Assembly: GCF_039555335.1 (NCBI RefSeq) | Contig: NC_092635.1 | Coordinates: forward strand, 48,194,052 to 48,258,051 | Length of the DNA: 64,000 nucleotides | Source: Amphiura filiformis | Lineage: Eukaryota > Echinodermata > Ophiuroidea > Amphilepidida > Amphiuridae | Direction: 5' to 3' | Shown: piece after piece, positions 1 to 64,000 of the stretch | Numbering within the stretch: the stretch's first letter is position 1 | Layout: the number at the start of each line of letters is the position of its first letter | The notes under the pieces: model-generated | What the model saw: only the letters and a program-made list of their open reading frames with translations | What the model was told of the DNA's origin: nothing | The model's database searches: none | Translations under genes and position numbers: made by a program

Positions 1-387
1 CTGTACTTCATTGTTGCATCCTCTTTGATTTTACCAATGATATGATATCAATCATAGGTATTACTGTGTATAAAGACAGAAAAAAAGTAAAAACAATATA
101 TACATAGAGGGCAAGTACATGTATGATGATATTATCCAATCCACTCGCATCTAGAGGGCAAGTACATATGCTGATTGTGGTTCAATATGTGTGGTAGCTT
201 CTATAGACCATTCCTATATTTGGCACTTTCCTGCCTTTGAAGTTTGATGGCCCATCTAAATGAAACATCTCTCCAGTTAGACCTATATAAATATTCTACT
301 GGGGTAATGAGTCAAAATTTGAGCCCATCTAAATGAATCATATCTCTGGTACCAAAATCTCAGTTTTGATGAGACAAAATGGGGGAA

Positions 388-566
388 TATGGCTATCCAT
401 TGGGTCACACACCAGTTGAAATACATACCCCCCTATGGAAGACATGACCTTAATTTTCCACACAGGGAGTGTGAATTTCAAATGGGGTTACCTGAATGGT
501 TGACTCCATTTAAAATCTACACCCCTTGTGTGGGTCTGTGGGAGATTTCAACAGAAATAGCCCATT
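388..566. repeat. Palindromic MITE, family P1 (diverged copy)
   Basis: The left half reads towards CCAGTTGAAATACATAC and CCTATGGAAGACATGACCTT. The right half is a decayed reverse complement ending in TTTCAACAGAAATAGCCC. The same palindrome is better preserved at 13991-14171 and recurs at 1749-1829, 2686-3430 and 18869-19310. No coding capacity is seen; the short reading frame through it is a by-product of the repeat. Confidence 0.7.
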
Positions 567-654
567 TTGTTGTTGTTTGATTGCTGTTAGCTGCTATACT
601 CTTCACTGAGAAAGAATTGTAAAATTTTTATGAAAATCTCATTATGGGTTTGGG

Positions 655-722
655 CGAATTGTAGATCTGGAGCTTTGGCTGCTCAAGCCAAAGTTCGGGG
701 GTTCAAGTCCCCGCACAGGCAG
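655..722 (+). repeat. tRNA-like fragment (SINE head or tRNA pseudogene)
   Basis: A T-arm-like GGGGGTTCAAGTCCCC hairpin follows a short hairpin built from TTTGGCTGCTCAAGCCAAA. A convincing A box and paired acceptor ends are missing, so a functional tRNA is unlikely. A decayed tRNA-derived SINE is the best reading. Confidence 0.4.
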
Positions 723-994
723 GTATGTCCAGATTTTTTTTCTGTGGTTTATCTGCTTATGCATGTTACATTTTCATTGTAATCTTATTTGGAGGTTAGT
801 AACTATTTTCAATTATATACCTCATATGTACATGTAGATTCCTGTCATCTGATTGGTTGAAAGTGTTGTCATTGAATTAACTATGCCCGCAAAATGAACT
901 ATGTACCGGTCATGGAAATGAACTATGGACCGGTCACGTGCATCCTGATCAAACTGCGCAATCACAACACCCACGTATCCATTCGGTATATAAA

Positions 995-1089
995 ACAAAT
1001 ATTGACTGCTTTATATTCGGGACATGGTTAAGATTATATAGGCCCGCGGTGATCTCAAAACCATGCCCATCATAGCAGTCAATATTTGT
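995..1089. repeat. Short inverted repeat (ACAAATATTGACTGCT arms)
   Basis: ACAAATATTGACTGCT at 995 is matched by its reverse complement AGCAGTCAATATTTGT ending at 1089. Inner blocks GGGACATGGTT and AACCATGCCC also pair. It is probably a small MITE. It lies directly beside the element copy starting at 1095. Confidence 0.6.
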
Positions 1090-1094
1090 ATACT

Positions 1095-1430
1095 ATTGCG
1101 ATTTGGTCGTTCACAGCATCCTGCGAATGGTAGTGAGCCTTGGCAAAAATTGCATTGATCATTTCATATGAGCTTGTAGAAGGATTCAAATATCACAGAT
1201 ATACTTTTGTAGGTCCTGTGGTTCTTGAGTTATGTTGTAAAGAGGGTTGAAACCATATCACCTTTGTAAAACGTACATAACTCATTAACAACAATAAATC
1301 AAGCAAGTTTTCAAAGTATATGATTTGTAGGCTGCACTTCTGCAAAACATCAAGGTGTTATTTTGATATATTGATTTAGATAATGAAAATAGATCTTGTT
1401 GGCTGCCTCGACCAACAATACTTAGTCAAA
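1095..1430 (+). repeat. Single-arm copy of the 56.6-kb foldback element
   Basis: This stretch matches the left arm and centre of the inverted repeat at 56626-57221. Shared blocks include ATTGCATTGATCATTTCATA, TTTTGTAGGTCCTGTGGTT and CAAGCAAGTTTTCAAAGTAT. The second arm is absent, so it is a truncated member of the same family. Confidence 0.75.
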
Positions 1431-1748
1431 TTGTGCTACTGTGTGTGGTTCAAATTTCCTCTTAATCTAGAGATATTCCTTTAAAATCACTTAGTACTTT
1501 CAATGGTGGGTCCCAGATATTGCTTTGGTTGGCCCTTGATTTTCTGCAAAGTCACACAGATTTAACCCATTTTGTCTATTTTGGGCTGCACAAAATATTC
1601 CTTTAAAATCAATCTGTAGTTTCAGCGGTGTGTCTAGGTTATTGCTTTTTGATCTTCGGCAAAACTAGCCCATTTTGGTCGATTTTGAGGCATACACCAG
1701 CCAGCTTCTCATTGATCAGCGCCCACAATGGACTATTCTAGTTGTAAT

Positions 1749-1829
1749 TTGCACTCCATTTGAAATTCACATTCCCGGTGTGGAAGATGGAAGGTCATAG
1801 GGGGGTATGGATTTCAACAGGAATAGCCC
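1749..1829. repeat. P1 MITE, right half only
   Basis: CATTTGAAATTCACATTCCC leads into GGTATGGATTTCAACAGGAATAGCCC, the right arm of the P1 palindrome. No left arm is visible. Confidence 0.6.
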
Positions 1830-2150
1830 AGTACGTGGGTAGTATGCTAGCCTTGGCACACCCTTGCCTATAATAAGAGAATATATACAATTTTCTTTGT
1901 TTTATGTCAAAGTAGTAACTTTTGACTTTATGCAGTAATGACTGGGAGTAAAATGAATTGATTTTAAATTAGAATGCTATTTCGGAGCATTAGAAATATA
2001 TATTTATAAACTCTGGTTTCTCTGCAATTTTCAAGCATAAATCTTTCGCCTTTTATTAAAGATTTCCATGCAGAGGAACAAATAGAGAGGAAAAAAAGAA
2101 ATATATATTTATATCTCTTAACCCTCTCCGCATCACAGACGTCGACTCCT

Positions 2151-2429
2151 GCGGCCCTGATTTGGTAAAACGATCTAACTTGAAATTTGGACATTTTGAG
2201 ATAAATCCATATCTTGGGTAATGTACGGGCGCTCTTTCCATTGGTGACATCCTCAAATCACCACTATGCCACCAAATAATGAGATTTGTATATTTTCTAA
2301 GACATTAGATCTGTTTAATAATTTATTTTATTCAAAAAGATAAACGTCAAGTGTTCAAACTTAAAAGCTCTTTTTCTCGAAACAGCGATTTTAATTTTAA
2401 GTTAGATCATTTTACCAAATCAGGGCCGC
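2151..2429. repeat. MITE with GCGGCCCTGATTTGG terminal inverted repeats
   Basis: The left end GCGGCCCTGATTTGGTAAAA pairs with the right end TTTTACCAAATCAGGGCCGC, and both are followed internally by a CTAACTTAAA-type block. It interrupts a reverse-oriented copy of repeat R3: R3 sequence resumes on both sides (GTCGACTCC before it, GACGACAAATT after it). Confidence 0.75.
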
Positions 2430-2652
2430 AGACGACAAATTAAAAAAAAAATTCAAATTTTAAAAATTTCAGAATTGTAAATTTTCATGACCATATTTGG
2501 AATTGGCATGAAAAATACATAAAAACGAGTACAAACAAGCCTAGTATTGGTTCAGTGGTTCACCCAAAGTGATATTTTGAGAAAATATCTCAAAAACTTT
2601 TGACTTTTTATGTTGAAGCCTATGGCTAGCACACAGAACAATCAATTAATAC
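2430..2652 (-). repeat. Dispersed repeat R3, reverse orientation
   Basis: The reverse complement carries R3's hallmark blocks: GCTTCAACATAAAAAGTC, AAGTTTTTGAGATATTTTCTC, CTAGGCTTGTTTGTACTC and TTCATGCCAATTCCAAATA. Other copies lie at 12422-12665, 20693-20845, 43603-43790, 44135-44345 and, split in two, at 50546-51380. No coding capacity is seen. Confidence 0.7.
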
Positions 2653-2685
2653 TTTTCATTGGCATGCCCTTGATTTTCTGTAAAG

Positions 2686-3430
2686 GTAATCTATTTTAGA
2701 GCAACTTGAAGCTCCTTATCCCTTCCATAATATATGTTCTTCCAGTTGAAATCCATACACCCCTATGGAAAACATGACCGTAATCTTGGTTTAATCTCCC
2801 ATACAGGGAGTGTTAACTGCAAATTATGGGATTACCTGGATGGTTGATCCCATTTGCAATCTATATCCCTTAAAGTCATGTCTTATGGGGTATAATGATT
2901 TTGAGTAGAATAGCCCATTTTAGGGCAACCTGGAGCTCCTTATCCCTCCCACAATATGCTCTTTCAGTTGAAATCCACACACCCTGGAAAACATGACCTT
3001 AATCTCCCACACAGGGAGTGTTAACTGCAAATTATGGGATTACCTGGATGGTTGATCCCATTTGCAATCTATATCCCTTGTGTGGGAGATTAAAGTCATG
3101 TCTTCCGTACCAGGGTATAATGATTTTGAGTGGAATAGCCCATTTTAGGGCAACCTGTAGCTCCTTATCCCTCCCACAATATGCTCTTTCAGTTGAAATC
3201 CACACACCTGGCCCTCTGGAAAACATGACCTTAATCTCCCACACAGGGATGTTAACTGCAAATTATGGGATTACTGGGCCTGGATGAGTGACTCCATTTG
3301 CAATCTACATCCCCTGTGTGGGAGATTAAAGTCATGTCTTCCATAGGGGGTATAATAATGATTTTGACTGGAATAGCCCATTTTAGAGCAACCTGGAGCT
3401 CCTTATCCCTCCCACAATAAGCCAGCCTTG
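2686..3430. repeat. Tandem array of P1-derived units (3 x about 225-238 bp)
   Basis: The marker TAGCCCATTTTAGGGCAACC recurs at about 2911, 3136 and 3374, with a diverged copy at 2686, giving periods near 225, 225 and 238 bp. Each unit contains a P1-type palindrome (GACCTTAATCTCCCACACAG paired with TGTGTGGGAGATTAAAGTC). Short reading frames in this stretch are repeat by-products. Confidence 0.8.
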
Positions 3431-4496
3431 GCATGCCCCTTGGCTTTAATATCAAAGCAGTAACCGATTGACATTTCGCAGTATAACTTTGGTTTTTTAT
3501 GAATTGATTTTTTATTAGGAAAAGCATTAGACTTGAAAAACGCAGGTGATGTGATCATGTGAATTCCATTATATTTTCTACTTTCTTTGAGACTGAATTT
3601 AATTTTGCAAAAAAAAAATATTGACAAGTATTGAAAAAGAAGCAGAATTTTTGCAGAGTCATGTATTTACATATATTTTTACTACATCGCATCATTTATG
3701 TATATTTTTTCACAGATAAGAGTACCATACCCTGGGCAAAGATATGGCACTATTTAGATGCATTAGGCTTACGTGTCAGATTCATAGCCAAAATGTCAAC
3801 GTAATATTTGCTTGAACAAAGTAATAATTCAATTTATTGCAAAGAAAAGGCATGGGCATGGAAATTTTCAATGTGGATTTATACATGTTGATTGTTGAAG
3901 GAAAATGCAGTCCTTGATAACAGGAAATGAAAGGTTAAATGATTTTAATTTTCCAAAACTGCCATTGATGATTGAGTGCTTTTCATGCGAAGTAAAGTGA
4001 AAATAAAATGTTCTAGCCAATTTTCACTAAAAACTGAAATTTACATTAAGTGGTGTTTTAAGCGTGGTCTTGTCCCTGGAATTGTGGAAGTTTTTTTGGC
4101 CTCGTAACTGCTAAATTAGTGGTCTAAAGTATATAAAGGTATACATAATTTAGAATGGCATAGACTTGAATGATGAATTCAGTTGCGAGGTCAAATTTAG
4201 GCAAAATGCTGATTTTTGGAGAAAATATCCCCAAAAATCTTCTGAAAAGTTTTGTGCATTGATTCTTCGGGAATATGTTTTTTTCTTTGTTGTTTTGTTT
4301 CTTTTCCTTTTTTTCTTTTAATGTTATTTTTTCATTTAAAAGCATAAAAAACGATGACAGTAAATATGCCTGTTCACCACATTATCCCTAACCGTACCAA
4401 ACGTCAATAACCTTAATTCAGAAAGTGTAGGCACAAGTAGGTATCTAGTGATGCTATTGCGTCATCATGGGAACAGTCATATGGCGACATAAAGCT

Positions 4497-4600
4497 TGGC
4501 CGGGCAAGCTACACCCCTGTGGCAAGGTAGGCCAGTGCACGGGCATGGCACCTGAGGGGTCAGGGATTCAAAACCGCACGGTCTGAGAAAAAAAAAAAGT
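4497..4600 (+). repeat. Possible decayed SINE
   Basis: A B-box-like GGGATTCAAAACC sits downstream of a GGCCGGGCAAGC-type start and is followed by an A-run near 4587. The A box is not convincing. It was classed as a SINE only because a clearer tRNA-like head lies about 180 bp downstream. Confidence 0.3.
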
Positions 4601-4680
4601 TTTCTCTTCTTCGTTTTTTCTTCCTTCTTTCCTTCCCCTCGCCAAAAAGCAACTGGGACGTTAGGGTTATTGGACATATT

Positions 4681-4873
4681 GAAGGAGCAGCGTGGCACAC
4701 TGGTTAAGGTTTTTGCCTTTGTTGCGAGAGGTCATCCCAAGTTCAAAATCTCCTCAGGATCACACAAAATTAACAAATTAAATCACATAGTGTCTCCCCT
4801 TGGCTCATATGCAGAAGGAAGGGCAGGTAGGCCAAGGACAGGTGAGAACTCTGGCACCAGGAATTGGTCCTAA
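4681..4873 (+). repeat. tRNA-derived SINE
   Basis: An A-box-like GTGGCACACTGGTTAAGG and a B-box-like AAGTTCAAAATCTCC are spaced as in a tRNA gene. About 110 bp of non-tRNA body follows and ends near an ACTAGAGG motif. The T arm is degenerate, so this is a SINE and not a working tRNA gene. Confidence 0.5.
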
Positions 4874-5094
4874 AGACTAGAGGAAGAACTTGTGACATTT
4901 CTTAAATGGTTAAAGCATATAAAAAGATCAATACCTCATGTGACCCTTGACCGTAATAACTAAATTTGCCCAAGGGTGCCTTTTGGCACCCAGAGATTTT
5001 GACTAGATCTGCACATCCCTGGTTGTTACTGATAAAAATTATATTACAGTGTAGTACACAACTTTGCGGCCGTACAGCCATTTTCCCGGGGGTC

Positions 5095-5426
5095 ACTCCC
5101 ATTGTGGCCTGTACTGACACCATCCGCGATAATCAACTTTTGAAAAGCACCCTAAACAAGGATTTAACCCTTGGCTAAAACGATACCCTAAACAAGTGTT
5201 TTCACACCCTAAACAGGGATTTTATTCCTTGCATCAATTTTCATACCCTAAATTTCATTTCCGCGTATTAGCAATTGCAATTGTGCTACCCTTTTTTCCA
5301 ATATTTCATGTTTTTGACACCCTAAACACGATACATGCCTATCGTGCCTACCCACGAAAAAATACCCTTTTTACGCATTTTTATTATCGCGGATGGTGTA
5401 CAGGCCACAATGGGAGTGACCCCCGG
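5095..5426. mobile_element. MITE with 8-bp target duplication GCCATTTT
   Basis: CCCGGGGGTCACTCCCATTG at the left end is inverted at the right end (CAATGGGAGTGACCCCCGG). A second inverted block, CACCATCCGCGATAAT, pairs with ATTATCGCGGATGGTG. The interior repeats ACCCTAAACA several times. The 8-bp GCCATTTT occurs at 5087-5094 and 5427-5434, a length typical of hAT elements. There is no transposase. Confidence 0.8.
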
Positions 5427-5633
5427 GCCATTTTCCCTGACTGCTGTGAGCTTGTTTATATCGTGGGCAGACATGTGATATTATAGTAGCAGCAAATAAA
5501 TATAAAGCCCTTTGAAGATAACTTGATCTTTATAAAGGCAGTATATAGAAATCCCTGCATGATTTATTTATAAAAGGCACCTTGACTGATTTATTTATAT
5601 AACAAGTACCTTTACTGACATCAAGCATCATGT

Positions 5634-7290
5634 AAGCTGACTTCTTGAAAGTACATCAATAAAAAACAAGACACAATAATTATTTCTTTGCATAATGGAT
5701 ATAATAGACTTGAATTTAATGAATATTGATTAAAAGTCACGTCTTTGATCAAAGCAAAATTGCCTACATTGTAGAAACACATGTATACCCTCGTGGTCAG
5801 GTGCGACTAGCACTAATCTTGTTGATAACTTCTTGAAATTGTATCAAAAGAAAACGAGACAAACTGTGTTGCATAATGGATACAATGGACTTGAATCTGA
5901 ATGAATATTAATTAAAAGTTTGTGGTCTTTGATCTTTGTAGCAAAAATTGTACACATGTATTTCCTCGTGTTCAGGTGCGACTAGCACTAATCTTGTTGA
6001 AAATCTAGACAAACTATTTCATTGCATAATGGATACAATGGACTTGAATCTGAATGAATATTAATTAAAAGTTTGTGGTCTTTGATCTTTGTAGCAAAAA
6101 TTGTACACATGTATTTCCTCGTGTTCAGGTGCGACTAGCACTAATCTTGTTGAAAACGAGACAAACTATTTCATTGCATAATGGATACAATGGACTTGAA
6201 TCTGAATGAATATTAATTAAAAGTTTGTGGTCTTTGATCTTTGTAGCAAAAATTGTACACATGTATTTCCTCGTGTTCAGGTGCGACTAGCACTAATCTT
6301 GTTGAAAACGAGACAAACTATTTCATTGCATAATGGATACAATGGACTTGAATCTGAATGAATATTAATTAAAAGTTTGCCGTCTTTGATCTTTGTAGCA
6401 AAAATAGCATGTATACACATGTATTTCCTCATGTTCAGTGTGAATAGCACTAATCTTATTAAAATGACTTCTTGAAATTGTATCAAAAGAAAACTAGACA
6501 AAATATTTCATTGCATATTGGATACAGTGGACTTGAATTTGAATGAATATTAATTAAAAATCCGTCAACTTTGATCGTAGCAAATTGCCTGCACGTGCAT
6601 TTCCTCGTGATCAGATGCGACTAGCACTATTTCTGCATGATTTTTCCCGATTTTTGGACCTTGTGTGGCCAAAATGTACACAATTGATTGCATTTCCTTA
6701 TGTTCAGGTGTGAATAGCACTAATCTTTTTATTGACTTCTTGAAATTGCATCAGAAGAAAACAAGACAAAATATTGAATTGCATATAATGGATAAAATAG
6801 ATTGAATTTGAATGAATATTAATTAAAAGTCAGTCGTCTTTGATCTTTGTAGCAAAAATTGCCAGCATGACGTGTATTTCCTCGTGTTCAGGTGTGAATA
6901 GCACTAATCTTGTTGATGACTTCTTGAAATTGTATCAAGAGAAAACAAGACAAAATATTGAATTGCATAATGGATAAAATAGATTGAATTTGAATGAATA
7001 TTAATTAGAAGTCAGTCGTCTTTGATCTTTGTAGCAAAAATTGCCAGCACGTGTATTTCCTCGTGGTCAGGTGCGAGTGCGACTAGCACTAATCTTATTG
7101 ATGACTTCTTGAAATTGTATCAAGAGAAAACAAGACAAAATATTGAATTGCATAATCGATAAAATAGATTGAATTTGAATGAATATTATAGGAAATTGCC
7201 TGCACGTGCATTTCCTCGTGATCAGATGTGACTAGCACTATTTTTCCCAATTTTTGGATCTTTTGTGGCCAAAATGTACACAATTGATTT
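5634..7290. repeat. Tandem satellite, about 9 units of 152-185 bp
   Basis: The marker ATTGCATAATGGATAC appears at about 5868, 6021, 6173 and 6325 (152-153-bp steps). It continues, diverged, at 6510, 6778, 6962 and 7147 (about 185-bp steps, one double). Each unit contains GAATGAATATTAATTAAAAG, a TCTTTGATC...GTAGCAAAAATTG block and CAGGTGCGACTAGCACTAAT. Longer units carry an extra TTGACTTCTTGAAATTGTAT segment. A CACAATTGATT-ending variant closes two sub-blocks (about 6690 and 7290). Confidence 0.9.
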
Positions 7291-7787
7291 TCAGCCCATT
7301 TTGGGGGATTTGAGCCCAATTTCACACTGTTTTTCAGGATTTTCTATTACTTTCAGGATAATTCACAAGCTTTGAATCAAACCCCTGTAATCTTGTTAAC
7401 AACAAAAACAAGTTCAATAGAAAATTAATGCAACCCTGATTGGTGCATGTTTTTTAAAATTTGCTTTATTTCCGCTTTGCAGCTATTTTTGCCAATCTCT
7501 AAAGAGCCTCTTATATCTGTCCTTTGTACCAACTTATAAACCAGCTGTAATTATGATTAATATCTCATTAATATCAGTGTCATAAATTATATAATAAGGT
7601 GATAAAGTAATCAAACCTTTACTATAATATTTTATATCTGGCTGATATTGTATGTGGCAAATTATAAAATGCACCACCCCCTCATTACAATATATGAAGT
7701 CACATTTATCAGCAATAGAGAGATTTTTGGCCTATAAAATATGCATTATGTAAAACTTGGAGGTTAAGGATATGGATTGTTTTCAAA
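7291..7787. other. Unassigned AT-rich sequence
   Basis: No gene, clear repeat or RNA was recognised here by eye. Confidence 0.5.
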
Positions 7788-7792
7788 CTTAC

Positions 7793-7948
7793 CAGGGCCT
7801 CAGATTCGAAGAGAATCACAGAATCGATTCTCGTAATGATTCTCGTAACATCTGTTGTGAGAATCAATTTCTTTCACTGAATCATGCAGTAAGTGAAGGG
7901 ACTCAGATGGTTTTTGATTCTCGCAAACTGGCAGAAATCTAGGCCCTG
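7793..7948. mobile_element. MITE with CAGGGCCT termini
   Basis: CAGGGCCTCAGATT at the left pairs with AAATCTAGGCCCTG at the right, and the interior is rich in GATTCTCG/AGAATC inverted blocks. The direct repeat CTTAC flanks it at 7788-7792 and 7949-7953. The CAG...CTG ends are hAT-like, although the visible duplication is only 5 bp. The 61-residue reading frame across it is not a gene. Confidence 0.7.
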
Positions 7949-7953
7949 CTTAC

Positions 7954-8848
7954 GTACAATGTCAAATATCGTTCCCTTTATGCATCCATGTAAAAAAAAG
8001 GAGAGCATTTTCAGCGTAAATGTGAATAATTAACACAGTTAGCAAACCAATACATTGGTACGAGCGAATTGCATATATGCGATGGTATGCCATATTAAAC
8101 TTCATTTGAAAGTTAAATTTGAGAAGAAACAGTGATTTTATGTCAATATATAGTTCACTTTATACAAGTTAAAGGAGTATTAGTCCGGGTATCAGTAAGC
8201 TATTATTATTATAAGGTGCCTCAGTGCATTTTACAACAATGAATAAAAGCAATATACAAGCACAAAAATTCAAAGTAATCCTTACTCACTAGTCTCTCGA
8301 TCATAACCCCAATCATAACCTTAACTACCTCCACTTGGGTGTCGACTGTTGACGATAAGTTTCAAATTTTTTTTTTCAAAAGTCAAGTATTTCAAATTTG
8401 AAGATATTTGTGCTAAACGAAATAATCTGCGATAATTTTTTTTGTATATTAAACATTATGTAGCTAGAGGTTTCCAGTGGTATAAAAATCTCAACTTTTT
8501 TTGAGAAAAGTGGGGGATGAGGCTGTGGATCACAAAATGCCCTTTTAATTAAACATGATTTTTTCTTCAAGCGGGACAGATTGTTTTATTATATAGTAGT
8601 AGAGTAGATCAGTATATAGTGAACCTTTAGTTTGTACCCAAATTAACTGATTGCAATTATCATCAAGTCGGTGATTTATATTGCCTTGGAATATTATCAA
8701 TCATTAGCTATTGAAGATAACTGTCAATTTCTTCTTTCACCAGGCCACATGGAGTAAAGTGCAACTGTTGATAACAAATGGGTTGGAAAATGATGTAAAT
8801 ACCATTTGAGTTGCATGACTATTTCACTATATTCGTAGTCGGGATTAT
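7954..8848. other. Unassigned AT-rich sequence
   Basis: No conserved coding segment or clear repeat family was recognised. Confidence 0.5.
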
Positions 8849-8850
8849 TA

Positions 8851-9112
8851 TAGTTTGATCAGCTCGTAATCGGCAGGCCTTATAATATCGCGGATTAATA
8901 TCAATATTTTACTTTGAGAATTGTCTTGTGACATCTTGCAAGATGCATCACAAATTATTCAAGTCCTATACTTTGTCTACTTTTTTTAACATGCACAATA
9001 TAGATCAAAAAGGTCAACTATATCAGTCGATCTTAACGTGGGTCTACTTTTCGGCGTAGTAGCTAGTAGTAAACGCCTAACAATTCCCACCGATTACAAG
9101 CTGATCAAACTA
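8851..9112. mobile_element. MITE with TA target duplication (TAGTTTGATCAGC ends)
   Basis: TAGTTTGATCAGCTCGTAATCGG-type sequence at the left is mirrored by CCGATTACAAGCTGATCAAACTA at the right, with about 22 of 25 positions pairing. TA dinucleotides at 8849-8850 and 9113-9114 fit a Tc1/mariner-type target site. No transposase frame is present. Confidence 0.75.
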
Positions 9113-9758
9113 TAGCTGTAGTGAGAAGCATTTGCCACCCCAAATTTGGGCTTTGTCCACTTCATTTGACTATAAATGTTATGTAACAAGAACTATCTTT
9201 AAAAAAGACAATGCCATAGATTTTATTTCATATTTACCAGGTCAAATAGGGTACACTGTTCAATTCTATATGCAAGTATAAATTATGCCCATATCATAGC
9301 CCTATTTGTCATTCAATTTCCCTGTTGAAAGGACAAGATTGATGTTTTGTACATCAATGATTTCGTCAATAACATTATCAATAATTGAATAATTTACATA
9401 TAAAAAGATTATGAGAAAACTTACCATCAATATGATAATGGCCTTGACTGTTTGCTACCATAGATGTGATAATATTAATTCAATCTGTGTTTTCGTGTTA
9501 GGCCAATAGTAATGTGCTTCTTAGTCTGGTTTGCTGTTTTAGATCTTGTATGCAGTATACTTCATATAGAAGCTACAAATTAGATTCAGAATTTATTTTC
9601 CCTTTGTTTCCTTTAAACTGCACCCCTTGTGAAATTAAAGTTTGTTCCGCCTATAATATGCAAAGATTACTTGGGTTTTTATTACTGCGTGCATCAATTA
9701 AGTCCCAACTCACATTCGCGTAAATTCACATAATAGTGCCCTACTCTGTTATGCATTA

Positions 9759-9960
9759 AGGTCCGCTCATACTATGCCACAATTGCTGTGCGGTATGTTG
9801 CTGCACTGCATCAAACTGCAAAATACTGCATTGCACTGCATTACACTACAAAATACATTTTAACTTGAAAATGCGACGAGTTGAGTTGAGTTGCAGCAAA
9901 AACTAATGAATATATCGGCACCGCACCGCAAAGCAATTGCGGCGTAGTATGAACGGACCA
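9759..9960. mobile_element. PIF/Harbinger-like MITE, TTA target duplication
   Basis: The left end AGGTCCGCTCATACTATGCC is inverted at the right end (GGCGTAGTATGAACGGACCA). CAATTGCTGTGCGG pairs with CCGCAAAGCAATTG. TTA flanks both sides (9756-9758 and 9961-9963), the TWA target site expected of Harbinger elements. The related copies at 10512-11814 and 13691-13893 also have TTA or TAA flanks. Confidence 0.85.
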
Positions 9961-10578
9961 TTACGCAAATGCACAACTAGCGCAAGTGCTGCGTGCCATT
10001 CTATATCAATACATTATGTTAGGATTATGTTATGTTATGTTATTTTTCTTTATCCTTAGTGCAGTACCCAGATGCGTACCCCGATTTGGGGGTGCAGGGG
10101 GACAACTTGCTCCCCCTCCACTTTAATTATTGCATTTGACTTTAAATGTTATGTAAAAATTAGTATGAAAATGATAATGGCCTTGACTGTTTGCTATCAT
10201 AGATGTGATGATATTAATTCAATCTGTGGTTACTTGTTAGGCCAATAGTAATGTGCTTCTTAGTCTGGTTTGCTGTCTTATATCTTGTATTCAGTAGACT
10301 TCATATAGAAGCTACAAGTTACATTCAGAATTAGGTATTTATTTTCCCTTTGATTCCTTTGTTTGCTTCAAACTGCACCGCTTGTGAAATCAAAGTTTGT
10401 TCCGTTTATAATAGGCGAAGATTATTCATTTTTGTTTCTGCGCAAGTCAATAAAGTCTCAACTCACATTTGCATCAATTCAAATAATAGTGCGCCACTCC
10501 GTCACATATTAAGGTCCGCTCACACTATGCGGCAATTGCTTTGTGGTACGGTGCGTTGCATTACTGCAAAATACTGCA

Positions 10579-11671
10579 TAGACTTCTCCGTAGTCCACTT
10601 AGCCCACATTTAAGCATAAAACGCTGATTTGTATTAATTTGTGTGCAATTGATAGATTTTCACATCTGATATTTTCAGTCACCGTACTCCCTCTGTTTGT
10701 TAGCTTCCCAAGTGGACTACTTACTTTGACTTGCGGTTAACATTTTTAACACAGGACTCTGTGGAGAGTTAGGCCAATTTCTGGCCTAACTAAAATTGGC
10801 CATGATGTAATGCATCTTTAAATGGATCTGGCTTGTGATTGGTTGCCCAGATCTCGCTATGGTTTAAATCCTCTGGGCACGTACCATTACCATTAACTAC
10901 ATCGTACACAGCAATCTATGGAATTTGCGGCATGGACGTACATTTAGCGCCTCTTACTACCATGCTTGGTATTTGCGGTTAAATTGGATTGATAAACAAG
11001 TATGATTGACAGTGTGTTTTAGAGACCAAAGTCCGGGGGTAAAGTTCTGCTTAAAAGTCAAAGTACATAGTCGGATTTTTTACTCGGGCTTTTGCGATCA
11101 ATAAACTGGTAGGTAGATTCCAAAATCAGAATTGTTCAATATTAAGTGAGCAATGCAAGATGTTGCATTCAATATAACTTTTATTGTCACTAATCATCTA
11201 ATTATTTTTTATTTTTTTTTATTTTTTAGGTTTTTTATTACAAACTCTAATGGTGACCCGCAGGTCAAATTGCTAGAATTGTACATTAAACACACCTAAA
11301 CAGACACAATGCAATTTACAGGCAGCAGCTTAATCAGCGCCAATATTGCAACATTGAAACAAACAATTATACAAATATCCAATCCAACCCAACCACATCC
11401 CCCAGTAGGCAATGAGGATAAAGTGCCTTGCCCAAGGACACAACACGTTGGCACGAGCGGGGCTCGAACTCACAACCTCTGTATCATGAGTCGGGCGCCT
11501 TATCCACTCGGCCACACGTGCTCCGATTATATAAACTCTTTATGACCATTTTACTATTGAACAATTTAATTCTAATAAACATCAGTATAATTTTGAGTTC
11601 AACGGAATGCGTTCATCATGATTAATAATGAACATTTTTTTTAAATCAAAATTCGACTATGGCATAGTCTA
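10579..11671. mobile_element. DNA-transposon-like insertion with 9-bp target duplication
   Basis: AATACTGCA occurs on both sides (10570-10578 and 11672-11680), inside the interrupted MITE. The ends TAGACTTCTCCGTAGTC and (reverse complement of the right end) TAGACTATGCCATAGTC form imperfect terminal inverted repeats. A 9-bp duplication fits Mutator-type elements, but no transposase is visible. A tRNA-derived SINE is nested inside at 11300-11523. Confidence 0.75.
11300..11523 (-). repeat. tRNA-derived SINE
   Basis: Read on the minus strand, the head (about 11522 to 11450) starts GCACGTGTGGCCGAGTGG (A box) and carries GAGTTCGAGCCCCGCTCG (B box/T arm). D-arm GCC/GGC and acceptor GCACG/CGTGC pairings are present. 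The anticodon stem is mismatched and a CAT triplet sits in the loop. The body continues with TGTCCTTGGGCAAGGCACTT, a block common in tRNA-type SINEs, and ends near 11300. It is not a functional tRNA. Confidence 0.75.
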
Positions 11672-12074
11672 AATACTGCATTGCGGTTTCGCAATGAAGT
11701 TTTAAAATACATTTTAACTTGGAAATATGACGAGTTGCGTTGAGTTGTGGTGAAAAGTAATCAATATATCGGCACCGAACCACAAAGCAATTGCAGCATA
11801 GTATGAGCAGACCTTTACGCAATGCACAACTAGCGTAAGTGCTGCGCGCCATTCTATATCGATGCACTGTGTTATGAGTCTTATTTTACCATTGTATATG
11901 ATAATGGCCTTAACTGTTTGCTACCATAGATGTGATGATATTAATTCAATCCTTGGTTATGTGTTAGGCCAATAGTAATGTGCTTCTTAGTCTGGTTTGC
12001 TGTCTTATATCTTATATACAGTAGACTTCATATAGAAGCTACAAGTTTAGATTCAGAATTAGGTATTTATTTTT

Positions 12075-12421
12075 GCCTCAAATTAAGGCTCTGAAGGGGC
12101 ACCGCAACTTTTTTAGGGCAAGTTGATAATTGCCTTGGATTTTCACTGAAAAGGCAAGGCAGCACGGCAGTTTGTAATATTTCAAGAGGGCATCATGGCA
12201 ACTGTTTAAAATTTGAGAAGGGCACCAAGGCAATTTCTCAAAAGTGAAGAAAACACACACAAACAGTCTGATAAATGAGTTTATAATGAAGGGGCAGGGC
12301 TGGGGCACCGACGGCAACTACATTAGAGGGCACGGCAAGTGACTGCCTTGGGTAAAGGACATATTTTGAGGGCATTACGGCAGTGGGGATGGGCATCCAC
12401 GGCAAAATGCCATGGGTGCCG
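12075..12421. repeat. Insertion in triplicate copy C, 'GGCA' compositional repeat
   Basis: Copy C of the triplicated segment breaks at about 12075. The inserted DNA is full of short variants of GGGCACCRCGGCAACT and TGCCTTGG in both orientations, suggesting an old palindromic or simple-repeat-derived element. An R3 copy follows immediately. Confidence 0.5.
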
Positions 12422-12665
12422 TGGGTTAATGCTCTGCGTGCTAGTCATAGGCTTCAACATAAAAATACCAAGTTTTGAGAAATTTTCTCAAAATATCAAG
12501 AGCTATCTTAAGAACTACTTAACCAATACTAGGCTTGTTTGTACTCATTTTAATGCATTTTTCATGCTGATTCCAAATATGGTCATGAAAATTTACATTT
12601 CTGAAATTTTTGAATTTAAAAAAAAATTATGAACTTGTCGTCTGCAGTCGACACCCGCGTGAAGA
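12422..12665 (+). repeat. Dispersed repeat R3, near full length
   Basis: Starts near TTAATGCTCTGCGTGCTAGT. It continues through CAAGTTTTGAGAAATTTTCTC, TACTAGGCTTGTTTGTACTC, CATGAAAATTTACATTTCTG and an A-run, and ends around TCGTCTGCAGTCGACACCCG. This copy gives the clearest view of both R3 ends. Confidence 0.7.
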
Positions 12666-13690
12666 GAGTTCATTCAAGAGCTGCTTTGATTCCATTGTTT
12701 GCTTCAAACTGCACCTCTTGTGAAGTTAGTGCGGTACCCAGAGGCATACTCTGGTTCGGGGGTGCCGAAGGACAAGTTGCCCCCTCCCCGGTGTCCCGCC
12801 TGCTTGAAATACTGGAACAAAAAATGACCAAAAGTTGTATTGTGCATCATTTCGTAACCTGATTTGAAGCCAGAATTGTTCTAATTTTTGTAGAGTCATT
12901 TTAGTAGTGAGTTAGCAGGACGATTTGGAATCTCTCCCCCCCCCCCCTCCTCTGTGAGGAAGGTAGTAGTGCCCCTGGAGTTAAATGTAACAACAAAACT
13001 GGCTGAGGTGATGTTTTACACAAAAACATGACCAAGTACATTTTTATGACCCACATAAAAAAATAAAATAAAATAGCTTTCTCATTGTCTCGACGACGCG
13101 TGTCTGAAGGAGAAGGAAACATGTGCTTCTGTTCAACAATAACTCGAGGATATATATTCCTATAATGCCAGAGGGGGTAACATTCTGGAAGTTTATACTG
13201 TATTTATGCAATTATACTGTCACAATGATGATCTTATCTGATATCTTGCATTTGAAAATTGCAGACTCATATATTGGCTAATGGCTGTTGTAACACTCAT
13301 GAGTGAATTTTGCACTGTACATGTAAGTGGCGTAGTGTGAGTCATCCTATAGGGGAGGGCACCGACCATGATTGGGGGGGCACCAGGACTGAGTGAGGGG
13401 AACAAGCCATTTTTCTGCAATTTTCTAAATTTTCAAATCGATTGGGGAGGCACTTGCCTAGTTCGACGAGTAGGACCCGGTTTTTTATTTAGTTACCATT
13501 ACACTCTAACTCTGATCGCTCAAGAAGATTAACCACAAAAATCCACTAACCGCCCCTCGGTCACTGGACTTTTGCGATTCGTCTTTCTTGCATCGTCAAA
13601 TAGTTATCATAGTGTGAAATGATTATAGTCTGGTAACTTAGAAAAAAAGGTCCTACTCGTCGGACTACACTTGCCCCATGTGCCCTATAA

Positions 13691-13893
13691 AGGTCCATTC
13701 ATATTACGTCGCAATTACTTTGTGGTGCGTTGCCGTATTACATCATACTGCAAAATACTGCATTGCGGTATCGCTATCAAGTTAAATACATTTTGACTTG
13801 GAAATTCGACGAGTTGCGTGGAGTTGCAGCAAAAAGTAATCAATATATCGGCAACGCACCGCAAAGCAATTGCAGCGTAGTGTGAACAGACCT
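13691..13893. mobile_element. PIF/Harbinger-like MITE, TAA target duplication
   Basis: AGGTCCATTCATATTACGTC at the left pairs with CTACGCTGCAATTGC-type sequence and ACAGACCT at the right. TAA precedes (13688-13690) and follows (13894-13896). Its interior (ACGAGTTGCGTGGAGTTGCA, ATCAATATATCGGCA) matches the 9759-9960 element. Confidence 0.85.
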
Positions 13894-13990
13894 TAATGCT
13901 GCGCCACTGCTGTAAAGTGCCCTCAAGTGTATTGTGCAATCCACATTAATCTGGATATCTGAAGTACTAAGTGATGTGGATTTAAATTTG

Positions 13991-14171
13991 GCTATTCCAG
14001 TAGAAATCTATATACCCACTATGGAAGACATGACCTTAATCTTTTACACAGGGAGTGTCAATTTCAAACGAAGTTACCTAAATGGGTGAATCCATTTGAA
14101 ATTCACACTCCCTGTATGGGAGATTATGGTTATGTTTTCCATAGGGGTGTATGGATTTCAACTGGAATAGC
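13991..14171. repeat. P1 palindromic MITE, best-preserved copy
   Basis: GCTATTCCAGTAGAAATC opens the left arm and GGATTTCAACTGGAATAGC closes the right arm. Between them CTATGGAAGACATGACCTTA pairs with ATGGTTATGTTTTCCATAG, and ACAGGGAGTGTCAATTTCAA pairs with TTGAAATTCACACTCCCTGT. Nearly the whole 181 bp folds on itself. Confidence 0.85.
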
Positions 14172-14684
14172 CTAATGCATCATGTAAAATGATCCAGTGT
14201 GAAGATGAATCTAGACTAACCTAATTTGCAACGGGTCACAAAAAAGTGACACTAAATCATATTTGTTAGAAGGAGGATGTGATTCAAATGTATAGTATCT
14301 TTCCTTATTAGAGCATGGTAATGTTTAAATTTCTACAAATTATTGGTGTGGATGTACGTGATTTTTGTAATTTTGTTGCATAAACATGGATAAAGACCCA
14401 CTTATTTAAAACGGCTTATCATCGTCTCTCTTTCTTACGAAAAAGATAAAAACGTGCTGTATGATACTAAATTTCAAGGATATTCTTGTGTAAGAGGCAG
14501 GTAAGCCACTTCAAAAGTTGAATACTTTATTTATGAGATTCTACTTTCAAGATGACTATCTTATCTGGTATTCATATAATGGCCGAGATGACGCTACCAT
14601 ATCAGCGACTATCTTGTATTGATTTCAATGACTTGTAGGTCAATTATAGACTTGGAAAGAAAACCTGCCACGTGAATGGATGGT

Positions 14685-14805
14685 CACGATATCGGAAGAA
14701 TATGGCGCTGCCACCCCACCCCCTTCAGGCTGATCTTCCGGTAGATAGATGGAAGAGTATGGTGCTGCCATCCCACCTCTTCAGGCTGATCTTACACTAG
14801 ATAAA
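14685..14805 (+). repeat. Two tandem copies of a 55-60-bp unit
   Basis: GAAGA(A/G)TATGG(C/T)GCTGCCA is followed both times by CCCACC...TTCAGGCTGATCTT. Nothing else was recognised in it. Confidence 0.6.
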
Positions 14806-14927
14806 TGAGTTGTCAATTTGTTTTCAATGATATAAAACTATATCCATGGGGTATGCAGGGGCTTTTTTGTAATGGGGTGCATCAACAGTCAGAATCTTTA
14901 TTGCTGAAGACACACACACACACACCT

Positions 14928-15231
14928 GTTTGTAAATACGTTCAAACGAGGACCTCGACTTTTGGAGGATCTAACCGAGGACTTACACACCCGCTTTTAA
15001 TCGACACACCGTGGACCTCACGCAAACACACCAGACAACTTACTATCCAACTGAGACCCGTCCTATACCCGATATGGGGGACCTATCTTATATGCTATCT
15101 TATATGCATATTTGCATCATTTACGCCATCCTGGGCATAGTTTCAAACCGAGGACGTCCTCGTTTGGAGGTGTGTCCTCGTTTTACGGTGTGTATCCATA
15201 TGTAGGTCCTCGTTAGACGGCATTTACAAAC
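14928..15231. repeat. Inverted-repeat element (GTTTGTAAAT / ATTTACAAAC ends)
   Basis: GTTTGTAAATACGTTCAAAC plus GAGGACCT pairs with AGGTCCTCGTTAGACGGCATTTACAAAC at the far end. The interior repeats GAGGAC/GTCCTC and CCGTGGACC/GGTGTGT motifs. Flanking ACAC-rich simple repeats hide any target duplication. The 111-residue frame here looks like a repeat product. Confidence 0.6.
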
Positions 15232-15314
15232 GCACCCCCACACACGCCCACCCACTTGAGAGCTGAAGACACACACACCCCCACCTACTTGTAAAAACCT
15301 GCAAACATAGATCC

Positions 15315-15653
15315 AGACCTGCCAACTGTCCCTCATTTTAAGGGACTGTCCCTCATTTGGGGTTTTCCAAAGTCAAAAAGAGGGACAGTCATGCTTTCTG
15401 AAAGTTTCAGTGATGGCAAATTTAAATCTTAAGAACAGCAGTAAATGATGCAAATTTCACTTTAAAATTTTGCTATAGCATTCTCTTTAGTCTGTTGTGA
15501 TAAATTCAGACCTGCAAAACCTTCCCTGAATTCTGAAAGTATTGCACACCTCAAGTCTTTGAATTTGTTGGTAACTGGTTTGTGTACAACTGTACAGATA
15601 CAAGGTTTTGGTTTCAATGTCCCTCTTTCTGACTTCAGTAGATTGGCAGGTCT
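15315..15653. repeat. Element with AGACCTGCCAA terminal inverted repeats
   Basis: AGACCTGCCAACTGTCCCTC at the left is echoed by GTCCCTCTTTCTGAC...TTGGCAGGTCT at the right. An internal ATTCAGACCTGCAAAACC hints at nesting. No clear target duplication was seen. Confidence 0.5.
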
Positions 15654-15687
15654 TTAAATCTACAACTACTTTCCTTCGTAAATCTAA

Positions 15688-16150
15688 GGGGGCTGGCATT
15701 TTCTTCGGAAGGGGGGTCCCAAAAATACTGGGGGGGGGGGTCATAGAATTTTCAGACCCAAAATAGGGGGGTTATAGAATTATTAAGGGCTGGTGACTTA
15801 AAATTTTCGCGCGCTGCGCGCGCATTCTTTAACTTCGCAGTCGAAATGTGCATACAATCTATGTAAAATTTTTACACGCTCCGTGTGCCTTCTTTACACT
15901 TACAATAAAAATTTTACCGCGCTCCACACACTTTCTTCACTTTCTTCAGTTTTGACGCTCCACGCCTTTAGTTCCGCAATGAATAATTTTTCTTGAGTCT
16001 GTGTAGTTGGAAGGGGGGTCATAAAATTTTTCGACCCGCGATAGGGGGGGTCGTAAAAAATTTTTGCCCGCGATAGGGGGGGTCATAAAAAAATTGACTC
16101 CGGTCACCGACATATTTGGGACCCCCCCTTCCGAAGAAAATGCCAGCCCC
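15688..16150. mobile_element. Harbinger-like MITE (GGGGGCTGGCATTTTC ends), TAA duplication
   Basis: GGGGGCTGGCATTTTCTTCG at the left pairs with CGAAGAAAATGCCAGCCCC at the right. Both continue inward with GGAAGGGGGG / CCCCCCTTCC. TAA flanks both ends (15685-15687, 16151-16153). A second, shorter copy with the same ends and TAA flanks lies at 30596-30902. The interior carries about three diverged units of AAAATTTT..CGC..C...TTCTTTAC, including CGCGCGCTGCGCGCGC. Confidence 0.8.
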
Positions 16151-16345
16151 TAACCATGGACCTTGCACATCCGAAACTAAGCGCCAAACCGTGGACCCAC
16201 TTGCCTTTTCACCATCCAATGGCGACATGGCCCTATAGAAAACAAGACATGATCGTATATGCATGCTCATTTTGTTTGCAACAAAAAAAGGAGCTGCGGA
16301 CGTCCTCAGTTGCTGGTCATTGTATTTTTCAGGGGTACATACACA

Positions 16346-16768
16346 CAGTAGCGTAGCCAGGGGGGGTGGCAGGGGCAGAGTGCCCCCCTGACAAAACATG
16401 AAAGAAAAAAGTGACCCTCTGACAAAAAAGGAAAGAGAAAATCAAGAGGGCAAAGGAAAAGAAACGGGGCCCCTTTTCCACCAAAATTCAGCCCAATCAT
16501 GGGCAAAAATAGTGTAAAATATTTTTTTGCACGCTACGCACGCACATTGTACAAATAAAGCCCTTTACATGCTGATAATGGGCAAAAATAGTGTAAAATA
16601 CCAAATTTATGCTCGCTGCGCGCGCACATCATCCCAATAAAGCCTTTTTTGGAAGCTCGATGACGTACAGTCTCTATGTATTGTATGATGCAATTGCAAT
16701 TTTTTTCGTCTAGTGCCCCAAAAATTTTATTTTGCCCCTCCTGACCAAACAAGCTGGCTGCGCCCCTG
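16346..16768. mobile_element. hAT-like MITE with 8-bp target duplication
   Basis: CAGTAGCGTAGCCAGGGGGG at the left pairs with CTGGCTGCGCCCCTG at the right. CATACACA (16338-16345) and CATCCACA (16769-16776) look like an 8-bp duplication with one change. CAG...CTG ends and 8-bp duplications are hAT hallmarks. The interior contains two GGGCAAAAATAGTGTAAAAT units followed by GC-rich 'CGCTRCGCRCGCAC' blocks. Confidence 0.7.
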
Positions 16769-16779
16769 CATCCACACCC

Positions 16780-18360
16780 CTACATGCACCTTTTTCAGAT
16801 TTTTGCGTCGGTCGATAAGAGCAAGTCAACTAATGTCAGCAATAAAGAGTTAAATATTATTTATATTTGTTAAAGCGTAATGCAAAATGAAAGTCTTTCT
16901 ATGTTGTTTACTTCTATTTCATCCTCTTTTGTTCTGTCAATTTCTTCTTCCTCATTAGTTTGGACATTTCGCTAATCAGTTAATCAGCTGTTTTGAGTTA
17001 GTGTCCATAATGCATTACCTCTCCATTAGCCTTGGAAGTATAATAACAATATAGATTTCTCAGGAAATGTCTGTTTTGAACCAAAACAAATCTAGATAAA
17101 AAATACGGACGTCAATGCCATCGAAACGATGTTATTTTGGTTGTTATTTCTTATTTTTCAGTGCAATGCAAAACCGGTATAACCAGTCATAACCACTCTA
17201 TTTCTGGTAACTTTATCATTATCAGTGTAAATGAATCTTGATTATTTTAAGATTTGCTTTATGAATATTGGTATACTACATTTTGTACTTTCTATTTGTT
17301 ATATGACTGCTTCAATTTTCATTAAATTTATGTTGTATTTTTGATTATACAAAAATCTTGATGGACATGTAACATTAACAAGAACAGCCTTTAAAAAAAG
17401 ATGATGCAGTTAATAAAAGAAGGGTGGAAGTCAATAGGCCTATATAGTAAGCAGGGTGTTTATAGCTAGGATTTAAAAAGTGCCTGCCATTTTCACCAAA
17501 ACTGCCAGTACAAAATTTGACCCTGAAAACATAAACCAGACCTCTACCCCTTCTGGGGATTCGGTCATTTCAAACAGCTATTGCTATATAGCCTTCATTT
17601 ATTAGGCTGGCCTTGTTTTGAGTTCACAGAACTTATTTAAGCATTATTTGTAGAATTTGGCATATGTCCCAGCCATTAATTTTGACTGTCCCGGGAGCAA
17701 ACTGCCTGTCCCAAATGATGGAGAGAGATGAATATAGCAGACCATGGTTCTCCTGATTGCAACATATTAACAGTGATGAGATGTGTACAAGGTCTGAAGG
17801 TCATGTTGTTAATTATAATGGTTCAAATCTTATCAACACTTACTGAAATTCAGTATAGGCTGGATTTTGGCAGTATGTTAGTTTCAGGCTTGGTTGGTTT
17901 CAGGCTTCACATTTGTCTCCTTGAAGGCTCCAGAAGAGCTATTTAATGCTCTCCTGTAAATTCCAAAAGAGTCCCTTGGCATGGGAGCGTTGTAGTATAC
18001 TACATAGGCCCAAGTTTCCCAATCATATCTGACCCACTTCTGTAGTGACAAGCATTAATTAAGGAGAAATTATATTTTAATTAATTCTAGAGAATTAATG
18101 GAGAAAAAATGGCGACTAAGAGTTAATGGTATGCACATAATTTATTATATAGCACACCAGACAAATTGTCCCAATTTCTCATATGCCATGCAAGTCAACT
18201 GTTTTATTGTCTTTTTATGTATTACATTGATAGTTCAATAATCAATTTCATTTCAATGAGACTGAAACAGAATTCTGCTTTTAAGCAAAATTGGTATACG
18301 CTACATCCTGATTGAAAAACTGACTTGGATCTTTTTTTCTCTCTCCCCCATTTTTCTTTT
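16780..18360. other. Unassigned DNA, presumed intron of the coatomer-like gene
   Basis: Because 18369 begins with a splice acceptor on the plus strand, the DNA just upstream should be intron. No penultimate exon could be picked out by eye. A decayed repeat with CCTGCCATTTTCACC / ACTGCCTGTCCC blocks lies at 17460-17720. Confidence 0.4.
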
Positions 18361-18368
18361 TTCTACAG

Positions 18369-18419
18369 GAAGCGGAACTGGATCGCCTAGCCAAACAGTA
18401 CGTGTCTGGAGCAGCATAA
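18369..18419 (+). CDS. COPE: Terminal exon resembling coatomer subunit epsilon C-terminus
   Basis: A strong pyrimidine tract (about 18330-18365) and TTCTACAG acceptor precede an open frame of 16 codons ending in TAA: EAELDRLAKQYVSGAA. From memory, coatomer epsilon ends with an acidic-(E/D)LDRL-x-x-QY-x-small-Ala tail of nearly identical length and pattern (ENDFDRLVLQYAPSA in human), which is the basis of the call. Epsilon-COP is a TPR-like helical subunit of the COPI coat that stabilises alpha-COP on Golgi vesicles. Only this exon was found. Upstream exons should lie within or before the first 18 kb, hidden among repeats. The match is short, so another gene with a similar tail cannot be excluded. 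Confidence 0.5.
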   Translation, partial: EAELDRLAKQYVSGAA

Positions 18420-18490
18420 TCACCAAGCCTGCTATAATATATAGTGTATAGAGATTAAAGGGATGGTATTAAATATATACACATAGTAGT
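18420..18490 (+). other. Probable 3' UTR of the coatomer-like exon
   Basis: ATTAAA-type polyadenylation signals occur at about 18454 and 18468 (GAGATTAAAGG, GTATTAAATA). No canonical AATAAA was seen soon after the stop, so the end is approximate. Confidence 0.3.
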
Positions 18491-18868
18491 TTACATTGTT
18501 AACTAAAGATACATTGTTAGTCGGAGTCTATTCTGTTGGGGATAAGAGCAAACATCGTATCTGACATCTGTACACGGAAAGGTTACTGATTCAATATAGC
18601 ACTAGGATCCACCACATGCTCATCTACTAGCTGGGGCACAGTTCTTTAACCCTGATACATTTTTATATTTATTGAATGACCTTTAAAAATTTGGGTACAA
18701 AAACTCATACTCTGCAACTTGAGGTCAAATTTTGCTCTGTGATTGTTTAATTGATGTTATTGAACTATGTCATTGGGATGAGGCCATTGTCATCCATGGT
18801 ATTAAAGCTGCCTGTCTGGGCAGATATTGCACTGGACTGTTTGAAACATCAAGTTAAAATCTTCATAT

Positions 18869-19310
18869 AAGGCTATTCCAGTTGAAATCCATACACCATA
18901 TGGAAGACATGACCTTTTAAGATTAAGATGACATGTCATTTTTTTTTTAAGATTAAAATCTTCCACAGAAGTGGGATTTAGATTTCAAATGGAATCACCT
19001 ATTAGGTAACCCATTTGAATTTCATGCAACAATTTACAACACTGTGAAGTTAGACTTTCACTTTGTATTTGAAAATGGGATATTCCAGTTGAAATCCATA
19101 AAAGACATAACCTTAATCTTCCACAGAGGGGGTGTAGATTTCAAATGGAGTTGTCCATTAGGTAACCCCATTTGGAATTCATACAATTTGCAACACCGGT
19201 GAAGTTAGACTTTATATTTGAAAATGGGCTATAGTTGAAATCCATACACCTCCTATGGAAGACAATGACCATATCAATCTTAAAATGGGCTGTATGGATT
19301 TCAAGTGGAA
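18869..19310. repeat. Two adjacent diverged P1 palindromes
   Basis: GGCTATTCCAGTTGAAATCC at 18869 and GATATTCCAGTTGAAATCC at 19079 start two P1-type left arms. ATTTCAAATGGA(A/G)T and TAGGTAACCCCATTTG(G)AATT mark their middles. The second ends near GGATTTCAAGTGGAATAAC. The unit is duplicated with a period near 210 bp (shared GTGAAGTTAGACTTT at 19044 and 19199). Confidence 0.7.
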
Positions 19311-19703
19311 TAACTCCTCTTAAGGAACTCGCAAAGTTAGGAGCATCTTCAAGATCTTGCAAGCAGTCCGGTGTGGTAAATCAAAACCAGCAAAATTTGC
19401 GTAACATTTTGCCACCTGTACTTTATTACATAGTATGTTTTTATTTTATATTTGTATGTAAAATTATGAGCGCAATAGTGGGCTTTTACTAACGATAAGA
19501 CCAGTTGTGTGAATTATCATGCTAAGAGACATTGATATTAACCAATTTAGAACAGTGAGTAGACCATAAAACATAATGTGATTAAATTAAACCGTAACGT
19601 TGTTGGGCAGGATATGTTATTGGCTCCTGTGTTAAAAGACACTTTTTGCTGGCATTAATACCATTTACACATAAAAGGTTTTGATTTTGGAAACTGACAA
19701 TTT

Positions 19704-19829
19704 CGTTGTGGGCAGGAAAAACCTCCTATGTGTCATTGGCCTCTGAACATGTTTAAAGCAAAACCTATGTTTTAAACATCTTCAACTTCAAGAGCCACAA
19801 GTACATAGGAGGTTTTTCCTGCCCAACGA
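19704..19829. mobile_element. MITE with CGTTGTGGGCAGGAAAAACC ends
   Basis: CGTTGTGGGCAGGAAAAACC then TCCTATGTG at the left pairs with CATAGGA then GGTTTTTCCTGCCCAACG at the right. A sister copy lies at 24645-24786. The loop region contains TGTTTAAAGCAAAACC and its partial inverse. No coding capacity is seen. Confidence 0.8.
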
Positions 19830-20692
19830 CATATATGAAATTACAGAATATGTTCTTTAATATTTAGGCATCTGAATTTAATATGGTTCGTCTCAAAGCC
19901 CTTCCCAATTTGAAAACCGAATTCAGAATGCGGGTATTTTAGAGGGTTTTTTTTTCTACTTTTAATCTGTGGGACAAGCTTTTTGACAAGAATATACAAC
20001 CTTTTCATCTGTCAAGGGGTTTAACTGAGGTTAAGCTATTTTGACGTCTGGCGATGTCAGACGTGATTGGAAAAATATAAAACAGCGGGAAAAAAACTGA
20101 AATTCACTCAATCCAGTAGGAATAACGCACAAAAAGCGTGCAATTTTACTAATGCTTGCGGGGGCTTTTAGACAAACTATTAAATTAAGATGGCCTTATC
20201 TCCATAATTTTGCACAAATATCATAATGAACATTTGCGTTCCATACTTCCTTGTGACACGTTGTAACCATGGTTTCACAATATGCTACTTTTGGTTAAAT
20301 GATGTCGCTATATTTCCTTGTTAAAAGCTTTTTTAGTGAAATTTGAATGCTTAAAACGTCATTGTTGTTTGAAATTCTCATGATTACATGAATTGTAAAA
20401 TGCACAAAGCTAAATTATACCATTGTTACATAACGATGATATCAGTCATTTTTCTAATGTCTGTGCGTTTCTAGCTTCAGTTCTTTTCCCCAGATATTTA
20501 TAGTAGCACTTGCTGGTTAGTTGCAACTTGCAATATTGGTTTGGAAAAAATACATCTCCCGATATATCTGCCTGGTTGCAGAAAAACAATTATTTTTAGT
20601 TACAACCTGGTGTAAAATGAATAGTTCAGAGTGCTATATAAAGCTGGTTTGGTTTGTAATTATTAACAACCTCAGGAGCCTGTCAATCTGAG
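19830..20692. other. Unassigned AT-rich intergenic DNA
   Basis: Nothing recognised beyond short A/T runs. Confidence 0.5.
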
Positions 20693-20845
20693 CTTAATGC
20701 TCTCTGTGCTTCAACATAAAAAGTCGCAAGTTTTGATATATTTGCTCAAAATATCAAGAGCTATCTTAAGAACCACTGGACCAATACTAGGCTTGTTTGT
20801 ACTCGTTTTAATGCATTTTTCATGCTGATTCCAAGAGAGATAATG
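20693..20845 (+). repeat. Dispersed repeat R3, 3'-truncated copy
   Basis: TTAATGCTCTCTGTGCTTCA through ATTTTTCATGCTGATTCCAA follows the R3 order and then stops, lacking the CATGAAAATTTAC end. Confidence 0.7.
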
Positions 20846-20968
20846 TCATGTGTTATGGTATCTGCAAAATAAATTTAACTCACTGTACAAACCAATGGGA
20901 AACAGGTCGACTCGTGTATTATTTATTTGTTCAATGTATTATGTCACAGGTCTTTTTATGATATAACA

Positions 20969-21280
20969 GGCATGAGAATTTTCCTTTTTAAAAGGAATTC
21001 CTTTTTTTTGGCCCAAATTTCCGCGTTTTGATTTCTTTTTAGCCTGTTTTGAGCATATTAGTCATATTTTACCCGCTTTTTTTTTTTCTTCAGAATTTTC
21101 CTTTTTTTTCATTGAAATGATTCCAGGCATGAGAATTTTCAGTTTTAAAAGTGAATTCAGTTTTTTTAAGTCAAAATTTCTGCAACTTTATTTAATATCA
21201 GCCTGTTTTTGGTACTGTTTGCCCAATTTCCCGTGCTTTTTAAGGGTTTTTTTTTAGGAAAGTGCAGTCTGGTATTCTTT
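20969..21280 (+). repeat. Two tandem copies of a 156-bp T-rich unit
   Basis: AGGCATGAGAATTTTC begins at 20969 and again at 21125. Both units continue with a GAATTC(C/A)(T/G)TTTTTT block, a GTTTTGATTTC/CTTTATTT segment and an AGCCTGTTTT(G/T) marker. Confidence 0.7.
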
Positions 21281-22028
21281 TGCGGTGCCTGATCATAAGC
21301 AAGTTGTAGATGTATACAAATACGTTGTATAGATATCTGTCAAATTAAAGTTCTGACAGGCTACTTATTGTCCATTAAAAACGATGTTATTTTGGGTACA
21401 AAGGAGTTATTTTGGGTATAAATCTGCAGAACGCATTGGTATTGGTTAGTGCATCAGCAGTTTTTAAAAGCATGCTATTGAAATACAAATTTGATATACT
21501 CTTGGAATAAAATAGTCAAACGAAAGGTTAGAAAATATCTTTCAGCCCAGGATCAATGAGAAAATGAATAGGAGCTTCCTGTTGATAACAAAATCTTCCT
21601 TTTAATGATGGAAAGGATGATGCTAACAGTCCAATTAATTTGATTTACAATTTTCATTTATTGAAAGTACAAAGTTCATCCCAGGTATAACATTTCAAAG
21701 AATTGTTTACGTTATAAATATGAAAGAACCCCGATTTAATAGTCTAACCGCGCCAATTATATCTGCATCGCTTCCAGCGTTTTTTTTTTGTTTTTTTTGT
21801 TTTTTTTGTTTTTTTGTAAAAGGCATTGCATGAAGCTGCTTTATAATGGGTTTTTTTTGTTTGTTTTGGTTTTTTTTGATTGGAAGTACCTTTTAATTCT
21901 GCACCTGGATTCAGCTGAATTGGTTACATTCAACTCAACATTATGTCCTGTCCTGTGCAAAAAAATTGTTTGGAACAAATTAAGTGAAGTGGTCCCGGAT
22001 CACAGTCTTGAAAACTCCTTTTTTACCT

Positions 22029-22595
22029 ACCCAGCAAACAAAACGTTTTCGACATCATTCGGAAAAGGTTATAAAAGGTTGTCAGAAAACGTTTAAATGT
22101 CGGGTTATATAAAGGGTATATTAAGAGTATAAAACGTTTTCATAACCTTAAAAACATTTTTTGATAATCTACTGTTCAGCAAATAAAAATGTTTTACAGA
22201 AAACGTTTAAATGTCGGGTTATATAAAGGGTATAAAAACGTTTTAATAACATTCCAAAAACATTCTTGAAAACTTGATAAAAACATTCTAAACAGAATGT
22301 TATTTTGGGGTTGAAAAAATATTTTTCGAAAAATGTTTACCCAAAATATTTTCAATAACGTTTTAAAAACGTTTTCATGACCTTTATATAACCCGACATT
22401 TAAATGTTATTAAAAGGTTTAGAAAAAACCATTTTAAGAACATTTCTGTGTTCAAATATTTTAACAAAATGTTATTTAAGTATTGACACAATATTTGACA
22501 AAAATGTTTGCAAAAATAGTTTACAATAACATTTTTTGAAAACATTTAAAAATATTGTTGTAGTGTGTTTTCATGCAAAACGTTTTAAAACGTTA
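22029..22595. repeat. AACGTTTT / TGTCGGGTTATATAAAGGG repeat
   Basis: Palindromic AAAACGTTTT-type words recur many times, with TTTAAATGTCGGGTTATATA twice forward (22093, 22207) and once inverted near 22390 (TATATAACCCGACATTTAAA). The block is a decayed inverted-repeat element. A remnant (TTTAAATGTAGTGTTATATA) lies near 49950. Confidence 0.75.
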
Positions 22596-23071
22596 TCATG
22601 ACAGAAATCGCCATGGTAGGTTGAATCCACAGCCACGCATGGCCATTTTGTTCCGACCTTTAAGACACATAATGAGCCGAGGGACATCCCGACTAAGGCT
22701 ACTGTCAATACCTCGGTAATTTACTTCTCTAGTGTGTAAGTGAGCTTGTATACGCCATGTGAGTGAGTGCTCATCAGAAAATCAGAATATTTTTGTCAGT
22801 TTATGAGTTCAAGACGCACGCTTCTTTCTCAAGACGCAAGCTAACGACTATCATATCCGTTGAACATATATGTTCAAGTGCAAGGAACCAGATCTGGTTT
22901 CTTTATACGAAATCATTTACGGAGATATTCATCATTTTCTATCCCGGTATCCAAAGATTTATCGTCTGAATATCAATCGTGCATAGCACATTTACGTGTA
23001 TCGATCCCGGGTATTCATTTCAGTGTCTCTGGCTGTATAATGTAATTATTAACCGGGCGATGTCGGTGTGC

Positions 23072-23519
23072 CCGGGATAAGCACCTCATTGAGCGCAAGC
23101 AAGGGGGTCAAACTCGGAAGAGAAAGGCATTTACGAATGGCCTGTTAATGTTATCATCGCTCCATTCGTGGAAAATAATGGAGCAGTGCGTATTAACTTT
23201 TATAAAATTAGTAATTTCTTAGATCCCGGGATCATAAAGACCTCATTGACCACAAGCAAGGGGTCAAATTCGGAAGATAATGGCATGTTAATGTAATCAT
23301 CGCTCCATTCGTGGAAAATATATAATGGAGCGGTGTGTATTAACTTGATTGTAATTTCTTGGATCCCGGGATCATAAAGACCTCATTGAGCGCAAGCAAG
23401 GGGTCAAATTCGGAAAAGAAAGGCAATTACGAATGGCATGTCAGGTAATTTCTTAGATCCCGGGATCATAAAGACCCCAGGTAAAGACCTCATTGAGCAC
23501 AAGCAAGGGGTCAAATGCG
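23072..23519 (+). repeat. Tandem array, four units with GATCCCGGGATC junctions
   Basis: GGGATCATAAAGACC(T)CATTGA recurs at 23227, 23367 and 23462, with a diverged first unit at 23072. Each is followed by GC(G/A)(C/A)AAGCAAGGGGTCAAA. The first two units also carry CATCGCTCCATTCGTGGAAA. Units shorten from about 155 to 140, 95 and 58 bp. Confidence 0.8.
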
Positions 23520-24644
23520 TAAACCGTCCTCAACATACGTACGTATACTAGGCTATGACAGGTGCAATGGACACTTTGACATGTTCAAAGAATTACTTGG
23601 AACTATTCCATGAAGCAGCAAAGGAACTGTTATGAATATGATCAAATCATGAAGCTGGGCAATCAGGTAAACATTTGTTTGATATCTAAATGTAGCTTTA
23701 ACAGTCTAATTAATTTTAATTTTCATACATTCAAAGCTATTTTATGAGAGATGGGAAACCCTCTTATCAAGTAATTATGCAAGAGTTTGTGTGTGCAATT
23801 ACATGTTTGGGGAATCCCCATCGATCATAATATAAAATTCAATCATGTCTATTTATAAATTTTGGAAAACCCTAGAATTTTCCAGAATGTTCATGTTTGG
23901 AAATCCCCAGATCTTTCCAGAATGTTCATTGTATTGCATAATAATATGGAAAATCCCTGTGGCTATAAAAAGGTGAATGTGGCAGAATGAGCTATTAATA
24001 GAATTAGGGTTTTTGTTACCATATAAACAAATTAAAACATGTTTTCGTGGCAGAGTTTCATAAACATGAAGTGTGCTGTGATCTATGAATGTATTGGGCA
24101 GCAGTGTGTTCACGAAGTTAACCCCTTGTGATAAGTGAGTTGTAGGGATGATGCTATTGTTATATTCAACCACTGATATTGTGAAGTCATCCCAAAAAGA
24201 GGGATTTGTTTTGGTCTTGTCGTCATGCTGATTCAATAAGCTTGTAAAGTCTGTCAAATGCAGCGCAAAGTAAAGAGCTTTATATTCCTGAAGAGCAACG
24301 TGTGAATAGTGAAAGATTTTTTTTCTTCAGATTTTGGTGATATATTAGGGGAATTTCGGCCTCCAGAAAAAACAAAACACAACAAAAAAACGAAGAAAAA
24401 AAAACCCGACCGAGTGACCCTACTTGAAAGTCTGTCCGCCCGTAAAACAGGGGTTTTTCGTCGCCTAAAAGGTGATTTTGGCCTCGAGTCTTTCTGACTC
24501 ATAACACTATGTACCTTCCTTTAAGGAAAGGTACTTGCGAGCCAGATATTCGTTTTGTGTAGTGAAGGTGCTACGGAAGGATCCAGTTGAAACGAAGATT
24601 TTGGAGTACGCCAAAGTGCGCATCTTTCACAAAAAGGGAATATA

Positions 24645-24786
24645 ATCACTGGGCAGGAAAAACCTCCTATGTGTTTGTGGCCCCTGAACAGGTTTAAAAC
24701 AAAACTGCCAACCAGTTACAAAAAGGGTTTTGCTTTCAACATGTCCAGGGGCCAATGACACATAGGAGGATTTTCCTGCACAACGA
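24645..24786. mobile_element. MITE, second copy of the GGGCAGGAAAAACC family
   Basis: ACTGGGCAGGAAAAACCTCC and CTATGTGTTTGTGGCCCCTG at the left pair with CAGGGGCCAATGACACATAG and GAGGATTTTCCTGCACAACG at the right. It matches 19704-19829 in ends and in the TTTAAA(G/A)CAAAAC core. Confidence 0.8.
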
Positions 24787-25860
24787 CGATATTCTTCTGC
24801 TGACTTGCTGGTTTATGAAACAACACATCTGGCAATGTGGAAACACAGTGGATGAATGCCTGATTCCTTTTAAGAAAGTGGGTGAAGGGTGAAAGCAGCA
24901 CCGTTTTGGAAATTATCATCTGTGCAAGGATTTTGAACGCAAAGGATATACATTTATATAAGGCCAGCTGTCTCCAAGTCAGTGGTCTTCATGAGACATA
25001 AGCTTGGAAAATATTTCAAAGAGCTATCTGGAACTCTATAATCAGCAAGAAGAAGACTGTCAGATAAGTAAGCATTGTAAATCGTTGTAATTAATGCATT
25101 CATGTTTATACGCAAGAACATTGTCCAATTATATACTTTTCATTAAAGATTCAAATTTTGTTAACTTGTATACAAACAATGTGTTTTGTTGTGCGTTCTG
25201 AAGTGAATTTGGTTAAAAGGTGTTTTGGCCTTGGGTTGCGAATGCGACTCGTAACAATATTTAATATCAATTAATTTACTTGTTAATTGTGAAAAACATT
25301 CAATTGTTTTATGTAATAAATTGACCATTCACGAAATACATTTCGACCGTTTAATCTGATTAGTTAGGCGATAATTTGAAAATAACCAGAATCAAGGATC
25401 TTTGGGTCACTCTGAGGAAGAGCATACAGGGTTCTTGAATTTTCAGGAACCTTTTTGAGGATCCAATCTTTTAGGATTCTCAGGAAGACACTTTGGAATT
25501 CTTTTGGAACCGTTATTCCAATAGTGTAATTGTACACAGAGGAAGTAATACAATCCCCAGTGGTTATTTTATATCTATTGATACAATCGCGAACGTGACG
25601 GCAAAATCGTGTGTCTATCTGCAGAAAGCTCTTCTTAAATAAACCATAGACCGTGTTTATCCCGATGTGTATCTTACATCAACATGACGTATATTGTGCG
25701 TTTCCTGAGGCCACCATTATCTAAGCTGATCCTTACTAAGCACGAACGGATTTTCCCCCTGAAACGTAAAAATTTGTCCTTGGCATCTTTATCTCTGTCT
25801 TTCTCGGTCTCTCTGCCTCTTCGCGCGAATTTATTCAACTTTTGTTTGCACCATATTTCA
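24787..25860. other. Unassigned intergenic DNA
   Basis: No coding segment recognised. A mild GGAACC/CTCAGGAA repetition occurs at 25420-25520. Confidence 0.4.
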
Positions 25861-25865
25861 TCAGT

Positions 25866-26010
25866 TTAGCTTCAATATGGCAAAAACAATTTCGCGCGCA
25901 TTTGTACCACAAACTTACTCTGTCTCCAAAAGGTGCTGGATTCACTATACTTCAAGAATTTATTTCCAACCCTACCCCCCGACAAAAAGAAATCTACGCC
26001 ACTGATCATT
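25866..26010 (+). repeat. Dispersed repeat R4 (also at 34546-34715)
   Basis: Shared blocks with 34546-34715 are CTTCAATATGGCAAA, TCGCGCG(C)ATTTGTACCA, GGTGCTG(G/A)ATTCACTATA, CTTCAAGAA and AAAAAGAAATCT(A/G)C. The copy here ends near CCACTGATCATTAAC. Confidence 0.7.
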
Positions 26011-26114
26011 AACACACCATTTGTGTGTATCTTCACGAGTCACCACGTTCACACTCAACAAACGCTCCACCCACGCACCACCCCCCTACTTGCAGGGTGC
26101 AGTCTTGATTTTGC

Positions 26115-26205
26115 GGTGAAACAACAGCATCTCAATACAAATGTGAGACTAACGTCGACTTTCCTGATATTGGATAGCCTTGTAAAAAGAATTGCTTTGA
26201 ATCTA
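26115..26205 (+). repeat. Dispersed repeat R5 (also at about 58795-58862)
   Basis: TACAAATGTGAGACT, GACTTTCCTGATATTGGATAG and CCTTGTAAAAAGAA are repeated almost exactly at 58795-58862 in the convertase intron. Confidence 0.65.
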
Positions 26206-27236
26206 CACCAATAAATATTTGGAAAATGCATGTGTCTCTCATCCAATTACACTCACTCACTCCTCCCACCCACACCCCACCCCCACCCCACCCACCCCTC
26301 ACATAACTTCCCACACACACCCCCACCCACCCCACAAGTACAAGATCTACTCACGCACATGGTATACCAGGGTGCATTCCAAAGACAAGCTCAAGTATGA
26401 GTCAAAGATTACGAGAACATTTCAATTTCTTTCATCAATTTATTTGTGAACAGTTTACAAAAATATTTGTTTTTATTTTGTTACAAAATTACATATCAAA
26501 TAAAGAACCTTCAGATTTAAAGGCTTTCAAAGTCTGAATATTAAAGTGTACAATTTTGTATACTACTGTACATACTCTGATGTATGATCTCTCCAGATTG
26601 TCTTCATAATTAACTTTAGAAAAATAAAATAATACGAAGAAATTTAAGAAAATAAATAAATAAATAAATGAATAAGAAAGATGGTTTCTTCATAATTTAC
26701 TTTAGAAAAATAACATAATACGAAAAAATTAACAAACAAATAATATATAAATAAAAAATGAATGAAATGGCTAGTCATAAGACATAAAAGAATAATTGTA
26801 AAAATAAATGCTTTCGACAGTCTGATGTAGAGTTTCTTCATACTTTAAAAAGCTAAATTTACAGTTTGTCACTGAGTGCATGAGAAGCGCTTTGTTTTGC
26901 GTCAGAAGTGCGCTACCGCTACCTCATTGGCCAAAAACTGGTCGCTCGTCGCTTAGCGGCTAAGTGTAAATTCACCTTTAGTTTAGAAAACAAAATAATG
27001 ACATCGTACAAAAAATATGGAAATAACAAAATTAATGTAATGGCTGGTTATTAAAAAAAGAATGATTATAAAAATAAGTGCTTTCGACAGACGGCAAACC
27101 CGTGAAGGCAATAATGACCGAGATCAAGGAAGCTGAAATCACTAATAACCCGTTATAATAGAAACCTAAAGCATCAGTATATGAAACATTATGGACAGAA
27201 GTATTTGATCAAAGTCTATTATGTATAATTATCAAC

Positions 27237-27389
27237 CAGGGATGAAAGTCCACTTTTGACAAAAAGCCTGAAAACAGCGAGAAAATGAGCAGAATGGCCC
27301 TGAAACGGGCTGAAAATAAAAGAATTTGGGTAAATGGACTACAAAAAAGCCTGAATTCAGGCAATAGCCTGAAAATATTGTCATCCCTG
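27237..27389. mobile_element. Small hAT-like MITE (CAGGGATGA / TCATCCCTG ends)
   Basis: CAGGGATGAAAGTCC at the left and TGTCATCCCTG at the right are inverted. ATCAAC occurs just before (27231-27236) and just after (27390-27395). The interior repeats AGCCTGAAAA. CAG..CTG termini suggest hAT, but the duplication seen is 6 bp. Confidence 0.6.
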
Positions 27390-28139
27390 ATCAACTTTCC
27401 GTATTTCACCAACCAAAGTGTCAGGAGCTGGAAGAGAGTGAATCTTCCTGACAACTCATAAGTGTGACGAAACTAAATTTTGTTGATGACCTGTCCTGGG
27501 TGTGTCCGAGGGGGTTGCCCTTGGTGTCAAAGATTTGACATAAAATGTCAAACACGGCCATTTTCTGGTATTTGGTCACAGGTTTGTTTTAGTTCACCCG
27601 GAGGCTGAAGGGAGTTTGAACCTTCGCACCCAAATTATTGGAAGAAGGAGGTGAGCCCCGCTATACCCCCCCGGTTTCGAAGCCTATGTAATAGCGTCTT
27701 TGAATATAAGATTGCTTTACATTTTTTGCTGGACTGTCTACGGCCAACTCTATAGCCTATGTTCCTAACTTGCTTTATTACTGACTCACTGTTTGTCCTT
27801 ACGCAATCGCAGACTGGTCTTGCGCAATAGACATGGAGTAGCCTGTATCTCTGCTATAAATCGGCTAATATTGTATGTACAGTAAAAGGCTCTGCCATAC
27901 AGGAGATTGAGGACGAGGAGTGTTATCTATATTTGATTGAGATCGGTAAAGATTTGGGTTTACTGTATATATCATATTTATATGAATATTGTATAACTTG
28001 TTTTTTTAAACAAAATCATTCATAATAATTTAAAATATAAAGTGTTTAATGTCTTACAGACTTAAAATAAACATAATAAAGCATCTTAATTTCAAAGAAA
28101 CAACGAAATTTAACACACATTAAAAGAGTTCAATAAATA

Positions 28140-29235
28140 TCAGCAAATGGTCGTTTGTGATTTTACAATTTCTTTGCCGCCTGACTCCGAAATGTCACTC
28201 TTATGTTCGGTACATTTGGCAACTATACCATCAGCCTCATTCATGTTAAAAAATACTTTCGTTGGACGCGAAATTGGTAATGTTCTTTGTTTCTTCTCAG
28301 TACTTTGGTAATACGAGGTGTTATTTTCTGACGACGGAAGGTCCTCAATGACGGGCAAATGTGTTATATTAGCGGTTAATCGCGCTATGTCTTTAAAGTT
28401 CGTCCCAATGGTAGCCATTGTACTCGCTGTCGCGGCAAAGACAGATATTGAGAAGACATCTGGTGTCTTACTACTTGTTGCAGATGTAATATAACCGCTG
28501 TCTCTTGGTATAATTGGTTGTCTTTTATTAGTACTTAAATTTACTCCCGTATACGCGTCAGAAGCGATTGCAGTTGAGCTAGCAGTTTGTAGAAATCCAC
28601 GCTTCCATGGACAATGATTGCATTTCATCACTTCAACAAACACGCGTCGAAATTTACGATTTAAAATTCCATAAATGAGCGGGTTCGCTGCAGAGTTCAC
28701 GAACGAAAGCATTGATGTTACTCCAACGGCAATAAGGAGATTTTGAGTTTTGTGATAAGCATATGCTAAGTGGACAATACAGTATGGAGTCACACAGAGA
28801 ATAAAAACGCCCATTACGGCAAAAAGTGTCATGGCCGCTTTCTTTTCTTTCTTCATAACAAGTCGTTGTTTGTTCCTTGGCTTCTGCCCTCCTCCTCCTA
28901 CATTTGGACGAAAAGCTTGAGTTGATGACATTTCTAAAGACGCTACTCTTCTTGATTGATGCCTCGCGACTACATAAATCTTGTAGTAACAGAACACGAG
29001 GATAGAAAATGGAATGAAAAAAGATACAGTCAAGTAAAAATATCCGTACGATTTGTAAGTCAGCCAATTGGATATACAGACAGTGTTCCACGGTAGAAAT
29101 ATGTATTCTGACCATCCGATGATTGGTAGAAGCGCCATGAGGAGAGAGAGTATCCAAATAAGGCATAGGAAGACGGCGGCACGTGACGTGGTTACGATAG
29201 TTGTATACTGTAGAGGTTTCAGAATAGCATAATAT
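28140..29235 (-). CDS. GPCR coding exon 3 (residues 123-487)
   Basis: Acceptor ATCATTACAG, then YYAILKPLQY, TM4 to TM7 and the cytoplasmic tail, ending at TGA (28142-28140). The third intracellular loop (about 208-255) is basic and glycine-rich. A possible minus-strand AATAAA lies near 27771, giving a 3' UTR of about 0.37 kb. Confidence 0.9.
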
Positions 29236-31979
29236 CTGTAATGATGATAATAATAAACAAGGAAATATTAAGGATACAGAATTCAAAATGATAGATATAT
29301 TGAAAATATGAATCAATAAATTGGCCTTATATCTCTTTTTAGTACCCAGCCATGTGCCTGTTTATACCGTGTTTACAATGTAAATGTTGTTATACACACA
29401 ATTAACAATTAAGGAAATGTTAAGGATAAATACAAAATGATAAATATTTTGAAAATATGAATCAATAAATTGGCCGTATATCTTTTTTAGTATACCCGGC
29501 CATGTGTCTGTTTACCATGTTTACAATGTAAATGTTGTTATACACGCAAAGCGCATGGCAAAGTAAGTTTTCCATTTTCTGGGGTTCCATTGTTGAAGAA
29601 TGTGTGCGCTGCCTGATGTAGTGGTGATATTTTTGAGATATGTGTGATAAAATGTTATCTTTCACATTTTGAAATCAAAAGGAAATCTAACAAGATTTAA
29701 ACTATGAAACGAATACAACATTGATACTGAAGTGCGTTTTCCAGTTTTTGTGGCTTCATTGGGGAAGACTGTAGCATGAAAGGAAATCTAACGAGATTTA
29801 AACTATGAAACAAATATAACATTGATACTATATAAAAAGTGCGTTTTCCAGTTTTTGTGGCTTCATTGAGGAAGACTGTTATAGCATGATAATTTCGGGA
29901 TAATTAAGTTTGGACTGAAACTGTAAATAAACGCCTTTTGTAATTACCAAAAGGAATGACTACAATCCAATGTGGTTTGCAGTCAAATAGGAAGTCATAC
30001 AGTTGCAAACATACAATTAATTTATTTTTTTTTAATCCAAGGCTACTAGAAGCTTTTATATGTGTCTTTAGTTTGCAATGCGTGAAGCGTGGGAAGTTAT
30101 TCTCTAATTTGGCGTTAACTTATTGAAAATTTAGACTCGTGATTCTCGTCAAAAAGAAACACTTCCATTGTGCAGGAAAAGAAAGTGTTTTTTCTAGCTT
30201 TACGCTTTTTGACTTTGCATATTATAGAAAAAGCACTTCAGACAGAGCAGATTTTTATTGAAAATCTTACCTATCAATAGAAACGGCAGCCAATGTCATC
30301 ACGCTAGCACTACCAAATAAAGTGTAGCCCATACCAAGTAGAGAGCAAGCAACATCACTTAGTTGCCAAGATCCAACAGCAGCAGATGATATTATAACAA
30401 ATGGGAGAATCAAGCCTCCTCGCAACATATCGGCTATTGCTAGAGATGTTATACACATTCCAGTAACTGTTGTGATGCTTCGAGTTCGATGGACGACGTA
30501 ACATACCTGTTAAAATAAAATAGAAGATTGGCACTTGTTAATTTTATGACACAGAAAAGAAAAATGTACTATTGGATGTTTTTTGGATGTTCTAAGGGGG
30601 CTGGCATTTTCTTCGGAAGGGGATCACAAATTTACAAAAAGTCAGCGTCGATAAAATTGCGACCCCTCTATTTCGGCAACAAAATTTAATTACCCCCCCA
30701 CCACCACCACCACCACCATATGCACTGATACACCTTACCCCTTAAACAGGCTAAATAAAATTGTATTTAAATCAGTCTTTTTGAATAAAATAAACACACT
30801 ATCTATGGTCATCTTGTGACTCCCTACATTTTGGTCATCAACATTTTTATGACCCCCTAGTATATTTTGGACCCCCCCCCTTCTGAAGAAAATGGCAGCC
30901 CCTAAAATACAGGACAGCTCAAGAGAGAAGGATTCTAGGCAATTGCAAGAATCACAACATGGTTCTTTTATGGCCGTTACATAACCTTTTTCATGTCAAA
31001 ATTGGCCTTAATCATTGATCATATATGCCTTAATTAAATTATAGAAACTTATTTAGTTCTTTGTAACACTACTAAGGTTATACATACAGGACATCGTAAG
31101 AGCCTTTTTAATTTAATGAGGTTCTGTACTTGGAACACTGCAGTCGATGTAGCATGCTGCAGACTCACTTTGATATCTCTATCAGAATTCAAGGTAAACA
31201 TTTTGGATTTTTGTTTGACAAAACCATGTGATTTTTTACTCACTGCAATATTTCGTCCTATCACACATTGGAGGACTTCATCAGGTATGACTGATATGGT
31301 CATCTGATATCAGTCATACCTGATGAAGTCCTCCAATGTGTGATAGGACGAAATATTGTAGTCAGTAAACTTTCACTTGTTTTTGTCAAATAGAAAGTCC
31401 AAAATGTTTATTTACTGAACAACCTGATGAATCTATTCGATAGAATTAAAGGTGTTGATGACCACGGTCATCTGATATCAGATCCAACTTGGAATATTTA
31501 CAAAACAAACCTGATGAATCTTTTCAGCGGAATTAAAGGTGTTGATGAACACATGCACAGAAAATGTAGACAATAGGGTCACCAACAATATGTTGCTTGC
31601 ATGGTTAACCAAAACAAGTGCAATATAATTATGGCTAATTATCCGGGCTAATTATAGTAACCATCCCCGTTGGCTTCAATATTTCTTCATCAGACTAATT
31701 ACTTCAATACTTCATCATCAGACTAATTAATTACAAAAATGCCTTCAGCTCATACCACTCGGATGTTTGGCACTATTAATCGTCACCTTTCATCCATGGT
31801 CAATATTTTTGATTAAAAATTTACTGATTTAAAAGAATAAAACTTACCGCTACATTTCCTAGGATTGTTATAACCATAACCACAAATAAGAAAATTGCTT
31901 GAAATATGTAGTATCCTTGCGACGGGTTGACTCCTGTATATGGATCGCCACTTTCACCCACAGCAACCGAGTCATTCAT
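28140..31979 (-). CDS. Class A (rhodopsin-like) orphan GPCR, GPR161-like; three coding exons
   Basis: Exons 31979-31848, 30506-30271 and 29235-28140 join in frame (132+236+1096 nt) to give 487 residues. Visible landmarks: GN42 in TM1, LAIAD70 in TM2, Cys98 paired with Cys176 in the second extracellular loop, DRY 122-124, Trp150 in TM4, Pro198/Tyr206 in TM5, Glu253 at 6.30, CVTP 270-273 in TM6 and NPLIY 307-311 in TM7. A 165-residue tail follows, with Cys328/Cys331 as possible palmitoylation sites. The N-terminus is short with one N-glycosylation sequon (Asn2). No Asp at 3.32 (it is Tyr105), so an amine receptor is unlikely. From memory, SAS..TL...IDRYYA, RYYAxLxPxxY and LSF..SA..PLIYG match GPR161, a constitutively active ciliary receptor that restrains Hedgehog signalling; orthology is unproven. 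The toggle Trp6.48 is replaced by Val271. Confidence 0.9.
29262..29570. repeat. Tandem duplication in the GPCR second intron
   Basis: GAAAATATGAATCAATAAAT starts near 29302 and again at 29450, followed by TTGGCC(T/G)TATATCT, CCATGTG(C/T)CTGTTTA and TTTACAATGTAAATGTTGTT in both. The period is about 150 bp. Confidence 0.75.
29682..29890. repeat. Second tandem duplication in the same intron
   Basis: GGAAATCTAAC(A/G)AGATTTAA, GTGCGTTTTCCAGTTTTTGT and GGCTTCATTG recur twice with a period of roughly 100 bp. Confidence 0.75.
30271..30506 (-). CDS. GPCR coding exon 2 (residues 45-123)
   Basis: Acceptor TTTTAACAG, then VCYVVHRTRS continuing TM1, followed by TM2 and TM3 to the Asp-Arg of the DRY motif. 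The donor GTAAGATT falls inside the Arg codon (phase 2), exactly complementing the start of exon 3. Confidence 0.9.
30596..30902. mobile_element. Harbinger-like MITE in GPCR intron 1, TAA duplication
   Basis: GGGGGCTGGCATTTTCTTCG at the left pairs with GAAGAAAATGGCAGCCCC at the right, and TAA sits on both sides (30593-30595, 30903-30905). It shares ends, not interior, with the 15688-16150 element. It contains an ACCACCACC microsatellite. Confidence 0.8.
31192..31425. repeat. Long hairpin in GPCR intron 1
   Basis: A left arm ending CAGGTATGACTGATAT (31297) and a right arm starting ATATCAGTCATACCTG (31307) are separated by 9 nt. Pairing runs outward through ATTGGAGGACTTCATC and CAATATTTCGTCCTATCACA with few mismatches for about 58 bp. 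It then resumes weakly (ACATTTTGGATTT / AAGTCCAAAATGT). A weaker direct repeat (TGATGAATC...GAATTAAAGGTGTTGATGA) follows at 31423-31545. Confidence 0.85.
31848..31979 (-). CDS. GPCR coding exon 1 (residues 1-44)
   Basis: Starts at MNDSVAVGESG, chosen because the upstream in-frame extension runs into a splice acceptor (TTTTACAG ending at 32035). It ends in TM1 at GNVA with donor GTAAGTT, phase 0. Adenine at -3 gives a reasonable start context. Confidence 0.85.
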
Positions 31980-31989
31980 CGTATAAGCA

Positions 31990-32022
31990 CTATCTCTTCT
32001 GTCGCCTGATGATGAGCTCCAT
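31990..32022 (-). promoter_or_regulatory. Short uORF in the GPCR 5' UTR
   Basis: A 10-codon frame (MELIIRRQKR, stop TAG) begins 12 nt into the exon and ends 10 nt before the main ATG at 31979. It is in a different frame, so reinitiation or leaky scanning would be needed. The region 31980-32034 is taken as 5' UTR because an acceptor ends at 32035. Confidence 0.5.
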
Positions 32023-32782
32023 CTTGAAAGATTGCTGTAAAATCCAAAATGGTAAAAATAATCACATATAAGTACGATGCTGGCTGCTAAGCTAATCAAT
32101 TCGACATCAATTCCAATAATTTTACACCTTTTTATAATCTAACCGACATTATAAAACAATAGGCTAATTTGATTTCAAAAGAAATTTTCGTTGAAATTGT
32201 TGTTTTAGAGACCACCAGTGATATCGGTCTGACGTGAGCTGCGACGCGTCTTGAGTTGCATAGCAGCGGCAAAAGACAGCTGAATTTGCTCTGGGTGTGT
32301 TTGACACAGGAAATGTCTTAATCGATTTAAATTTAAACACAGATCCTAGATGAAAGATGGTTGTTTTTGTGTAAATGTCACTTGATCTATGTGTGGTAAG
32401 CCATCATATTTCTTTACATTTTGCCAATGGCATCATTACAAACAACGGTGTGAATATTATCGGTAGGTATAGGTAGGTGAAAATAATATTGAAGTAGGCA
32501 TTATATTACGGTAACTATAATCATTGAACCAAAACCAAAATAATATCTAAGTGCGAAAGTGCTACTCGTAGCGTTAAGTTGGTGCACAGATTATACTAGT
32601 ATTATAACTGAGCAGTCGTTTAGTACAACACTTTATCAAATCACAATTTTTGATTTCGGCAAATCTGTTCTTTAAATAAAATCTTTTGCATTGATAAGTT
32701 GTACAAAATTCATTTGTAAAAATCCATCAGGCTTACTATTAAAACAATTCCCAATATTGATACAAATCAAAAAGATACTCAC

Positions 32783-32900
32783 TTTTTTATGTCTATCAGT
32801 TCGCGAAAGATAAAAGATATAACATCAGCAATTTCACCGCCTTATTTGTCTACAGATAAATCCTGTGATGAGAGAGGTTAAAAACAGCACAAAGCAGAAA
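32783..32900 (-). other. Candidate non-coding 5' exon of the GPCR
   Basis: A clean donor (AAAAAA|GTGAGTATC, boundary at 32783) lies about 750 bp upstream of the acceptor at 32035. The 5' boundary is a guess; no TATA box was identified. Confidence 0.3.
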
Positions 32901-33194
32901 ACACAACTGATCTAACCACTAGCTTCTTTGATAGTGATGATAATTTTGAGATAAATCGTAGGATTCATCTGACTTTTTTTTTTTCGCTCATTCCCTAAGG
33001 CGCATATGAATTATTCACAAGTGTAGCGATCGTGTGATTGGTTGATGCAGAGATGAACAGAGTTTGCAACACATCGCGGAGGTTGACATATACGATGCAT
33101 GTATCGGATAGCGATGGTGTGATTTAATAGACTAATTCCATCCAATAAAGTCGTAAATGCTTTGTTATTACTTTGCATTTACGCGACCATCTTA

Positions 33195-33345
33195 TAGATG
33201 AGAGGAAAACATACGACATTTATCAAGATGAACCATCAATCCCATTTTACGAGACATTTCACCTCGAGCAATTTGTTTCATTTATTTATATTATTTCTAA
33301 TCTACTTATACATTTGCACGTGGTTGATAGTACACGTGGGTAACT
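33195..33345 (+). repeat. Repeat R6 copy 1, preceding a TTC tract
   Basis: TTTTACGAGACATTTCACCT, GCACGTGGTTGATA and ACACGTGGGTAACTC lead straight into (TTC)n. The same order occurs at 37612-37720 and, shortened, at 38414-38465. This looks like one short interspersed element whose 3' end is a TTC microsatellite. Confidence 0.7.
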
Positions 33346-33830
33346 CCTTCTTTTCTTCTTCTTCTCCTCCTCCTCCATCCTCTTCTTCTCCTTCCTATCC
33401 TCCTCCTCTTCTTCGGCTCCTTCCTCTTTCTCTATCTTTCCTCTTCTTATTCTTCTTCTCTTTCTTCTTCTTCATCTTGTTTTCTTCTTCTTCTTTTCCT
33501 CCTCTTCTTCTCCTTTTCTTCCTCCTTCTTCGTCTTATTCTTCTTCCTCTTTTTTCTTCCTCCTTCTTCGTCTTATTCTTCTTCTTCTTTCTTCTTCTCC
33601 TCCTTCTTCATCTTCTTTTCCTCTTCTTTCCCCTTCTCCTTTTCTTGCATCTTCTTCCTCCTCTTCTCCTTCTCTTCTTCCTTCTTCCCCCTCCTCCTCC
33701 GCCTTCTTCTGCTTCTTCTTGTTCATCTCCTTCTTCTTCTTCTTCTTCTTCTTGTTCATCATCTTCTTCTTCTTCATAATTATACTCTCTCTCTCTCTCT
33801 CTCTCTCTCCCTTCTCTCTCTCTTGTGCTT
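33346..33830. repeat. Pyrimidine microsatellite (TTC/TCC)n and (TC)n
   Basis: About 430 bp of nearly pure TTC/CTC/TCC variants ends in a (CT)14-type run at 33786. Long open frames on both strands (poly-Ser/Leu/Phe and poly-Lys/Glu) are artefacts of the composition. Confidence 0.95.
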
Positions 33831-34021
33831 CACTTTTCGTCTGTTAAGAGAATCAGTTTATGTGTATATTAAAACTTATTTAGAACATACGAATCCATGA
33901 AGCACACACCCACCCACCCAAAAAAAACCCAGAGACAACATCAACAGCAAAAAAACAAAGCAAAGAAACAAATTTAAAAAAAACCGAAAAAAAACAAAAA
34001 CATCTAGACCCACAACATAAA

Positions 34022-34110
34022 AAATATCGAGGGTTGAGAACCAGAAAGCTGTAACTCACAAAGGAATCCTTTGTGAGTTAAGGCTTTCTGGCTCTCAATC
34101 CTCAATATCG
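34022..34110. repeat. Nearly loopless 89-bp hairpin
   Basis: ATATCGAGGGTTGAGAACC, AGAAAGC and TAACTCACAAAGGA pair with TCCTTTGTGAGTTA, GCTTTCT and GGCTCTCAATCCTCAATAT. Only a few mismatches occur over about 42 bp per arm. There is no coding content. Confidence 0.8.
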
Positions 34111-34204
34111 TTCTGTATACGAGGCACTCCCGGGCCTGGAAAGCTCACACTACAATGTATATAACCCTAGCTTGTATTGCGAACCTTAATGTACACATCT
34201 TTCC

Positions 34205-34335
34205 CTTTACACGTGTTCGTAGACCACACGAACCTCGAGAAATAATATCTATTTAGATCCCGTATCATTAGGATCAACTTATTTTTAACAAAAAACAAAT
34301 GCTAAATTGAATAATTATGATCGAAATAGTTTATT
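34205..34335 (+). repeat. Dispersed repeat R7 (also at 41372-41495)
   Basis: ACACGTGTTCGTA, GAACCTCGA, TATTTAGAT, AAGTTATTTTTAACAAAAA-like and CAAA(T/C)GCT recur in order at 41372-41495. Confidence 0.6.
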
Positions 34336-34545
34336 AAAACATGATAATTGATAACTCATCATGTGTTAAAATAGATTCGTATGACCCTATTCTTAAAATA
34401 AGCAGTTCAAGCTATAAAAATAGATTCAATCATGGTTAATGAGGAATGATTTAAAACTGAATCAGATTGAATTAAGATGAAGAAAAGTACACATTAATGT
34501 ATTTTTTTTTCAATATAAATATGATACCGTATCATGTAAACACAC

Positions 34546-34715
34546 TGTGGGCTATACCTTCAATATGGCAAATTTTTTTGCGCGCTTCGCGCACAATTGT
34601 ACCATTAACTTATTCTGTCGCAAAATGGTGCTGAATTCACTATACTTCAAGAAATTTTTCCAACCCCATCCCCCCCCCCCATGTCAAAAAGAAATCTGCA
34701 CCACTGGTATCTATA
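34546..34715 (+). repeat. Dispersed repeat R4, second copy
   Basis: See 25866-26010. This copy contains TTTTTGCGCGCTTCGCGCAC, a GC-rich near-palindrome also seen in the MITEs at 15688 and 16346. Confidence 0.7.
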
Positions 34716-34749
34716 CAGTCTTTCATAATACTACACGGTTGAGTACATA

Positions 34750-37600
34750 GCGTCATAAGAGCTGTATGTGAGCTTCGAACTGGAAAATAGGCCTATGTGA
34801 TTGTTTTTTCTCATCCTGTTTCTGTTCCCTTCATCCAATCAGAATTTTTTTTTATCAAACGAAAGCTAACACTCCCCTAAACGAAAGCTAACACTCCCCC
34901 CTTATAACACTTTAAGGCGAATGTGGTAAATCGGTTGAAAACTACCTATCCAAGCACATTTTTTGAGCAAAATGTAGGTTTTAAAAGTCAAAACCTCAAG
35001 TGTTCCTTACAATATTTTTCAAATTTAATGTCATTAAATGAAAAAGCACATTTATATTGTCCATATACTAGAGTCACTCGAATGAGCAATGGTTAATTGC
35101 ACATCTTGTGCAAAAAGTTACTATTTTCGCCTGTTATAAAGTTGTATATTCAATGAACTATGAATTTGCTAAAGAGCGCTTACAAATTGATATGCACCTT
35201 TTAAAAATCGTTTTAAAATAAACAAAATTTATGATACGCAAATCATAACACAATTTTTGTTTAATATTTCATTTTTTGATTAACAATCAAAAATCTGTAA
35301 AATATTATATTTGTTATTAACAATACTTCATGGGCACCATCAGCGATCGTTGGACCAATCGGCGATCGCATTTGGCAAGGCTTGATCCTGTTTATGCGTG
35401 CGTACCACCATTCGTGCAGACAAGTCATACAAAGAATTTTCTCCCACCCACCACACCCAATTTCAAAGACGTGCGTTTAAACATGTTAAAGCCATCAAGA
35501 AAGGTGTGGGAAATCACTTTTATATTAAAAGTCGATAGATTACGGTTAATTTAAAATGTCTATGTATAAAATAGAATAATTGTGGATAATTTATGAAATT
35601 TTATTAAAATATGTGACATTATCTGCATAAGTGTAGTATCAGTAGTAATCAGAGCAAAGATGTATTAAATACAATAGAGTAATAGGATGTGCAATTGATA
35701 TCCTTCAGTTTTTGTGACTCTTTTATAACTTATGACGTAGATATCAGTAAAGTTCGTAGCGGTAAATGTCAAATGACACACCTATGGCAAGTATATTGCA
35801 CAATAGAGCAGAAAACCAGGTTTTTCGAATTCGATTGTCATAGTTTTTGATAAACCAGGTTTCTTATATATCCTTTGCGTATAAAATCCTCGCACAAAAA
35901 TAGTTCTGCTTTCTCCAAACCTTGCGCAGTTCTCCAAACACTTAACTCCTTGCGCAGAATCTCCAATCACTCTCTTTCTCCAGGAAACAGGCTTCTTTCA
36001 GCACTGCTCCACTTTGACAGATATTGTTGGCTATGCAAACTGGTTCAAATGTACCTCTTTTAAAGGCACAACGACGACCAACACACATAATAGAGAGCCT
36101 ACAATCTCGCTTCATATTCTGCCAAGAGCAAAAACCATTTCCACTTTTATTTATACTTTTTTTATAGCATCAGGCAATGCACTTAGATTCGCAATCTGGG
36201 AATCCCCAAGATTAATTTATAAACATTATTCTTTCACATTACATCACTTCCTGTGGGTTTTGCCCAACATGATGTCATTTTCACTTTACAATATCGGGGA
36301 TTCCCTATAATGGTGCAATACACTTGATATTCTAGAGAGAAGGGGATTTTGCAACAATCCAAAATTACGATTCAATTTGTTTTGATCAACTTGATGCATG
36401 AGAGGGGTTTCCCAAAGTTCTCTCATGTAAACGAAGATAAATAATCTAAATTACTCAGGGCCATCACAATGTATACTTTAATATATTTTCATATTGTATT
36501 AATATACTATTTTATATCGAATTTAACCTTTCAGGAATTTCTCTCCTAGGAGGCCAGGAAGCAATCTCTTATTCATGCACAGTTATTGTAACGGTTTCAT
36601 CACGATCCACTAATTAATATATTCATTTGTTTTGTTATATGACAATATCAGCGCCCACGGAGTATGTTCACTGGGGAGGTATACTTAAATAGAGGCCTAT
36701 TCATTAGTTTTGTCAGCTCCCATGGTTCACTGATGGGGAGGTAACTTAGGTCCTGATTTATGATCATTACTAGCCAAAAATAAATTGTTTGGTTGCCCTT
36801 CCGAGACAAAAATTTGGAGGGGCGGTATGTCGATCTTCTTTTTTTTTTTTTCATGGACTCTTTCTCGATTTTTCCTCTATTTTGAAAAAGCTAGTATTGA
36901 CAAATGCTTGATCATTTTATGGTAAAAAATTGTGTGTTTTAGACTGGATTTAAATGGAAATACTTCTTGTTGTCAATCAAATATGCATGTAATAAATAAA
37001 ATGAGTGAATAACAAATATAAAAGTCTTTGATTCTGTCCAAATTTAAGAATTCTTCTAAAAGAAGTGATTGAAAAAAAACAACAACAAAACCCGACCCAA
37101 GATTTCCAATTTTTTTGGTCGTTCGGTTGAGGGCAACCAAACATATTTTTTTTAGCCTTATACGTATAAGATATATAGTGATCAATTTGAAGTAAATTTC
37201 AGTGAAATATTTAATCGGTTTGTTCATTTTGTAGAATGTACATTGATTGGAAATTAGATCCGAATAAGCTTAAATTTTACCTGTTGTTGCAAAATGCCAT
37301 TTTCCGTTTTCTATACTTCAAATTCCGTGAAATTTCTTCGTTTTCCGTAAAACGGAGAACGGCTCTAGACCGTTAACCGGTACATTGGAATTGACGTGTA
37401 CACACAGATCAAAGCGAAGTCGGAAATGTAAGAACTTGAGACAATTGTTTTCTGAAGATTCAGGGAAACGGATCCAATTTTCCTTTTATTGCACAACATT
37501 CGATTATTACAAATTATTTACTTGTATCCCGATACAAACTAAAGCTTATAATATTGAATTATAGATGACAAAATCCTGATCTGACAGGTATATAAACAGA
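34750..37600. other. Unassigned intergenic DNA
   Basis: Several reading frames of 60-98 codons exist but none shows a domain, signal or composition that would support a gene. A weak duplication (GGGGAGGTA...) lies at 36655-36745. Confidence 0.4.
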
Positions 37601-37611
37601 CAAACTATAAT

Positions 37612-37760
37612 TTACGAGACATTTCACCTCGATCAATTTCTTTATTTACACTTTCGAATCTATTTGTACATCAGCACGTGGCAAGTTGATAAGCCTATAA
37701 ATACACGTGGGTAACTCATTTTCTTCTTCTTCTTCATCATCTTTTTCATCTTCATCTTTT
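37612..37760 (+). repeat. Repeat R6 copy 2, 5' part and TTC tract
   Basis: TTTACGAGACATTTCACCTC through ACACGTGGGTAACTCATTTT then (TTC)n. The TTC tract is interrupted by the SINE at 37762-38161 and resumes after it. Confidence 0.7.
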
Positions 37761-37761
37761 T

Positions 37762-38161
37762 TATTTGATTTGATTTGTTCGGGTATAACCCAAGAAAGCC
37801 TCTATTGAAGCTTATTTCCATTGGGGTCCATTTGAACACCGGGACGGGTTGGGAACAGCCAGGGGTTAACACCCTACTCTTTTCGAAACTGGCTGCGAGA
37901 TACATGTACAGGTATGACTCTCTGCACACGGGACCGACGGCTTAACGTCCCCTCCGAAGGACGGAGTACTTTCATGATTAATTTGCCCAATTCTAAATGA
38001 ACCATGGGGAGAGCAGAAGTATGAATTTAATCTACAGATATTGCTAATTCATTTCAGACTTTTTTTTCCAAGTCAATATCCCAGCAAATCGCCACCGCCG
38101 GGTATTGAACCCGGGACCTCATGCACTAAATGCAAGTACCCTAACCATTGCGCCACGCTCT
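37762..38161 (-). repeat. Full-length tRNA-derived SINE
   Basis: On the minus strand the head (38161 to about 38088) begins GGAGAGCGTGGCGCAATGG, with a perfect T arm CCGGGTTCAATACCCGG and a D arm. A conserved-looking body includes GGACGTTAAGCCGTCGGTCC and GCAGAGAGTCATACCTG. The tail is AAATCAAATCAAATAAA-like. The TTC tract on both sides shows it landed in the microsatellite of repeat R6. The clover-leaf is intact enough to date it as fairly recent. Confidence 0.8.
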
Positions 38162-38261
38162 CCTTCTTCTTCTTCTTCTTCTTCTTCCTCTTTTTTTTCT
38201 TCTTCTTCTTCCTCCTCCTCTTCTTCTTTCTCCTCTTTTTCTTCTTCTGCTGCAGTAAACT

Positions 38262-39115
38262 TTGGAGTCCCACAGGGAACAATACTAGGGCCTCTCCTAT
38301 TTACCATGTAGATCAATAACCTATCAAGTGTTATTACCCCCATCTTGACTCCAAGGTAATATTATATGCTGATGACACTGCTATATTTGTTAGAGCTGAA
38401 ACTATCAGTATACCTCAGCACGTGGTTGATAAGCCTAAATACACGTGGGTAACTCATTTTCTTCTTCTTTTTCTTCTTCTTCTTCTTTTTCATCTTCTTC
38501 TTAATCTTCTTCTTCTTCCTCCTCCTCCTCTTCTTCTTCCTCTTCTTCTTTCTCCTCTTTTTCTTCTGCTGCAGTAAACTTTCAGTATATCATGACATCT
38601 TGAACTATGAACTCACCCATGTTGCTGAGTGGCTAAACGACAACTTCCTCACGCTCAATGATAAGAAAGCAATGGGATGATTCTAGATACTACCCAAAAT
38701 ACTTGAATGAAAATCGAGAATGTTGAAAAGCTCATTTGGTCATTTGGTAATGGTTTGTTAAGAAGGCTGAGATTTAAGGTTAAGAAAGCTGAGAAAACTC
38801 TCATTCTTTTATATAAAACTCTCTTATCATTCCGCAACTTGATTATTGCGATACTGTTTGTGGCAACGCTGCTAGGACATCCCTCAGCAGGCCTGATAAA
38901 CTCCAAAATGCAGCTGGTAAAATCATACTGTGGCTCCTATTTAGATATCCCCACGAAGAACTTCTCAGCAATCTGAAATGGGATAAACTTGCCGTCGTAA
39001 TTTCCATCTCATTATAATGATGTATAAAAGTCTTTGTAATCTGCTCCTAGCTCCCATGTGCAATATTTTTCACACAATCGCCATCAGGGTCGCAAGGTAA
39101 CCTGGGTAATAACCA
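38262..39115 (+). pseudogene. Broken non-LTR retrotransposon (LINE) reverse transcriptase
   Basis: Frame 1 gives FGVPQGTILGPLLF, the RT fingers/palm motif; a shift to another frame gives ADDTAIF, the catalytic YADD region with the first residue lost. Further on, DYCDTVCGNAA and DKLQNAAGKIIL match the conserved block after the RT domain of CR1/Jockey-like elements. At least three frame changes, internal stops and an R6-type insertion at 38414-38582 make it dead. The 5' end (endonuclease) is absent. Its 3' end runs into the TTCTTA-type tract. Confidence 0.8.
38414..38582 (+). repeat. Repeat R6 copy 3, inserted in the LINE
   Basis: CAGCACGTGGTTGATAAGCC and ACACGTGGGTAACTCATTTT, then (TTC)n, then CTGCTGCAGTAAACTTT. 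CAGTATA precedes and follows it (about 38405 and 38583), resembling a 7-bp target duplication. The end CTGCAGTAAACTTT also closes copy 2 at 38250-38265. Confidence 0.7.
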
Positions 39116-39116
39116 T

Positions 39117-40240
39117 TCTCGTCATTCTTATTCTCATTCATACTCTCTTTCTCTTTCTCTTTCTTTTTTTCCGATTCTGATTCTGATTCTCCTTATGATT
39201 CTCATTCCGATTCTGATTCTGATTCTCATTCCGATTCCGATTCCGATTCTGATTCTGATTCTGATTCTGATTCCGATTCCGATTCTTATTCTTATTCGTA
39301 TTCTTATTCTTATTCCTTATTTCTATTTCTTACTTCTTACCTCTTACTTCTTATTTCTTATTTCTTATTTCTTATTTCTTATTTCTTATTTCTTATTTCT
39401 TATTTCTTACTTCTTACTTCTTACTTCTTACTTCTTACTTCTTACTTCTTATTCTCATTCTCATTCTTATTCTTATTCATATTTTCTTATTTCTTACTTC
39501 TTACTTCTTATTTCTTATTTCTTACTTCTTACTTCTTACTTCTTACTTCTTACTTCTAAATTTCTTATTTCTTATTTCTTACCTCATATTTCTTATTTCT
39601 TATTTCTTACTTCTTGTTTCTTATTTCTTATTTCTTATTTCTATTTCTTACTTCTTACCTCTTACCTCTTATTTCTTACTTCTTACTTCTTATTTCTTAT
39701 TTCTTATTTCTTATTTCTTACTTCTTACTTCTTATTTCTTATTTCTTGTTTCTTGTTTCTTGTTTCTTGTTTCTTATTTCTTATTTCTTATTTCTTACCT
39801 CTTACCTCTTATTTCTTATTTCTTACTTCTTACTTCTTATTTCTTATTTCTTATTTCTTACTTCTTACTTCTTACTTCTTACTTCTTATTTCTTGTTTCT
39901 TGTTTCTTGTTTCTTGTTTCTTGTTTCTTGTTTCTTATTTCTTATTTCTTACCTCTTACCTCTTACCTCTTATTTCTTATTTCTTATTTCTTATTTCTTA
40001 CTTCTTACTTCTTCTTACTTCTTACTTCTTACTTCTTACTTCTTCTTATTTCTTATTTCTTATTTCTTACTTCTTATTCTCATTCTCATTCTCATTCTCA
40101 TTCTCATTCTCATTCTTATTCTTATTCATATTTTCTTATAACTTATTCCTTATTTCTAACTTCTTTTTTCTTATTTCTTTTTCTTTGTGTTTTATCTTTT
40201 TTCTTATTTCTTTTTTCTTTGTGTTTTTTCTTATTTCTTT

Positions 40241-40272
<32 letters not shown>

Positions 40273-40345
40273 TTTCTTTTTCCTTTTTTCTTTTTTTCTT
40301 GTTCTTTTTTCTTATTTATTCTCCTCCTCTGCTCCCCCTCCTTAT
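39117..40345. repeat. 1.2-kb pyrimidine-rich tract, TTCTTA/ATTCTC variants
   Basis: The plus strand is made almost entirely of ATTCTC, ATTCCG, TTCTTAC, TTCTTAT and TTCTTG units in blocks, ending in T-runs near 40230-40300. Three overlapping long frames (up to 389 codons of Leu/Ile/Phe/Ser/Tyr) are artefacts. It begins where the LINE ends, so it may have grown from the LINE tail. Confidence 0.95.
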
Positions 40346-40706
40346 AAAAAACACATGTTTATAAAAAACACATGTAGATCCACATCATATAATAAAAACA
40401 TTATTCAAACACTAATAACTCAAACCCATCACGAACCCACCTTATGGTTATATCACGGTGCATGAAATCAGATACGGAATTATTTTCTTGTAGGCTTAAA
40501 AATGTCTAAAAATACCAAGGTAGTTAGCAAAAAATTAGCACGTTTCAGATTTATGTATTTCATAGTTTTGCCAAAATATCATCTTGAAGTACACAGTACA
40601 CAGAATCGAGTGTACATTGTAATTTGGGATCTTCACGTCGTCATCTCGGAAAATCTCAGAAAATCTCAGATCATCATCAGATTTTGATCATTTGGATATT
40701 CAACCC

Positions 40707-41230
40707 CCGGGGGGGGGGGCACTCCAACTTTGGAGGTGACGCGTATGTATAGCGCTGTCAAGACCCCCTTTTTCAGCATCACTGTCACCCAATAACCATA
40801 TATTTTTTAACACATGCTCTGGCACCCAAAGACCCATTATTTTTTAGTTCCATCTGTCACCCAAAGATCATACAACAGCAACTTTCATTTTATCACTATT
40901 TTGAAATAACAAAGCCATTTGAACCCATTTAGAACTAGAAATTCAATGTTTGAGGCTTTTTTGGCTCTCACACAAAGCCGGATCACATTAAAAAAACTCA
41001 TATTCTCACCCTATGCCCCCTACTTTAGGTCCAAACGGTGCATCTCTCACCCATTGACCTCATATTTTGTACAAGTTGGCGTTGCTCTCACCGAATGCCA
41101 AAAATCATGCTCTCACCCAAATGACCCCATATGTTTACATTTTGCCCTCACCGAATGCCCTTTACTGTGAAAGTGTCAGCCCTGCACCTATATCCATTTT
41201 ATATTGAAGTGAGCCCCCCCCCCCCACCCT
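40707..41230 (+). repeat. CACCC-rich degenerate tandem block between G/C runs
   Basis: Starts CCCCCGGGGGGGGG then CACTCC and ends in a C-run followed by ACCCTCG. The interior repeats TCACCCAA(A/T)GACC(C)ATAT-like units, including CTCACCGAATGCC twice. The start resembles the MITE end at 5095, but a matching inverted end was not found. Confidence 0.55.
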
Positions 41231-41371
41231 CGATTCAACCTTGTACTTTTAACTGCTAATGTCTTTTCACTGAGAAAGTTCTGAATATGAGAAAATCGTA
41301 CTTAAAATTGGCAAATTTTCTTTGAAAACTGTAATATAAAGAAGAATTAGTGGTATTTGCACGTGAAATTT

Positions 41372-41495
41372 GTACACGTGTTCGTACTTGAGCCTCGAAT
41401 ATTTATTTAGATTGCATATACTTACGATTAAGTTATTTTTAACAAAAACAAACGCTTTATTGTAATTGAATAGTTATTTTGGTAATAACAAATAA
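41372..41495 (+). repeat. Dispersed repeat R7, second copy
   Basis: Partner of 34205-34335: ACACGTGTTCGTACTTGAGC, ATTTATTTAGATTGCATATA and AAGTTATTTTTAACAAAAAC. Confidence 0.6.
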
Positions 41496-42269
41496 ACCCT
41501 AGCGAATACATTCAGATAATAGGGGAAAATAAAATGTCAGAGAGCGCTGTGATTACAGTTCATTGCACTACGCATGCAGTTCTTCTAGAAATTACACCTT
41601 GATTTAGCTGTGTAAATTTATTTTATAATTAATTTTAAACCTGAGTTGTGTAGCAAGATGAAAGCTTTAAAATGCAGTGCAGCACACGGATCACGTAATC
41701 ATGGGGATAATTTACATATAACAATAATTGTCATTGTTTTCAGATTCTATTATTAAAAGCATTAAAAGTAAGGGGCGGGACACAATGGGAGTTTGTGTGT
41801 GCAATATCTCGGGAGATATTTGCTGCTTATATAGGGGTCTTTGGACATTTTGATGTCAGTTTGTTTCCTGTAGGCAGCTTAAAAACCTAATTTATGCAAA
41901 ATGAGGTTTTTTGAAAATAATTTTCCAGAGTCAAGATGCAAGTATCATTTATGCCTCAAATCACTTATTTATTGTTAAATCAGTGCAGAGTAGGTTAGTA
42001 TCTGTGGGTTAGTATAATAATATTGAAAGTTAGACCAAAGTAGAGAACTACACCTGATCCGTGAACTTTGTCTTTTTAAAGACAAATTCTTGTTATGAAT
42101 AAGCTATAGAGAGGGAAATGAGTGCAGACGTGATGAGTATACCTTGAGAATGTTTTTTATATTATATAACTCTGAATATTTACATCTTAAATTACTTTTA
42201 ATTGTGTTGTGATTGGAAATCACTATGTAATTCAACCAATTGGCTTATAATGAATAAATATACTTGAAA
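41496..42269. other. Unassigned AT-rich DNA
   Basis: No gene or clear repeat recognised. Confidence 0.4.
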
Positions 42270-42271
42270 TA

Positions 42272-42509
42272 CCGTAATACCTCGTCTACAAGCATATAGA
42301 ATGCTCATGATGAAAGCTAAATTAATCCAGGCGCCATCCAGCGACAAATATAAAACATTATTGGGTGTAAGCAAATAAATCACTTATACAAGCATAATAC
42401 AAACAAATACTATTGTAAGACCAATCTATTATTTTGGCATATTTACGGCTGGTTCATCAAAAACACTATAGGCCTACGGTATATGCTTGTTGTAGACGAG
42501 ATTTTACGG
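42272..42509. mobile_element. Tc1/mariner-type MITE, TA duplication (CCGTAA ends)
   Basis: CCGTAATACCTCGTCTACA at the left pairs with TGTAGACGAGATTTTACGG at the right. TA lies on both sides (42270-42271, 42510-42511). Its CCGTAA start resembles that of the MITE at 57564-57839. Confidence 0.75.
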
Positions 42510-42764
42510 TAATAACAATAACCACCAGGCCATTGGTGTCACTTTAAACTTGTTTTCGCTGCTTTCGTCATTTCATATCAGCAAGAGATTTTGGCCCATC
42601 TCTATGTTTTTATTATCCGCATCTGAGCGACGTATAACAAATGGAGAACACTTCAAACTATTTACCAAACGACTTTTAAGTGCTTTAGATATATGATAAA
42701 TATTAAGTCAACCAGGGACTTCTTATTTAGTTAAGACTTCAGGCAATGCCGCTAGAGTTTCGAT

Positions 42765-42960
42765 TGTAAGAGAGGGAGAGAGAGAGAGAGAGAGACAGGG
42801 GAGATGAGAGAGAGAGTGGAGGGGAGAGAGAGAGAGTGAGAGGAGAAAGAGTGGAGAGAGAGGGGGAGGCCGAGTGAGGAGAGAGAGAGACGAGAGGGAG
42901 AACAATTGAGGAAGGGAGTGACTTTAACCGAGAGAGAGGAAAGGGAAAGATGAACATAAT
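42765..42960. repeat. (GA)n microsatellite
   Basis: GAGA-rich tract with GGGGAG interruptions. The Leu/Ser-rich frames read on the other strand are artefacts. Confidence 0.9.
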
Positions 42961-43602
42961 GCAGTTGAAACGGGGGGGCTACACGTTCCGCCACCTTAAT
43001 TTTTTCAATAGGCGACGGTCCCCTGAAACTCCTAATAGAAGGAAAAATTAAGCAATAATCATGATAATATTGCCATGTGCATCTTTCTTTTTAGCTCGAA
43101 AAACACCGTGTTTGGGATCAAAATAGGGTACAATAATGCAAAATGTTGCACGCTTCGCTCGCCCGGATGCGTGCTGGTCCATCAAAATACCAAAATAATT
43201 CACCTTAATTTGGAGCTAAAATAATCTGAAATGTTCATCTAAACCCGGCACAAAATATGCCCTCTCCCCTAAATTTCAATGATTCCGCCGCCACCGAAGA
43301 TGAAAATGGGTGCGGACAGTGACGAGGACACAAGTCAGAGAGAAAAGCATAAAATAGAGGAAACAAATGAGAAAGAAAATATAAGAGAATGAAAATGAGA
43401 TGGATAAGGAATGGGAAAGAAAAAATATCGTAATAAGTAGAGCCCGGAAGTAGAGACTGAAAAGAGACTGAGAGAGCGGAAAGAGCTATAGAGAGAAGAG
43501 AAACCACGGGCAAAGAGCTTTTTGTAGTGCAAAATTCAATGATAGTAAAAACAATAAACGGTGTAAAACGTCTTGAAGTGTTTAGACTATCTATCCGCAA
43601 GT

Positions 43603-43790
43603 GTTAATGCTAGGCTTCAACAAAAAAACATTAAAAAGTCCCCAAGTTTGAGATATTACCTCAAAATATCAAGAGCTATCTTAAGAACCACTGAACCAAT
43701 ACAATGCTTGTTTGTACTCATTTTAATGCAATTTTCATGCTGAATGCAAATATGTTCATGAACAGTTACATTTCTGAAATTTGCCCTCTC
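43603..43790 (+). repeat. Dispersed repeat R3
   Basis: TTAATGCTAGGCTTCAAC, AAGTTTGAGATATTACCTC, AATACAATGCTTGTTTGTAC and ACAGTTACATTTCTGAAAT follow the R3 order. Confidence 0.7.
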
Positions 43791-44134
43791 AAAAACGTTT
43801 TAGCGGGCCCCAAATAACCATGAATCCACGCCTTCTGCGCTGTAAAAAACACAACTTAATTTCCTTCTGTTTATATTATTATTTCGGCTGAAAATGAAAA
43901 CGGGACATGTGATAGTGAATAATTATCATCTATCATTTTGTGAACAGTTATTTGTTTATGTTGTGTTTTGCTTCCGCAATTTACAAAGCATTTCCCAACT
44001 TCCTCACCTGTTGACCATACTGACCGTGTTCCTCTTGTGAACGTGACTTATGTCTCTCCTAAGATTTCCTTAGGGTAAAGAAGCAGCTTTAATATTGAAG
44101 CGAATAAAGTCATATTAATTCTCTCCATGCGGGT

Positions 44135-44345
44135 GTCAAATGCAGACGAAAAGTTCCATTTTTTTTTTAATTCAAAATTTCAGAATTGTACATTTTCATG
44201 ACCATATTTGGAATTGGCATGAAAAATGCATTAAAATGAGTACCAACAAGCATAGTATTGGTTCAGTGGTTCTTAAGATATCTCTTGATATTTTGAGAAA
44301 ATATTAAAACTTGAACTTTTTATAATGAAGACTATGGCTAGCACG
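44135..44345 (-). repeat. Dispersed repeat R3, reverse copy
   Basis: Reverse complement of the R3 order, starting at its right end (GGGTGTCAAATGCAGACGAA) and ending at AGACTATGGCTAGCACGCAC. It lies 350 bp from the forward copy at 43603, so the two form an inverted pair. Confidence 0.7.
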
Positions 44346-44680
44346 CACAGCGAATGAATTCTTGTTAATTGTTGTGTCTCAATGACGTGTAGATTACCCA
44401 TCTATCATGTCCATCTTGGACAAATCATTGCTTACGGCCTGTCCACTGCACTGGATATTGTAGTAAATAATATCATCTTCAAGGACGAATGATTTTGGCT
44501 TTAATCTTGACTTACGGTTATTTTACTTCACACTGACTGCACTGGATACTTTGCCTGGATACGTACAAAATATTAACTTCAAGGACATGTGATTTTGCTT
44601 TAATTCTACTTTAATATATACTGCGCCAATAAAGTATCCTTACACTTGGAAAAATAATTTCAAAACTGAACAATATTGAT

Positions 44681-44832
44681 ATAAAATTGATGGTTTGAAC
44701 TCAATGCACAAATTTATTGGTCGAGCTATGAGTTTAAAAATATTGGACGAGACGTAGTCGAGTCCAATATTTTAAAACTCATAGCGAGACCAATAAATTT
44801 TGCATTGGGTGAAATAAACCATCCAATTTTAT
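44681..44832. repeat. Hairpin next to the left end of the 2.08-kb element
   Basis: AATTTATTGGTC(GA)GCTATGAGTTT and AATATTGGAC pair with GTCCAATATT and AAACTCATAGC(GA)GACCAATAAATT around a GAGACGTAGTC centre. The outermost block ATAAAATTGATGG pairs with CCATCCAATTTTAT. Confidence 0.85.
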
Positions 44833-46111
44833 CATTATTATGTTTTCAGAATCTTTATTTTAAGACAAAATTCAATTTTTTTTTTCAGTAATTGTTTTTT
44901 TTTTTAGATTTAAAAAAAAAAAAAAAAAAATTTTTGGGGGAGGTCAAAATCGACTGATCTTACATGCCTAGAGCAAAAAAAAAAAATTGAAAAAAGAATT
45001 TGAGAATTTTTTTTTCGTCCTATTTCCGGACTTTTTGGCCCCACTTCCGGAATTCCACAAGTTTCCGTAACATTTACATCAACGGGGATTCATTTCACCA
45101 AAATTTATGACGATTCGTAGCGCTTCGTAAGTCTCAGAATCCATCGTAACTTTAGAACGTATTGTAAAATACATTTCACTAAAATTATTTACTAATCTGC
45201 ACTTCCCAGAGATTGCCTACCAACACTAGAGGGAAAAAAATGGGAAAAAATCCCTATGTCTCATGAAGTTACGTACTCGTTCCAAGTCGTTCGTAAGTTG
45301 CGAAATGATATAATTGAATTATGAGGGTTGAAAATATGAAGTAATAAAGTGTTTATAATAATATTTGATAGGCAATAAACTGATAAAGTAAAGCTTAACT
45401 TAAGCTACAAAATACAGAGTGCAAGCCTGCAGTGCAACTGAGTGTGCAAGAGCCAGTGCAGTGCAGTTGGGTGGACTATATTTGCCGATTTCATAAGCTT
45501 ATCTAAAACCCTACCGTGTCTGTGCTAACATCATTCAAACCTTGCAGAGTCTTCAATTAATTACAAAAGTGACATTTGTCAGGTATAAATCCTCTGGTTT
45601 GGTCAGAAAATATGATAATTTTCGATGTCCGAGGCATGAGAGTGCCGAATTCTGCAGCTTTTACGTGGTTGTTAAGCACCGGTTTTTACTCGTTTTTTTG
45701 TACTTTCGTACAGATAAACGGCAAACAACATTAATTTCTTCATTTCTTAGCAGCTGAAACATGCATTTAGTACACCACAACGTTGATTTTCAAGCCTAGT
45801 TCATGAAATTAAACATCTCTTTCCGCGTCCGTAGAAAATCAAATTCTCCCGGTTTGATAGCAAAATAAACAAAATCGAGTTCATGAATGAATAGTCTCAT
45901 TCAGTGCGTTTATGTTCGCTAGTCTCACATACGGTCGTTGCTGTTTGCAATACGTTAAAATTGGCGGCAAAATCGGTGATTTTAAAAATCACGGGGGATT
46001 GGGATCCAGGTGGCGCTAAAATTGGATTCGAAATGCATCCAATATGCTATTTTTTTGACGTTTTAAACTGTGTGGAGAGGTATAGGAAGCAAGATTCTGA
46101 AAACATAATAA

Positions 46112-46640
46112 TGGGGTAAATTTGTTTTTTTTTAGATGCACTATCTAATCCTGCACATTATGACACCACATTGAATACAATGTGACCTCAAGAAGTAAAG
46201 TTATAAGCGATTGAATAGAGAAGGTCCAGTTTTAAAAATGACAAACTGGCCTATACAAGGCGCAAAAAGAATCCAACAAGCGCAACAAAGAGAAAACACA
46301 GTTTCTTCAATGAAGCGTTATTTAAAGCAGTTTTTATTTCAGTTTTTACTTCTCTGTACTTTTCATAACTTTCATTTTATTTGCCAGTTCTTTTGTTTCA
46401 GTTTTCTTTTGTTCCTTTTGTTTTAAATCAAAGCCAAACGCATAAATTATCCATTCACCACTCTCAAACCAGATGTCTATAGTCTGTGGAGTTTTGAATA
46501 GGCCAGTTTGTCACTTTTAAAACGGGACCTTCGTCTAATCAAATGCTTGTAACTTTGCTTCTTGAAGTCACATTGGATTCAATGTGGTGTCATAATGTGC
46601 AGGATTAGATAGTGCATCTATTAAAAAACAAATTTACCCC
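46112..46640. repeat. Inverted repeat with 145-bp arms and 240-bp spacer
   Basis: Left arm 46112-46257: GATGCACTATCTAATCCTGC, ATTATGACACCACATTGAAT and GACAAACTGGCCTAT. Right arm 46497-46640: ATAGGCCAGTTTGTC, ATTCAATGTGGTGTCATAAT and GCAGGATTAGATAGTGCATC. The spacer is T-rich. Confidence 0.85.
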
Positions 46641-46879
46641 AATATTGTTCAGTTTGGAAATTGTGATTATTTTTCCAAGTGTAAGGATACTTTATTGGCG
46701 CAGATATAGTTGCATGTTGAACCTGTTGGCACACATTTCACACCCTTTATATAGCTCTATTGATAGGGGATCACCAGGGGATAATTGGAGTGATTAGTGG
46801 TTTTAGATTGTATTTCGTAGGGACACTCACACACACACCCCCACACCCACCCAACACACCCTACAACAACAGATCTTAT

Positions 46880-46955
46880 GATTGAGTAGCTTGGCTAAAT
46901 CACGTCCTCCGAGGAGGTTCAGGTGCTGGTATTAAACGTACGGTACAGCACTGAT
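46880..46955 (-). repeat. Remnant of the 51-53-kb repeat, reverse orientation
   Basis: CCTCCGAGGAGGT and CTGGTATTAAACGTACGGTA match the reverse complement of TACCGTACGTTTACCAACAC and ACCTCCTCGGAGG at 52370-52400 and 53352-53385. Confidence 0.6.
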
Positions 46956-46964
46956 TAAATATTG

Positions 46965-47594
46965 GGCCCATTCCATGTCAACTCCAGGGATGTGCACCGC
47001 AGCACCTCTTCCCCTTCAATTTTTTTCTTTTTCTGTGTGGTGGTAGATATTGATGAGAAAGTAAAATCCTGAAAAATTGAGCTTCATACTCCATTTTCCC
47101 GTGGCATCAATTTGAAATTTAGGGGGGTCAGCGTAAAAAATGTGTCGCAACGCGAAAGACGATGTTTTGAGGTCCATAAATGTATAAAGGAACCCTTTAA
47201 AACTTTGAAAAGTATGTATCCTGGGGTACTTTTTGGTGTAGAAATCAAATCTGGTATCAGGAAACTTGTAACCCCTTTACTTTAAAAGATATAGGGCCCT
47301 CAAAATGCAACTTCGTCCAAACCAAACAAAAGTACCCCAGGATACATACTTTTCAAAGTTTTAAAGGGTTACCTTTATACATTTATGGACCTCCAAACGT
47401 CGTCTTTCGCGTTGCGACACATTTTTTACGCTGACCCCCTAAATTTCAAATTGATGCCACGGGAAAACGAAATGGAGTATGAAGCTCAAATTTTCAGGAT
47501 TTTACTTTCTCATCAATATCTACCACCACACAGAAAAAGAAAAAATTGAAGAGGTGCTGCGGTGCACATCCCTGGAGTTGACATGGAATGGGCC
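46965..47594. repeat. 630-bp near-perfect palindrome
   Basis: Arms of about 270 bp run from GGCCCATTCCATGTCAACTC to a mirrored GAGTTGACATGGAATGGGCC. All internal landmarks are mirrored, for example AGGGATGTGCACCGCAGCAC / GTGCTGCGGTGCACATCCCT and AAAACTTTGAAAAGTATGTA / ATACATACTTTTCAAAGTTT. The asymmetric centre (about 47250-47330) holds TATCAGGAAACTTGTAACCC. No coding capacity is seen. Confidence 0.9.
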
Positions 47595-47976
47595 ATTGAT
47601 ATTTTTCAAATTTAATAGTCCTCGGAGTAAATGTAAATTGTATAAATATAATGATGTGTAGGCCTACTTAATATGTACTTTAACCCCCACAACAACATTA
47701 TTCACCATGTTCACGGACGGGTTCTGGTCCAAAGTCCACTGGTCCAAAGTTCTGGTCCAATTCGAAAGAGAGATTGGCACTCAGTCTTGTAAAATACATT
47801 ACTACATTTTATCTACTGTCTTGTTTACTCATAGATATTGTAAATTATTTCTACTTTGAGAGTAAATTGATTTAAAAAAAACCAAGGCAAAAGGCAGAAT
47901 TTACATTGTAATTTACATTTATTTACAGATACGGAATACTTCGTTTTCACTTGGGAGAGCAGGACTCCGAGTATTA

Positions 47977-48230
47977 GACGTACAATATTGTATGTAACAT
48001 ATCTATACGTTATTTAATCTATTGCCATTCTATTTCCAGTAATGTTAAAATTCTAACGAATGTTTGATGACGAAAAATCGATAATATGTTACATATAATA
48101 TCTAGCAGAAATATATTATCGATTTTACGTCATCAAACATTTGTTAGAACTTAAACATTACTGGAAATAGAATGGCAATAGATTAAATAACGACGTAGAT
48201 ATGTTACATACAATATTTTACGTACAATAA
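47977..48230. repeat. Inverted repeat of about 254 bp
   Basis: TACAATATTGTATGTAACAT, TTATTTAATCTATTGCCATT and CTATTTCCAGTAATGTTAA at the left are mirrored at the right by TTAAACATTACTGGAAATAG and AATGGCAATAGATTAAATAA. The centre is TCGATAATATGTTACATATA. Confidence 0.85.
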
Positions 48231-48699
48231 AAAGTCTGAATACTGCTTTAAAGACTTATCATCTCAAATCTGTCACAATCTATGACGCCATTCAAATTCA
48301 ATAAAACAGTTCAGATCACAGTCTAAACTACTTATTCAAGGACAACATTGTGGCCCGGACGTTCAATATTTACTTATTTTTATGAAAAATGATTAAATAT
48401 ATCAGATGTAGATCACGCGAATTTAAATGAAAATAGCACTTAACCTGTCATAATCACGATCGCTGTAGGTTCCTTGTCAAAATGCATCAGTTCTATAATT
48501 TTCTTCTGCTTCAGTGCATTTACTAACGAGTGTTGTTGAAAGTGAATTTATGTCTGCTTTGGGTGATATCACAAGAAATAAGGAAAATATCACAAAATAA
48601 ATAAATAAACCGTTCCTGGAATGGAATCTCAAGATTAAGAAAAACAAAACAAAATCAAAAACTTTGGGAAAGAGCCCAGCTAGAACGCGTGTTAGGTGA

Positions 48700-49770
48700 T
48701 GTTGTTCTGGATTATTATTATTTTTCAGGTTTTTTGCTTTGCTATCTTCTGAAGATAGAATTTAGAGCCGATACGAAGAAAATAAAATACCTTCAGTGGA
48801 AGCTGTTAAGAAACTCTTTTGGTGTACTTTTATGTTTGATGATTTTTTTTTGCTATCTACTGAAGATAGCAATTACGGCGGATTTATATAATACAAAAGA
48901 CGATAATCGGCAAATTATTATAGCCAAAAAGCGCACTGAATCATCATCTCTTTTTAATATATCAGTGACGTTTTACATTTTTGTTTCTTTATTATTATTT
49001 CATCACCTTCCTAATAATCTCTGCTATATAAGTTCCGTTTTAAATTTTTATCAGTTTCGTCGTTTTAGCATTTTTTCAGTTTTTTGCTTACGAAGAGCCT
49101 ACGAAGAAAATAATGAATACAATCAGCGGAAGCTGTTAAGAAACTCTTGGAGTATATTTTATGGCTGATGATTTTTTGTTTTGCTATCTACTGAAGATAG
49201 CAATTACTCATACGGCGGGTTTATATAAAACAAAAGATTATTCATACATTTAGCTTTTTGATCGGTCAATTATTATAGCCCAGAAGCGTATACTGAATCA
49301 TCATCTCTTTTTAATAATACGTTTTTGCATTTTTGTTTCTTTATTTTTATTACCTTTCTGATAATCTCTACTATATAAGTCCTGTTTTAAATTTGTATCA
49401 ACATTTTAGCATTTCTTTGTAGCTTTGCATTTGGCCGATTGGCTACATTTTTGCTTTGCTATCTTCTGAAGATAGCATTTAGGGCATACAAAGAAAACAA
49501 TTAATACCTTCAGCGGAAGTTCGTTTTGTATAATTTTATGTTTGATGATTTTTTTTGCTATCTACTGATGATTTTTTTTGTTAAGATAGCAATTATGGCG
49601 GGTTCATATACGGTAATACAAAAGACAATTCATACATTTAGCATTTTGGTCGGCAAATTATTATAGCCCAAAAGCATACTGAAACATCATCTCTTTTTTG
49701 TTTCTTTATTTTTTTCCATCACCTTCCAAGTAATCTTTGCTATACTGTATAAGTCCCGTTTTAATCCCGC
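48700..49770 (+). repeat. Tandem array, three units of about 350-370 bp with small hairpins
   Basis: Each unit has ACGAAGAAAATAA-like, CAGCGGAAGCTGTTAAGAAA-like, GCTATCTACTGAAGATAGCA (a small hairpin), GGCGG(A/G)TTTATATA, ATTATAGCC(A/C)A(A/G)AA, GAATCATCATCTCTTTTTAA and AATCTCTGCTATATAAGT blocks. Units start near 48700, 49060 and 49430. The 159-codon frame at 48689 crosses unit boundaries and is not credible as a protein. Confidence 0.85.
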
Positions 49771-50545
49771 CTGCCCTGTAAGGTCACAGAGTGGTGACGA
49801 TTTTGACTGGGGAATGGGGATTTCCACTTGTTTACAAATGTAGGCCTATTGAAAAGTTTACACATTTTAAAGAACCTAGAAAGATACAATAGGCGAACTG
49901 TTTTATTTTGATGTTCTAAAACACAAACACAAATCGTTTAAAAAACACATTTAAATGTAGTGTTATATAAATGGTATAAAGGATTTGAAACTTTAATTTA
50001 ATCAGAAACGGTCAATTTTCAACGGTCGCGGTCTTTAGTTACATGCGCACGAATGCAAACTCAGCCTGTATGGGTGTTACACGTGTTACACCTCCGTATC
50101 AAAACAGGATTAGATTTTTGCACGTGGATTCAAGAGTGCCAATTGGGATTTGCAGTTGGGCCTGAAATAGGACTTTTAGGCTTATACGATTATAATTTAT
50201 GATTAAGTAATTCTCTGGTTTTAATATACATACGAAATAACGTCAGGATGTATACAAATAGCGAAGACGCACCATAATTAATGCACATAAAATGCAATGT
50301 TTCCTATTGCAAATGAAAGAAGAAACAAGTGTATTAGCTATGTTATAGCCCGGGCATGTTAGCTACAGTTAATACATAATATTGAATATAAATTATTTTT
50401 ATATATTACTGGCTTTACCTCAAGACCCGCAAGACCAAAGGAATTATAAATGCGATTATTGGCATCCTTGGCTCAATTCCTTTAACATAAATGTATAGAA
50501 ACACACTGTAATTTTCTTAGTTAAATGGCTAAAACTGGAAATATT

Positions 50546-50612
50546 GGTTTCAACATAAAAAATCCAAGTTTTGAGATATTTTCTCAAAATATCAAGAACT
50601 ATATACACTGGA
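50546..50612 (+). repeat. Repeat R3, left portion (interrupted)
   Basis: GGTTTCAACATAAAAAATCC and AAGTTTTGAGATATTTTCTC match R3. The copy stops near CAAGAACTATATACACTGG and resumes after the palindrome, at about 51250. Confidence 0.7.
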
Positions 50613-50617
50613 AAGTA

Positions 50618-51246
50618 TTAATTAGTCAAAAAAGTGGTCTAATTGGACTAATTTATAATTGGTCATGCAAGATAATTTTTTTAAATTCAATAAATGCTGC
50701 TGAAATTGTGTATTTGTAATGCCAGAAGTATATTAATAACATTTCACATCAATTTGCATCATTTGACAATATTTTCGTGACTTAAAATTGTCCATTTGTA
50801 CAAAATATCAAATTGCATGACTAATCATAGACTTAAGACTTCGTGATTTAATTAGTCATTTACGTGAATTACTAATTAAATTACTAATTGAATGACTAAT
50901 TATTGATAAAAAGACTAATATGTGATTACGAATTAATCAATAATTAGTCATTCAATTAGTAATTTGATTAATGATTTGTCAACAATTAGTCATTCACGTG
51001 GTAATTTAATTAGTAATTAGTAGTCTTAAGTCAACGACTAGTCATGCAATTTGATATTTTTATTTGTACAAATGGACCATTTTAAGTCATGAAAATATTG
51101 TAAAATGATGCAAATTGGTGTGAAATGTTATTAATATTCTTCTGACATTACAAATACATAATTTCAGCAGCATTTCTTGAATTTAAAAAAATTATCTTGC
51201 ATGACTAATTATAAATTCCAATTAGACCACTTTTTTGACTAATTAA
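50618..51246. mobile_element. 629-bp foldback element inserted in repeat R3
   Basis: TTAATTAGTCAAAAAAGTGG at the left is mirrored by CCACTTTTTTGACTAATTAA at the right. The arms continue (GACTAATTTATAATTGGTCA / CATGACTAATTATAAATTCC; ATGCAAATTGGTGTGAAATG and its inverse) to the centre near 50930. The inner third consists of short TTAGTCATT / AATGACTAA words in both orientations. R3 resumes at 51250. Confidence 0.85.
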
Positions 51247-51249
51247 TTA

Positions 51250-51385
51250 TCAGAAACCACTGAACCAATTCTGGGCTTGTTTGTACTCATTTTTTATTCA
51301 TTTTCATGCTTATTCCAAATATTGTCATGAAAATTAACAATTCCAAATTTGACATCTGCGTGGCCGATTTACTGAATGACCTTCA
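51250..51385 (+). repeat. Repeat R3, right portion (interrupted)
   Basis: AACCACTGAACCAATTCTGG, GCTTGTTTGTACTC and CATGAAAATTAACAATT complete the R3 order begun at 50546. TGACATCTGCGTGG corresponds to the R3 end. Confidence 0.65.
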
Positions 51386-51429
51386 ACGTGTTCAACTATT
51401 CCACCAAGTGTAAGTCAGCAATTAGTGTA

Positions 51430-53455
51430 ACTAGGCGGTTACCCGTATTTGGCGGTTCTCGACTGTCACGATTACCTGGCTGATGGTGACTGTACTCACC
51501 AAGTTTTATGCCCATAGGACAGTTTTTGCTAATTTCACCTCAGATGACCCCTTGTGACCTCGAAATGACCTTCCAAAATTTGACTCTAAAAGTTGACTGT
51601 ACCCACCAAGTTTCATGCCCATACAACATTTTTTTACTAATTTGACCTCAGATGACCCCTGCGTGACCCTGGATGACCCCAAAATGACCTTCCAAAATTT
51701 GACTCTAAAGGTTGACTGTACCCACCAAATGTCATGCCCGTACGACAGTTTTTACTAATTTGACCTCAGATGACCCCTGGATGACCTCGGGTGATCTTGG
51801 CCCACTAACTGAAACAAACTTGTTCTGTCTGAAGTCCAGATGCACCCATCCACCAAGTTTGAGGAACGTGCGACCCCTAGTCTCCGAGAAAATAGGCGGA
51901 AAACAGTTTTTACTGATTTGACCTCAGATGACCCCTGGGTGACCTTGACCCACTAATCAATACAAACTTGTTCTGTCCTAGGTCAAGATGCACCTACCCA
52001 CCAAGTTTCATGCCCATATGACAGTTTTACTAATTTGACCCCTAGATGACCTCTGGTGACCTTGACCCACTAACCAATACAAACTTGTTCTGTCCCGGGT
52101 CAAGACGCACCCACCCGTCAAGTTTGAGGAACGTGCGACCCCAGTCTCCGAGAAAAACAGTTGTTACTAATTTGACCCCTGGATGACCTTGGGTGACCTT
52201 GACCCACTAACCAATATAAACTCGTTCTTCCTCATACCAAGCTGCACCCATCCACCAAGTTTGAGGAACGTGCGACCCCCGGTCTCCGAGAAAAGAGGCG
52301 GACAGACAAACAGACACACAAAGACACAAACAAACAAACAGACAGATTGTGGTGAATTATAGTAAGATACCGTACGTTTACCAACACCAGGACCTCCTCG
52401 GAGGATGGTTTGCCAAGTTCCTGCATATTTTATTGATCAAGTTTGCCGCTGACTTCCCCATTTTCTAGGCGGTTACCCGTATCTCGCGGTTTTCGGCTAT
52501 CATAATTATTGGCTTTTGCAGATCTCAGAATCAGGGTGTGTCCTTTGGCTAGGTCTGACAAAAAGGTCACCGTGAAAACTTTTGTTTGTTAGTCCAAGGT
52601 CCACTCACCCACCAAGTTTGAGCTCCATAGAGGCAATTTGAAATTTCTACCTTTTTTGACCTATGACCTCTTAACCGTAGGTCTGACGAAAAGGTCACCG
52701 TGGAAACTTTTGTTTGTTAGTCCAACATCCACCCACCCACCAAGTTTGAGCTCCATAGGGGCAGTTTGAGAGTTCTACCTTTTTTTTTGACCTATGACCT
52801 CGTAACCGTAGGTCTGACGAAAAGGTCACCGTGGAAACTTTTGTTTGTTAGTCCAAGGTCAACACACCCACCAAGTTTGAGCTCCATAGAGACAATTTGA
52901 AATTTCTACCTTTTTTTGACCTATGACCTCTTAACCGTAGGTTTGACAAAAAGGTCACAGTGGAAACTTTTGTTTGTTAGTCCAAGATCCACCCACCCAC
53001 CAAGTTTGAGCTCCATAGGGGCAATTTGAAATTTCTACCTTTTTTTGACCTATGACCTCTTAACCGTAGGTCTGACGAAAAGGTCACCGTGGAAACTTTT
53101 GTTTGTTAGTCCAAGGTCAACCCACCCACCAAGTTTGAGCTCCATAGGGGCAATTTGAAATTAGACTTCAATTGGACTTGACCTCGGCCTTGACCTTTGA
53201 CCTTAAAAAATATAAACTCGTTCTTCCTCATACCAAGCTGCACCCACCCACCAAGTTTGAGGAACGCGCGACCCCCAGTCTCCGAGAAAAGAGGCGGACA
53301 GACAAACAGATACACAAACACACAAACAGATTCTGGTGAATTATAGTAGGATACCGTACGTTTACCAACACCAGGACCTCCTCGGAGGATGGTTTGCCAA
53401 GTTCCTGCATATTTTATTGATCAAGTTTGCCGCTGACTTCCCCATTTTCTTGTTA
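51430..53455 (+). repeat. Complex tandem repeat (CACCAAGTTT..GACCT families)
   Basis: 51540-52200 holds repeated GACCTCAGATGACCCCTG(G/C)-type and CCCACTAACCAATACAAACT units. 52550-53160 is a cleaner array of about 130-bp units (GTCTGACGAAAAGGTCACCG, TTTTGTTTGTTAGTCCAA, CACCAAGTTTGAGCTCCATA; five copies). The block 52200-52450 (CATACCAAGCTGCACCCA to TTGCCGCTGACTTCCCCATT) is repeated almost exactly at 53214-53448. GGCGGTTACCCGTAT starts sub-blocks at 51433 and 52469. It ends in (GACA/CAAA)n simple sequence. There is no convincing protein. Confidence 0.85.
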
Positions 53456-53459
53456 TTTT

Positions 53460-54560
53460 AAAAACACACCTTTCTGCTTAATTAATATTCTGATTCTGGG
53501 CTTATTTTGGTCCATTTCTGGAACACTTTGGGGTATTATTTTTTTAACATTTGAAATAATTTGCATTGACGTTGATGGGTGCGAATAAATGCGACAAAGG
53601 TTTATTATAATAATAATGGCTTCTGTGTTGATGCGTATGGGCGGGAATGTAACAATATTATTATTAACATTTGTAAACATTGAAACAGACATATTTAGAA
53701 ATTAGTATATCCGAAAATAGGATATGACCTTTGAACAACTACGCTTTTATGCACTATTGTTTTAGGCCAAGTAAAAATAAAAATATGTTTCTTGTCCGGG
53801 TTTTTTAAAATTAGGAGGATGTGGGGCTTTTTATTTTTTATTTTTTATTGGAAAACGACGCTAAACACCTGTATTTGGCACCATATTTTGGGTATTCGAC
53901 ATATAGATTGATATCTGAGAAAAAAGAGGAGGCCCGTTTTATTTTATTGTTTTGAGAGGTAAAGCCCCCCTTTTTATAGTGATCACAAAACTCTTCTTAA
54001 ATGATGTATTATGCAAAGCCGTAAAATAAGTTTCAACTTCTGAAACATCTTTTTCAACAAGTTATACCTGAAAGATTACAAAATAAAAATAAATTTGAAA
54101 AATCTGTAACCTTGTATTTTTTTACTCGGCCTTATCAAAACACTCATATTAATACGTCAATCTACGAGTGTAAAGCATCTGTAATGCATCTGTACAAAAA
54201 CATAATGCGTTTTGTTTTCTGTAGGTGGCATGATGAATAAAATGCGAAATGCGCTTTTTTGAAGTCAGAATTTATCCTAAAATATGCCGTGCAGATTTTA
54301 ATGGTCAAGTTAATAATAAAATAGATTTAATACGAACTATAAATTATTGTGCGCCACTGAGGGTTGATTTTAATTGATTCCCTTTTTATCTCGTGCCCAC
54401 TTGTTTCCACTAGAACCCCCCCATAACATTAAAAGATCTGCCAAGGATTATTAAAGTCGGGATCTGACATTTCCTAATTAGCATGTGTCAACTGTTATTT
54501 AAGTGGCATATTTATGATGTTTTTTGTACATACTTTTAAAAACAATAATATGCTGACAGG
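53460..54560. other. Unassigned AT-rich DNA
   Basis: No gene or repeat family recognised. Confidence 0.4.
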
Positions 54561-54573
54561 CTATCACCATTAA

Positions 54574-54934
54574 GGGGGTACTACACCCCTGTGGTAAATT
54601 TGCGACTATTTTTGCATTTTTCTCAAAAAATAATAACACACTGGTAACAAAAGTTATGTATATTATTGGGGGCAAGGAATCCAATTACTATACTGAAATT
54701 TCAGTGACTCAAGACAAGCGGTTCAGTATATATGATAGGAAACGAGGTACATCATAGCGGTACCTTATTTCTTATTATAAATAACAAATCGCTTGTCTTG
54801 GGTCACTGAAATTCCAGTGTAGTAATTGGATTCCTTGCCCCTATAATATACATAACTTTGGTTACCACTGTTTTATTAGTTTTTGAGAAAAATGCAAAAA
54901 TAGACACAAATTTATCGAGGGGTGTAGTACCCCC
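54574..54934. mobile_element. piggyBac-like MITE with TTAA target duplication
   Basis: TTAA at 54570-54573 and 54935-54938 flanks an element starting GGGGGTACTACACCCCTG and ending GGGGTGTAGTACCCCC. The arms pair almost throughout (GGCAAGGAATCCAATTACTA / TAGTAATTGGATTCCTTGCC; AAGACAAGCG / CGCTTGTCTT). Exact TTAA duplication is the signature of piggyBac transposition. No transposase is present. Confidence 0.85.
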
Positions 54935-55878
54935 TTAAGCCTGGTTAGTTTTTATCGGGGTTTTTATCACACGAGGACACAAATACGAACAACTAGTCGA
55001 ATATAGCGCCATGATGGAAGTGACGTCAGGTGTCAAATGTTTTCGTGACCAAATACTACTTCTATTTCATATGTCATACCGTGTCACGCATTTCCTTCGT
55101 ATTATTGATAGCAAGTCCTAATTTCGACATTTACAAAAAGTCATTCCTGCGTCAAATTCGCATAATTGAAAAACAAATCACTGGTGCCTGATGGGATTAT
55201 TATAGCAGTTTGACCCGGGAGTTTAACTCATTTCCGGAGGGTATGACCTTGCTAGAGGGCGTTTTACTCTCTTCAACAGGTAACAGGTACGATTCACTAA
55301 ACTTACGACACCTTTATGTGGGGACCTCAATACAATGACCAAGTAAGAGTTTAATTGGAATTATTCCCGGGGAATTATTCATAACCAATCGAAAGCTTGC
55401 CTCACTTTGTAGATAGCAAACCAACAGAATTCGTCATAGATATGCGTTGCTAATAGAAAAACCGTGATTTAGTGTCATCCCCTATACCTATTCTTGCCTT
55501 TAATCGTGTAAATGCAACAGGTGCCGTGATGCCGTTAATGTCTTTTCGTTCGATTAGAGCAAAACAAAGTCACATCCGCCTACCCTGATATCATCGTTTA
55601 CTATTTTATACTGCGATGAAAATAAAGCAGTTTGTATGGCGTAATCTGTTTAATTTCATTTTCTTTATAAAATCTATTTCGACAAAGATTTTTACAGGGA
55701 ATTAATCTGTTATTGTAATATACTCTAAATAATTGAAAGGTGGTACAATATATATCTTTAAAATCATAATTTGAATTTTGTGAAAGATTTTTTTTATGGT
55801 ATAAGGTACAAATATTAGAAATAGACAGCTGCATATCATAAATCATATTGGTTCATTACCTCAACATTAAATATAATT

Positions 55879-56079
55879 TTATGATATTTTTGTACAGTAC
55901 TCTCTGTTTAAATTGGCTATACTTATTCTGTTAATTTGCGTTTCATCATCTTTAATAATTCGACACGGACAATAGTTTTCTATTTTGAAAGTTTTTACGA
56001 TAACTGGCTCTCCGATATGTTTTGGAAGTAACATTCCTGAAGTTAATGCTATGATATCTTGCAAAGGATTATCCACCAT
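55879..56079 (-). CDS. Short divergent ORF, function unknown
   Basis: A 66-codon frame starts only 50 bp from the convertase ATG on the opposite strand. The protein is well-mixed in composition (MVDNPLQDIIALTSGMLLPK at its start) and unlike the repeat-derived frames elsewhere, but no domain was recognised. It could be a small gene, a first exon, or chance. A 24-bp palindrome (56094-56117) lies between it and the convertase start. Confidence 0.2.
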   Translation of the reverse strand: MVDNPLQDIIALTSGMLLPKHIGEPVIVKTFKIENYCPCRIIKDDETQINRISIANLNREYCTKIS

Positions 56080-56093
56080 TTTAAGAATTTATA

Positions 56094-56117
56094 AATTAAT
56101 AAAACGTATGTTTTATT
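56094..56117. promoter_or_regulatory. 24-bp palindrome between divergent starts
   Basis: TTAATAAAAC GTAT GTTTTATTAA is a perfect inverted repeat 13 bp before the convertase ATG and 15 bp before the divergent ORF. It could be a binding site or a remnant of an insertion; no known motif was recognised. Confidence 0.3.
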
Positions 56118-56129
56118 AATTCCATTGGA

Positions 56130-56294
56130 ATGTATCTATTTTACGCTTTACTCCTGTCGAATTCACTTGGATTTATTTTATCTTCAAAGCAAGGTGACGG
56201 ACTTTATACCAATGAATTTGCTGTTAAGGTACTTGGTGGACATTTGGTAGCCAAAGAAGTAGCTGGTCGACATGGATTTGAATATATAGATAAG
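56130..56294 (+). CDS. PCSK1-like: Convertase coding exon 1 (signal peptide, prodomain start; 55 residues)
   Basis: ATG at 56130 has G at -3 and is followed by YLFYALLLSNSLGFIL, a typical signal peptide core. The exon ends at ...GFEYIDK with donor GTAATT. No upstream in-frame ATG with a better peptide was seen. Confidence 0.85.
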
Positions 56295-59200
56295 GTAATT
56301 AAATAGTGAGTTGTTAGTGTTGTTGTTGTTGTTGTTGTTATTGTCGTTGTTGTTGTTGTTGTTGTTGTTGCAGTATTGTATAGTTAATTTTGTACCTATA
56401 TATGGATATCAGGCTAACAAACACCACTTTAACCATCTTGCATCATTTCTGGATTCAACCATGCCCGCATTTGGCATTTTTTATCCATTGGGGTTCAGCA
56501 GTTAAGATTTGTAGACGCCCGGCCCTCGGGTAAGTTGTAACATGGCGATACTTGACCGATGTCTAGCTGTAATTTTGAGCCTTGTTGGTGAAATATAAAC
56601 TAAAGGTAAGCAACTATTTTAAACTGTTGCAATTTGGTTGTTCACATGCAGCATTTTGCGGTTGGTAGTGAAATGCACAAATTGCATTGATCATTTCATA
56701 GCGAATGTGTAGAAGAATTCAAATATCACAGATATACTTTTGTAGGTCCTGTGGTTGTTGAGTTATGTTGTAAAGAGGGCTGAACCAACAACACTTTTGT
56801 AAAATAACTCATTAACAACAATAAATCAAGCAAGTTTTCAAAGTATATGATTTGTAGAAGGAACTTTTGCAAAACATCAAATGGTTGACTAAGTATTGTT
56901 GGTCGAGGCAGCCAAAAAGATCAATTTTCATTGTCTAAATACAAATGAAATAAAATATTGAAAAATAACACCTTGATGTTTTGCAGAAGTTCAGCTTACG
57001 AATCATATATTTGAAAACTTGCTTGATTTATTGTTGTTAATGAGTTATCATCTGGTTATGTTCGTTTTACAAAGATGATGTTGTTTCAGCCCTCTTTACA
57101 ACATAACTCAAGAACCACGGGACCTACAAGGGTATATCTGTGATATATGAATCCTTCTATACACGCTCGCTATGAAATGATCAATGCAATTTTTGCCAAA
57201 GCTCACTACCATTCGCAGATTTAACTTGACTGATTATATCCACTAAAGCAAAAATAGGTTTCAAATAAATTATCAGACTGGTTAGAATATTGGCGTTATT
57301 GCTGTTGTTGTTGTTGTTTTGTGTGATCTGTGGTCACAATTCTAGTAACATGTGTTTCTAATATGCCCATGACTGAGTCACTACTTAAAGTCATAACGAT
57401 TTCCATCAAATTTTAATTTTGTTATTCTTTACTCAAAAATGCTGTATTAGTAATAACTGTCAATAAAGGTTTTTGTCCAATAAGCTGAAATAAGAAAGTA
57501 AAGTGAAAAAACCCACTGGGCGTTTATAACGTGGAGTTCTATGAGGTTCTTTATGTCTGAATACCGTAAAAACTCCATAGTTAGCATATGTGCTTACTAT
57601 CGAGCGCTTTTGAAAACATGAAATTGTATATACCAAAGTCCGGCGCTTTACCAACTGAGCTAAATGGGGTTGAGACACACATTTGCAGGTTTACTTGTTC
57701 GAATGTAAGTACATGTGTATCGATGATTTGCTCAAAACCCTTTACACTTTTGTGGATGGGCTCTTCATATTTGCACGTTTTAAAGGCGCTCGATAGTAAG
57801 CACATATGCTAACTATCGAGTTTTTACGGTATGAAATTATGTCCAAATTGCTCTGTTGACCTGACAAATAACACATTTGGCTAATTCCATTTAGTTGGGA
57901 CATGGGACATGCATGTAAACATTACAAATATGCCAAAACAATCAGGTTTGAACAAAATGAACCAATTAGGCCTATATTATAAGACCGCAATGGCTTTAGC
58001 CTTGCACCGTGTGCATACATTATCACGTTGTCGTTGTTGTTGGGTTTTGCTTTTGGAAGGTGAAGTTTTTACTAATTGACGCATGTCTCTCCTATATTGT
58101 TTTTATACAGCTATATATGGCTTTATTGTCGTCTTTGTTATTGTGGTTTCAAGCATTTTTTTCTCATCTCTTTCTTTTACCACTTACCTTTCACACCCAA
58201 GAGGCGATTAGAAGCTTACAGAATACAAAAAAAGCATTAATACTGCTAGTGTTATCACTTACGTTAGAAACTTACGGACTCAAGGGACTTTCGTTGACTC
58301 GTTGTATTATATCAGTTCTGGGGCACTCGTAATTCACGGACGTCTCTGATTTCAAAGACGGGTCAGTGATTTCACATATGACGTCTGTGATATCACATAC
58401 GTCGAGCTTTGTTGACAGCTGGGCACTCGTTGCAGCACATCGGAACGAAGCTGAGTGTATTAGAATAAGTTTTCCTATGTTTAGCAAATATCTGCCTGTA
58501 TGTGATTTATGAGACGTCTCTGAAATATGATACTTTTATGTGACATGACGCTTCAAGAGTATTTGATATCAGAGACGTCCGCGAATTATGAGTGCCCCCG
58601 AACTGATATAGAGATGTTCGGCCTTTATATTTGCCTTTCTTATTAGACTTTCTTTAGTTTGTATAGCCTTGTATATAAAAAAAAAATCGGCATTATTTGG
58701 TTCATTCGTATATGTAAATGTCACACTTCCCCCCCCCCCTTTACACCCCCACAGACACACCTCTATTACATAGCACGTTGTATAATTATAGTCTTTTTCG
58801 ATTACAAATGTGAGACTGCAGTATAGTCGTTCCTGACATTGAATAGCCTTGTAAAAAGAAAAGCGGGTCTTTTGTAGGTGCTAGGCCCTCATCTCTTCTT
58901 ATTGCATATAAAGGACATTCACAATAGCGTTTCAAGTACAACCAGGTTATTTGCAGACGACTGCCTCCTTTATCGACCTATAAATTCATCTGCCGACGAA
59001 GATGCACTCCAAGAAGACCTTAATACCATGGTTCAGTGATCTGAAGATTGGGGAATGAAATTTAACCCAACTAAATGTGAAACAATACGTGTTTCCAGGA
59101 AGAGAAGCCCAGGCACCACTTCTTATAGCATCACTGGAGTCAAATTAGAGGAAACAAACCACACCAAATACCTAGGTATCCACATTGAAAAAGATCTCCG

Positions 59201-62200
59201 ATGGAACAAGCAGACCCATTATGCTGCTGGCAGAGGTATTGGCGTCCTAAATTTCCTCAGAAGAAATTTCCATCATTGCTCTTCCTCCGTCAAAGAGAAG
59301 TTGTATTGTACTTTGGTGCGTCCTCACCTGGAGTACGCTGCAGCATCATGGGATCCCTACACATCTAAAAACATCGCCTACTTGGAAAGAGTGCAGCGAC
59401 AAGCCGCCCGTTTTGTTACCAACACTTATGGCAGAGATACCAGTGTTACCCAGCTGCTCAACACTCTTCAATGGGAGTCCCTGAAGACCAGACGTGAAGC
59501 ACACAGATTAACATCATTTTACAAAATGCAAAATGATCTTCTGGACATAGACTACCAAAAATTCACCGAGCCAAAATCAGACCGTTGCAGAAGAGGCCAC
59601 TCAAACCAGTTTGTAATCCCGACTCGAACTACCGACGTGTATGCGAACTCATTTTTTCCGCGCACCATTAAGACATGGAACAAGCTTCAGCAGTCAACTG
59701 TTGCGCAACCAGACCCCTTCAAGTTCAAGTCATCTCTCCTGCAAGACCCAGCTCTAAACAAAAACTAATCCACCCTCGCGAGCCTCCAGTTTAAACTTCT
59801 TCAAGGAGATTTTTGGAGGTTACCAATACCAAGTAACAAGTACCAAGTGCGAACTATCAATTTAAAATCAATGGTCTTTCTTGGCTATCGCCTGCGAAGA
59901 AAAAGCCGTAATGAAGGAATGGAAAATTTGAATTTGGGGGTTAGCTGAAATGATTAAAATATCAAAATCAAGGATTTTTCAGCGCTCTGTTTTGGTCAAT
60001 TATAGAGGGGTCCTTTGGAGCTGCACGGTCCAAACAGTGAGGTATTTAAGCATAACCACCACGATACAAGCAGCGGCCTCACTGTGATAAAGAAACGTAC
60101 GGTAGGGAGAACAGATTAGAAGAACATAGATAGAGAGTGCAGATTAATTCACACCACGAAAAACAAAACATACAAAGCTACAAAAATAATATTTCTATGG
60201 AACGCCACAGTGGTCAAAACCATATTAAGAAGAAAAAAATCTCCGAGGAAAATAATACTAAACAGAGAATGAGATGACCACAAACGACGTTTTTGAGACG
60301 CGGCAGGTGATTATCGATTTTTGGGTTCTATTGTTTTTTCTCGGTGATTTTTTTTTCATCGGTGAGTTTCTCAATAGGCAGGTATTAAAACCAACAGCTA
60401 TATGTGATGCGATCAAGCAAAATCAGTCGGATAGTAAAAAGGATTTACAAACCTGGATTTTGCAGAAACCCCCATTGAAATTGAACAACCAGTTCCAAAG
60501 ATATGAGCAATTAAAACGCTTCCAAAACAATAGGAAACAAAAGGAAATATTGCCTTTGTTTGGCTATATCTCAAAATCAATATTTCCGAGTTCCGACTGA
60601 TTTTGCTTGATCGCATCACATATGTGCAATAAGCGGAAGTGTGAAGTACTATACTGCATGCGGTACTGCACATAAACGGGTCCCAAAAATAGTTCCAATA
60701 GGGTTTTGTCACTGTGGGCGTGCCATATTAGAAAACGCAGGTGTAACATCACATTTGTAATAATGCTTCACGGCCATATTGCAAAGACTACACTACGTTG
60801 TGTGTGTGTGTGTGGGTGGGGGGGGGGGGGCGCGGTTATAGGAAGGGGTGAAATTATTATCCCCTTTCAACATTAAGCCTAAACCAGGTAAACCAAAAGT
60901 ACATTTTGTTGTAAAAAGAAAAATAATTATGTGTCCATGTTTTGTACTCTTATTTTCAAAAATATTAAAATTTGACTTTTATTGCCAGTTAGTTCCAACT
61001 AAATAATTTGGATTAGCCTATGTTTCGTTTGGCCATTTCTAACATGTATAATCCCCAAAAATATTGCTGTCATTATCTGGCATCGGGAGTGCTTAGGCTA
61101 GTCAATACAATAGTAGATTGCTACTTATGCTTCGAAAGGAAGTTTTTGAATGTGTCTTATTTATAGGTTAATGTACAGGGTGTCCCAAAGGTTCCTTTAG
61201 CATTTTAAAATGCTGCACCACTTATACACATTTATCTTATGAACAGTGCCGCCGAGAGCCATTACGGGCCCAGGGGTAAAATGAACGCACGGCCCCCTGA
61301 GGGGTCTTTTCTTTGCTTTTATGGGTCCATTTCTGTATGTTTTCTTTATTTTTACTAGCCCCTAGGACCCCGGGCCCGGGGGTAAGGCACCCCCTTAGCA
61401 CCCCTTGTCGGCGGCACTGCTTATGAACAATATGTATGAATTTCTGTAAAGAGGACACTTAAATTGTTTTGATACCTATTAAAACTTGACCAATTTTCTT
61501 GTCAATGTTAGATTCAAATAATGATAGACACATTTTTATCGCATAATTAAAGCCATATTATAACATTTCTGTAAAAATAAATTAGTATTTTTTTCCCATA
61601 AAATGTTAGCTTTTACTCTCGATATGTCCCCTTTTAATTTTGAGCCGAACAAGTGAGGTAAAGCATAGAAAATTGGAATTTACTACTAGCGCCCATGCAT
61701 GTTACTCCTGCGGTTGTAATACGGTACGATCCTCTGGGTGTGTGTGTATGTGTATCCCGCACGCCGTGTACGTACTGTGCATACGTGTTCGAATAATATT
61801 TCCATCGTAATAAACCGGCGTTTTATTCAAAATATCGGATTTTAACAAAACTACAGCACCTAAAGTCTTGAATTTTGCAGAATATCTTTATTGACTAAAG
61901 TACATTACAATCGTGTAAAAACCAGAATTTAAAATGTTTTTGAGGGCGTTCTCCTCAGCAAATGTTATAATAAAAACATACATAAAATATTACAGCATGT
62001 AAGTCTGCTTGTGAATTGTTACTGGTTCACTCACAAAAAAATAAGACGCTTTAGCGTCCTCTTTCTTAAAATATGTGACCGTCCACGTCGAAACGCTCGG
62101 AAAGTCGGCCCCTGGACAATTTCGTTTTCTTCTCCGTGTTTAGAAAATATATCATTTGACTTCAAACAATATCCAAAAGCGGAGTTATGGCTTGTTAAAC

Positions 62201-63658
62201 TTTGCTCCTTCAGTAAAAGGGTACCCCCGGTACATTATTTTGGTGTTATACAATATTTCTCTTTTTCCACATCGCTGGTATTACATATCAAATTGTCATA
62301 ATTGGCGGTTAATCATCCTCAAGTCAACGAGGTTCAGGAATGTCCTCTCATTGTAGATTGTTAGGGAACAAACCAAAAGATAGATGACGTCCTATAAACG
62401 TAACTAGGTTCGTTTCTCGGCCGAACCCCTCCCTCCCTGCCAGAAACGTTATAATGAAATGTTGACAATTTTGACATAATAATAATAATGACACATTCTT
62501 CAGACCGATGTTTTTGTACAAACGTAATCGAGTTTTTTTACCCCCTCCCCCTAAACGAAACTAGTTTCGTTTATAGGACGTCATCGATCTTTTGATTTGT
62601 TCCCTTAGTTAACCCACCACTTAAACAGGATTTGGCCAAAGCAAACAAAGACTAGAGCTATTTGCTAACTCTATACATAAGTATAAGCTTATTATCCTCT
62701 TCAACAATAGGATTAAAGATTGGCGTTTGACTAACACTAACATGAGTAACATGTAGGACAAACATTAGGTAAATATGAATACAATACAATACTGTAACTC
62801 GAAATACAATTTGCCGACTTTACGAGCGGTTTGAGATGGATGGTCACATATTAGCATGAGTTTTAATATTGCTGGTCACCAAACGATGAATAAAATGTAC
62901 GACATAATGTCTAATTTAGCACCATCTCAAAAATTATCTTAATTTTATGTTAGAGTTTCTACTTCTAATATTTCTGTTGGAGTGCAAGATTGCTTTAATA
63001 GGGCAGCTTTTCATTGCATCAAAATAAGTCACTAAAGGAAACATAATTAAATTGAGCAAAATGAACCATTTTCTTTGATTTGATGACGTTTCCTAGTCTT
63101 AAATAAAATTCTTAAAATATAACTGTAGTGCCTAAACTTCGAAGTGTATACATACAGGACGATGGTCCGGTCAACACGATTAATTAGGTAGTTGCTTGTT
63201 TTGCATCTGTTTTGAGAAACTCTAGTGACCGGACCGAATTTAAACGTCAGAAGGCCAAATCAAATAATTAAATATGGTAATCAATCAATCCACAACAAAC
63301 ATTTCTGACTTTAATAAAAGTTGATATCCGTGCTTTTAAAGGTTAATTGAGCTACAAATGAATTAAATGAAAAAGAAAATTATGTCAAGTTGGCTATCAA
63401 AATAATTGTACAAGTTTGCGCTTTTATAATATGTCTTTGGATCTTCTTTATACGATAATACCTGTGAGAGATGTCATGGTTCAAAGTGGGAAAGAGGTTT
63501 TTGGGACACCCTGTATATCGTAATTGGTTTTATATAATTTACTCTTTATATAGATCGGAACATTAGTGGACTATTACCTCTTCAAGCAACAATCTATTCC
63601 TACACGATCCAAACGTAGCGCAGATACTCACATCAAATCGCTGAATGATGACCCGAAG
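56130..63658 (+). CDS. PCSK1-like: Proprotein convertase (PCSK1/furin family), 5' two exons, partial
   Basis: Two exons (56130-56294 and 63554-63658, both phase 0) encode the first 90 residues. Residues 1 to about 17 form a hydrophobic signal peptide. From about residue 24 the sequence follows the convertase inhibitory prodomain: YTNEFAVKVLGG matches the family's (F/Y)(T/V)N.(W/F)A.(K/E)(I/V).GG block, HGFEYIDKIG matches the HGF...GQIG block, and DYYLFKQQ leads to the basic site RSKR (residues 73-76... by count RSKRSA at 73-78). That site corresponds to the internal, second autocleavage site; the primary site and the catalytic domain lie beyond 64 kb. By eye DYYLFK..P.RS.RSA is closest to PCSK1 (PC1/3), which processes prohormones in secretory granules; PCSK5 or furin cannot be excluded. 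The intron between the exons is 7.26 kb and full of transposons. Confidence 0.85.
56311..56370 (+). repeat. (GTT)n microsatellite
   Basis: About 15 GTT repeats with one GTC, 15-75 bp inside convertase intron 1. Confidence 0.95.
56626..57221. mobile_element. About 600-bp foldback element in convertase intron 1
   Basis: Left arm landmarks ATTGCATTGATCATTTCATA, TTTTGTAGGTCCTGTGGTT, GAGTTATGTTGTAAAGAGGG and AAGCAAGTTTTCAAAGTATA are mirrored in order by the right arm, ending CTCACTACCATTCGCAG. The centre (about 56890-56970) contains CTAAGTATTGTTGGTCGAGG. A single-arm relative lies at 1095-1430. No protein is encoded. Confidence 0.85.
57564..57839. mobile_element. Tc1/mariner-type MITE (CCGTAAAAACTC ends) carrying a tRNA-like segment
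   Basis: CCGTAAAAACTCCATAGTTA then GCATATGTGCTTACTATCGA at the left is mirrored at the right. TA lies at 57562-57563 and 57840-57841. Inside, minus-strand TTTAGCTCAGTTGGTAAAGC then GCCGGACTTTGG looks like a tRNA 5' half with an A box. No matching T arm is present in the right place. Confidence 0.8.
58309..58610. mobile_element. MITE with TATATCAGTTC ends
   Basis: TATATCAGTTCTGGGGCACT, CGTAATTCACGGACGTCTCT at the left pairs with AGAGACGTCCGCGAATTATG, AGTGCCCCCGAACTGATATA at the right. The interior contains GTGATATCACATACGTC-type palindromes. The target site is probably TA, but this is ambiguous in TATA. Confidence 0.75.
58795..58862 (+). repeat. Dispersed repeat R5, second copy
   Basis: Partner of 26115-26205. 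It abuts the 5' end of the LINE fragment. Confidence 0.65.
58866..59768 (+). pseudogene. 5'-truncated LINE, reverse transcriptase C-terminal half
   Basis: The frame starts near VLGPHLFLLHIKDI, passes FADD (58950-58961, the catalytic Asp-Asp) and is broken by one TGA at 59037-59039, where a Trp codon is expected (MVQ-stop-SEDWGM). From 59055 it is open for 237 codons: MKFNPTKCETI, KYLGIHI, a LVRPHLEYAAASWDPY block, LERVQRQAARFV, SVTQLLNTLQWESLKTRR and a WNKLQQSTV end. These are the thumb and post-RT blocks of Jockey/CR1-type non-LTR elements. Only one stop suggests a fairly young insertion. It lies in convertase intron 1, same strand. Confidence 0.85.
60400..60623. mobile_element. MITE with GTGATGCGATCAAGCAAAAT ends
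   Basis: ATATGTGATGCGATCAAGCA then AAATCAGTCGGA at the left is inverted exactly at the right (TCCGACTGATTTTGCTTGAT...CATAT). The interior also pairs partly (GGCAATATTTCC / GGAAATATTGCC region). It overlaps two short frames that are not genes. Confidence 0.8.
61244..61419. mobile_element. hAT MITE, perfect 8-bp target duplication CTTATGAA
   Basis: CAGTGCCGCCGA at the left and TCGGCGGCACTG at the right are exact inverted repeats. CTTATGAA occurs at 61236-61243 and 61420-61427. CAGTG ends plus an 8-bp duplication is diagnostic of hAT. The 176-bp body has a GGGCCC...GGGCCC inner pair. Confidence 0.9.
62364..62604. mobile_element. Harbinger-like MITE, TTA duplication
   Basis: GGGAACAAACCAAAAGATAG then ATGACGTCCTATAAACG at the left pairs with CGTTTATAGGACGTCATCGA then TCTTTTGATTTGTTCCC at the right. 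TTA lies on both sides (62361-62363, 62605-62607). It belongs to the same family as 63663-63896. Confidence 0.85.
63554..63658 (+). CDS. PCSK1-like: Convertase coding exon 2 (prodomain, 35 residues)
   Basis: Acceptor CTTTATATAG, then IGTLVDYYLF, the RSKR site and DTHIKSLNDDPK, donor GTAAGG. The mariner-like right end stops 40 bp upstream of the exon. A Harbinger-like MITE begins inside its 5' splice site at +5, after the duplicated TAA. Confidence 0.85.
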
Positions 63659-63662
63659 GTAA

Positions 63663-63896
63663 GGGACCAAACCAAAAGTTCGATGATGTCCTATAAACGA
63701 AAGTCCTTTCGTTACTGGGAGGGGGTTAAAAAATCCGATTTACGTTTGTAAAAAACTAGTTGAGATATCGGTCGAAGTTGGCCTATCGGGTTGGAATTTT
63801 CAACATTTTACACTTTCGTTTTAGCGTTTCGAACGGACTTCCATTTATAGGACGTCGCGTCATCGACTCATACATAATTAATTATGGTTTGTTTCA
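63663..63896. mobile_element. Harbinger-like MITE inserted in the convertase exon 2 splice donor
   Basis: GGGACCAAACCAAAAGTTCG then ATGATGTCCTATAAACGAAA at the left pairs with TATAGGACGTCGCGTCATCG and GGTTTGTTTC at the right. TAA duplicates at 63660-63662 and 63897-63899. The first TAA is bases +2 to +4 of the donor (AAG|GTAAGGG). Confidence 0.8.
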
Positions 63897-64000
63897 TAAG
63901 GTGCTTGTTGGAATAATATGAAATGACATGGTATAGTAAATCGTGTACGTGTGGTGCTACACGGTGGTTAAAAAATAAAAAGTGTGTAAAATATAAAGGT

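Follow-up and report, generated by a model that had tools for sequence, protein, structure and literature searches.

The window, by which we mean the whole 64,000-nucleotide stretch of Amphiura filiformis DNA that was analysed, carries two exons of a hormone-processing convertase gene on its plus strand:

56130 to 56294, plus strand: convertase exon 1, 55 codons, phase 0, with the donor AAG|GTAATT; drawn from its translation and the match to the NCBI protein P0039
63554 to 63658, plus strand: convertase exon 2, 105 bases, 35 codons, phase 0; drawn from Pfam PF16470, the match to prohormone convertase 1 (PC1) and residues 56-90 of P0039

Intron 1, which lies between them, is 7259 bases long. 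Exon 2 matched the peptidase S8 pro-domain in Pfam (PF16470, E 1.8e-5; 25.7 bits, with the cut-off at 25.5) and PC1 (E 0.00028), the latter as the second-ranked match; a protein-A chain ranked first and was taken as spurious, as no stretch passes alone. Exon 1 alone gave a weak tblastn match to PC1 (E 0.047). When the 90 joined residues of exons 1 and 2 were used as the query, P0039, annotated by NCBI as 'neuroendocrine convertase 1-like [Amphiura filiformis]' and 653 aa long, was the sole protein with E < 0.001 among 209 candidates, and 88 of the 90 residues were identical. Judged by these matches, the gene is neuroendocrine-convertase-1-like and exon 2 is a real exon. Within intron 1, an open frame at 59040-59768 looks, by eye, like the terminal part of a non-LTR reverse transcriptase.

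A MITE lies across the beginning of the intron that follows exon 2, and it shares the 5' splice site with the host sequence:

63659 to 63664, plus strand: 5' splice site GTAAGG, of which +1 to +4 are host and +5/+6 are element; drawn from the sequence and the P0039 junction
63660 to 63662, plus strand: left copy of the target-site duplication (TSD), TAA, at donor +2 to +4; drawn from the sequence, with the register taken from a sister copy
63663 to 63896, plus strand: focal TWA-type MITE, 234 bp, left GGG intact and right end decayed; drawn from the match to the sister copy and an inverted-repeat fold
63897 to 63899, plus strand: right copy of the TSD, TAA; drawn from the sequence, with the register taken from the sister copy

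The terminus of exon 2 reads AAG|GTAAGGG, with AAG at 63656-63658, the +1 G at 63659, TAA at 63660-63662 and GGG from 63663 onward. On the right flank, the last base of the element at 63896 is followed by TAA at 63897-63899 and then by GGTGC. The exon end, both TAA copies and the element ends fell, on re-reading, exactly where the earlier note had placed them. Its central claim, that donor +2 to +4 is the TAA duplication of a TWA-target MITE whose GGG provides +5 to +7, is backed by the sister copy described below and by the P0039 model, in which exon 2 is joined at this point. Removing the element together with one TAA gives AAG|GTAAGGTGC, with no change to the donor from -3 to +6, and the inferred empty site reads AAGGTAAGGTGC. 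The earlier note had also held that the insertion rebuilds the splice site: the donor does read the same from -3 to +6 before and after, but nothing that was broken had been repaired. The predicted folding of this stretch gave inconsistent results. In the whole fold, donor -3 to +6 had a mean unpaired probability of 0.68 when the element was present against 0.54 at the empty site, whereas with the pairing span limited to 150 it was 0.28 with the element and 0.54 at the empty site; in models that carried the sister copy it ranged from 0.34 to 0.76. At the right TAA, AAG|GTGCTT (63898-63906) forms a second, weaker donor-like site, which stands 242 bases from the main donor in the window and would stand 5 bases from it at the inferred empty site. 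Its use would carry the MITE, with in-frame stops, into the mRNA.

A scan of the window with the focal element recovered one other full copy of the family, about 1.1 kb upstream of the focal MITE:

62361 to 62363, plus strand: left TSD of the sister copy, TTA; drawn from the sequence
62364 to 62604, no strand assigned: sister copy in intron 1, 241 bp, with clean inverted-repeat ends (TIRs) that begin GGGAACAAA...; drawn from the window scan with the focal element
62605 to 62607, plus strand: right TSD of the sister copy, TTA; drawn from the sequence

Counted inward from GGG, 48 of 52 positions match between the two TIRs of the sister copy. The left 50 bases of the focal element agree with the right TIR of the sister copy at 43 positions, and the match of its left arm to the sister copy (E = 1.8e-21) is far beyond chance. 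At the right end of the focal element, the outer 11 bases align without gaps to the two sister ends (9/11 and 8/11), and about 18 extra bases lie further in. Because this outer alignment is ungapped, the right TAA is in register. The focal right end now begins with T and two of its three outer bases have changed, and the left GGG, which serves the donor, is intact. Given these changes to two of the three outer G's and the extra bases further in, the insertion is not fresh. The contrast between an intact left GGG and a decayed right end fits selection on the donor, as far as the sequence of a single case (n = 1) can speak to it. The termini at 63663 and 63896, which the earlier note had proposed to compare with other copies of the family, agree with the GGG...CCC ends and TTA duplication of the one other copy available, with the caveat that the right focal TIR is degenerate, the 3-bp duplication is short and two full family copies are in view. 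A degenerate pattern of 21 bases, taken from the interior of the TIR, had no exact match in viral_contigs or in genome_contigs, as is expected of an animal element.

Candidate TWA elements were also counted across the window. The first census returned four candidates, against 1, 3, 0, 0 and 1 in five Markov controls, and its low-complexity filter also removed the sister copy. The second census, run without Markov controls on G-first ends of 12 bases with at most two mismatches, returned two: the sister copy and an element at 53765-54131. Looser settings, likewise without Markov controls, returned four candidates at 14 bases with three mismatches and 35 at 11 bases with three mismatches; seven of these 35, the focal element included, began with GG. 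This census by itself does not set the focal right end apart from noise, and the identification of that end rests on the sister-copy alignment. The element at 53765-54131 is the third TWA/GG element of the window, lies upstream of exon 1 and is 367 bp long, with the TIR GGCCAAGTAAAA and TTA on both sides. It belongs to another family, because a blastn comparison with the focal element found no match at E up to 10.

The protein model of the second gene copy bears on whether the donor is still in use. P0039 runs ...NDDPK and then VEWHKQQ, so that the junction PK|VEWHKQQ falls exactly at the end of exon 2, while the window frame read past the donor into the MITE gives VRDQTKSS and meets a stop after 30 residues. 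The continued joining of exon 2 at 63658|63659 is thus supported by the model of that other copy, which answers indirectly the question of the earlier note whether exon 2 is spliced there. The same residues bear on the idea that the focal element could be an introner, whose insertion would have supplied both the intron and its splice sites. Introners were reportedly treated by Huff in 2016. They can, according to PMC9860276, draw a 5' splice site from the TSD, and the TSD and element bases then form the splice site jointly, as they do at the focal donor, where the element sits at the exon edge and supplies +5 to +7. Because VEWHKQQ is absent from all three forward frames of 63659-64000, however, intron 2 continues beyond the right TAA, as far as 63998 or further and so at least 99 bases beyond the right TSD, which does not suit a newly gained intron. 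Moreover, the TSD does not include the +1 G, and if GTAA were spliced to the G that follows the right TAA, five coding bases would, by our reasoning, be lost. Unlike at introners, the donor of an existing intron appears to have been kept at the focal site, with no new intron made, and we regard an introner origin as highly improbable. The window itself ends in ...AAAG|GT (63997-64000). As exon 3 should start with a valine codon, 63998|63999 is a possible acceptor; the stretch that precedes it is purine-rich.

P0039 sits on a separate contig of 1,139,000 bases and differs from the window exons at 2 of 90 residues; its locus is either a second, unpurged haplotype or a paralogue or recent duplicate of the window copy, and might serve as a ready-made empty-site control. 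This leads to the question of whether the window copy could be the partial or dead member of such a pair, its donor merely not yet decayed and the insertion never under selection. The sole NCBI model found to include exons 1 and 2 is the one on the 1,139,000-base contig, whereas the neighbouring receptor, a minus-strand receptor-like frame (28143-29267 searched), matches the histamine H2 receptor-like protein [Amphiura filiformis] on a 70,993,361-base contig with 100% identity over 97% of the query. No other match named as Amphiura, and none on the contig of the receptor, appeared among the best 120 of 4765 matches, some of which are nameless. The window copy could be followed to exon 2, and exon 3 was not found within the window. 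Against decay, both exons have open reading frames in phase 0 that stay in frame, with normal splice sites, and an unpurged haplotype accounts equally well for the 98% identity: haplotypes were removed from the assembly with purge_dups, which may leave some behind. We consider a dead or partial duplicate unlikely.

By their ends and target only, the focal and sister copies match the PIF/Harbinger (Tourist-type) group. PMC4482050 describes this group as having a TWA TSD and TIRs that usually begin with A or G, most of them shorter than 60 bp. Both full family copies in the window have a 3-bp TWA duplication (TAA/TAA in the focal copy, TTA/TTA in the sister copy), and the G-first GGGAACAAA... 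end, with its 48 of 52 paired positions in the sister copy, agrees with the usual TIR. In the noncoding MITEs of this group, such as mPing, a TWA duplication and short G- or A-first TIRs go together with a location in genes (PMC4482050; PMC12595863; PMC2836001; PMC4561436, as far as these sources describe them), and the focal element is alike in these features. It differs from mPing-like MITEs in that its family is animal and its TSD lies within a 5' splice site. MITEs of the PIF/Harbinger type are moved by a PIF/Harbinger transposase and a Myb/SANT protein, whereas the focal family is known from its ends and target. NuwaII, ISL2EU and NuwaI, which PMC4482050 places in the PHIS superfamily, are related DDE elements with short targets (C|TNA|G for NuwaII, AT for ISL2EU and CWG for NuwaI), and GG starts are usual in ISL2EU and GGG in NuwaI. 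The focal and sister targets are TAA and TTA with G, not C, to the left. Assignment to NuwaII was rejected on this left flank, which is G in both family copies, although the G on the right agrees in both; ISL2EU was rejected because neither copy shows an AT duplication within AATT. Other MITEs at splice sites have been linked to altered splicing, whereas the focal MITE appears to leave splicing unchanged. Among the titles and abstract openings listed for MITEs and transposons at splice sites, none mentions a TWA element that lies across a GTAAG donor and leaves it intact; this speaks only weakly for the absence of such a report.

Insertions into a splice donor are normally expected to spoil the exon. 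We propose that a G-first MITE of the PIF/Harbinger type landed by chance in an existing GTAAG donor and that splicing was kept, and we hold this reading to be very probable on the sequence evidence set out above. The target of the element would have been the TAA at +2 to +4 in a GTAAGG donor that the convertase gene already had. Because the 3-bp target TAA is copied on transposition, as the flanks show, the host GTAA would stay beside the exon, while the GGG of the element, read directly from the sequence, would take over +5 to +7. Both intact TIR ends of the family read GGG inward, so +5/+6 would be GG in either orientation, and because the ancestral +5/+6 were also GG, -3 to +6 would be identical before and after. 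Pairing with U1 would then be essentially the same, and the element would be removed along with the lengthened intron. The insertion presumably survived as nearly neutral for splicing, and the landing at the donor probably reflects chance target choice rather than donor seeking. At the level of single bases, the copied target and the first bases of the transposon would together leave the donor reading the same.

The earlier note had generalized that elements with a TWA target and a G-rich start could land in GTAAG donors and leave them unbroken. As a deduction from the anatomy this is sound, in both orientations, but it holds for G-first families only: PIF/Harbinger TIRs usually begin with A or G, and an A-first TIR would put A at +5. 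Other groups differ in their ends, with TIRs starting CAGT in Tc1, CTCC in Stowaway and CCAG in mariner, and with a TTAA target and CCC start in piggyBac. Applied to GTAAGT, the Tc1, Stowaway and mariner starts change +4 and +5, and piggyBac on GTTAAG changes +6 alone. Excision of mPing in yeast is given as precise in 109 of 110 events (PMC2836001; see also PMC4561436). By analogy with mPing, which belongs to another family, the donor should likewise be restored when an element of the focal type excises.

The window contains 3385 TWA sites. Given its three TWA elements and two or three TWA sites at donors, the chance of one donor landing, calculated post hoc, is about 0.2-0.3%. The A. filiformis genome is reported to span 1.57 Gb, of which repeats make up 59.3%, and to show a burst that consists largely of DNA transposons (PMC11310086). 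Using 1.57 Gb, 30,267 genes and the TWA density of the window, and assuming 5-8 introns per gene and 40-60% suitable donors, we estimated that donor sites make up 0.07-0.17% of TWA sites, which gives 7-17 donor landings per 10,000 copies under the assumed intron numbers. A family present in thousands of copies should yield several such cases by chance, if they are tolerated. The alternative is that the transposase, or local chromatin, prefers GTAAG-like sites with a G after the TWA, so that the landing was directed. Both family copies do have G before and after the TWA (GTAAG and GTTAG), and PIF/Harbinger elements show extended target preferences, with NuwaII preferring C|TNA|G. The flanks amount to n = 2, however, and the bases around the target are G_G in the focal copy, G_G in the sister copy and T_T in the third TWA/GG element, which is of another family. 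As chance alone yields the donor landings estimated above, directed landing seems to us improbable, a little more so than a dead duplicate, and the preferred reading remains an undirected insertion.

Overall, the locus is a real, neat and mechanistically simple single case (n = 1). A wider rule can be drawn from it, namely that at either edge of an intron G-first TWA elements are transparent to splicing and that their families are enriched in splice sites relative to other MITEs; we put this forward as speculative and rather doubtful, if somewhat less so than a dead duplicate or a directed landing. At GTAA or GTTA donors, the GG of the TIR may replace +5/+6. Acceptors of the TTAG type could be kept likewise, the complementary end providing a pyrimidine tract that runs into TTAG. 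In the sister copy and in 53765-54131, all four outward ends are 75-80% pyrimidine over 20 bases, although the ends of any one element, being inverted repeats, are not independent in this count; at least 75% over 20 bases is reached at 5% of the TWA sites in the window. The ends of the focal element are 60% and 65% pyrimidine. If the rule is true, G-first TWA families would form a hidden reservoir of exon-edge insertions across genomes, and if excision is also as precise as that of mPing in yeast, their leaving would be transparent as well. The single case yields a sharp prediction of which transposon groups and donor types tolerate insertion, which can be tested in annotated genomes that bear MITEs.

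Elsewhere in the window, two long tandem-like tracts on the plus strand, at 39051-40364 and 33198-33900, are open in several frames and are probably not genes. They read as YFLFLIS repeats or as runs of serine, proline, leucine and phenylalanine.
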